36,894 bases of DNA, taken from the NCBI GenBank assembly GCA_903884455.1, contig CAISEW010000028.1:1-36894 (forward strand). Reading direction: 5' to 3'. This DNA is from an uncultured Chloroflexota bacterium. Lineage in GTDB: Bacteria > Chloroflexota > Dehalococcoidia > GIF9 > AB-539-J10. A program made the position numbers and the translations under genes. Of this stretch, positions 1 through 36,894 are shown piece by piece (within the stretch, counting starts at the first letter, position 1; every line of letters begins with the position of its first letter). The notes beneath the pieces are model-generated. The model was not told the origin of the DNA, searched no databases, and worked only from the letters and a program-made list of their open reading frames with translations.

Positions 1-93
1 TAATATCTTATTAAAACGTTACAGCACCGTCAATAGTTTGTCAACAGTACTAATGTACTATCATATCATCTTTAATCACCCATCCTTTTCAAA

Positions 94-2559
94 TTGACCC
101 ACTACCGCCCAACCACTGACATAACATTTTGCACTTCCCTATATGTTAGCTGTGCTTGGGTCGCCGGGGTATTCCTGGGTTCAAAGGTCAGCCCGCCCTT
201 GCTGGCCTTATCCTTGGGCCTTATCCCCTTCGCACTTATACCTTTCCTCCCCAGCAGCAGGAAGACCTTAATAGTTGCCGGGTTATGCCTCCTTGCTCTC
301 CTTGGCGGCGGACTTCGCTTCTCATCAAGCTTGCCTCCAGTAGACGATCATTCCCTCTGCTTCTATAACGACAAAGGAATCATGGAGATTCACGGCATGG
401 TGGCAGAGGAGCCTGACATTCGGGATAGACTTTGCCTGCTGACATTTTCCGCCAGCGAAATAATTGTAAATGGCGAAAGGAAAGAGGTATTGGGAACTGT
501 CTTAATTCAAGTACCTCGATACCCCGCCTACCGTTATGGGGATGTGCTTAATGTGACAGGAAAACTGGAGACGCCGGAACCATTTGATAACTTTGATTAT
601 AAAAGCTACCTGGAACGCCAGGGAATTTATTCAGTCATTTATTATCCCGGGGTAGAACTTCTAGGCCAGGGTGAAGGCTTGAAGCCTTTGCAGTGGATTT
701 ACTCCTTAAGAGAGCGGCTCTCCACTTCTTTAGCCAGAGCGTTGCCTGAGCCGCAAGGCTCATTGGCCCAGGGTATTTTGCTGGGATTGAGGAGCAACAT
801 ACCCGATTCTCTCAATCAAGCCTTTTCCAGGACGGGGACAGCACACATATTAGCCATCTCAGGCTTGAATATCAGCATCGTTATCGCCATCCTCCTCAGC
901 TTGGGCATCCTGGTTTTTGGCCGGCAGCGTTCCATATATATCTGGCTGGCTCTCGGAGTTATATGGCTTTATACCCTGCTCGCCGGGATGAATCCGCCGG
1001 TAATTCGGGCGGCAATTATGGGAAGCCTGTTTTTAATAGCTGAATATCTGGGGAGGCAGGGAAGTGCCATCATTGCCCTAGCTTTCGCCGCCGCGGTGAT
1101 GGTGGGAATCCAGCCTCAGTTATTGTGGAGTGTCTCTTTCCAGCTCAGCTTTTTAGCCATGGCTGGGCTTATTTTCTTCTATCCTTATTTTCAGACGTGG
1201 GGAAGGAAAGGCGTTGCTCGCTTGTTTAAGAACAGGGAAAAGATTGTGCCCACAGCCAGTATAATAACTGACGGCTTTGCCTCAACCCTGGCAGCTATCG
1301 TGGCAGTGGGGCCACTTATTGCCTATAACTTTGGGGTGGTCTCTTTAGTCGGCCCGCCGGCAACCTTCTTCTCCCTGCCTGCTTTGCCTGTCATCATAGT
1401 CACATCAGCATTAGTCGCCTTCGTGGGGCTCTTCGCCCTGCTTGCCGCTCAAATACTGGGCTGGCTGGCCTGGCTCTTTCTCAGCTATTTTCTTTTGGTG
1501 GTCCGAGGCTTCGATGCCTTGCCCTACTCGTCTTTCCAGGTGGCCACTATTTCCACCTGGCATATCTGGGGGTATTATGTCATATTGGCTGGAGTTATAG
1601 CATTCCTTAACTACCGAAACCAGTTGGCTGATTTTTCCTCTAGGCTGACTTCAGGAATAAAGAAAGCCGCCCAAGGCATTCCTAAACCTCGCCTCGGCTT
1701 TTCTATGAAATGGCTTATCCCTCCCCTTTTGGTAGTAGCTATCCTGGTGTGGTCTGTGGCTTTGACCATGCCTGATGACAAGCTTCATGTGAGTTTTCTT
1801 GATGTGGGACAAGGAGATGCCATCCTGATTCAAACACCCAATGGCCAAGATATACTCATTGACGGCGGTCCTGCCCCCCAGAAAATTAATCTGGAGCTGA
1901 GCAAGAAGCTCCCCTTCTGGGATAGGACCATAGACCTCGTGGTTTGCACTCACTCTCAAGCTGACCATATCACAGGTCTGGTAGAGGTTCTGCAGAGATA
2001 CAAAGTGAAGCAGGTGCTTGAGCCTGGAGTATCTTACAACTCCTCTATTTATCAGGAATGGTGCAATCTTGTTGAAGAGAAGCAAATAAAGCGGGATAAA
2101 GCCCAGGCGGGGCAGGAGATTGATTTGGGCAACGGATTCAAGTTGGAAGTGCTAAATCCGCCAGCAAGCTTATGGGAGGGGACCAGCGATGATGTTGATA
2201 ATAACGGAGTTGTGCTACGGCTGAGTTGGGGCAAGGTCAGTTTCCTGTTTACTGCCGACATCAGAGAAGAAGTTGAATTCGCGCTTATCGGGCAGCGAGC
2301 TAATTTGAAAAGCACCGTGCTTAAGGTCTCACACCACGGCAGCAAGACCTCTACCACCTCGCAGTTTCTGGCTGCGGTCGCCCCCGAAGTGGCGGTGATT
2401 TCCGTGGGAGAAGACAACCCATTTGGGCATCCCAGCACTGAGGTATTGGAGAGACTGATTGACAGGCTGGGCGAGGATAATGTTTATCGCACAGATGAGG
2501 ATGGCACCATCGAGTTCATTACCGATGGGGCAAAGCTGTGGGTGAAGGCAGACAGCTAG
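94..2559 (+). CDS. comEC: ComEC/Rec2-type DNA uptake channel with C-terminal metallo-beta-lactamase domain
   Basis: 821 residues, a normal length for full ComEC. In the family this inner-membrane protein carries single-stranded DNA into the cytoplasm during transformation. Visible parts are an N-terminal membrane and DUF4131-like region (about 1-200), the polytopic Competence domain (about 220-510) with the hallmark HILAISGLNISI (the family usually has GLH; here Asn), and a C-terminal metallo-beta-lactamase domain (about 575-800). That domain has DVGQGDAILIQ, THSQADH (HxxxDH metal motif), SHHGS and GHPS. The start is TTG at 94 without a clear Shine-Dalgarno, so the true N-terminus is uncertain. 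The final codons are duplicated 1.45 kb downstream (3939-4024). Function is assigned by family; competence in this organism is inferred. Confidence 0.93.
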   Translation: MTHYRPTTDITFCTSLYVSCAWVAGVFLGSKVSPPLLALSLGLIPFALIPFLPSSRKTLIVAGLCLLALLGGGLRFSSSLPPVDDHSLCFYNDKGIMEIHGMVAEEPDIRDRLCLLTFSASEIIVNGERKEVLGTVLIQVPRYPAYRYGDVLNVTGKLETPEPFDNFDYKSYLERQGIYSVIYYPGVELLGQGEGLKPLQWIYSLRERLSTSLARALPEPQGSLAQGILLGLRSNIPDSLNQAFSRTGTAHILAISGLNISIVIAILLSLGILVFGRQRSIYIWLALGVIWLYTLLAGMNPPVIRAAIMGSLFLIAEYLGRQGSAIIALAFAAAVMVGIQPQLLWSVSFQLSFLAMAGLIFFYPYFQTWGRKGVARLFKNREKIVPTASIITDGFASTLAAIVAVGPLIAYNFGVVSLVGPPATFFSLPALPVIIVTSALVAFVGLFALLAAQILGWLAWLFLSYFLLVVRGFDALPYSSFQVATISTWHIWGYYVILAGVIAFLNYRNQLADFSSRLTSGIKKAAQGIPKPRLGFSMKWLIPPLLVVAILVWSVALTMPDDKLHVSFLDVGQGDAILIQTPNGQDILIDGGPAPQKINLELSKKLPFWDRTIDLVVCTHSQADHITGLVEVLQRYKVKQVLEPGVSYNSSIYQEWCNLVEEKQIKRDKAQAGQEIDLGNGFKLEVLNPPASLWEGTSDDVDNNGVVLRLSWGKVSFLFTADIREEVEFALIGQRANLKSTVLKVSHHGSKTSTTSQFLAAVAPEVAVISVGEDNPFGHPSTEVLERLIDRLGEDNVYRTDEDGTIEFITDGAKLWVKADS
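2486..2530 (+). repeat. Direct repeat, copy 1 (within comEC 3' end)
   Basis: 45 bases starting ATCGCACAGATGAGG and ending ACCGATGGGG. It matches 3939-3983 with a single mismatch. It encodes the last beta-strand region of ComEC (RTDEDGTIEFITDG). Similarity fades past the shared block but continues as related codons (KLWVKADS against GLWLRFTKSAEL). Confidence 0.9.
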
Positions 2560-2734
2560 GAAATTTATTCGGTAGCCAGGCGCTCACAATGGGAGGCGTA
2601 CTGCCGTAGCAAGACACCATGCAGGGTTGCTCCTGGCCCTCCTTCTACCGAGGTGCACCTTTCTGCTTTATCCTGTGAAGCGACAATCAAACTGCCGGGA
2701 TAGCCCATCACAGGAACTGTGACGAAGCCCTGCC
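2560..2734. other. Intergenic region, comEC/aminopeptidase convergent ends
   Basis: 175 bases between convergent stops. On the minus strand an open frame begins at an ATG near 2705, reads GYPGSLIVASQDKAERC onward and stops near 2565, about 45 residues. It has no ribosome binding site and matches no family I know. It could be a remnant of DNA that arrived with the aminopeptidase. I see no clear terminator. Confidence 0.3.
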
Positions 2735-3838
2735 TTAGACCAGGATCTTCCCGTCCTTGAGGAAGAGAGTCCCATCTACACGCACTTCTCCGCCATCGCG
2801 GAGGTCGCACACCATATCCCAATGAATGGCTGACTTGTTCTTGCTCCCTGACTCAGGATAACCCTTCCCCAGGGCCAGGTGGATGGTCCCGCCGATCTTC
2901 TCATCGAACAGGATATTCTTGGTAAACCGCTGGATGCCGGGATTGGTCCCGAGGGAGAACTCGCCCACGTAGCGTGCCCCTTTGTCGGTCTCCAGCATCT
3001 TCAACAGAAATTCCTCGTTCTTAGCCGCCGTGGCCTTGATGACTTTCCCGTCCTTGAATTGGAGTCGGACATCCTCCACCTCACGGCCGAAGTGGCAGGC
3101 GGGATAAGTGTATCTAATATGCCCGTCCACGCTCTGCTCGATGGGGCCAGTGAAGACTTCCCCATCGGGGAAGTTCTCGTGCCCGTCGCAGTTCACCCAC
3201 TCCCGGCCAGTAACTTCGAGCTTGAGATCGGTATCCGGGCCAACGACATGGATTTGCCTGGCCTTGTTCAGCCAATCAACCAGCCGCTGCTGTTTTTTAG
3301 AGACCGTCCTCCAGGCCTTGATTGGATCAGGTTCATGGACTAAGCAGGCTCTGTATACGAAATCCTCGAACTCGCGGAGCGACATCTCCGCGTCCTGAGC
3401 GAAGGCCTGGGTCGGGTAGAGGGTCCCAGTCCAGCGCAGCTCCTTCTTAGCCGCCCGCTCGAGCAATCGATCGGACAGGGGACGCATCGCCACTGACCGG
3501 CGAGATTGCTTGGCAGGGTCGGCACTGGTGAGCCGCTTAGTGTTCGCATCCGACCATATCCCAATGCTTGCGTCAATTTGCTCAACGATGTCCTTCATAA
3601 ACGAAGGGACGTAATCGAGCTGGGCATCGCTGGCATAGGCGTACAAAAGCTCCTCTGCACCTTCCAGTCCAACCTGGAGAAAAGGGTGAGCACCGCGCTC
3701 CAGAACTTTCTGATATACAGCCAAAATCAACGGCGCACCCTCAGGGCCACCGGTAATCCGGACCAGCTGGTTCGGTCGCACTTTTACAGAATAATCGACC
3801 AGAATCTTAGCTACGGTTTCGACTCTTGGATCTGCCAT
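2735..3838 (-). CDS. M29-family metallo-aminopeptidase (AmpS/PepS type)
   Basis: 367 residues, slightly shorter than AmpS/AmpT (about 410). M29 enzymes are cytoplasmic dinuclear-metal aminopeptidases that trim N-terminal residues from peptides. Candidate metal and catalytic residues lie in the expected order: E227 in GEVFTGP, E293 in GEFSLGTNPGI, H320 and Y327 in HLALGKGYPES, and H339/D341 in SAIHWDMVCD. The ATG is preceded by AAAGGAGG at 6 bases. The gene looks richer in G+C than its neighbours and lies between two copies of the comEC 3' end, as if it had been inserted there. It is transcribed alone, opposite to comEC. Confidence 0.92.
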   Translation of the reverse strand: MADPRVETVAKILVDYSVKVRPNQLVRITGGPEGAPLILAVYQKVLERGAHPFLQVGLEGAEELLYAYASDAQLDYVPSFMKDIVEQIDASIGIWSDANTKRLTSADPAKQSRRSVAMRPLSDRLLERAAKKELRWTGTLYPTQAFAQDAEMSLREFEDFVYRACLVHEPDPIKAWRTVSKKQQRLVDWLNKARQIHVVGPDTDLKLEVTGREWVNCDGHENFPDGEVFTGPIEQSVDGHIRYTYPACHFGREVEDVRLQFKDGKVIKATAAKNEEFLLKMLETDKGARYVGEFSLGTNPGIQRFTKNILFDEKIGGTIHLALGKGYPESGSKNKSAIHWDMVCDLRDGGEVRVDGTLFLKDGKILV

Positions 3839-3938
3839 TTCGCCTCCTTTGACGTGCTCATACTAGAATATGTCGGCAGTCTAGCAGGTGCCGTCGAGGG
3901 TAGTCAAACAGCCAATGACCCAGCGATAGTCAATGCAC

Positions 3939-4024
3939 ATCGCACAGATGAGGATGGCACCACCGAGTTCATTACCGATGGGGAGGGGCTTTGGCTAAGA
4001 TTTACCAAGAGTGCAGAGTTGTAA
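3939..4024 (+). pseudogene. Duplicated 3' end of comEC beyond the aminopeptidase
   Basis: The first 45 bases repeat 2486-2530 (one mismatch). The same reading frame then runs on as GLWLRFTKSAEL to a TAA at 4022-4024, which looks like an alternative, diverged comEC tail. It has no start of its own and is a coding remnant. Together with copy 1 it brackets the aminopeptidase gene. The remaining bases between 3839 and 3938 hold the aminopeptidase leader and nothing else I recognise. Confidence 0.75.
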
Positions 4025-4047
4025 CCCTCTTTGACCGCGTCCGCTAC

Positions 4048-5337
4048 TCACTCCAGGTGAGCTGTATTGCGATGGTAGAAGTAGGCAGGGATCCAATCAC
4101 GAACGGCACCTAGCTTTCTCCTAAATTCCGTTGGCAGCCCGAGATATGAGATAAATACCCATAGATAATAGACTCGCCGCAGCAGCGCGGCAGCGAAACC
4201 ATCAAAGACACGATCCCCTAACTGAGCCAACGCCAGATTCCTGCCCATATATATTAGCTGCCCCTTAAATTTGTAACGGAATGCTAGTTGCTCCCTACCC
4301 TGTATAGTACAGATGATGTTTCTGGCACAGGCCGGGCCCTGTCGCTGAGCTACCTGCTGGGTTGGGGGATAGGGTACTGAGCCATGCTCCTGTAATAAAT
4401 AAGCGCAATCCCCGAGTACGTAGACCCCCGGTGACTCCGGGACTTCCAGATACTGATTCACCATAATGCGCCCACCCTTCGCCTTATTGAAAGGCAGCGA
4501 TTCCACAACAGCTACCGGCTTCACTCCCGCTACCCAAATAACAGTGCGAGTCGGTATAGTCTGCCCATCAGCAGTCTGGATACCACCTGACCAGACCTTG
4601 GTAATACGAGTTTTCAATAAAACCTCAATTCCTCGAGAGCGCAGCCGGCTGATAGCCAGTTCTGCCATTTTAGCCTTCATGCCAGATAAGAGAGCATCTT
4701 GTGCCTCAACCAGGAGCACCCGAGTCTGGGACATCAGGGAAGGATAATCCCGTATCAGCGCCTTGCGCACAAAGTCCTGAATAGCCGCCACCAGTTCTAC
4801 ACCGGTGGGCCCGCCTCCCACCACCACAAAGGTGAGTAGTTCACGCTGGCGTTGTTCATCTCCTTCCCGCAATGCCGCCTCGTAGTTGTCCAAAATGTGA
4901 TTGTGGATGCTGACAGCATCGCTCAGAGATTTCAAGATTAGCGAACTTTCCTCGACATTGGCCATCCCAAAGAAATTGGTAGTGCTGCCCAGTGCTACCA
5001 CTAGATAGTCCCACTCCATCTCTCCATCATCGGTGCTGACCACCTTCTTTGCCACATCTATGCCCTGCACCCGGCTCTGCCTGAATTTAACTGGTCCGGT
5101 AGCACCCCCTTTTCTCAGCAGGGCATGCAAGGGGAAAGAGATATGACTGGGCTCAACGCTCCCGCTGACTACTTGCCATATAAAAGGCAGGGGATGATGA
5201 TAATCCCGCTGATCTACCAGTGTTACCTCCAGCCCCGGTACACCAGCGGAGGCCTTTTTCAACTCCAGTGCAACACTAATCCCCACTGCACCCGCGCCCA
5301 GGATAAGCACTTTCTTCTTGTCTCCACCCATGGCCAT
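4048..5337 (-). CDS. Type 2 NADH dehydrogenase / FAD-dependent pyridine nucleotide oxidoreductase
   Basis: 429 residues. NDH-2 enzymes pass electrons from NADH to quinone at the membrane surface without pumping protons. The FAD Rossmann motif is near the N-terminus (ILGAGAVGISVALEL, about 12-26). A second dinucleotide motif for NAD(H) lies near 170 (VVVGGGPTGVELVAAI), and the late FAD motif GVYVLGDCAYL near 300. The C-terminal 60 residues are hydrophobic and aromatic (YYLWVFISYLGLPTEF), as in the membrane-anchoring end of NDH-2. Start may be ATG 5337 or ATG 5331; both lack a strong ribosome site. The gene stands alone with a candidate promoter upstream. A sulfide:quinone reductase is less likely because the redox cysteine pattern is not evident. 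Confidence 0.85.
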   Translation of the reverse strand: MAMGGDKKKVLILGAGAVGISVALELKKASAGVPGLEVTLVDQRDYHHPLPFIWQVVSGSVEPSHISFPLHALLRKGGATGPVKFRQSRVQGIDVAKKVVSTDDGEMEWDYLVVALGSTTNFFGMANVEESSLILKSLSDAVSIHNHILDNYEAALREGDEQRQRELLTFVVVGGGPTGVELVAAIQDFVRKALIRDYPSLMSQTRVLLVEAQDALLSGMKAKMAELAISRLRSRGIEVLLKTRITKVWSGGIQTADGQTIPTRTVIWVAGVKPVAVVESLPFNKAKGGRIMVNQYLEVPESPGVYVLGDCAYLLQEHGSVPYPPTQQVAQRQGPACARNIICTIQGREQLAFRYKFKGQLIYMGRNLALAQLGDRVFDGFAAALLRRVYYLWVFISYLGLPTEFRRKLGAVRDWIPAYFYHRNTAHLE

Positions 5338-5370
5338 CTCACACTAAAGGAATTTTTGCTCGCTTTAATA

Positions 5371-5399
5371 AGGTTAACTCTAGTTTATCCAGATGTCAA
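5371..5399 (-). promoter_or_regulatory. Candidate promoter for the NADH dehydrogenase gene
   Basis: On the minus strand a perfect -35 TTGACA (5394-5399) is followed after 17 bases by TAACCT (5371-5376), about 33 bases before the ATG at 5337. The -10 is only a partial match. Confidence 0.45.
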
Positions 5400-5435
5400 T
5401 GAGAATATTAGGAGACTATCTACTAGTTACCACGT

Positions 5436-5483
5436 GTCATTGCGAGGTGTCCCGAGCGCAAGCGAGGGAACTCGCCAAAGCAA
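5436..5483. repeat. Dispersed palindromic repeat, CATTGCGAG family
   Basis: Begins GTCATTGCGAG and ends with an AAGCAA remnant. The middle (CCCGAGCGCAAGCGAGGGAACTCG) is partly self-complementary. Same family as the copies at 6669, 9255, 11784, 11987, 20021 and 31014. It lies in the 257-base gap between the NADH dehydrogenase and the isomerase gene. Confidence 0.7.
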
Positions 5484-5553
5484 CAATAGAACATTAACGT
5501 TTGTATTTTATGAGGGTTGCCTGAATCGCTTAATTGGAGTATTCTACTAAACG

Positions 5554-5580
5554 GGAACCATAGCCCAGCCGGTTAGGGCA
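5554..5580 (+). pseudogene. tRNA-like 5' fragment (acceptor strand and D-arm)
   Basis: Reads GGAACCA, then TA at positions 8-9, then GCCC-AGCCGGTTA-GGGC, a perfect 4-bp D-stem with the canonical AGYCGGTTA D-loop. No anticodon arm, T-arm or 3' acceptor follows. Instead the isomerase gene starts 14 bases later. I read it as a truncated tRNA, possibly the scar of an insertion. A chance match is possible. Confidence 0.5.
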
Positions 5581-5594
5581 CAGGTAGCAAGAAT

Positions 5595-6176
5595 ATGGGA
5601 CTAGAAACGGAAATTCGGTATCTGGATGATATGAAGATGGTCCTTTATGATAAGGCATGGACAAGAACTGCCCCCAATTTTGAGGTTTATTATATGCAGC
5701 GAGGGATCGAGGAAAAAAATGACTTAAGGTATGACATTACAATAATTCCGCCCAAGATGCTGGGCCAAGAATTTGCAAAAACAAAAGGACATTACCACAT
5801 TGGGGAATGTCAAGAACTATATATTGTTTTGGAAGGAGAAGGGATTTTCTTAATGCAAAAGAAAGGAGAAGGGAAAATCCAGGATGTTTACTATGTGAAA
5901 GCAAAGAAGGGAGATTGTGTTTTAGTTCCTCCTTTTTATGGGCATGTAACAATAAATCCCGGTTCCAAAACATTGAAAATGGGAAATTGGATATCCAAAG
6001 AATACATGGCTGATTATGAAAGTATTGAAACAAAAGGGGGATTGTCGTATTACTACACGCAAGCCGGCTGGGTCCAAAACAAAAATTATGAAGAGGTCCT
6101 CAAACTCCATTCCGAAATGCCTCTAAAATCAATGCCCAGAAACTTAGATTTTCTAAAATGGTCTAACCCTAAATAA
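5595..6176 (+). CDS. pgiA: Cupin-type (archaeal) glucose-6-phosphate isomerase
   Basis: 193 residues, matching the length of the archaeal metal-dependent phosphoglucose isomerase (about 190) that interconverts glucose-6-phosphate and fructose-6-phosphate. The cupin metal site is visible: H66 and H68 in KGHYHIG, E74 in ECQELY, and H117 in VPPFYGHVTINPG. Flanking glycine turns (LEGEG, KKGDCVLVP) fit the cupin barrel. The gene is visibly richer in A and T than the DNA on both sides, follows a tRNA-like fragment, and has only a weak ribosome site (AGGTAG). All this suggests transfer. It is a single-gene unit. Another small cupin is possible, but the KGHYH signature favours the isomerase. Confidence 0.87.
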   Translation: MGLETEIRYLDDMKMVLYDKAWTRTAPNFEVYYMQRGIEEKNDLRYDITIIPPKMLGQEFAKTKGHYHIGECQELYIVLEGEGIFLMQKKGEGKIQDVYYVKAKKGDCVLVPPFYGHVTINPGSKTLKMGNWISKEYMADYESIETKGGLSYYYTQAGWVQNKNYEEVLKLHSEMPLKSMPRNLDFLKWSNPK

Positions 6177-6237
6177 AAAAGACCTTATCGTCGGTTGTCG
6201 GGCTAAACTCAGAAATATAGATAGCTTTCAGGTGGTT

Positions 6238-9200
6238 TCAGGCGCAATTAGAGTGTAGTATCTCTTCCAGAACCACTTTCCATCTATCCCCCAGGAGCCT
6301 AGTGTCCAACTTGATTTGTGTGGCGCCTATTTTAACTGCGCCATCAAGATATTTACTCATAACTTCCCCTGCCCCTCTTATCTTAAGAGGGGAATTAATG
6401 GTCTGGGGCTTTATGACAATTTGCCTGCCCTGTGTGGAAATAGAGCTTATCTTAGCCCTCATAGCCAGAACCTTGATTTTCACAATGTAAAGAAGATTGT
6501 CCACAGGCTCGGGCAAAGGACCGAATCTATCTTCAAATTCCTGAGCTATGTCGGCTACCTCTTCAATATGTTCCACCTTGGCCAGTCTGTGGTAAAGGCT
6601 TAACCGAGTATTTAGATTGGAAACATACTCTTCCGGTATGTGGGCGGCTAAGCGCAGGGATATGCTGGGAGATTGCTTCGCTTCGCTCGCAATGACACTC
6701 GTCCTCACTTCGCCAGCTTGCTTGGCTTTCAACTCCTCCACTGCCTCAGCCAGCAACTGGCAATAAAGGTCAAAGCCCAGGGCCGCGATATGCCCGCTTT
6801 GCTTGACACCTAAAAGATTGCCCGCTCCCCGAATTTCCAGGTCCTTCATGGCGATACCAAATCCCGAACCTAGTTCGGTAGCCTCGAAGATAGTCCTGAG
6901 CCTCTTATAAGCCTGGGGGGTCAGCTGCTTCCCCTCTTCAAAGAAGAAATAAGCATAAGCCTGGTTGATGCCCCGCCCCACCCTACCCCTCAACTGATAA
7001 AGCTGAGCTAGGCCGAACCTGTCCGCCCGGTCAATAATCAGCGTATTAACATTAGGCATATCCAGACCTAACTGGATAATAGTGGTGGTCACCAGAATGT
7101 CATACTTGTCAGCGATAAAATCCGTCATCACCTTTTCCAATTGCTCTTCAGGCATTCGCCCATGAGCTATGGCTATTCGAGCCTCGGGCACTAAATCCTG
7201 TAATTTTCTGGCAGCCCAAGCAATGCTTTGAACGCGGTTATGAACAAAGAAGACCTGACCATTCCTCTCCAGTTCACGCAATACCACCTGTCTGACCAGA
7301 GTGTCATCATAACCCCCGACATAGGTCTGGACAGACAGGCGTTCTTCAGGAGGCGTTCCCACAACGCTCATATCTCTGATTCCGGTTAAAGACATGTGAA
7401 GGGTGCGCGGGATGGGAGTAGCACTGAGAGCCAAAGTGTCCACTTCCTTCCTTATTTGCTTGAGTTTTTCCTTCTGCACCACGCCAAACTGTTGTTCTTC
7501 ATCGATTATCGCCAGTCCCAGGTCTTTGAACACGACGTCTTTTTGCAACAGGCGATGAGTGCCAATGCATATATCCACAGTGCCATTGGCTAAGCCTTCC
7601 AGGATTTCCCGTTCTTTTTCCGGCAGACAGAAGCGGCTCAACATTTCTACTCTTAAGGGAAAGGTTTGCAACCTCTCAGTAAAGGTAATGAAATGTTGCT
7701 GAGCCAACACTGTGGTCGGGACCAGAATAGCCACTTGTTTATTATCCATAACCGACTTAAAGGCAGCACGCAATGCTATCTCGGTTTTGCCATAGCCCAC
7801 GTCTCCACAGATGAGCCGGTCCATGGGCTTAGCTTTTTCCATGTCCTCCTTCACTGTCATAATTGCCTCAATCTGATCCGGTGTTTCCATATAGGGAAAT
7901 GATGCCTCTAGCTCCTGTTGCCATAGTGAATCTGTAGAGAAAGCGAAGCCCGGAGCTACTTCCCGAGCAGCATAAAGGTCAAGTAGCTCCTGAGCAATTT
8001 CCGCCACTGATTCTTTAACCCTGTTCTTGGTCCTTTGCCATTCCGGGGTTCTCAAACGGCTCAAGTGTGGTGCCTGGTCGCCAGCACCGATATAGCGACT
8101 AACGCGGTCTATCCGTTCAGTAGGCACATAGAGCCTGTCACCAGCGGCATACTCTAAAACAAGGTATTCTCTCTCAATTCCATCGGAGGACATCCTGGCC
8201 AGACCATGGAACCTGGCGATGCCATGGTCAACATGGACGACATAATCGCCGGGAGCTAATTGAGGAAGAAACCATTGGTGAGGTATTGGCCTCTTCCTGC
8301 CTGCTCGCGGCTGCTTCACAAAGCCAAAGAGCTCAGCATCAGTGATAAGGGTCAGCCTGTCATCCATCACCCAGCCTCCGTCCAGTGAACCCTGGAGCAG
8401 GGTGATTGAACCGGGCGGAGGTATCTGTTCTATCTGTGATGAGGGCGAAGTATGAATGTCCTCTTTCTGGAGGAGTTCAGCCAAACGATTTGCCTGATGG
8501 CTGACTACGAACACGCGCTGTCTTTGTTCCACCATTTGCCCAGCTGTTTTGAGGAACCTTTCCAGTTGGCTGCCATAACTCTGAGCTCTGATGAAGGGCA
8601 AAGCCTGTCCAGAGCCCTGGGCGGCATCCCATGTTGCCAGCGCCAGGCGATGCCTTTCTTTCATCTGCGACTCTAATTCCTCCCAGGTGAGATAAGGAGA
8701 GGGAAAATCCCGAGGCAGCTCGCCTTTCTCCATCTTTGTGGCCCTTAATTCTTGTGTTTCCTCGCTTAGCCTAATGACGGCAAGTTCAATTCCTTCAGGG
8801 TCATCGAGAACAAGTAAGGCATCACTGCCAAGATAGTCAAGGACGCTGCCAGCCACCACCTCAGAGTTATCAGCCATTGGCATAAACTCTCTAGCCGGGG
8901 TGACAATCAATGAGGATACGAGGCTGGTTGAGCGCTGGCTTTCCGGGTCAAAGCACCTCATGCCCTCTATCTGGTTGCCAAAGAACTCTATGCGAACTGG
9001 CAACTGGCTGCAAGGGGGGAAGACATCAATAATGCCACCCCGTTTGTTCATCTGTCCGGGCACTTCGACAACGTCCTCCATTTCGTAGCCCATGCTTTGC
9101 CATCGGCGCAGTAGATCCAGGGGGTCAGCAGCCACGCCCTGCTTTAGAATATGGCAGGCAGCCACAAAATCTCTTTGCGGGATGGTTTTACTCATGATTG

Positions 9201-9681
9201 CCAGAGCCGAGGTTACTATCAAGGGCGATTTATCGACTTTTGTCCCTTCTTGTTTGTCATTGCGAGGCACAGCGTGCCGAAGCAATCTCGGCGAGGGATG
9301 GGAGGACTGGTAAAGGGCTAAGGTGGCTAATGCCCTCAACCTCTCCAGCATTTGATAGCTAACAGCCGATAGCTGAGAACTATCATAAGGCAGGAAGTCG
9401 AGCTCAGGGAGACGATGCAACTCGGCCGAAGGTGAACACCAGACTCGAAGCTGCTCATGAAGCTTTCGGGCAGTTTCAGGCTGACCAGTCACCACCATGA
9501 AGGGCAAATCAAGCTCTTCGTAAAGAGCGGCAATCAAGTAGGGCCTGGCGGCATCAAGTATGATTGCCTTATGCTCACCTTTTACTGTGGACAGCTCCCC
9601 CACCAATTGCCTGTAAGCAGGCATTTCCTTGAGCAAAGAAAGCAAACAAGAGAGATTCGTCTGTTGTCCTTCGTTAGCCAC
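6238..9681 (-). CDS. mfd: Transcription-repair coupling factor Mfd
   Basis: 1147 residues. Mfd displaces RNA polymerase stalled at DNA damage and recruits UvrA for nucleotide excision repair. Domains in order: UvrB-homology region (about 30-350), CarD-like RNA polymerase interaction domain (about 475-545, VVHVDHGIARFHGL), SF2 translocase with Walker A GDVGYGKTE (about 624) and Walker B DEEQ (about 727), helicase C domain with QLRGRVGRG, then the TRG end. GTG start with GGAAAGAG just upstream. Three peptide stretches look foreign and coincide with genomic repeats: about 126-150 (RHAVPRNDKQ), about 990-1005 (VIASEAKQS) and about 1093-1110 (NSPLKIRGAGEV). All remain in frame, so the gene appears intact. 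Confidence 0.97.
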   Translation of the reverse strand: MANEGQQTNLSCLLSLLKEMPAYRQLVGELSTVKGEHKAIILDAARPYLIAALYEELDLPFMVVTGQPETARKLHEQLRVWCSPSAELHRLPELDFLPYDSSQLSAVSYQMLERLRALATLALYQSSHPSPRLLRHAVPRNDKQEGTKVDKSPLIVTSALAIMSKTIPQRDFVAACHILKQGVAADPLDLLRRWQSMGYEMEDVVEVPGQMNKRGGIIDVFPPCSQLPVRIEFFGNQIEGMRCFDPESQRSTSLVSSLIVTPAREFMPMADNSEVVAGSVLDYLGSDALLVLDDPEGIELAVIRLSEETQELRATKMEKGELPRDFPSPYLTWEELESQMKERHRLALATWDAAQGSGQALPFIRAQSYGSQLERFLKTAGQMVEQRQRVFVVSHQANRLAELLQKEDIHTSPSSQIEQIPPPGSITLLQGSLDGGWVMDDRLTLITDAELFGFVKQPRAGRKRPIPHQWFLPQLAPGDYVVHVDHGIARFHGLARMSSDGIEREYLVLEYAAGDRLYVPTERIDRVSRYIGAGDQAPHLSRLRTPEWQRTKNRVKESVAEIAQELLDLYAAREVAPGFAFSTDSLWQQELEASFPYMETPDQIEAIMTVKEDMEKAKPMDRLICGDVGYGKTEIALRAAFKSVMDNKQVAILVPTTVLAQQHFITFTERLQTFPLRVEMLSRFCLPEKEREILEGLANGTVDICIGTHRLLQKDVVFKDLGLAIIDEEQQFGVVQKEKLKQIRKEVDTLALSATPIPRTLHMSLTGIRDMSVVGTPPEERLSVQTYVGGYDDTLVRQVVLRELERNGQVFFVHNRVQSIAWAARKLQDLVPEARIAIAHGRMPEEQLEKVMTDFIADKYDILVTTTIIQLGLDMPNVNTLIIDRADRFGLAQLYQLRGRVGRGINQAYAYFFFEEGKQLTPQAYKRLRTIFEATELGSGFGIAMKDLEIRGAGNLLGVKQSGHIAALGFDLYCQLLAEAVEELKAKQAGEVRTSVIASEAKQSPSISLRLAAHIPEEYVSNLNTRLSLYHRLAKVEHIEEVADIAQEFEDRFGPLPEPVDNLLYIVKIKVLAMRAKISSISTQGRQIVIKPQTINSPLKIRGAGEVMSKYLDGAVKIGATQIKLDTRLLGDRWKVVLEEILHSNCA
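6361..6399. repeat. Palindromic repeat, CCCCTCTTA family, in frame inside mfd
   Basis: Contains CCCCTCTTATCTTAAGAGGGG (6372-6392), a near-perfect inverted repeat. It aligns base by base with 9731-9770 upstream of mfd, including the left flank AACT-CCTG. On the minus strand it is translated as part of the Mfd C-terminal domain (SPLKIRGAGEV). Confidence 0.8.
6669..6695. repeat. Palindromic repeat, CATTGCGAG family, in frame inside mfd
   Basis: On the plus strand GAGATTGCTTCG-CTTCGCTCGCAATGAC, the reverse complement of the family consensus. On the coding strand it yields VIASEAKQS within Mfd near residue 995. Confidence 0.85.
9255..9289. repeat. Palindromic repeat, CATTGCGAG family, in frame inside mfd N-terminal region
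   Basis: GTCATTGCGAGGCACAGCGT followed by GCCGAAGCAATCTC: both family ends are present with a short self-complementary centre (GGCAC-AGC-GTGCC). It is translated on the minus strand as LLRHAVPRNDKQ, about residues 131-144 of Mfd. Confidence 0.85.
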
Positions 9682-9691
9682 TCTCTTTCCT

Positions 9692-9770
9692 TTAATATCC
9701 CCCTTTAAGATAAGGGCCCCTTCCTTTCATAACTCTCCTGACCCCTCTTACCTTAAGAGGGGGAATGTAG
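9692..9770. repeat. Two CCCCTCTTA-family palindromes upstream of mfd
   Basis: A degenerate copy at about 9698-9720 (CCCCCTTTAAGATAAGGG) and a well-preserved copy at 9731-9770 (ACCCCTCTTACCTTAAGAGGGGG). The second matches the insertion at 6361-6399 inside mfd. They fill the leader between mfd and the thiamine-binding-fold gene. Confidence 0.7.
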
Positions 9771-9799
9771 AAATAAACTTGGCGGTGACTAAGCTAAGC

Positions 9800-10099
9800 C
9801 TACAACTTCTTCCTGAGCGAATTCACCTTCTCCTTCATGCCCTGAGCCCTGTCTCGCCGGTCGTCAATTTTAACCGTGGTCAGCACCCTGGCAACCCCTT
9901 CCCCAAAGGTCCCTTCGTGCATCTTCTTTACCACTGCTAGAATCCTGTCTAAGTCACCTTCTATAATTGTCCCCATTGCAGTTATCTCGTACTTTATACC
10001 CTTTTCCCGTTCCAGGACCTTAACTGCCCGTGCCACATATTGGCTGACTGAAGGAGTTTTTGTTCCTAACGGGACAACGCTTACCTCGGCTATTGCCAT
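9800..10099 (-). CDS. MTH1187-family thiamine-binding-fold protein (DUF77)
   Basis: About 99 residues beginning MAIAEVSVVPLGT. I chose ATG 10099 because GAGGTGAGA sits directly in front of it; a GTG at 10117 would overlap that site. Family features are the N-terminal strand with VVPLGTKTPSVSQYVA, the motif YEITAMGTIIEG and the helix LDRILAVVKKMHE. Members form ferredoxin-like oligomers that bind thiamine or a similar cofactor; the exact role is not settled. It lies upstream of mfd on the same strand, separated by 118 bases of repeat DNA. Confidence 0.88.
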   Translation of the reverse strand: MAIAEVSVVPLGTKTPSVSQYVARAVKVLEREKGIKYEITAMGTIIEGDLDRILAVVKKMHEGTFGEGVARVLTTVKIDDRRDRAQGMKEKVNSLRKKL

Positions 10100-10223
10100 T
10101 CTCTCACCTCCTGACACATCTAGATTTTTATGTCAACTAAACAGGTGCCCTTTCGCCCCACTCGTCGGAGAACCTCTGTGCTTAGTGCTATTTTAGCAGC
10201 AATGATAAAATAACTAGAAACAT

Positions 10224-10988
10224 ATGAAGGAATTAATTGAGAGCCTGGCCAGAAAGGCTGGCGATACCCTGATGAAGCATTTCCGCCAGGACTGGGCTTT
10301 GCTTAAAGAGCGAAGCCCGGCTAAGGAAGCAGCCACCAAATATGATAAAGAGGTGGACAGGTTAATTGTTGAAAAAATTAAGAGACGTTATCCTCACCAC
10401 AGCCTGCTCACTGAGGAAGGCGGTTTTCTCGAGGGCGACCCTGATTGGCTTTGGATTGTAGATTCTTTGGATGGCACAGGTGATTTTGCCAATTTCAACC
10501 CTTTCTTTTCCGTGTGCATAGCCCTGATGCACCACAGCGAACTTCTATTGGGGGTAATTTATGCCCCGGCGATTGATGAGTTTTACTTTGCTGAAAAGGG
10601 CCAAGGTGCTTACCTAAACGGGGTAAAGATTCGAGTATCCGATGTAGCAGACCTCAGCCAGAGCTACATTTTCTACTGTGAAGGCGGAGAGAGAAACCGG
10701 GGGAGAACAGGCGAGCTTCTGCATAAGGTCTACCCCGGGGTTACCGACATACGCAAGCTTGGTTCGGCTGGGCTGGAAACAGCCTGGGTTGCCGCCGGCA
10801 AAGGAGAGGCTTACTTCACCACCAGGATTGAGCCCTGGGATGTCGCCCCCGGTGTCTTATTAGTTCAAGAAGCTGGTGGCAAGGTTAGCGATTTTCAGGG
10901 CAATCCCTGGAAGCCTCAAACAAGCGACCTTTTATTCTCCAACAAAAAGCTTCACGAGAAGATATTGAGTCTGATTTCTTCTCAGTGA
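10224..10988 (+). CDS. Inositol monophosphatase / FBPase family phosphatase
   Basis: 254 residues. Family members are Mg-dependent phosphatases acting on inositol-1-phosphate, fructose-1,6-bisphosphate or 3'-phosphoadenosine phosphates. Metal-site motifs: E64/E65 in LLTEEGG, DSLDGTGDF (80-88; the usual DPLDGT with Ser for Pro), and EPWDVAPG near 204-211 with the downstream EAGG turn. Ends with a short helix. The gene runs in the same direction as the two small genes that follow (15- and 12-base gaps), so they may be co-transcribed. The substrate cannot be told from sequence. Confidence 0.88.
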   Translation: MKELIESLARKAGDTLMKHFRQDWALLKERSPAKEAATKYDKEVDRLIVEKIKRRYPHHSLLTEEGGFLEGDPDWLWIVDSLDGTGDFANFNPFFSVCIALMHHSELLLGVIYAPAIDEFYFAEKGQGAYLNGVKIRVSDVADLSQSYIFYCEGGERNRGRTGELLHKVYPGVTDIRKLGSAGLETAWVAAGKGEAYFTTRIEPWDVAPGVLLVQEAGGKVSDFQGNPWKPQTSDLLFSNKKLHEKILSLISSQ

Positions 10989-11003
10989 TGTAAAGGAGGC
11001 GGA

Positions 11004-11219
11004 ATGAGCGAGGCGAGAGTTTTCATCGTTGCCCAGTCCCAGGAAAAGGGCTATGTTAAGCTGGTATTCAAGCCCGGAATCACGCCTGACGAGCTTGAGC
11101 TAGAGGGGGCAAGGTTCGGACAGTGGCTATTGGATAACAGCTCGACTTCTTTCCTCAAAGGCCTGCACCACTTATTCGACGAAGCCGAGATAACCAAGAA
11201 GGTAGGCTTGGGCTATTAG
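11004..11219 (+). CDS. Small conserved-looking protein of unknown function
   Basis: 71 residues, soluble, with mixed charge (FIVAQSQEKGYVKLVFKPG at the N-terminus, HHLFDEAEITKKVGLGY at the C-terminus). The AAAGGAGGCGGA ribosome site directly before ATG makes it a credible gene. It sits between the phosphatase and the YkgJ-type gene with 15- and 12-base gaps, so probably one operon. I recognise no family. Confidence 0.7.
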   Translation: MSEARVFIVAQSQEKGYVKLVFKPGITPDELELEGARFGQWLLDNSSTSFLKGLHHLFDEAEITKKVGLGY

Positions 11220-11231
11220 CGGACTCTTATT

Positions 11232-11704
11232 ATGTCAATAGAGAAAGCAATCATAAAGACAATAGAAGGAAAAGAGATTACCCTAGCAGAACAAACTCCC
11301 ATCCCATGTTTTCGCTGTGGCATTTGCTGCACCTGCTATCAACCTCCGCTTACCGCCGAAGATATAGAGAACATTGCCTCTGTGCTGGGAATATCAGGAG
11401 CAAAGTGCATCTCTAAGTATGCCGTGAAGGTGCCAATAAAGGAAGGTTACCTTCTCAAGCAAATAAAGAAAGGCTGTATCTTCCTGGCCTGGGATGCGGA
11501 TGGGAAAGCCCGCTGCACCATATATCCCTCGCGTCCTAAAGCTTGTCGGGAATGGATCCCCAGCCTTGCCAAACCCGAATGCCTCGAAGGATTAGTAAAC
11601 TCAAGTCCGAAGGGCAAATAATGCTGCTGGAGGAACTCTTCCCGTCCTATGAGGAGAAAAAGGAGCTATACCTGTCTCTGGAGAAAGTTCCTCCTCAGTC
11701 CTAA
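11232..11704 (+). pseudogene. YkgJ-type zinc/iron-cluster protein, frameshifted near its C-terminus
   Basis: The uninterrupted frame gives 129 residues (to 11621) with the YkgJ-family cysteine set: CFRCGICCTC near 27-36, a C at about 55, GCIFL near 78, RCTIYPSRPKACREW near 93-107. After CLEGL (11593) the frame ends in a weak tail. In the -1 frame the protein continues sensibly as SKLKSEGQIMLLEELF and on to TAA at 11702-11704, so one base appears to be missing near 11593-11597. The family has a cysteine cluster thought to bind Zn or Fe; its role is unclear. The frameshift could be a true mutation or a sequence error. The core domain is intact either way. Confidence 0.72.
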
Positions 11705-11747
11705 CCTTCTGCCCGCTCAGACCTGTCTTGAGGCGAAGTCGAGGGGT

Positions 11748-11886
11748 TAAACTCCACGTGTAAATTTCCATCCTTAACAACTCCACCGAGATTGCTGCGG
11801 CTGACTAAAGTCAGCCTCGCAACGACAGAAAGGGGGGTCATTGTGAGCCCCGACTGGTCGGGGCGCGGCAATCTCTGGGATTGAGA
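11748..11886. repeat. Tandem composite repeat, copy 1
   Basis: Starts TAAACTCCACGTGT, then ATTTCCATCCTTAACA, then GAGATTGC and the hairpin GGCTGACTAAAGTCAGCC, CGCAACGACA, then GTCATTGTGAGC, GACTGGTCGGGGCGC and GGCAATCTCTGGGATTG. It contains two CATTGCGAG-family units in opposite orientation. Confidence 0.85.
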
Positions 11887-11950
11887 GGCGAAGATAAACC
11901 TCGGCACCTTTTCACAGAGGAAGCAGCGAAGAATCCAACCACGCTCAGGG

Positions 11951-12098
11951 TAAACTCCACGTGTCAATTTCCATCCTTAACAGCCCCACCGAGATTGCTT
12001 CGGCTGACTAAAGTCAGCCTCGCAACGACACGGGGGTTTCATTGCAAGCCCTTCTCTCTTGTCATTGCGAGCGAAGCGCGGCAATCTCTGGGATTGGG
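11951..12098. repeat. Tandem composite repeat, copy 2
   Basis: Same order as copy 1 with small differences: TAAACTCCACGTGTCAATTT, the same hairpin, CGCAACGACAC, then TTCATTGCAAGCCC and an extra GTCATTGCGAGCGAAGCG unit ending GGCAATCTCTGGGATTGGG. The extra unit suggests stepwise growth of the block. Confidence 0.85.
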
Positions 12099-12209
12099 AG
12101 TCGCCGCCCATATTGCGGTTGTGCGCTCATCGGTGATAAAGTTGTCCAATTAACATTAAGTATAAAACAGAGTCTGGCATTAATTTAGTAAGCAAAAAGG
12201 AGGCCAAAG

Positions 12210-12959
12210 ATGAACACGTTTGCGGGAAAAGTAGTACTGGTAACCGGCGGGAGTTCCGGCATCGGCCGCGCCGCGGCAATCAAATTTGGAGAACGGGGTG
12301 CCAGGGTGATGGTGGCTGCCCGTAGAGAAAAGGAGGGAAAGGAAACGGTGGAGATGACAAAAAAGGCCGGCGGCGAAGCGCTGTTTGTTCAAACTGATGT
12401 GCGGATTGCTTCCCAGGTTGAAAACATGGTGCAACAAACCATTAAAAAATACGGCCGCCTGGATATCGCCTTTAACAACGCCGGAGTAGGCAGCATAATG
12501 GCCCGCCTGATACGGACGACCGAAGAGATGTTTGACGAGGTGGTGGACACCAACTTCAAGGGCGTCTGGTTGTCCATGAAATACGAAATACCGGTGATGC
12601 TGGAGCAAGGTGGCGGAGTCATCATAAATAATGCCTCCATCGCCGGAGTGTCCACCGCGGAAAGATTGTCCGTCTATAGCGGAAGCAAACACGCTGTCGT
12701 GGCTATCTCCAAGGCAGCGGCGACTGAATATGGCAGGGACAACATCCGGGTAGTCGCCGTCTGCCCCGGTTGGATCAAAACCGCCATGACTGAAGAACTC
12801 CGTGCCCGGAAAGACGCCGATGCCATACAGGGCAACATACCTCTGAAGAGATGGGGTGAACCCGAAGAAGTGGCGGAAATGGTAATCTGGCTGGCCTCGG
12901 GTGCTGCCTCCTTCGTTACCGGCGGCGCCTTCGTCATCAGCGGAGGGATGAACGTGTGA
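12210..12959 (+). CDS. Short-chain dehydrogenase/reductase (classical SDR)
   Basis: 249 residues, typical SDR length. NAD(P) site TGGSSGIG (12-19); NNAG at 89-92; structural N115; catalytic S143, Y156 and K160 in YSGSK; then PGWIKTAM. R38-R39 after the second strand suggests NADP(H) preference, which is an inference. Ends FVTGGAFVISGGMNV, the usual SDR tail. Start ATG with AAAGGAGG at 6 bases. It looks GC-richer than its neighbours and is a single-gene unit right after the repeat block. The substrate is unknown; FabG-like and alcohol dehydrogenase roles are both possible. Confidence 0.92.
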   Translation: MNTFAGKVVLVTGGSSGIGRAAAIKFGERGARVMVAARREKEGKETVEMTKKAGGEALFVQTDVRIASQVENMVQQTIKKYGRLDIAFNNAGVGSIMARLIRTTEEMFDEVVDTNFKGVWLSMKYEIPVMLEQGGGVIINNASIAGVSTAERLSVYSGSKHAVVAISKAAATEYGRDNIRVVAVCPGWIKTAMTEELRARKDADAIQGNIPLKRWGEPEEVAEMVIWLASGAASFVTGGAFVISGGMNV

Positions 12960-13006
12960 CGCTCTGTCAAGGCTGGATAAGAAGACCTGAGAACTCGCGC
13001 AGCCGC

Positions 13007-13930
13007 TTATCCTGTTAGTCCTAAGATTTTAGCGGCGTTGCCGCCCATTATTCCTGCGATTTCCTCGTCTGTAAACTCGATTCCTTGCTCCTTCACTACG
13101 TCGGGAATTTCGGTAAAGGCTTTGACCCACCTTTCTTGATTAATTAGCAACTTCAGAAAGGGGTAATCACTGCCGAACAGCACTCTCTGCCAGGAGACCG
13201 AGTCTAACAATGTCCTCAGAGCTCTGTAAAATTCCAGAGGGCGGAGAAGTCGTGGCTGCCATACAGATAAATCGAGGTAGACATTCGTTGTGTTGTTACA
13301 GATTGCCACTGCTTCCGAGTACCAGCATCCACCGGTATGCGCCAGAATGATGGGCAGGTCAGGAAAGTCCATGGCTACCTCCTGCGCATAAATGGGTTGG
13401 CAATATTTAAAATGAAATGGTTTCAACACCTCCCCAGTATGGAGCAGAACAGGAACCTCATATTCTAATGCCTTCTCATAAATGGGATAACATGCCTTAT
13501 CGTTGGGATAGAAACCGGCTGCCGTATGGAATTTAATCCCCTTCATGCCATATTCCTTGAGAAATCTGTCCACCAATTCGGCAGCTTTATTTCTTCTGGG
13601 GTCTATGCCGGCAAAAGCAATTAATCGCTGGGGATATTTCTCCACCGCATCAGCATAAACCTTGTTTATCACCTCAATACTTAGCTTGGGTTCACCAAGG
13701 CCGCGAGCCAGACCCCAATCAATCGCCAACAGCACACTTTTATCAATCCCGGCAGCATCCATATCTTTGACCATCATGTCACCGGAAATATCCCAGAACT
13801 CCGGCAATCGTCTTTGCACCTTTTCCAATGGCCTATTAACCCGCAGCGCTGCAAGCTCCGCCCAGCCATCCCAAAAAGGCTTAGCAACACTATCATAATC
13901 GCAAAGGTGAGTATGAACATCGATAATCAT
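13007..13930 (-). CDS. Amidohydrolase-2 family metal-dependent hydrolase (TIM barrel)
   Basis: 307 residues. The N-terminal metal motif H6-x-H8 (IIDVHTHL), GIKFHTAAGF near 176, VLLHTGE near 198, ILAHTGG near 231 and LFGSDYPFLKL near 275 place it in the Amidohydrolase_2 group (decarboxylases and hydrolases such as the ACMSD/4-oxalomesaconate hydratase relatives). The substrate is unknown. ATG is preceded by GAGGACGAT. Single gene, convergent with the SDR. Confidence 0.88.
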   Translation of the reverse strand: MIIDVHTHLCDYDSVAKPFWDGWAELAALRVNRPLEKVQRRLPEFWDISGDMMVKDMDAAGIDKSVLLAIDWGLARGLGEPKLSIEVINKVYADAVEKYPQRLIAFAGIDPRRNKAAELVDRFLKEYGMKGIKFHTAAGFYPNDKACYPIYEKALEYEVPVLLHTGEVLKPFHFKYCQPIYAQEVAMDFPDLPIILAHTGGCWYSEAVAICNNTTNVYLDLSVWQPRLLRPLEFYRALRTLLDSVSWQRVLFGSDYPFLKLLINQERWVKAFTEIPDVVKEQGIEFTDEEIAGIMGGNAAKILGLTG

Positions 13931-14023
13931 ATCGTCCTCCTCAAGGCGTCTTGTGTTTTCTTGATTATACCATCACCCACCCGCTAACCTTAATCGGAAA
14001 GATTCCGTCACCCTGCCGCTGCC

Positions 14024-14242
14024 TCATGTCTCCTTGCCCGCGGATTTTCGATATTCATCCAGGGTTTTCATCATAGCCAGGTAATCCGGCTGTCCTGAGC
14101 CTTTCTTTCCCCCCAGCCACTGCTCCAGCGCCTTGATAATGATTTCCCGAATTGGTTTACCCTGCTCGACAGAGGCTAATTTTACCGCCTTGAGAAGTTC
14201 CTCACTTCCCAAATCTACGGTTATTCTCGTCCCTTTAGACAT
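14024..14242 (-). CDS. Ribbon-helix-helix DNA-binding protein, antitoxin-like
   Basis: 72 residues from ATG 14242, chosen because GGGAGGTG lies 5 bases upstream; a GTG at 14248 would sit on that site. The N-terminal strand TRITVDLGSEELLKAVKLAS and helix GKPIREIIIKALEQWL are a ribbon-helix-helix fold. The C-terminal tail YLAMMKTLDEYRKSAGKET is charged, as in many type II antitoxins. No toxin gene is adjacent on the same strand, so a transcription-regulator role is equally likely. Confidence 0.75.
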   Translation of the reverse strand: MSKGTRITVDLGSEELLKAVKLASVEQGKPIREIIIKALEQWLGGKKGSGQPDYLAMMKTLDEYRKSAGKET

Positions 14243-14308
14243 ACTCACCTCCCCTACCCAATTTTATAGCATAAAATCACGAAAACATAGCACATTGGGC
14301 TCGGAGGT

Positions 14309-14542
14309 GTGGCATCAGCCACCGCCCTGAATCCCAGTAACGCCGAGTCCGAGCTAGCCCGCCGAGTTTCCGGGAAGCTAGGCTTTAACATAGAGGTAGC
14401 CCAGCGGCGAATGAGCGAATTAATAGCCAAGGGAGTTTTGCGGCGAGAGCCAAAGGGAAATAGCCTGCGGTGGGAGTGGAGCGATACTCAAAAACTCAAA
14501 CTGGCTAACGAGGTCATGCCTGCTACATCATGCGAGGCTTGA
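14309..14542 (+). CDS. Possible small winged-helix protein or fragment
   Basis: Up to 77 residues, divergent from the ribbon-helix-helix gene. The stretch EVAQRRMSELIAKGVLRREP followed by GNSLRWEW resembles the recognition helix and wing of a winged-helix domain. The only plausible start is a GTG at 14309 that directly abuts a GGAGG, with no spacing, so the start is doubtful and the gene may be a 5'-truncated remnant. I cannot name a family. Confidence 0.35.
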   Translation: MASATALNPSNAESELARRVSGKLGFNIEVAQRRMSELIAKGVLRREPKGNSLRWEWSDTQKLKLANEVMPATSCEA

Positions 14543-14603
14543 TGTAGTAACTCTTCTTTAAGAGCATTTATGTGCCTGGTTTTGCTGCAAAGACCAAAGA
14601 AAT

Positions 14604-15299
14604 TTAAGAAGATATCCCATTAACGAAATCCGCTATGGCTTTATTGACCGCTTCCGGCTTCTCAGCAAGGACAAGGTGGCTAGCTTGGGGAATAATCACC
14701 ACCCTGGAGTTAGCGAGCTTGGCTCCTAAGTAATTAGAATATTTCACAGGGGTCATTGCATCCAATTCACCACAGATAATAAGGGCCGGTAGCTTTATCT
14801 CTTGAACTTTGTCCATGATGTCAAACTTATCACAGCAAAGGAAGTCATTGAGCATGACGGCAGGACCAATAGCCTTCTGTTTTTCTACGACTTCCCTTTT
14901 ATAATCCTCTGGGGTTAAGCGATAGATTTCTTCCACTAGTTGATACCACTCTCGGGGATTGCCCTTAATAGCCTCTTCACATGGGGCTAAATACCTAGGG
15001 TGAACTCTGAGCCGGGCTCCGCTGCCGATGATGATAATCCCCTTCAACTCCTGGGGGTATTTCAGGGCATACATCAGAGCTATAGCCCCACCTAAGGAGT
15101 GTCCAGCCAAGACCATATCTTTATATCCCCTCCCCTTGATGTACTTCCTGAGCCAGTCAACACATTCCTCTGCGCTCTTAAGGGGTTGGCCATGGGGATG
15201 TCCTGGTAAGTTGACAGCATGGCTATCCGGGAAGTAGTCGGTTTGATAGCGCCAGATGTCCCCGTAAGCGCCTGAACCGTGGACAAAAATGATGTTCAT
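14604..15299 (-). CDS. Alpha/beta hydrolase
   Basis: 231 residues from ATG 15299 (MNIIFVHGSGAYGDIW); a TTG at 15344 would add 15 residues but would run through the ribosome site of the divergent gene. Oxyanion motif HGSG near 7-10, nucleophile elbow GHSLGG, acid GELDAMTP and base ASHLVLAEKP complete the serine hydrolase triad. Its small size and cap fit esterase or C-C hydrolase relatives. The substrate is unknown. It is divergent from the pyruvate-kinase-like gene across about 50 bases. Confidence 0.85.
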   Translation of the reverse strand: MNIIFVHGSGAYGDIWRYQTDYFPDSHAVNLPGHPHGQPLKSAEECVDWLRKYIKGRGYKDMVLAGHSLGGAIALMYALKYPQELKGIIIIGSGARLRVHPRYLAPCEEAIKGNPREWYQLVEEIYRLTPEDYKREVVEKQKAIGPAVMLNDFLCCDKFDIMDKVQEIKLPALIICGELDAMTPVKYSNYLGAKLANSRVVIIPQASHLVLAEKPEAVNKAIADFVNGISS

Positions 15300-15351
15300 T
15301 TCCTTATCTGGTAAGATATTATTAATAAAGAAGGGAGGTGTCAATTCCGAT

Positions 15352-15915
15352 ATGATGGAAATCCAAAGTGTCTATTTTCTTGAATCAGGCAGTGCAAACA
15401 CTGAGAAAACCCTGGAAATAGCCAAGAAGAGAGCCGAGGAGTTAGGGATAAAAACCATAGTGGTAGCCTCTACCAGCGGGGAAACTGGGTTGAAGGCGGT
15501 GAAGGCGTTCGCCAACTATAAGGTAGTGGTAGTTACTCATACTACAGGGCTGCAGGCACCCGATGTTCAGGAATTAACCCCGCAAAACAGGGCTAAGATA
15601 TTGGAGAATGGGGGATTAATTCTGACTGCCACCCATGCCTTTGGCGGGGTGGGCAGGGCAGTGCGCCGTAGGTTCAATACTTATCAGGTGGATGAGATTA
15701 TAGCTCACACTTTAAGGGTCTTTGGGCAGGGCACCAAAGTAGCCTGTGAGATAGCCCTTATGGCTGCCGATGCCGGTCTCATAAGGACAGACGAGGAGAT
15801 AATCTCTATCGGCGGTACAGCGAAGGGAGCAGATACAGCACTGGTCGTTAAGCCAGCTCATACCCACGACTTTTTTGAGTTGAAGGTCAAGGAAGTCCTG
15901 TGCAAGCCAAGGTGA
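15352..15915 (+). CDS. Stand-alone pyruvate kinase alpha/beta (C-terminal) domain protein
   Basis: 187 residues from ATG 15352, with GGGAGGTG 11 bases upstream. The pattern resembles the allosteric C-terminal domain of pyruvate kinase (IVVASTSGETGLKAVKAF, VVVTHTTG, GQGTKVACEIALMAADAG, ISIGGTAKGADTALVV) but the catalytic barrel is absent. Such free-standing domains occur in archaea and some anaerobic bacteria; their function is not established. Its position before an ADP-forming acyl-CoA synthetase suggests a tie to energy metabolism, which is only a guess. Confidence 0.82.
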   Translation: MMEIQSVYFLESGSANTEKTLEIAKKRAEELGIKTIVVASTSGETGLKAVKAFANYKVVVVTHTTGLQAPDVQELTPQNRAKILENGGLILTATHAFGGVGRAVRRRFNTYQVDEIIAHTLRVFGQGTKVACEIALMAADAGLIRTDEEIISIGGTAKGADTALVVKPAHTHDFFELKVKEVLCKPR

Positions 15916-16036
15916 TAGACTGTTTTATTTGCCTTAGTGAATAAGTCAAACCACAAACCTGCTGGAGAAAAAATGAATAACGGGTTACAATAAAGGGCTA
16001 ATTTAGAATAATCGCACCGATGGAAGGAGATAAGCA

Positions 16037-16699
16037 ATGATAAAGAGCCAAAATTTGTTAACCGAGGTTGAATCCAAGGAGCTTCTTAAGAAAGCAGGGA
16101 TACCCGTTGTTGAAGCGAAGCTGGCTCGAAGTAAAAAGGAGGCTATTTCCGTAAGCAAGGAAATGGGCTTCCCTGTAGTGTTGAAAATAAGCTCCCCTGA
16201 TGTGGTTCACAAAAGTGATTCCGGCGGTGTTAAATTAGGACTAGCCAACGCTACTCAAGTAGGCAAGGCTTACACCGAGATTATATCCTCCGTTAAACAG
16301 GCATACCCTGAAGCTCAAATTGAGGGTGTATCGGTGCAACCGATGGCTCCGTCAGGAGTGGAAGTGATTGTGGGCATGAGCAAGGACCCACAATTCGGTC
16401 CCGTACTCATGTTTGGTCTCGGCGGTATACTGGTAGAGGTGTTAAAGGATGTCTCCTTCAGAATAGTCCCGGTTACCGAAAGGGATGCCCGGGAAATGAT
16501 TAGAGAAATAAAGGGATATCCCATACTGGAAGGGTACAGGGGACAAAAGCCAGCCAGCATCCCGGCATTGGAAAAGCTAATAGTCAAAGTGTCTCAGTTT
16601 GTCGAGAAAAATCCTCAAATAAAAGAGCTCGACCTTAATCCCATATTCGCCTATCCTGATAAGGCTGTAGCTGTTGATGCCCGAATAATCCTGGAATGA
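16037..16699 (+). CDS. ADP-forming acyl-CoA synthetase (acetate-CoA ligase), beta subunit
   Basis: 220 residues: ATP-grasp_5 domain, the length of the separate beta subunit. It passes phosphate between ADP/ATP and the alpha-subunit histidine, so acyl-CoA plus ADP and Pi gives acid, CoA and ATP. Motifs: GFPVVLKISSPDVVHKSDSGGV (about 45-66), VQPMAPSGVEVIVGM (about 105-119), GPVLMFGLGGILVEVLKDV, ELDLNPIFAYP near the end. ATG preceded by AAGGAGATAAGCA. The alpha subunit follows 83 bases later. Confidence 0.92.
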   Translation: MIKSQNLLTEVESKELLKKAGIPVVEAKLARSKKEAISVSKEMGFPVVLKISSPDVVHKSDSGGVKLGLANATQVGKAYTEIISSVKQAYPEAQIEGVSVQPMAPSGVEVIVGMSKDPQFGPVLMFGLGGILVEVLKDVSFRIVPVTERDAREMIREIKGYPILEGYRGQKPASIPALEKLIVKVSQFVEKNPQIKELDLNPIFAYPDKAVAVDARIILE

Positions 16700-16782
16700 T
16701 AATCTAAAGGCCACTGTCCCGATAACCAGAGGTTATTAAATTTGGATTTCACCAGCCATATTGAAGTTGCCGAGGCTTAACT

Positions 16783-18213
16783 TTGTTTGAGGAAAAGCTT
16801 AAGGAATTTGAGCCTATCTTTTACCCCAAATCCATTGCCGTCATCGGGGCATCGGCTACCTCGATAAAAGCCGGCTCTTTATGGGTCTGGGCCTTGCGTT
16901 CCGCTGGTTTCCCGGGACTCATTTATCCCGTTGGTGCCAGCGGCGGCCAAATCGCCGACCTCAAAATTTTCCCTAACCTCAGGCTAGTCCCTGGAGAGGT
17001 AGATTACGTTATTGTAGCCATTCCTCGACAATCTGTGTTGGAGCTCCTCGATGATTGCGCAGCCAAAAATGTCAAAGCTGTTCAATTCTTCACCGCTGGA
17101 TTCAGTGAAATAGATGCACAACAGGGACGCAAGCTAGAGGAACAAATGCTCGAGAAGGCGCGACAGGGAAACCTTCGCATCATCGGTCCAAATTGCATAG
17201 GTGTATATTGCCCGGAACATAAAATCCCATTCCTCCTGGGGATACTCGGTGAAAGTGGTTCCGTAGGCTTCGTTTCCCAGAGCGGTGGCATCGCTACCAA
17301 ATTAGTGACAAACGGGATAGCCCGCCATATCAACTACAGCAAAGGAGTCAGCTTTGGCAACGGCATTGATTTGGATGCCAGCGATTTCTTGCAATACCTG
17401 GCTGCTGACCCCAAAACCAAGGTCATTGGTGCCTACCTCGAGGGAACAAGAGACGGAGCCTGTCTTTTCAACACTATGAAAGAAGTAGCCAAGGTCAAGC
17501 CTTTAGTTGTCTGGAAAGGAGGGAGAACAGAAGCTGGCGCTCAGGCTGCCATGTCCCACACTGGTTCTTTAGCCAGTTCAGCAGCCATCTGGTCAGCAAT
17601 GTTGAAGCAATCTGGCGCCATAGAAGTGCATAGTTTAGAAGAATTGACCGACACCCTGCTTATATTCCAACAGCTTAGACACTGGCAAGGTACCCGCGCA
17701 GCCATTATTGGCGGTCTAGCTGATGGGGGCGGCGGCAATTCGGTAGCCGCTGGCGATGCCTGCATGGAAAATGGGCTCAAGGTCCCACCTCTCTCCTTTG
17801 AGACAAAGCAAAAACTGAGTGAGCTCCTGGGAGAAGTAGGCAGCATCCTGCGTAATCCGGTAGATGTAAGCCAGGCACAATTCCGAGGCCTAGCAGCTCT
17901 ATTTCAAGCCATAGATTTAATAGCAAGGGATACTATTATCGACATCGTCTTAATTCAAGAGGATATAGACATCCTCTTACCAATTTACTCCCGGAAAGGA
18001 CTGGAAGAAATAAACGAATTCTTTATAGAGCTTGGAAGCAGGCAAAATAAGCCCATAATAGTCGTTTTACCGTCTGGCTCCGCTGAGCCAGAAAGATTGC
18101 AGATAGAGCAAAAGCTCCTCGCAGCTTCCATCCCAGTCTTTTGCTCCATGGAACATGCTGCTAAAGCTATTTGCAAACTTAACAAATATTCTTGCCGGCA
18201 GGAGGCTAAATAA
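16783..18213 (+). CDS. ADP-forming acyl-CoA synthetase, alpha subunit
   Basis: 476 residues. The N-terminal CoA-binding domain (about 10-140, YPKSIAVIGASATSIKAG), succinyl-CoA-ligase-like domain with FVSQSGGIATKL, phosphohistidine loop MSHTGSLASS with H259 as the expected phosphoryl acceptor, and a third ligase domain (about 310-460). TTG start at 16783 with only a weak GAGG site, so the N-terminus is probable rather than certain. Forms the complete enzyme with the preceding beta subunit and would make ATP by substrate-level phosphorylation from acetyl- or other acyl-CoA. Acyl preference cannot be read from sequence. Confidence 0.92.
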   Translation: MFEEKLKEFEPIFYPKSIAVIGASATSIKAGSLWVWALRSAGFPGLIYPVGASGGQIADLKIFPNLRLVPGEVDYVIVAIPRQSVLELLDDCAAKNVKAVQFFTAGFSEIDAQQGRKLEEQMLEKARQGNLRIIGPNCIGVYCPEHKIPFLLGILGESGSVGFVSQSGGIATKLVTNGIARHINYSKGVSFGNGIDLDASDFLQYLAADPKTKVIGAYLEGTRDGACLFNTMKEVAKVKPLVVWKGGRTEAGAQAAMSHTGSLASSAAIWSAMLKQSGAIEVHSLEELTDTLLIFQQLRHWQGTRAAIIGGLADGGGGNSVAAGDACMENGLKVPPLSFETKQKLSELLGEVGSILRNPVDVSQAQFRGLAALFQAIDLIARDTIIDIVLIQEDIDILLPIYSRKGLEEINEFFIELGSRQNKPIIVVLPSGSAEPERLQIEQKLLAASIPVFCSMEHAAKAICKLNKYSCRQEAK

Positions 18214-18466
18214 AGCCAGCCGCAAAAAACTGCACCTCTTCACAAACCTGATAACCCCACAATAAGAATTTCGAATCCGAATCATGATACAAAATTCTGT
18301 TTCTTGTGCTCTTCTGAAGACATTAGATAAATTAGCCCGACCTTTTCCCTCCCTGGCAGACGTTATCCTGATGAAATGTACTCCCATTTATAAGCCAGAA
18401 TAACAATGCTCAAGGAAGGTCAATAGACCTTTACAATGCTTGCGCCACAAACTATAATGCTCAGTC

Positions 18467-20071
18467 ATGTCTTTCATAAAAAGCGGCAATTTACTTGCCA
18501 CCCTGGCTAAGATATCCCACCTGTTAGCTATCCAGAAAAAGCAAGGCTATATCGTTGGTGGCTTCATCCGCGATTGGCTTTTGAAAAGAGAGACCAACGA
18601 CATAGATATTGCTGTAAACGGTGACGCCATAAGCATAGCCCGGAAAGTAGCCGAAGAAATAGGGGGCACATTTGTGCTCCTTGACGATGTCAACAATGTA
18701 ACTAGAGTGGTGGTGATTGAAGATGAGCAGCCAGGAAAGACTTCACAAAAGCAAGAATCGCATGGTGCAGAGTGGCATTTTGATTTCTCTTCTTTTACTG
18801 GAGCTATTGAATCGGACCTTGCCCGCCGCGATTTCACCATAAACGCCATGGCTCTGGAACTTAGCCAATTTGTCACTGCCAGCACAGCCACCACTAAGAG
18901 TTCCCGAAAATCGGCAAAATTGGTGGCTGAAAAGCGACCTCCTTTGAAGATTATCGACCCCTTTTCCGGCAAGGAGGATTTGAGGGATAAAATAGTGCGG
19001 GGGGTAAGCGAGCAAATATTTGAAGCCGATGCCGCAAGACTCTTGCGGGCAATAAGGTTGGCTGCCGAGCTTGACTTCACTATAGAGCCAAACACAGAAT
19101 CTTTAATCTGCCGCTATTCCCAGGCTATCACTGAAGTCCCTGGGGAGAGGGTTAGAGAAGAGTTACTGCGTTTGCTCAGTCCGCCACGAGCTGCTTACTA
19201 TCTGAGATACTTAGATAAACTTGGCTTACTACTCGCCCTAATCCCCGAGCTAGCAGAGAGCAAGGGAGTTGAGCAACCAACAGTGCACTTCTGGGATGTC
19301 TTCGAACACTCTTTACAGACCGTAGCTGCGGTAGAATTCCTCATCAGAGAAAGCGATTGGGAGTACAGCAACGACGATATGCTAACTACTGCTCCCTGGT
19401 CTGACGTAATAGAGAGTCACTTGTCCCAAGAAGTTTCCAGCGGAAGTAACCACAAGGTTCTACTCAAGTTAGCTGGGCTATTCCATGACGTTGCCAAACC
19501 AATGACAAAGTCTATTGATGATACAGGGAGAGCCAGATTTTTAGGGCATACCAAGCAAGGAGCTGCTATGACTGCGAACATTTTGGAACGGTTGCGATTT
19601 AGCAATCGGGAAATAAGAGTGGTGGAAGACCTTGTTTATCATCACCTCCGTCCAGCTCAGATGGCAAATGATGAATTGCCTACTCAACGGGCAATTTATC
19701 GCTACTTTCGAGATACCTGCGAGGTCGGCATTGATATTCTATTCCTGGCTTTAGCCGATTATCTGGCCAGCCGCGGGCCCCTGGCATCCATGGAAGAATG
19801 GAGAAAACATTGCCAATTGATAAACTACATACTGACGGAGCATGACAAGCAGCAGGCCAAAATCTTGCCGGTGGAACTCATTGATGGACATGATATAATG
19901 GATGCGTTTGACTTAGCACCAGGACCACTGATTGGCAAGCTCCTCGCCATGGTCAACGAGGCTCATGCCAGCGGTGAGTTAAGCACTAGAGAAGAAGCTT
20001 TGGCGCTGGTGCAAAGAAAACTGTCACTACGGGGACAGCGCAGCAATCCCTCTGAAATGGAGGTTAGATAG
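18467..20071 (+). CDS. cca: CCA tRNA nucleotidyltransferase / poly(A) polymerase family with HD domain
   Basis: 534 residues. Class II nucleotidyltransferase head: YIVGGFIRDWLL (28-39), catalytic acids in NDIDIAV (44-50), RRDFTINAMAL near 120, the RNA-binding helices, and a C-terminal HD domain (LAGLFHDVAKP near 340, LVYHHLRPAQ). It adds or repairs the 3' CCA of tRNA, needed here because the tRNA-Met gene does not encode a full CCA. The last 15 residues (LSLRGQRSNPSEMEV) are encoded by a CATTGCGAG-family repeat. The TTG of secD follows the TAG directly, so the two are translationally linked. No clear ribosome site at the ATG. Confidence 0.9.
   Translation: MSFIKSGNLLATLAKISHLLAIQKKQGYIVGGFIRDWLLKRETNDIDIAVNGDAISIARKVAEEIGGTFVLLDDVNNVTRVVVIEDEQPGKTSQKQESHGAEWHFDFSSFTGAIESDLARRDFTINAMALELSQFVTASTATTKSSRKSAKLVAEKRPPLKIIDPFSGKEDLRDKIVRGVSEQIFEADAARLLRAIRLAAELDFTIEPNTESLICRYSQAITEVPGERVREELLRLLSPPRAAYYLRYLDKLGLLLALIPELAESKGVEQPTVHFWDVFEHSLQTVAAVEFLIRESDWEYSNDDMLTTAPWSDVIESHLSQEVSSGSNHKVLLKLAGLFHDVAKPMTKSIDDTGRARFLGHTKQGAAMTANILERLRFSNREIRVVEDLVYHHLRPAQMANDELPTQRAIYRYFRDTCEVGIDILFLALADYLASRGPLASMEEWRKHCQLINYILTEHDKQQAKILPVELIDGHDIMDAFDLAPGPLIGKLLAMVNEAHASGELSTREEALALVQRKLSLRGQRSNPSEMEVR
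20021..20052. repeat. CATTGCGAG-family repeat forming the cca 3' end
   Basis: CTGTCACTACGGGGACAGCG followed by CAGCAATCCCTC is a decayed family copy: the TGTCAttGCG left end and GCAATCtCT right end are both recognisable. It is read through as the C-terminal tail of the nucleotidyltransferase. Confidence 0.65.
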
Positions 20072-21427
20072 TTGGCAAAAAGAAATATTTATCTGCTGGT
20101 ATTCATCCTCGTCCTATTTGGTTTTTGCCTGTGGTCAGTCGTGCCTTTAGACCGGAATGTATTCGGCAGGAAAGGGCTGTCCCTGGGGCTTGACCTCGCC
20201 GGGGGAAGTTATCTTGTGTACCAGGCTGACATTAGCCAAAATGAGTCTGGCAGCGAAGCGCAGATTATGGAGGGGGTAAAGGGAGTGATTGAACGACGCA
20301 TCAATGCTTTGGGAATAAGCGAGCCTGTCGTCAGCGTACAACAACAAGAAGGTAGTTATAGCATTGCCATTCAGATAGCGGGTGTCAACGAAACTGAGAA
20401 AGCCAAGGAAATGATTGGGCGTACTGCCTTGCTCGAGTTTCGGGAACAGGATGCCGGAGGAAATTGGACTGTTGCCACAGGCACAGTGAATGGCGAAAAT
20501 TTAACCCTTACCAGTAAATATTTTAAGGTAAACACTTCCATTACTGTAGACCAATATGGCAAACCGCTATTAGTATTTGAGTGGGACGCAACGGGAGCAC
20601 AGCTTTCCAAACAAATAACAACCCGCCTTCTCGGAAAACAGCTAGCTATCTACCTTGGCGATGAGCCGCTCCGGGGAGAGGATGGTCATATCATCGCTCC
20701 GGTGGTTCAGGCGGTGATAGAAGACAAGGGACAAATTGAAGGACTGAGCCTGGCTGATGCCGATGAGCTATCTCTATTACTTAACGCCGGGAGAATGCCT
20801 GTTTCCTTGGGGCGCTGGGTAGAACAAGGTGGCAGCAAAGTCTTCGAGGCAGATGTCCCCTTATATGAAAAGACTGTTGACGCTACCTTGGGGGCTGATT
20901 CCATAAAGAAAAGCATATTCGCGGCAGAGATCGGAATAGCCGTTCTAGTGTTATTCATGCTCCTTTATTATCGTTTTCCTGGTTTTATAGCTTGCCTTGC
21001 CCTGGGGATTTATGGCGTTGTCATCCTAGCAATCTTTAAACTCATCCCAATAACACTGACCCTGCCTGGTATCGCCGGCTTTATCGTTTCTTTTGGCATG
21101 GCCGTAGACGCCAACGTCCTTATCTTTGAGCGTATGAAGGAGGAATTGCGAGGCGGACGTAGCTTAGGTGCTGCCGTTGAGGCCGGGTTCAACCGCGCCT
21201 GGACCGCTATCAGAGATAGCAATATCACCACTTTCATTGCCTGCATTGTTCTCATCTGGCTGGGTGGCTCGCTAGGTGCCCTAATGGTCAGAGGTTTTGC
21301 CATAACCTTATTTATCGGTGTTGCTATGTCCATGTTCAGCGCCATAACCATCACCAGAACTTTCCTGCGCTTTATCCCGAAAAGCCGGTTAACCACCAGT
21401 CCGACAGCTTACGGAGTGAAACTATGA
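20072..21427 (+). CDS. secD: Protein translocase subunit SecD
   Basis: 451 residues. SecD works with SecF in the membrane to pull exported proteins through SecYEG using the proton gradient. One N-terminal helix (about 5-24), the periplasmic P1 region starting GLDLAGGSYLVYQAD (about 37-51), then five membrane helices in the last 170 residues with GMAVDANVLIFERMKEE near 345. TTG start with GGAGG 8 bases upstream, inside the end of cca. The stop overlaps the secF start (ATGA). Confidence 0.96.
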   Translation: MAKRNIYLLVFILVLFGFCLWSVVPLDRNVFGRKGLSLGLDLAGGSYLVYQADISQNESGSEAQIMEGVKGVIERRINALGISEPVVSVQQQEGSYSIAIQIAGVNETEKAKEMIGRTALLEFREQDAGGNWTVATGTVNGENLTLTSKYFKVNTSITVDQYGKPLLVFEWDATGAQLSKQITTRLLGKQLAIYLGDEPLRGEDGHIIAPVVQAVIEDKGQIEGLSLADADELSLLLNAGRMPVSLGRWVEQGGSKVFEADVPLYEKTVDATLGADSIKKSIFAAEIGIAVLVLFMLLYYRFPGFIACLALGIYGVVILAIFKLIPITLTLPGIAGFIVSFGMAVDANVLIFERMKEELRGGRSLGAAVEAGFNRAWTAIRDSNITTFIACIVLIWLGGSLGALMVRGFAITLFIGVAMSMFSAITITRTFLRFIPKSRLTTSPTAYGVKL

Positions 21428-22344
21428 TTGATTTTGTTGGCAAGAGAAGATGGTTCTTTTTTATCTCAGCACTACTGTTCATCGTGAGCATAGCCTCCTT
21501 AGCCATCTTTGGGCTCAAACCCGGGATTGACTTCTCTGGTGGCACATCCTTGACTCTGGAATTCAGTTCTCCAGTAGAGCAAAACCAATTGCGCCAGGAA
21601 ATGGCTAACCTGGGATATAGTGAGGCCACTATTCAGAAGACGGGTCCAGGTAGCTTCTTAGTTCATCTCAGGGAAATTTCAGCTCAGGAAAGAGACACGT
21701 TACGGGACAACCTGGAAACAAACCTCGGAACTCAACTTAATGTCACAGATTATTACTCTACCTCAGCAACGGTAGGTGCTAGTACGGCACGCAATGCCGG
21801 TATTGCCGTCATAATATCCGCTATCGGGATGCTAATCTACATAGCCTGGGCATTCCGTAAGATGCCCAAGCCCTTCCGCTGGGGCATGAGCGCTGTTATT
21901 GCCCTTCTCCACGATGTGGTTATTCTTATTGGTATCTTCTCCTTCCTCGGTTGGATAGCCGGGATAGAAGTTGATGCCTTGTTCATCACCGCGTTGCTTA
22001 CCGTTGTTGGTTATAGCATAAACAATACGGTGGTGGTGTATGACCGTATCCGGGAAAATAAAACTAAAGGTATTAGCTCCGACTTTGCCGTAACAGTAAA
22101 CTCCAGCATTGTGGAAACGCTGGGGCGGTGTTTAAATACCTCTCTGACAACGGTATTTACTATCTTAGCGCTCTTCCTTTTTGGTGGTGCCACAATACAT
22201 TACTTCATGCTCGCTTTGCTGTTAGGTGTTTGTATTGGCACCTATGATTCTGTTTGCATCGCAGGAGAGCTCCTGGTAATGTGGGAGAAAGGCGAATGGG
22301 GGAAAATCTCTGCCTGGCTACCTTTCGTAAAGCAGCCCACATAA
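21424..22344 (+). CDS. secF: Protein translocase subunit SecF
   Basis: 306 residues. N-terminal helix, signature GIDFSGGTSLTLEF (about 35-48), then helices 2-6 with the conserved TVVGYSINNTVVVYDRIREN near 195-214, the SecF counterpart of the SecD GMAVDANV motif. Starts in the ATGA overlap with secD, so production of the two is coupled. The 156 bases to the convergent deacetylase contain a candidate terminator hairpin. Confidence 0.96.
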   Translation: MIDFVGKRRWFFFISALLFIVSIASLAIFGLKPGIDFSGGTSLTLEFSSPVEQNQLRQEMANLGYSEATIQKTGPGSFLVHLREISAQERDTLRDNLETNLGTQLNVTDYYSTSATVGASTARNAGIAVIISAIGMLIYIAWAFRKMPKPFRWGMSAVIALLHDVVILIGIFSFLGWIAGIEVDALFITALLTVVGYSINNTVVVYDRIRENKTKGISSDFAVTVNSSIVETLGRCLNTSLTTVFTILALFLFGGATIHYFMLALLLGVCIGTYDSVCIAGELLVMWEKGEWGKISAWLPFVKQPT

Positions 22345-22392
22345 TCTCGAAAACATAGTTTTCCCAACTTATCAAGTTTGCCCGAGGGAGAG

Positions 22393-22416
22393 GCTGCTGT
22401 TACAATGAACAACAGC
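22393..22416. terminator. Weak hairpin between convergent secF and deacetylase
   Basis: GCTGCTGTT-ACAATG-AACAACAGC: nine-base arms with one mismatch. There is no T-run on either side, so termination activity is doubtful. The rest of 22345-22500 shows nothing I recognise. Confidence 0.3.
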
Positions 22417-22500
22417 TCTATCGCGTAATATCAGGGGCCACTATAAAACAAGAACTTGAACAAGGACTGGCTGTTCTTCGTTTTGAACCTGCCTTTAGCT

Positions 22501-23532
22501 TTATATGTGGTGTATTCTTTTTATTGCCTCGATATGTTCGTCAAATCCCTCGGGCTTTCTTACCATTGATGCTTTCCCCAAAGGGTCATCTACCTTCGAA
22601 TTACCCAGCAGTACATCAAAAACAGCTTTTATGGAAGAAGCAACCACCCGAAGATTATAGCCACCTTCCAGGGTGAAAACGAGACGTCCCTGGCATAGTT
22701 CGGCAGCCAGTTCTTTCAATATCATCGTCATTTGAGCAAAACCTGTGATAGTTACCCTCATCATAGCTAGCTGGTCAGCCCAGTGAGCATCGAAGCCAGC
22801 AGAAACCAGGATTAAGTCGGGCTGAAATCTCCGGGCTACTGGAGCCAAGACCTCGTTGAAGGCTCTCAAGCATTCCTCATCGCCCCAGCCAGCAGCCATA
22901 GGAAAATTAACCGTAGTGCCTTCTCCCTCACCCGTTCCAGTTTCATCTATCCATCCTGTCCCGGGATAAAAGGGATACTGGTGAGTGGAGAAGTAAAGGA
23001 CTTCGGGGTCGGCATAAAAAGCATCCTGAGTCCCATTGCCATGATGGACATCAAAATCAGCGATAAGAACACGGCTGAGGTTGAACTTGCTCAGGGCAAA
23101 TTTAGCGGCGATTGCCACATTATTGAAAATGCAGAAGCCCATTGCTCGATCATGAATGGCATGGTGCCCTGGTGGTCTAACCAAAGCAAAGGCGTTATCC
23201 ACCTCCCCCTTCATCACCGCTTCTACAGCCGCCAGGACCCCACCGGCAGCATATAAGGCTGCTTCGTAAGATTTCGGAGACATTACGGTATCAGGATCAA
23301 GCCAGCCACCACCCTTTTCCGCTTTGCTCTTAACATAGGAAATGTACTCCGGCGCGTGTATCATCTCCAGCTCTTCTAGCGAGGCAGGGCGCGCAGGCAG
23401 ACAGGTGAGTTTCTCTTTAATTCCAGTCTCTTTCAAATAGGACATCGCCTCTACCAGCCTGCGAGAATTCTCCACGTGGTCGCCGGTATCATGTTCCAGA
23501 TAGATTGGGTCATAAACCAGGCCTGCTTTCAT
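22501..23532 (-). CDS. Histone deacetylase / acetoin utilization (AcuC) family deacetylase
   Basis: 343 residues, the class II deacetylase fold (arginase-like). Zn ligands D161 and H163 (ADFDVHHGNG) and D248 (SAGFDAHWADQ), catalytic H123-H124 (RPPGHHA) and the C-terminal EGGYN tyrosine loop are all present, so it should be active. Bacterial members remove acyl groups from lysines (for example acetyl-CoA synthetase) or from polyamines and other small amides. It lies alone. A link to the acyl-CoA synthetase 5 kb away is speculative. Confidence 0.92.
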   Translation of the reverse strand: MKAGLVYDPIYLEHDTGDHVENSRRLVEAMSYLKETGIKEKLTCLPARPASLEELEMIHAPEYISYVKSKAEKGGGWLDPDTVMSPKSYEAALYAAGGVLAAVEAVMKGEVDNAFALVRPPGHHAIHDRAMGFCIFNNVAIAAKFALSKFNLSRVLIADFDVHHGNGTQDAFYADPEVLYFSTHQYPFYPGTGWIDETGTGEGEGTTVNFPMAAGWGDEECLRAFNEVLAPVARRFQPDLILVSAGFDAHWADQLAMMRVTITGFAQMTMILKELAAELCQGRLVFTLEGGYNLRVVASSIKAVFDVLLGNSKVDDPLGKASMVRKPEGFDEHIEAIKRIHHI

Positions 23533-23662
23533 ACTCGCATCATATCAAAAGCACTCAAGCAAAAACAATTATGGGCTTTCCAGAGCAAGTGTTGATTTTT
23601 ATCACAAAAAACATCTATGCTGATGAAAGTGTATACTTTTTCGAACCGGCAGGCTTTGTAGT

Positions 23663-24454
23663 ATGACCAGAGAAGAAATAAAAGAGTTGCTCAACGAGGC
23701 AGAGAAGAGGTTTGCCTCGGAAGCAAAGTTGATACAGTTGGAGTCAGGCAAAGTCATTTTCGTTGGTGATACTCATGGTGACCTCGAAGCCACGGAGAAA
23801 ATTATCCACAGGTATCTCAAGTCGAAGAATAAGCTAGTTTTTCTAGGGGACTATGTTGACCGGGGACCAGCTTCTCTGGAGAACATTAACTTTTTGCTTG
23901 GGCAAAAACTTGAGCACTTCGATTCTCTTTACCTGCTTATGGGAAATCACGAAGGCCATGCTGTATTCAGCTTCCACCCTGCCGATTTCTGGGAGGGGCT
24001 GGATGCCGAACTTCGCCAGCGATATAGTGAGGTCCTTTCCAAGTTGCCACTTGCCATGTCCACGTCAAATGGAATCATTGCTCTGCATGGAGCGCTCCCC
24101 GATGTGTCAGGTTTAGAAGATATAAATAGGATAAAGCCAGGTAGTGCCGAATGGCATCAAATAACCTGGGGTGACTGGCAGGAAAGGGCAGGGAAGTTCC
24201 TGGGAATCGATCCCTATACCGGGAGGCCTCAATTCGGGCGAGGTTGGTTCAAGGAAATCATGTCCCGCTTGGGCAAAAATGTCTTAATAAGGTCTCACCA
24301 GCCAGATGCCCCACCCACGATGTATAGCAGAAAGTGCCTTACTATATTCACCTCTTCAGCTTATAGCCATTATATTTCTGAGCGCACCATAGCCCTGGTT
24401 GATGTGAGAAAAGTGGTAAAGAGCGTGGATGATATAGAGATAGAGATTGTCTAA
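23663..24454 (+). CDS. PPP-family serine/threonine protein phosphatase
   Basis: 263 residues. The three PPP signatures are complete: GDTHG (35-39), GDYVDRG (62-68) and GNHE (94-97), followed by ALHGALP and IRSHQPDAPP, giving the full dinuclear metal site of PP1/PP2A-like enzymes. No signal peptide, so cytoplasmic. The ATG has only a poor ribosome site (CAGGC); TATACT near 23631 may be a -10 box. No partner kinase is in the window. Confidence 0.88.
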   Translation: MTREEIKELLNEAEKRFASEAKLIQLESGKVIFVGDTHGDLEATEKIIHRYLKSKNKLVFLGDYVDRGPASLENINFLLGQKLEHFDSLYLLMGNHEGHAVFSFHPADFWEGLDAELRQRYSEVLSKLPLAMSTSNGIIALHGALPDVSGLEDINRIKPGSAEWHQITWGDWQERAGKFLGIDPYTGRPQFGRGWFKEIMSRLGKNVLIRSHQPDAPPTMYSRKCLTIFTSSAYSHYISERTIALVDVRKVVKSVDDIEIEIV

Positions 24455-24532
24455 AGCTCATGCAGCAACAACCTTGACATGACTTCCTCGAGCATCTACA
24501 CTATTAAAATAACCTGATGAGGTCTGAAAGTA

Positions 24533-24952
24533 ATGATATGCCCTGTTTGTAAATACGCTATGATAGTCGTTGAGTATCGCAATATTGAGCTTGATTATTG
24601 TCATAACTGCAAGGGAGCATGGTTTGACTCTGGAGAGCTTGACCTTTTACTTAAGTCGCAGGGTCTTGAAGAGCCCAAGGCGTTCTTTGATGACATCTTC
24701 AACTCTCAGGAAGCTGCTTCATCAGAAAAGAAACGGAAGTGCCCCATCTGTGGCCGTAAGATGAAAAAGACAGCCATAGACGGACAACCTGAAATCCTCA
24801 TCGACACATGCCGTGATAAACATGGCTTGTGGTTTGATGGAGGTGAGGTGGCTCAACTGATAAAACGTCTGGCTGGGGAACATCCGACAAAACATGATTC
24901 CAGGGGACCAGTTATCAGTTTCTTAGAAGAAGTATTCGGAGCCCCACAGTAA
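24533..24952 (+). CDS. Double zinc-ribbon protein (TFIIB-type zinc finger family)
   Basis: 139 residues with two zf-TFIIB-like ribbons. The first uses C3, C6, C23 and C26 (CPVC ... CHNCKGAWFDSGEL). The second uses C70, C73, C93 and probably H97 in place of the fourth cysteine (CPICGRK ... CRDKHGLWFDGGEV). Each ribbon ends in the family's GxWFDxGE motif. The function is unknown. The gene precedes lemA by 54 bases on the same strand, suggesting a unit with the LemA and M48 genes. Confidence 0.85.
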   Translation: MICPVCKYAMIVVEYRNIELDYCHNCKGAWFDSGELDLLLKSQGLEEPKAFFDDIFNSQEAASSEKKRKCPICGRKMKKTAIDGQPEILIDTCRDKHGLWFDGGEVAQLIKRLAGEHPTKHDSRGPVISFLEEVFGAPQ

Positions 24953-25006
24953 AGCAGCGATGGCGATTAAGCAACACCCAGAGAATATTAGTAAAGGAGG
25001 TTTAAT

Positions 25007-25573
25007 ATGCTAGCACTTTATATCATTATCGGTGTTGTGGTGGTTCTTTTTATCGCATTCCTAATTCTCTACAACGGCCTGGTCAGGCTGCGTAATCAAG
25101 TCAAGAACGCCTGGGCGCAGATTGACGTTCAGCTAAAACGACGCCATGACCTCATTCCCAACCTGGTGGAAACTGTCAAGGGCTATATGAAATACGAGCG
25201 GGAAACTCTGGAAGCAGTAACCAAAGCTCGTACTATTGCCCAGCAAGCGTCGTCTGCGGGAGCTGGTGAGCGAGCCAAGGCCGAAGGCGAGCTGAGTTCA
25301 GCCCTATCCCGTTTACTGGCTGTAGTGGAACGCTACCCCGATCTTAAAGCCAATCAGAACTTTCTGGCACTTCAGGAGGAGCTTACCTCAACCGAGAATA
25401 AGATAAGCTTTTCTCGCCAGTTTTACAATGATTCAGTCCTGAGATATAACAACCAGACGCAGATGGTTCCATCTAACATTGTAGCCAGCATGGGCGGGTT
25501 TAAGGCCAGTGAATTCTTCGAGGTTACTGTAGCCGCCGAAAAAGAACCGGTCAAGGTTAGTTTCACTCAGTAA
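25007..25573 (+). CDS. lemA: LemA family membrane protein
   Basis: 188 residues. One N-terminal membrane helix (about 3-23) followed by long helices with the LemA hallmark [34 protein letters not shown] and [14 protein letters not shown]. The bulk of the protein is expected outside the cytoplasm or in the N-out topology of the family. Its function is not settled; it is often next to M48 proteases or TPM-domain proteins. Strong AAAGGAGGTTTAAT site before ATG; the protease follows 15 bases on. Confidence 0.95.
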
Positions 25574-25588
25574 AAAGACTCTTCAGCT

Positions 25589-26794
25589 GTGTGGGAACAG
25601 ATTAGGTCTAATCAAATAAGGTCGGTAGTGCTGACAATGGTCATGGGAGCATTACTGATCCTCATTGGCTATTTCCTGGGCCTGTACTTCTTTGATAGAG
25701 CTATTGCGGGCTTGGTCATCGCCCTATTAGTATGGGCAATCTTGAGTTTAATCGGCTATTTTCAGGGTGATAGTATCCTGCTTAGCATGTCGGGGGCGAA
25801 GAAAATCGGGCGTGATGACCACCCCCGCCTGTACAATGTGGTTGAGGAAATGAAGATTGCCTCCGGTCTGGAGAAAATGCCCGACCTGTATATCATTGAT
25901 GACCCTGCATTAAATGCCTTCGCCACTGGCCGTGACTCCAATCGGGCATCCGTAGCTATTACCTCGGGACTGCTCCAAAAACTAAACCGCGATGAATTGC
26001 AGGGGGTCATTGGCCACGAGATATCTCACATCAAGAACCGAGATGTGCTGCTCATGGCGATGTGTAGTATCCTGCTCGGCACTATCGTGCTCCTGGCCTG
26101 GTATGGGTCACGTTTCCTGTTTTGGGGCAGCATGACCGGGTCAAGAAGAAGCTCCTCATCCAGAGGGGGTGGGCAAGGCCAGATAATAATTCTGGTCGTG
26201 GCACTCGTATTTATGATACTGGCGCCGATTTTTGCGCAGCTCATTTACTTTGCCATCTCGCGGAAGAGAGAGTACCTGGCAGATGCCTCGTCAGCCCTCT
26301 ACACTAGATACCCTGAAGGACTGGCCTCAGCCCTGGAAAAGCTGGGTACCGCAACTGGGCAGTTAAAGTCAGCCAATAAGGCCACAGCCCCTATGTATAT
26401 CGTCAATCCTTTCCGCCAGAAAGGCATGCAAGCCAGTGACCTCTCCAGCACCCACCCCCCTATATCAGAGAGGATACGCATCCTACGTGCCATGGCTGGC
26501 GCCTCTTTTAACGATTATGACCAGTCTTACCGCCAGGTCCACCGCGGGGGTACGGGGGTTATACCTGCTGCCAGCCTTGCCGCCGCAACAGTCCCAATAG
26601 CAACGATAAAGCTGGAGGGGGAAGCGGGTGAACTAAACGAGATACAGCGGGCTCGTGAGACCTCAGATGTAATGTGGCAGCTGAGTAACTATAAAACCAT
26701 TGCATGTGACTGCGGTGCCAAGCTGCGAGTGCCACCCAATTTCAAAGAGCCACAAATCAAGTGCCCGCATTGTGGCAGAACACACCAGGTTTGA
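25589..26794 (+). CDS. htpX: M48 (HtpX-type) membrane zinc protease with C-terminal zinc ribbon
   Basis: 401 residues against about 290 for classical HtpX. Two N-terminal membrane helices (about 12-34, 39-57), catalytic H143-E144-x-x-H147 (GHEISHIKNRD), two further helices (about 154-180, 198-223), third zinc ligand E228 in REYLADA, and THPPISERI. The extra 110 residues end in a small ribbon with C373, C375, C392 and C395 (CDCG ... CPHCG). HtpX degrades damaged membrane proteins. The ribbon is unusual and echoes the zinc-ribbon gene two places upstream. GTG start with no strong ribosome site, probably translated after lemA. Confidence 0.92.
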   Translation: MWEQIRSNQIRSVVLTMVMGALLILIGYFLGLYFFDRAIAGLVIALLVWAILSLIGYFQGDSILLSMSGAKKIGRDDHPRLYNVVEEMKIASGLEKMPDLYIIDDPALNAFATGRDSNRASVAITSGLLQKLNRDELQGVIGHEISHIKNRDVLLMAMCSILLGTIVLLAWYGSRFLFWGSMTGSRRSSSSRGGGQGQIIILVVALVFMILAPIFAQLIYFAISRKREYLADASSALYTRYPEGLASALEKLGTATGQLKSANKATAPMYIVNPFRQKGMQASDLSSTHPPISERIRILRAMAGASFNDYDQSYRQVHRGGTGVIPAASLAAATVPIATIKLEGEAGELNEIQRARETSDVMWQLSNYKTIACDCGAKLRVPPNFKEPQIKCPHCGRTHQV

Positions 26795-26825
26795 GAAGAT
26801 AGATTACCGTTGTCCAAATCTTCTC
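26793..26825. terminator. Inverted repeat at the HtpX/MetK convergent ends
   Basis: GAGAAGAT and ATCTTCTC form a perfect 8-bp stem with a 17-base loop at the stop of the protease gene. There is no T-run, so low confidence as a terminator. The rest of the 187-base gap shows nothing. Confidence 0.3.
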
Positions 26826-26981
26826 ATGCACCAGCGGTAACTTCAGCACCTATGGCGATTTTGGTTGGGACTTCTTCCAGAATTCTTTGTTAAGCTACCT
26901 GTCGGCTACATAAAATGACAAATTGCTAAGTCAGGACATAGTGCTAAGAGGACTCTTAATTTAGTTTCAGGTTTGGCACTT

Positions 26982-28193
26982 TTACAAGCCCGCTTCTTTT
27001 CTTAGGATTTTGGCCTTGTCCGTTCTCTCCCAGGGCAGGTCGAGGTCTTCCCTGCCAAAATGGCCGTAAGTAGCAGTTTGGCGGTAAATGGGGCGGCGCA
27101 GGCCTAAAGTCCTCATAATAGCTTCAGGGCGAAAGTCGAAATGCTTGTTTATGAGATTCAATATGATTTCATCAGGGACCTTTCCCGTACTGGATGTCTC
27201 GATGGATAATGATAGGGGGTGAGCTTTTCCGATAGTATAGGCAACCTGAAGCTCGAGGTAATCGGCAAGTCTAGCAGCTACTATATTTTTGGCGACATAT
27301 CTGGCCATATAAGCGGCGGAGCGGTCTACCTTAGTGGGGTCTTTGCCTGAAAAGCAGCCCCCACCATGGCGGCAAGCACTGCCATAACTATCAGCAATGA
27401 TTTTGCGCCCGGTAAAACCTGTGTCACTCACGGGACCACCGATGACGAATTGCCCAGCACTGTTAATGAAGTATCCAGTCTTCTTATCCAGCAATTTGGC
27501 AGGAATGGTCTTTTTAACCACCTGCTCTATAAGGTCATGCTCAATGACACTACGTTTCACCTTGGGGTCATGGTGAGCAGCCAGGACAACAGAAACCACC
27601 CTCTTAGGTATTCCATGACTATACTCTACGGTTACCTGAGATTTACCATCGGGCCTTAAATAAGGCACAGTTTTATCTTTTCTTACCTGAGCCAGTCCCC
27701 GGCATAGCTTGTGTGCTAGCACAATAGGCAAAGGCATAAGTTCAGGAGTTTCTTTACAGGCAAAGCCAACCATCATTCCCTGGTCACCAGCACCAGTTTT
27801 ATCCAAAACTTCATCGGTTGTTACTTCTGTTCGTGCTTCTAAAGATTGCCTAACTCCGGCAGCGATGTCTCTTGACTGTTCCTTAATTGAGACGATGACT
27901 CCACATGTCCGATAATCAAAGCCATATTTAGGTTTGGTGTAGCCTACTTCTTTAATTACCTGGCGCACAATTTCGGGAATCTCCACATAACTCTTGCAGG
28001 TAATCTCACCCAGAACTATCACCATGCCCATAGCCACGGAGACCTCGCAGGCTACATGGGCGAAGGGGTCCTGTTCCAGCATGGCATCCAGAATAGCGTC
28101 TGAAATCTGGTCGCACAGCTTATCAGGGTGTCCCTCGGTGACTGACTCCGCAGTGGCTAAATAGGAATTCGCTTGATTAAAGCTATTCGCCAT
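26982..28193 (-). CDS. metK: S-adenosylmethionine synthetase
   Basis: 403 residues, standard bacterial length. Makes S-adenosylmethionine from methionine and ATP. ATP site [17 protein letters not shown] (16-32), [12 protein letters not shown] near 117-128, the glycine-rich P-loop-like [19 protein letters not shown] near 275-293. The ATG has AAAGGAG upstream within the 11-base gap after ahcY, so the two are co-transcribed and there is no room for a separate SAM riboswitch between them. Confidence 0.98.
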
Positions 28194-28204
28194 TTTTACT
28201 CCTT

Positions 28205-29461
28205 TTATGTTCCCAATTCCCAGCTTTCGAGGTATTTTTTCTGCTCCTTGGTCAGGGAATCAATGGTGATATTCATGGAGGCGAGCTTCAGTTTGCCTAC
28301 CTCCTGGTCAATCTTCTCAGGCACAGGATAAACCGCGGGCTTAAGCTTTCCCTTCATCTTGGTGAGATATTCCACACATAGAGCCTGGTTGGCAAAGCTC
28401 ATGTCCATAACGCTAGCCGGGTGTCCCTCGGCGGCAGCTAGATTAACTAGCCTGCCCTCGCTCAACAGATAGATGCGCCGCCCATCGCCTAAAGTGTATT
28501 CATCAACGGAAGAACGTATTCGTTTCTTGGATTTGGCCAGGCTTTCCAAAGCTGGGATGTTTATTTCTACGTTGAAGTGGCCGCTATTAGCCAGAATAGC
28601 CCCGTCCTTCATCCGGGAAATGTGTGCCTTATCAATGACGTTGGTATCGCCCGTGGTGGTGATGAAGACCTCTCCCATCTCGCAAGCCTTAATCAAAGTC
28701 ATGACCTGATAGCCATCCATGGCAGCCTCCAGAGCCGGGATAGGCTGGACCTCGGTAATGATAACCTGCGCCCCGAGCCCTTGAGCCCGCTTGGCTATCC
28801 CTTTGCCACACCAGCCATAGCCACAAACAACCACTTTCCTCCCCGCCCAGAGTATATTGGTAGCCCTAGTGATGCCATCAATTGTGCTCTGCCCTGTTCC
28901 ATATCTATTGTCAAAGAAATGTTTAGTTTGAGCATCGTTTACGGCAATAATGGGATAAATCAATTTACCAGCCTTGGCCATGTTCCTCAGCCTGATGACT
29001 CCCGTGGTCGTTTCCTCAGTGCCGCCAATGACGTTAGCAGTCAGTTTGACGTAATCCTTATGAAGGGTGGAAACCAGGTCCGCGCCGTCATCCATGGTAA
29101 TCTGTGGCTTATGTTCCAGGGCGGTGATGATATGTTTGTAGTAAGTCTTGTTATCCTCTCCCTTTATAGCGTTGACGGGAATGCCATAGTCCACCAGGGC
29201 AGCAGCTACGTCGTCCTGGGTACTTAAAGGATTGGAGGCGCACAGGACTACTTCAGCACCACCTTCTTTTAGAGCCAGAGCTAAATTGGCCGTTTCCGTA
29301 GTGATATGGAGGCAAGCAGAAATACGCACTCCTGCCAGGGGCTTTCCCCTACCAAATCTCTCACTTATTAGTTTGACGACTGGCATTTCCTTACCAGCCC
29401 AGTCAATGCGCAGTTTGCCCTCTTTGGCCAGGGAAGGGTCTTTAATGTCATAGTTCTTCAT
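28205..29461 (-). CDS. ahcY: S-adenosylhomocysteine hydrolase
   Basis: 418 residues. Splits S-adenosylhomocysteine to adenosine and homocysteine using bound NAD. Substrate motifs [19 protein letters not shown] and [13 protein letters not shown], the conserved [18 protein letters not shown], and the NAD Rossmann loop [18 protein letters not shown] (about 219-236). It ends [11 protein letters not shown] without the YRY-type C-terminal extension of many eukaryotic and proteobacterial enzymes, as in archaeal/thermophile-type homologues. With metK just downstream it forms an active methyl cycle unit; methionine synthase is not in the window. Confidence 0.97.
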
Positions 29462-29485
29462 CTTTTTATCTCCGTGAAAATAGCA

Positions 29486-30349
29486 TTAGCTGAACTGCTC
29501 AGCAACCCAATCAGGTATGTCCAATGTGCCCATAAGAAGCGGTTTTTGATGACAATCGCTGCCGCCGGTCATAAACATATTGTGCTTTCTGGCAAATTCA
29601 ATATAGTGTGCTGTGGTTTTCTCGTCATGTTCCGTATGCCAGCACTCAACACCATCAATGTATTGTAGCATATATTTTTCTATGACCTTCGTTTGTTCCT
29701 CTAAATCATGCGTTATGCTCACCAGGGATGTTCCATTGGAGTCACCGGGGTGGGCATGTATCAATTTGCCCCCGGCATTCCTGATCAAATGTGAGGCTTC
29801 AGCTAAAGAAAGGGGATATTTGGGGGCATCGCATTTGACCAGGTATTTATCGAAGGCCTCTTGCTTATCCTTCACAATCCCCTTTTCTATTAGATAGTTC
29901 GCTATATGTGGTCGCCCGAACACACCGTCCACACTATCTTCTATTTTCCTGAGGTCTTCCTCGGTAAATCTTTCAATCCCCTCTTTATCGAACTCAATAT
30001 TCAGGTTCTGCAAAATTTGACGCGCCCTTCTTCTCCTATATTCTTTTATCAATTGAAGCTTACTCTTTAGCTCTTGATTGCCGATGTCATACTCATATCC
30101 CAGAAAATCCAGGGAAACATCTTTATTGCCCTCAGGATAATGGAAAGCCACGTTTAATTCCACCCCTGTGATGTAAGATATGCCATGCTTTCTCGCCAGG
30201 GCGATAGCCCTTTTCTGGCAGTCTATAGAATCGTGGTCAGTTATCGAGATTAAATCGATATTCCTATTTTTGGCTTCCTGGAAAACCTCTTCGATAGGGA
30301 GATTGCCGTCCGACCCGGTCTTGGTATGGATGTGTAAATCTATTTTCAC
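29486..30349 (-). CDS. PHP-domain phosphoesterase
   Basis: About 287 residues from GTG 30349 (KIDLHIHTKTGSDG). An ATG at 30382 would overlap the upstream gene by 31 bases; I prefer the GTG because the PHP motif then lies at the N-terminus, as is usual. Metal motifs: HIHT, ITDHDS near 37, GVELNV near 69, IHAHPGDS near 190 and GGSDCHQKP near the C-terminus, all four PHP blocks. Relatives include RNase AM/YciV, histidinol phosphatase and trehalose-linked enzymes. YciV-like 3',5'-nucleotide or RNA 5'-end hydrolysis is a reasonable guess. The gene sits between a P-loop kinase and ahcY with tiny gaps, so one operon. Confidence 0.85.
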   Translation of the reverse strand: MKIDLHIHTKTGSDGNLPIEEVFQEAKNRNIDLISITDHDSIDCQKRAIALARKHGISYITGVELNVAFHYPEGNKDVSLDFLGYEYDIGNQELKSKLQLIKEYRRRRARQILQNLNIEFDKEGIERFTEEDLRKIEDSVDGVFGRPHIANYLIEKGIVKDKQEAFDKYLVKCDAPKYPLSLAEASHLIRNAGGKLIHAHPGDSNGTSLVSITHDLEEQTKVIEKYMLQYIDGVECWHTEHDEKTTAHYIEFARKHNMFMTGGSDCHQKPLLMGTLDIPDWVAEQFS

Positions 30350-30351
30350 TT

Positions 30352-30954
30352 CTATCTCTTTTCCACACCAATGATATACCAATCTTCGGGCGGGTCGTAT
30401 TGGGTATCAACTGTCAGGTGGATAATTTTAAGCCTGGGGTACAATCGCTTAAAGTCAGCCAAGTCCACTTTTTCGAACTTCTTTTTATTGTTGAGGTAGG
30501 CCTGCTCGGTGAGGGCATTCGATTCATAATCCTCCTGGGTACGTCTTAGTATCCGGGCGATGGCTACCTCTTGTGGGCAATGGGTCTGAAGGATGACGAA
30601 TGTCTTATTATGTTTGGCGGCTATCTCAGCAGCCCGTCTTCTCAACGATTGGGTAACGAAGGTGGCATCCAGTATTACACTATTGCCCTTCTCCAGGGCC
30701 TCGTCTGCCCGTCGTAATGTCTCATCATAGACCATTGTTCGCTTGCTCATATCCGAGGCGACCTTCTCATTGAATATATCCACACCTTTCAGTACTTCGA
30801 GTCTAATCAGGTCGGACCGCAGGATAGGGTAGCCCTTAATCCTGGAAATCTCCTCGCTCGTCTCAGTTTTCCAGGTGGCCGGCAAGCCGCAGGTAATAAG
30901 CAAGACATCAGACCCCAGCTCGCTTTCTACGAATTTGGCAAACGACTCTTTCAA
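30352..30954 (-). CDS. AAA_33-type P-loop kinase with altered Walker A
   Basis: 200 residues, resembling polynucleotide-kinase / zeta-toxin-like ATPases that phosphorylate small molecules or RNA. Parts: strand and P-loop LLITCGLPATWKTETSEEI (about 20-38), YPILRSDLIRLEVL, GNSVILDATFV (Walker B-like), and the arginine-rich lid IARILRRTQED. The Walker A reads GLPATWKTE where GLPATGKTT would be normal: a W codon (TGG) stands for the last glycine, one base from GGG. The TTG start is preceded by AGGAGGCGTAAA. It is the first gene of the cluster with PHP, ahcY and metK. A dead enzyme, a specialised variant or a base error are all possible. Confidence 0.75.
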   Translation of the reverse strand: MKESFAKFVESELGSDVLLITCGLPATWKTETSEEISRIKGYPILRSDLIRLEVLKGVDIFNEKVASDMSKRTMVYDETLRRADEALEKGNSVILDATFVTQSLRRRAAEIAAKHNKTFVILQTHCPQEVAIARILRRTQEDYESNALTEQAYLNNKKKFEKVDLADFKRLYPRLKIIHLTVDTQYDPPEDWYIIGVEKR

Positions 30955-30991
30955 TTTACGCCTCCTGTACAGCTTGACATCGCCACATTAG

Positions 30992-31020
30992 ATTATAACT
31001 GCTCAAATTCTCCTTGTCAT
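30992..31020 (-). promoter_or_regulatory. Candidate promoter of the kinase-PHP-ahcY-metK cluster
   Basis: On the minus strand ATGACA (31015-31020), 17 bases, then a perfect TATAAT (30992-30997), about 37 bases before the TTG. The -35 hexamer is part of the end of a CATTGCGAG-family repeat (GCAATGACA), so the repeat seems to have supplied it. Confidence 0.6.
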
Positions 31021-31040
31021 TGCGAGCGAAAAAGCATCTC
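31014..31040. repeat. CATTGCGAG-family repeat, decayed
   Basis: TTGTCATTGCGAGCGAAAAAGCATCTCT: the left end is perfect, the right end (GCAATCTC) has lost bases. Lies between the divergent kinase gene and tRNA-Met. Confidence 0.75.
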
Positions 31041-31045
31041 TCAAT

Positions 31046-31075
31046 TTGACCGTCTTCTCCAGCCAATGCTAAACT
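31046..31075 (+). promoter_or_regulatory. Candidate promoter of tRNA-Met
   Basis: TTGACC (31046-31051), 18 bases, TAAACT (31070-31075), ending 8 bases before the tRNA gene. Good match to a sigma-70-type promoter with a very short leader. Confidence 0.55.
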
Positions 31076-31083
31076 ATTTTTCA

Positions 31084-31156
31084 GGCAGCGTAGCTCAGGT
31101 GGTAGAGCAGGGGACTCATAAGCCCTTGGTCGCTGGTTCAACTCCAGCCGCTGCCA
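31084..31156 (+). tRNA. tRNA-Met (anticodon CAT), elongator type
   Basis: 73 bases. Acceptor GGCAGCG pairs fully with CGCTGCC; D-stem GCTC/GAGC with loop AGGTGGTA; anticodon stem GGGGA/GCCCT with loop CTCATAA (anticodon CAT); variable TGGTC; T-stem GCTGG/CCAGC with loop TTCAACT; discriminator A at 31156. The first pair is G1:C72, not the C1 x A72 mismatch of initiators, so it should be elongator tRNA-Met. A lysidine-modified tRNA-Ile2 cannot be excluded. CCA is not fully encoded. Its 3' end is repeated four times downstream. Confidence 0.95.
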
Positions 31157-31247
31157 CTTATTGTTTCCCCGGTGAGTTCCCTTCAACAAACTGTGAGTAT
31201 TGATTCAGGTGCGTTATTATTTGGAATAGCATTGCTCTGGAGGGCAA

Positions 31248-31414
31248 ATGAAGGTAGCTAGAATCGTTGCACCATTTGGTCTTAGTGCAGTGCTTTTTAT
31301 CCTGGCATATCTGTCCAGCAAAGATAGCGACAGTGGTTACTTCCCGATAATGCCATGGGAATCGGGATAGCACTGGCAATTGTTGGCATTGCAGCTATCT
31401 TCTCAAATAAATGA
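31248..31414 (+). pseudogene. Small two-helix membrane protein, broken by a one-base frameshift
   Basis: ATG 31248 has a good GGAGGG site 4 bases upstream. The frame reads MKVARIVAPFGLSAVLFILA (first membrane helix), then KDSDSGYFPIMP, and then runs to TAG at 31368. In a shifted frame from 31355 it continues MGIGIALAIVGIAAIFSNK to TGA at 31414, a perfect second helix. One added A in CCATGGG would join them into about 55 residues. It is the only gene in segment 1 of the tRNA-end array. Family not recognised. Confidence 0.6.
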
Positions 31415-31446
31415 ACCCTTTTCGAGACTGACCCTCTATGCCTTAT

Positions 31447-31470
31447 GGTTCAAGTGCAGCTGCTGCCACT
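31447..31470 (+). repeat. tRNA-Met 3'-end repeat, copy 2
   Basis: GGTTCAAGTGCAGCTGCTGCCACT against GGTTCAACTCCAGCCGCTGCCACT in the tRNA: 3 mismatches in 24. Same orientation as the tRNA. The stop codon of a 32-residue minus-strand gene lies 13 bases further on. Confidence 0.8.
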
Positions 31471-31482
31471 TCAAGCAGTTTC

Positions 31483-31581
31483 TTACTTCTTCTTGGCAGG
31501 CGCTTTTTTCTCTTTTGCCGGCTTCGCTGCAGGTTTAGCGGCGGATTGCCCCGGGTTGTGGGTCTTGCAAGTCTGACACAT
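31483..31581 (-). CDS. 32-residue CxxC protein with Lys/Ala/Pro-rich tail
   Basis: Begins MCQTCKTHNPGQ and continues as a histone-H1-like basic tail of AAKPA / EKKAPAKKK units. The expression signals are unusually good: AAGGAGG (31590-31596) 8 bases before the ATG, and an upstream TTGGCA-18-TATAAT promoter. It fills segment 2 of the tRNA-end array almost completely. The single CxxC could bind metal as a dimer and the tail could bind nucleic acid; both are inference. Too short to match a known family by eye. Confidence 0.65.
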   Translation of the reverse strand: MCQTCKTHNPGQSAAKPAAKPAKEKKAPAKKK

Positions 31582-31613
31582 ATTCTTGACCTCCTTGCCT
31601 GTGCTATACCGAG

Positions 31614-31643
31614 ATTATATCAACTAGTTCGTTCTTTTGCCAA
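31614..31643 (-). promoter_or_regulatory. Promoter of the 32-residue CxxC protein
   Basis: Minus strand TTGGCA (31638-31643), 18 bases, perfect TATAAT (31614-31619), 32 bases before the ATG at 31581. It lies wholly inside segment 2, so the small gene carries its own promoter. Confidence 0.65.
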
Positions 31644-31669
31644 CACAGTTGGCCCAAGAAATACACAAT

Positions 31670-31691
31670 GGTTCAAATCCAGCCGCTGCCA
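31670..31691 (+). repeat. tRNA-Met 3'-end repeat, copy 3
   Basis: GGTTCAAATCCAGCCGCTGC plus CA: one mismatch to the tRNA over 22 bases, covering half the T-arm and the whole 3' acceptor strand with discriminator A. Same orientation. 38 bases before the stop of the MerR-type gene. Confidence 0.9.
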
Positions 31692-31728
31692 TATTCTGTA
31701 ATTGCAACAGGATTGGTTCCTCTTGTGC

Positions 31729-32151
31729 TCACTGCCCGTTGGTCAACCTGGCTTGTACTTCTGCAATCAGGTCTTGAACTGCGATACGTAATACTGTCTG
31801 GCCTTCCTTTAACGTGTCCACGAGAACATCATAGTCCTCATAGAAATAGACTGTCTTCCCATCCGTGAGCACTACGAAAGATGATAAAGTCTTGGATTGA
31901 CCTCGTATAAAGCGGAAGCTCGACCGTATCCGCTGTAGAGGCAACGAACTATCCAACAACTTCATCAGTATCTTTAATTCAAAAATGTCTTCTACGGAAT
32001 AGAGACGGCGCGAACCTCTTCCGGATGCTGCTCTCAGACTCGGGCTCACCAGGCCTGTCTTGTCCCAATACACAAGCTGGTTATAGGTAGCGCCGACCAC
32101 ATGTGATACCTCTGAAGTACGGAAGGATACAGGTTTTCTTCTACGCGCCAT
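31729..32151 (-). CDS. MerR-type transcriptional regulator
   Basis: 140 residues. The N-terminal winged-helix DNA-binding domain has the MerR pattern: RTSEVSHVVGATYNQLVYWDKTGLVSPS (about 11-38), SRRLYSVEDIFELKILMKLL, then IRSSFRFIRGQ. The C-terminal part (about 85-140, VLTDGKTVYFYEDYDVLVDT) is a short beta-rich domain rather than a cysteine metal loop, so a metal sensor is unlikely. A perfect 13-base palindrome upstream could be its operator. ATG with weak GGCTGG site. Only gene in segment 3 of the tRNA-end array. Confidence 0.85.
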   Translation of the reverse strand: MARRRKPVSFRTSEVSHVVGATYNQLVYWDKTGLVSPSLRAASGRGSRRLYSVEDIFELKILMKLLDSSLPLQRIRSSFRFIRGQSKTLSSFVVLTDGKTVYFYEDYDVLVDTLKEGQTVLRIAVQDLIAEVQARLTNGQ

Positions 32152-32171
32152 TGCAAATTCCAGCCAATATG

Positions 32172-32184
32172 ATATGAGTCATAT
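32172..32184. promoter_or_regulatory. Palindromic operator candidate upstream of the MerR-type gene
   Basis: ATATGAGTCATAT, a perfect 6+1+6 palindrome 21 bases before the ATG, next to TATAATTATATGAC on the minus strand. MerR proteins bind such dyads between or beside promoter boxes; autoregulation is inferred. Confidence 0.5.
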
Positions 32185-32210
32185 AATTATACCACTGGCC
32201 GTTTAGACAC

Positions 32211-32234
32211 AGGTGCAAATCCAGCCGCTGCCAC
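32211..32234 (+). repeat. tRNA-Met 3'-end repeat, copy 4
   Basis: AGGTGCAAATCCAGCCGCTG plus CCAC: two mismatches to the tRNA from GGTTCAA onward; the acceptor strand is perfect. It is followed by TACTGTTTTTCTTCTTGGTAG, similar to the bases after copy 2 (TTTCTTACTTCTTCTTGGCAG), so homology reaches beyond the tRNA. Confidence 0.88.
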
Positions 32235-32295
32235 TACTGTTTTTCTTCTTGGTAGCTGGAATTAGAGCCGGAGTTCGAAATTAGAGTGCGCTCTC

Positions 32296-32469
32296 TTAAC
32301 CGCCCACTGCCCGGCCCAGAAAGTATGGCCAGACTACTATGCCCACCAAAATCTGCCACAAAACCAGATGGGCATAACCGACTGTAAATAGCCAGCCGAT
32401 GAACCAAATAGGGCCTATTAAAGTCGCGGAGCGGCGGCGGTGGTACCAATGCTTCTTTTCCTCTGCCAT
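32296..32469 (-). CDS. 57-residue membrane protein of unknown function
   Basis: Starts MAEEKKHWYHRRRSATLIG, then a membrane helix (IGPIWFIGWLFTVGYAHLVL) and a second (WQILVGIVVWPYFLG), ending RAVGG. The basic N-terminus should stay in the cytoplasm. A strong AAAGGAGGACAAC site precedes ATG 32469. It lies downstream of the PrsW-like gene (110-base gap) in segment 4 and may be transcribed with it. The family is not certain; many bacteria have similar tiny two-helix proteins. Confidence 0.72.
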   Translation of the reverse strand: MAEEKKHWYHRRRSATLIGPIWFIGWLFTVGYAHLVLWQILVGIVVWPYFLGRAVGG

Positions 32470-32579
32470 GTTGTCCTCCTTTTACAAGATAAGCTATTCT
32501 TGGTTTGATGACTTTTCCCGGCAATATCTTAATGATAACTTCACTTAATAGCAAAACACTTTTTTTCACGGTCATAACT

Positions 32580-33386
32580 TCACGGAGCTGATATTGCAGG
32601 CTCAGCCGTAGCTGCCGTTTTTCTCCAGCGGAGCCACAAAGCCCAAGCCGTTACCAGCGCGGCTAGCACGGCAATATAGATTTCCACAGGAATGACGGTA
32701 AAGAGTCCCGCCTGCCACAAAACTGCGCCATAGTTCAGTAAGCCGTGCAGAACAGAGGCTATGAGGTAAAACTGCCATCCCCAACCCCTGGCTAGACCAT
32801 AGCCAGCCAGGGCGGAAAAAGCAATATGAGCGGCTACGGTAAAGAACCTCTCCCAAAAATAAGCCAGTGCCACAAAGCCGCCACTTTGCACCCATCCCCA
32901 CGTCCACCCTGAGGCAAAGACGAGATTGTGCACCCACTGCGCTTCAAAGATGCCAAATCCAGCTCCAGCCACAGCGCCGATAGCGAGTCCTAGCTTGGGG
33001 TCAATGTTCTTGCCGCTACGCCACCAGTAGACGACCACGGGCACCAGCTTTGACCCTTCCTGAACCAGTCCGCCGAGGAATATTTGTGGTATCGCCGCCA
33101 GCAAAATCCAGTTCATGAGGACCTCCTCACTCCAGAAATGGTTCAGTGCTTGTCCAGCCCAAATCCCGAGAGGAATTTGAATGAAGCAAAAAGCAACCAG
33201 GGTTAGAAAGGCACTGCCTACGAGGACCGCCCAGAGCCAGGGTTTCTTAAAGAGTGGCGGCCAATAACTGGCCAGCCAGACCGCACCGAAGGCTATAGCC
33301 AGACCAATGGCTATGGCCAGATAAATCCCCGAACCGCTGGGGTTTTGAAAGAAAGAGACGAAATAGCTGACCATGTCATCTATCAT
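32580..33386 (-). CDS. PrsW/YhfC-like intramembrane glutamic protease-family protein
   Basis: 268 residues, seven to eight membrane helices. The family pattern is visible: QEGSKLVP near 109 (the ExxxK motif), FGIFEA near 146, HIAFSALAGYG near 188 and VLHGLLNYG near 213, in the expected order of the PrsW/CAAX-type active site. PrsW cleaves anti-sigma factors in Bacillus; here no anti-sigma gene is near, so the target is unknown. ATG preceded by GGAGGGG. It is the largest gene of the tRNA-end array (segment 4). Confidence 0.8.
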   Translation of the reverse strand: MIDDMVSYFVSFFQNPSGSGIYLAIAIGLAIAFGAVWLASYWPPLFKKPWLWAVLVGSAFLTLVAFCFIQIPLGIWAGQALNHFWSEEVLMNWILLAAIPQIFLGGLVQEGSKLVPVVVYWWRSGKNIDPKLGLAIGAVAGAGFGIFEAQWVHNLVFASGWTWGWVQSGGFVALAYFWERFFTVAAHIAFSALAGYGLARGWGWQFYLIASVLHGLLNYGAVLWQAGLFTVIPVEIYIAVLAALVTAWALWLRWRKTAATAEPAISAP

Positions 33387-33530
33387 GGACCCCTCCTATA
33401 CTTTAAGCTGGTTCTCATCCAATTCATCGTACATGCACCCTTCGACGCCACTTAGCATTCACAACATTATACCTGTATGTGAAATAAAAGAATATACTCT
33501 TGGGCAGGAATGTCCAAGGGCACGTTGTAT

Positions 33531-33578
33531 GTTCTTATAAGACTTGGGGCGTCGGTTCGAGTCCAGCCGCGGCCACTT
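33531..33578 (+). pseudogene. tRNA 3'-half remnant, copy 5 of the tRNA-end repeat
   Basis: GTTCTTATAAGACTTGGGGC, then GTCGGTTCGAGTCCAGCCGC, then GGCCACTT. It aligns with tRNA-Met from the anticodon loop (CTCATAAG against CTTATAAG) to the 3' end and on into ACTT. The T-stem has one mismatch, and the acceptor strand CGCGGCC has no partner GGCCGCG upstream. It is a 3' half only, and more diverged than copies 3 and 4. Confidence 0.8.
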
Positions 33579-33610
33579 TTGTTTTTCACAGTTGAACCTT
33601 CTTTACCGAT

Positions 33611-35023
33611 TTAAACAAGCTTCACAGTATCTTTGTATTGGGGGACTTTTATGGTCCATCCGGTCTTCTCTTTCAAGACCTTCGCAAAGCTCGTGGCTGC
33701 TTTTTCTTCCCCGTGAGTGACAAATACACAGCGCGGCGGGACACGAATATCAGCTAGCCAGGCTAGTAATCCATCACGGTCGGCGTGGGCCGAAAAACCA
33801 TCTATTTTTTCAATATGCGCTTTCACCTGATATATTTGCCCTAAGAGACGGATTTCCCTGGCACCATCCAGCAATATTCTCCCCGGCGTTCCCTCCGCTT
33901 GATAGCCGACAAATAATATTGTGCTTTCTGCCCTCGTGATGTTATTAACAATATGGTGCTTTACACGGCCACCGTTTATCATACCGCTACCAGCTATGAT
34001 GATACTGCTTTCCTTTACGTTATTAATGGCCCTGGACTCTTCCTCAGTCTGTACTATTCTGAGGTTTTCAAAATTAAAAAAGGAATTACCCTGGCGCAGA
34101 CGCTGCATCATCTCTTTGTCAAAGAGTTCAGCGTGATGTTTAAATACTTCGGTAATCCGTATTGCCATAGGGCTATCCAAAAAGACAGGTAAAGAAGGGA
34201 TTTCTTTGCGTAAAAATAATTCGTTCAGGTGATACAGCATCTCCTGGCTCCGCTCCAGAGCGAAACTGGGAACAATGATGTTGCCCCCGGCGCTTACCGT
34301 CCTGTTGATACAATCGCGTAATTGTTTTTGAATATCGATGTTCTCGTGTTCTTCGTGAGTACGATCGCCATAAGTTGACTCTATAACTATATATTCAGCC
34401 TCATCGAAAAGAGTCGGGTCATTTATTATCGGGCGGTGAGGCTCGCCAATATCACCGGAAAAGATTACTCTATGGTTCTGGCCATCCTGTCGGATATTTA
34501 TACTTATGGTTGCCGCCCCAAGTACATGACCCGCTTCATAATAACAGCCTTCGACATTACTGCTGATTCCGACACAACTCAGATATTCTACGGCGGAAAA
34601 ATGCGGCTTAACTGCTTCGGCATCTTTTACAGTATAAAGAGGTATTTCAGGATAAGGACCACGGCGCCCTTCTCTTTTATGGCGTTCCCGCTTAAATATA
34701 GCATCTTCTTCCTGCAGATGTGCGGCATCAAGAAGGATAATCTCGGCTATCTCAGCCGTCGCCTGGGTACAATATATCTTGCCCTTGTAACCTTCACGTA
34801 TCAGTTTAGGTAAAAGTCCACAATGATCAAGATGGGCATGAGTCAAAAAAACAGCATCAATTGACTGAGGGTCAAATAGAAATGACTGCCAGTTTCTCTC
34901 CTGGTACTTACGCTCCTGGTACAGCCCACAATCTACCAACACACGGGTATTTCGGCTCTCTAAAAGATAGCAGGAACCTGTAACATTCCGCGCTGCCCCC
35001 AGAAATGTCAGTTTAGCTAGCAT
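33611..35023 (-). CDS. Metallo-beta-lactamase / beta-CASP RNA nuclease (CPSF-like)
   Basis: 470 residues. H62-x-H64-x-D66-H67 (THAHLDHCG), D31 in LVDCGLYQ, GHVLGAATISI, FSGDIG near 190, the beta-CASP insert (about 205-385: VPSFALERSQEMLYHL, SGMINGGRVKHHI), FSAHADRDGLLAWL and the final THGEEKAATSFA. Homologues such as TTHA0252 cut single-stranded RNA. The ATG has AAGGAGT at 10 bases. It follows the flavodoxin gene by 15 bases, so the two are one unit; a functional tie is not obvious. Confidence 0.93.
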   Translation of the reverse strand: MLAKLTFLGAARNVTGSCYLLESRNTRVLVDCGLYQERKYQERNWQSFLFDPQSIDAVFLTHAHLDHCGLLPKLIREGYKGKIYCTQATAEIAEIILLDAAHLQEEDAIFKRERHKREGRRGPYPEIPLYTVKDAEAVKPHFSAVEYLSCVGISSNVEGCYYEAGHVLGAATISINIRQDGQNHRVIFSGDIGEPHRPIINDPTLFDEAEYIVIESTYGDRTHEEHENIDIQKQLRDCINRTVSAGGNIIVPSFALERSQEMLYHLNELFLRKEIPSLPVFLDSPMAIRITEVFKHHAELFDKEMMQRLRQGNSFFNFENLRIVQTEEESRAINNVKESSIIIAGSGMINGGRVKHHIVNNITRAESTILFVGYQAEGTPGRILLDGAREIRLLGQIYQVKAHIEKIDGFSAHADRDGLLAWLADIRVPPRCVFVTHGEEKAATSFAKVLKEKTGWTIKVPQYKDTVKLV

Positions 35024-35038
35024 AGATGACGCGACTCC

Positions 35039-35512
35039 TTAATAATTTTTTATAGCCTCTTTAGCCCTGGCTATGATTTCTTCGTCAGACACTCCGTACG
35101 ATGTTATGGCAAAAGAGCCTACTACCTTGCCCTGGCTTCTCTCTATTTTAGCCGTTATGTTCGCCAGAGCGTTCTCTGAATTGTTGCCACCCATGGTAAA
35201 GAATGGAATAATACTCCGACCTTCAAAATTTGTCTGGTATATAAACGAGTTAATAGCCGGTGCTGGTCTTGAAGCCCAGATTGGAGAACCGATAAATATC
35301 TTTTCACATTGCTTTAAATCGACATCAATGGGATTTATCTTACTCCCTCTGTTCGTTATAGCTGCGAAGCCACCACTCAAATAGACGAACGGCTTGGGTA
35401 TGGGCCTTCTCTCCTCAATCTCCAATAGCGTGGCATTCAGGGCTTCGGCGATTACCTGAGCTACCAGCTTTGTTTTGCCTGTCAAAGAATAATAAACTAC
35501 CAGCGATTTCAT
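35039..35512 (-). CDS. Flavodoxin-family protein
   Basis: 157 residues from ATG 35512 (MKSLVVYYSLTGKTKLVAQ), chosen for the GGAGGGGG just upstream; an ATG at 35551 would place extra residues over that site. The FMN phosphate loop is YSLTGKT; later loops are GSPIWASRPAPAINSF (about 80-95) and FTMGGNNSENAL. This matches the flavodoxin_4/NAD(P)H-oxidoreductase-like group. Likely a small electron carrier or reductase. First gene of a two-gene unit with the beta-CASP nuclease. Confidence 0.88.
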   Translation of the reverse strand: MKSLVVYYSLTGKTKLVAQVIAEALNATLLEIEERRPIPKPFVYLSGGFAAITNRGSKINPIDVDLKQCEKIFIGSPIWASRPAPAINSFIYQTNFEGRSIIPFFTMGGNNSENALANITAKIERSQGKVVGSFAITSYGVSDEEIIARAKEAIKNY

Positions 35513-35660
35513 GCCCCCTCCGGAGTATCTGTTTCTCGAATTATACCTCACCGGCGTTTTGTATTGAAATCTTGGTTGTATCTAAACTCGTAACCACATC
35601 CCTATTCCTCTTAGTTTACCATGCTATACTTACCAAAAAGCTGCAACTGTGGAGGTGCGT

Positions 35661-36179
35661 ATGTCGCCACGTAAACTTAAGACTGATCCGATAATCCTTG
35701 AGATGCCGTCTCAGAAGATGGCCGTTGTCCAGGGAAAAGGCTCTCCGGACAAAGTCTTCCCTAAGATATTCCCTGCTCTATTCGGCTCAGTTTATACCTT
35801 GAAGTTTGACCTGAAAAAGAGGGGATTGGAGTCCTTTAAGGTGAGCTGCCCTCGTGCTCGCTATCCCAATGCCCATCTCTATCCCAAAGGAGAATGGCTC
35901 ATAATTGCTGGTATCCCTGTGCCAGACAACACTACCTCCTTACCCCAGAAAGAACCGGGCACTGAGGTAAAGATTGAGACCTGGGAATACGGCACGGTAG
36001 CTCAAATTCTTCACCTCGGCCCTTATGACCAGGAAACGAAACCCATTGAGCGCTTGCAACAATTCATCACGGCAAATGGCTATGAAATAGCTGGCCCGCA
36101 CGAAGAAGAATACCAATCAAAGCCAGATGCCAAGATAATTAAGACACTAATCCGGTATCAGGTGAAAAAGAAGAGCTAA
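35661..36179 (+). CDS. GyrI-like small-molecule-binding domain protein
   Basis: 172 residues from ATG 35661, with GGAGGTG 5 bases upstream (an in-frame GTG at 35649 lies before that site and is rejected). SHV-type GyrI/AraC effector-binding fold: the repeat halves carry KMAVVQGKGSPDKVFPKI, and the hallmark AQILHLGPYDQETKPIERLQQF near 125-146, followed by PHEEEYQSKP and a basic end. No DNA-binding domain is attached. Stand-alone members bind or hydrolyse lipophilic compounds; its role here is unknown. Confidence 0.88.
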   Translation: MSPRKLKTDPIILEMPSQKMAVVQGKGSPDKVFPKIFPALFGSVYTLKFDLKKRGLESFKVSCPRARYPNAHLYPKGEWLIIAGIPVPDNTTSLPQKEPGTEVKIETWEYGTVAQILHLGPYDQETKPIERLQQFITANGYEIAGPHEEEYQSKPDAKIIKTLIRYQVKKKS

Positions 36180-36393
36180 TAGCCTGATAAATGTGTGCGT
36201 GGAATGGCAAACATCCCGATGTTTGTGCAATGGTAATAAATTCTAGCTTCGATTAATTTGAAAGGGTCCCCGTACAGAATTACTGGTGAGCACCTTTTGC
36301 AGCTTTGTAGAGTTCGAATTTAGCTGCCTGTTGTTCCCTCTTTTCTTATGCTTTTTCTTGAACCTCGTTATATTCAGATGTTAAGACTAATGT
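36180..36393. other. Gap with one hairpin
   Basis: 214 bases without a credible gene. CAAACAT-CCCG-ATGTTTG (36208-36225) is a perfect 7-bp stem 29 bases after the GyrI-like stop and may be its terminator, though no T-run follows. Confidence 0.4.
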
Positions 36394-36549
36394 CTATCTT
36401 CTTACTCGCGGCACCAGCCAGACAATCAGCAAGATGATTCCAATCACAAGTAAAATCCAGAGGAACGGACCTGCTATGAACTGGAGTAGTAGACCCAGCA
36501 ACCACAAAATCAATAGGATAACGCCAATAATCACGAGCAAATTTAACAT
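36394..36549 (-). CDS. Small hydrophobic membrane protein, DUF5670 (lmo0937) type
   Basis: 51 residues: MLNLLVIIGVILLILWLLGL, a short break with FIAGPFLW, then ILLVIGIILLIVWLV and the basic end PRVRR. Two helices, size and sequence style match the lmo0937/DUF5670 group, often linked to stress. AAAAGGAGGTCAAT directly before ATG 36549. Missed by usual length cut-offs. Confidence 0.8.
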   Translation of the reverse strand: MLNLLVIIGVILLILWLLGLLLQFIAGPFLWILLVIGIILLIVWLVPRVRR

Positions 36550-36711
36550 ATTGACCTCCTTTTACTTATCGGCACTACTCACCTAGCTGCCCAGCAAGGT
36601 GAGCCTGTTTGGTTATTATACAAGCCTCCCTGATAATGACGCTCTGTGTTATGCCAGGCACAAGCAAAACGCTAATTATCGGTGGCTAACTCAGTACCAC
36701 CAAAGTCATCT

Positions 36712-36870
36712 TTAACCGAGGTACGCTATAATAGCCATTATGCCAATGATGATAAGGTAGATACCAACCAAATAGTTTAGTATCTTGGGGAAAATCATAA
36801 CAATAACGCCGAAAATAAGGCTTGCTATCCCCATCCATAGACCTAAAGCTGGAAATGTAATTGCTGGCAT
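36712..36870 (-). CDS. Small membrane protein, DUF3096 type
   Basis: 52 residues: two membrane helices (GLWMGIASLIFGVIVMIFP and YLVGIYLIIIGIMAIIAYLG) joined by KILN; the FPKILNYLVGIYLIIIG core is typical of DUF3096. AAAGGAGG lies 10 bases before ATG 36870. Stop TAA at 36712. It precedes the DUF5670-type gene on the same strand by 162 bases; both may belong to one envelope-stress unit, which is inference. Confidence 0.8.
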   Translation of the reverse strand: MPAITFPALGLWMGIASLIFGVIVMIFPKILNYLVGIYLIIIGIMAIIAYLG

Positions 36871-36894
36871 TAGAATTTTACCTCCTTTCTAAAA

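Follow-up and report, generated by a model that had tools for sequence, protein, structure and literature searches.

The row of short direct repeats that follows a tRNA-Met gene in the DNA analysed here most likely represents an accretion island, built up at that gene by the serial insertion of elements carrying tyrosine integrases. The window (the whole stretch that was analysed, 36,894 nt of contig CAISEW010000028.1 from an uncultured Chloroflexota bacterium of the class Dehalococcoidia) contains a single tRNA, tRNA-Met(CAT), identified by ARAGORN, from which the following arrangement starts.

31084-31157, plus strand: tRNA-Met(CAT), ARAGORN; insertion target (attB), with repeat copy 1 (31135-31156) in its 3' half
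31158-31446, plus strand: segment 1, small ORF at 31248-31370, truncated (40 aa here, 55 aa in relatives)
31447-31468, plus strand: repeat copy 2, 20/22 to the consensus, a probable eroded att scar; junction class l1>r3, shared with G007 and G011
31469-31669, minus strand: segment 2, 32-aa ORF at 31483-31581 with a Shine-Dalgarno-like AGGAGG, called by reading the sequence only
31670-31691, plus strand: repeat copy 3, 22/22
31692-32211, minus strand: segment 3, MerR-type regulator at 31729-32151 (Pfam E 1e-10)
32212-32233, plus strand: repeat copy 4, 21/22; its left flank, l2, meets six different right flanks across the genus
32234-33553, minus strand: segment 4, conserved 57-aa ORF at 32296-32469 and PrsW-type protein at 32580-33386 (Pfam E 2e-8)
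33531-33575, plus strand: repeat copy 5, with the 22-mer at 33554-33575; junction l4>r4, also in G003 and G006
33576-36894, minus strand: segment 5, beta-CASP MBL nuclease at 33611-35023 and flavodoxin at 35039-35551; ends at the contig end

The repeat unit is the 22-mer GGTTCAANTCCAGCCGCTGCCA, which runs from the T-arm to tRNA base 73, the last base before the CCA position; the tRNA-Met of the window has no encoded CCA. Its five copies (at 31135 within the tRNA, 31447, 31670, 32212 and 33554) all lie on the plus strand with 0-2 mismatches, against a mean of 0.01 matches, and never five, in dinucleotide shuffles. The sequence-only reading had described a tRNA-Met followed by four more copies of its 3' end in the same direction, and these results confirm it. 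The position that it gave for the last copy, 33531, marks where a longer, eroded match begins; the left part of this match retains a likeness to the anticodon loop and the variable loop (CTTATAAGACTTGGGGCGTC), and the 22-mer itself lies at 33554. Its observation that minus-strand genes stop shortly after the repeats was also borne out, with gene ends 14, 37, 62 and 35 nt past copies 2, 3, 4 and 5, respectively. The description of the segments as single small-gene cassettes did not hold strictly, since segment 4 has two genes. Segment 1, for which no gene had been named, contains the plus-strand ORF listed above. The MerR-type gene is present in the arrays of 13 genomes, and the PrsW-type gene was also found 3' of a repeat in another genus (L167).

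At its far end, the array closes with a repeat that adjoins the 3' end of fpg/mutM, a gene recognised by its sequence (MPELPEVETIKNEL..) and its C-terminal zinc finger. In G052 and G021 (L175 and L177), which belong to a genus other than that of the window, tRNA-Met is followed by fpg approximately 80 nt on, with no array between them. This empty site, together with fpg at the far end, places the array within what was ancestrally the intergenic region of tRNA-Met and fpg; the last repeat, beside fpg, would be the displaced original end of the tRNA. All of the genomes compared are MAGs, and some array pieces are on separate contigs. In the genome of the window (G000, 99.5% complete), the only other good copies of the repeat are two on contig C37, at 138002 and 140098. 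Contigs of G018, G013, G007 and G016 carry the sequence of the window contig end followed by C37 sequence; the array thus probably runs on past the end of the window into C37 (reversed), with two more repeats, and this probable continuation ends at the repeat that adjoins fpg. A further repeat site with two mismatches is present at C37:10831.

The search for the 22-mer covered 20 genomes of the same genus, that of the window included, and 84 of the same order. The repeat was detected in 18 of the 20 genus members, in arrays headed by the same tRNA-Met. On the array contigs of the genus (396 kb), 83 matches of at least 17/22 were in the direction of the tRNA and only 2 in the opposite direction, and reversed sequences of these contigs gave none at this threshold. 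The segments of the genus have a median length of 1.4 kb (range 187 bp to 17.6 kb) and hold one to many genes each, and up to eight repeats occur per array. Arrays were likewise found in other genera and families of the order, with repeat spacings of 0.38-7.5 kb (segments of 383 bp to 7.5 kb), and some cassettes are common to different genera. The repeats in several arrays of other genera carry the tRNA variant of the genome in which they lie, as expected if the insertions were made there. The same genes without the repeats, and repeats scattered genome-wide, were named beforehand as outcomes that would speak against the insertion reading; neither was found.

We then clustered the left and right flanks of every repeat. 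Across genomes, the body of tRNA-Met is joined to ten right-flank classes; left flank l1 meets four right-flank classes and l2 meets six, and r0, r2 and other right flanks each meet several left flanks. In G003 and G006, the tRNA is fused straight to the sequence that follows copy 3 in the window (tattctgc.., merR), so that exactly segments 1 and 2 of the window are missing. The encoded CCA of tRNA-Met is present or absent according to the segment that follows. Ends of pairwise alignments (HSPs) fell within 30 bp of a repeat in 25% of cases, compared with 4.8% for random positions (maximum 9.9% in 1000 sets), and 61 of 74 repeats had an alignment break at most 40 bp away. The order of cassettes also differs: families of 584, 128, 245 and 87 aa are on one side of the MerR or MBL genes in some genomes and on the other side in others. 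As judged from these alignments, the repeats are real recombination points. Cassette content and order after tRNA-Met therefore vary among relatives, with breaks at the repeats, and the proposal of repeated site-specific insertion at one tRNA is upheld by the empty sites, the modular junctions, these breakpoints and the integrases that relatives carry at the same site.

These integrases were found in several states. In G027, which belongs to another family, an intact 316-aa tyrosine integrase, encoded at L240:10604-11554, lies between two repeats of a tRNA-Met array, and G075 has a near-intact relative of it (83%). C-terminal remnants of the same family start 16-57 nt past repeats or the tRNA in L168, L169 (twice), L171 and L176. 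Further C-terminal integrase remnants were detected inside the arrays of G009, G013 and G005, and another at G000:C37:143018, in the probable continuation of the window's own array; across the order, identity among the better copies of the C-terminal fragment is 72-97%. G021 has a distinct integrase immediately 3' of a tRNA-Met, and in other genomes relatives of this enzyme lie immediately 3' of tRNA-Val and close to tRNA-Glu. The IMG/VR contig L252 begins in the anticodon loop of a tRNA-Met and continues with its 3' half, a third integrase, and then phage tail and head-tail genes. Pairwise identities among the integrases at the tRNA-Met site are 23-28%, which indicates that several only distantly related enzymes have used this tRNA. 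The absence of a recombinase noted earlier is correct for the window, and no intact integrase was found on the window contig or inside the arrays of the genus, but the remnant on C37 and the intact gene in the G027 array qualify that statement. A search for a tyrosine recombinase genome-wide produced a candidate in a conserved Xer-like pair, but no intact array-type integrase in the 99.5% complete genome of the window; for this reason the enzyme is inferred from relatives.

Two other ideas about the enzyme were rejected. Serine recombinases (PF00239) are patchily distributed (10 of 20 genomes) and were seen neither on the array contigs examined nor on the window contig, the matches in this genome being on C29 and C3. 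Splitting of the integrase gene by attP in the manner of SSV was prompted by C-terminal remnants that start right after repeats; it was dropped because the G027 gene is continuous and matching N-terminal halves before the repeats were not seen.

In the mechanism that we propose, tyrosine integrases borne by phages or islands would recombine attP into the tRNA-Met gene, where attP contains the tRNA sequence from the anticodon or T-loop as far as base 73. Each insertion would restore the tRNA and displace its earlier 3' end outward. Later integrases could use either the tRNA or any surviving repeat, so that elements would stack between tRNA-Met and fpg. Deletion or mutation of the integrases and other mobility genes would subsequently leave short cargo segments between att scars, and deletion, excision and re-insertion between repeats would swap neighbours and order as the genus diverged. 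The position of the crossover, the conjugative or phage vehicle, and the recombination of these sites by these particular integrases are parts of the mechanism that we infer, and the present cassettes are presumably largely immobile. Several genomes have well-conserved 22/22 repeats away from the tRNA; these speak against this reading in that they could point to activity that still goes on, and in some lineages insertions may have gone on until recently.

Arrays of this appearance could also be produced by an integron-like system, in which a chromosomal recombinase acting in trans keeps moving gene-plus-site cassettes, with tRNA-Met as the entry site and the recombination site at the 3' end of each gene; we consider this explanation unlikely. 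It would account for cassette order that differs between genomes, for small cassettes in other families too, and for the fact that most genes end 5-70 nt from a repeat. In the genus, 69 of 78 repeats are followed by a minus-strand gene, often with its stop codon within that distance. The layout with the 3' end of the gene beside the repeat is not directly predicted by random accretion and counts as a point against it. Counted once per gene family, the orientation is 11 versus 3 (p = 0.057), and in other genera, where the ORFs are unsupported, it is 19 versus 12; this signal is suggestive of gene-plus-site units and not strong. A candidate enzyme would be the Xer-like pair of 311 aa and 329 aa, whose genes are widely conserved on either side of a 193-aa gene and in several genomes lie beside an ABC-transporter operon. 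However, no tRNA-Met repeat was found near this trio except for one stray in G003 (contig C56), and the protein designated Xer-like A scored 124 bits against a cut-off of 265 for integron integrase. At orthologous junctions, moreover, the repeats are 82% identical compared with 79% and 78% for their 40-nt flanks, in 42 pairs that are non-independent, each junction being common to two species; the repeats were picked by resemblance to the consensus, which biases their identity upward, and these values therefore give no sign that the sites are maintained. Integrase remnants inside the arrays point to enzymes that the elements carried themselves, and long multigene segments occur. That the host Xer-like pair runs a live, genus-wide system, shuffling single-gene cassettes at a T-loop site of tRNA-Met, we regard as distinctly improbable.

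Homologous (RecA) or illegitimate recombination at the short repeats might by itself have produced the rearrangements once one or a few insertions had taken place, although this is very unlikely. Deletion between direct repeats would explain the cassettes missing beside the tRNA in G003 and G006. At 22-45 bp, however, the repeats are short as well as diverged, and deletion cannot invert the order of cassettes, so that it cannot alone explain the gene order in at least four conflicting families; in addition, integrases directed at tRNA-Met exist in relatives. It is hardly credible that the repeats are RNA-level elements of the minus-strand genes (3' hairpins or tRNA-like processing signals): a T-arm does form a hairpin on either strand just past the stop codons, but the repeats end exactly at tRNA base 73, decay like their flanks and coincide with synteny breakpoints, and the ancestral site is a bare tRNA.

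Serial insertion at tRNA-Met places the array with known kinds of island, namely tandem ssrA islands and additive tRNA islands, and close to CIMEs, here in an unusually small, shuffled and long-lasting form. It shares the direct repeats, the empty site, the breaks at repeats and, in some members, the site-linked integrase of tRNA-targeted tandem or additive islands. The ssrA islands of Dehalococcoides, a member of the same bacterial class, are also tandem, and they are delimited by 20-bp repeats that match the 3' end of an RNA gene, 28 such repeats having been analysed (McMurdie 2011, PMC3146451); insertion is in the T-loop, many of the islands have no integration module, and accretion of the CIME type was proposed for them (PMC3146451). 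Those islands involve ssrA and the serine recombinase DsiB, whereas tRNA-Met and a tyrosine integrase are involved here, with many one- or two-gene segments and in a different, uncultured lineage. In fGI-2 of Methylophilaceae, the last 20 bp of tRNA-Lys recurs around islands of 330 bp to 42 kb with 1-63 CDS (PMC10872708), and fGI1 of Actinomarinales has small cassettes at tRNAs, with tRNA-fragment repeats, that are exchanged between genera (PMC7771536). By comparison with these additive islands, the present analysis follows the integrase family, the empty site and the changes in cassette order throughout a taxonomic order, and shows that the repeats erode at the pace of the sequence around them. 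CIMEs and microCIMEs of Streptococcus are bounded by att sites, have no recombination genes, and become tandem by accretion, with sizes of 130-220 bp (no gene) or 1.2-13 kb (PMC7563491). By definition, CIMEs derive from an ICE or IME. The window segments have no integrase, and an ICE or IME as their source would be hypothetical; here, up to eight repeats occur per array and cassettes cross genera. Tycheposons are large cargo elements that reside at tRNAs and carry their own tyrosine recombinase. They have tRNA-Met as a target in common with the array (PMC10872708), but the segments of the window are small, with no recombinase seen.

The resemblance to integron arrays noted by the sequence-only reading is an analogy only. 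It lies in a row of short cassettes, mostly with one gene orientation, a site at the gene 3' end and variable order; cassettes do move, and most gene 3' ends are beside a repeat. Unlike in integrons, there is no IntI or attI, and the sites erode like their flanks. Segment length varies from 0.19 to 17.6 kb, a segment may have one gene or many, and remnants of integrases occur within the arrays. No IntI was found beside the array, and apart from C-terminal remnants there was no tyrosine recombinase on the window contig or in the genus arrays. On inspection, the attC core GTTRRRY is absent: the core of the repeat reads GTTCAAA, and the repeat is a plain tRNA 3' half. A literature search for tRNA cassettes of the integron type in Chloroflexi found nothing.

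New features are the host group, its target, the small cassettes (median 1.4 kb) with their shuffled order, and an order-wide series from empty site through intact integrase to scar. The locus is a well-delimited hotspot of gene gain in uncultured Dehalococcoidia, where the target, the empty site, the family of the entry enzyme and some fifty delimited segments come together. Intact, part-eroded and empty states coexist across the order, and hence the arrays offer a way to follow the reduction of integrative elements to single genes that are retained. The accretion known for the reductive dehalogenase islands of Dehalococcoides at ssrA is thereby seen also at another RNA gene, with another class of enzyme.

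Within the arrays of L057 (G000:C37, the probable continuation of the array in the window), G009, G013 and G017, internal repeats are followed by partial fpg 3' ends of 70-240 bp, as if the distal site, next to the fpg 3' end, had been duplicated together with part of fpg. A 572-aa plus-strand gene adjoins some of these partial copies. Outside the arrays, the distal repeat recurs as a stray copy at L076 (G003:C56, 6328-6349 plus approximately 230 bp further), where its own left flank is kept; it is accompanied by an fpg 3' fragment, and a DAHP synthase gene adjoins them.

One integrase family (L181, L190/L201, L194, L191) sits directly 3' of differing tRNAs, namely tRNA-Met and tRNA-Val (in two genomes, with a remnant in one of them); the tRNA of a more distantly related integrase is tRNA-Glu. 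Decayed integrase C-termini (L144, L146), which differ from the integrase fragments in or beside arrays, were found on the other side of tRNA-Met:
G010:C59:8396-8527, 5' of tRNA-Met, pointing at the tRNA
G004:C25:11082-11198, 5' of tRNA-Met, pointing at the tRNA

Another recombinase block lies in the window's own genome:
L149:8332-10794 (G000:C60), Xer-like recombinase (311 aa), unknown protein (193 aa), second Xer-like recombinase (329 aa)
This trio is conserved at L148, L150-L155 and L076, and in several members of the genus an ABC-transporter-like operon adjoins it. Neither recombinase reached the XerC and XerD NCBIfam cut-offs.

For the beta-CASP MBL nuclease of the window (33611-35023), the NCBIfam model of type VII CRISPR Cas14 gave 432 bits (cut-off, 800) and that of aCPSF1 gave 328 bits (cut-off, 580), which marks it as a bacterial protein related to archaeal-type RNA nucleases.
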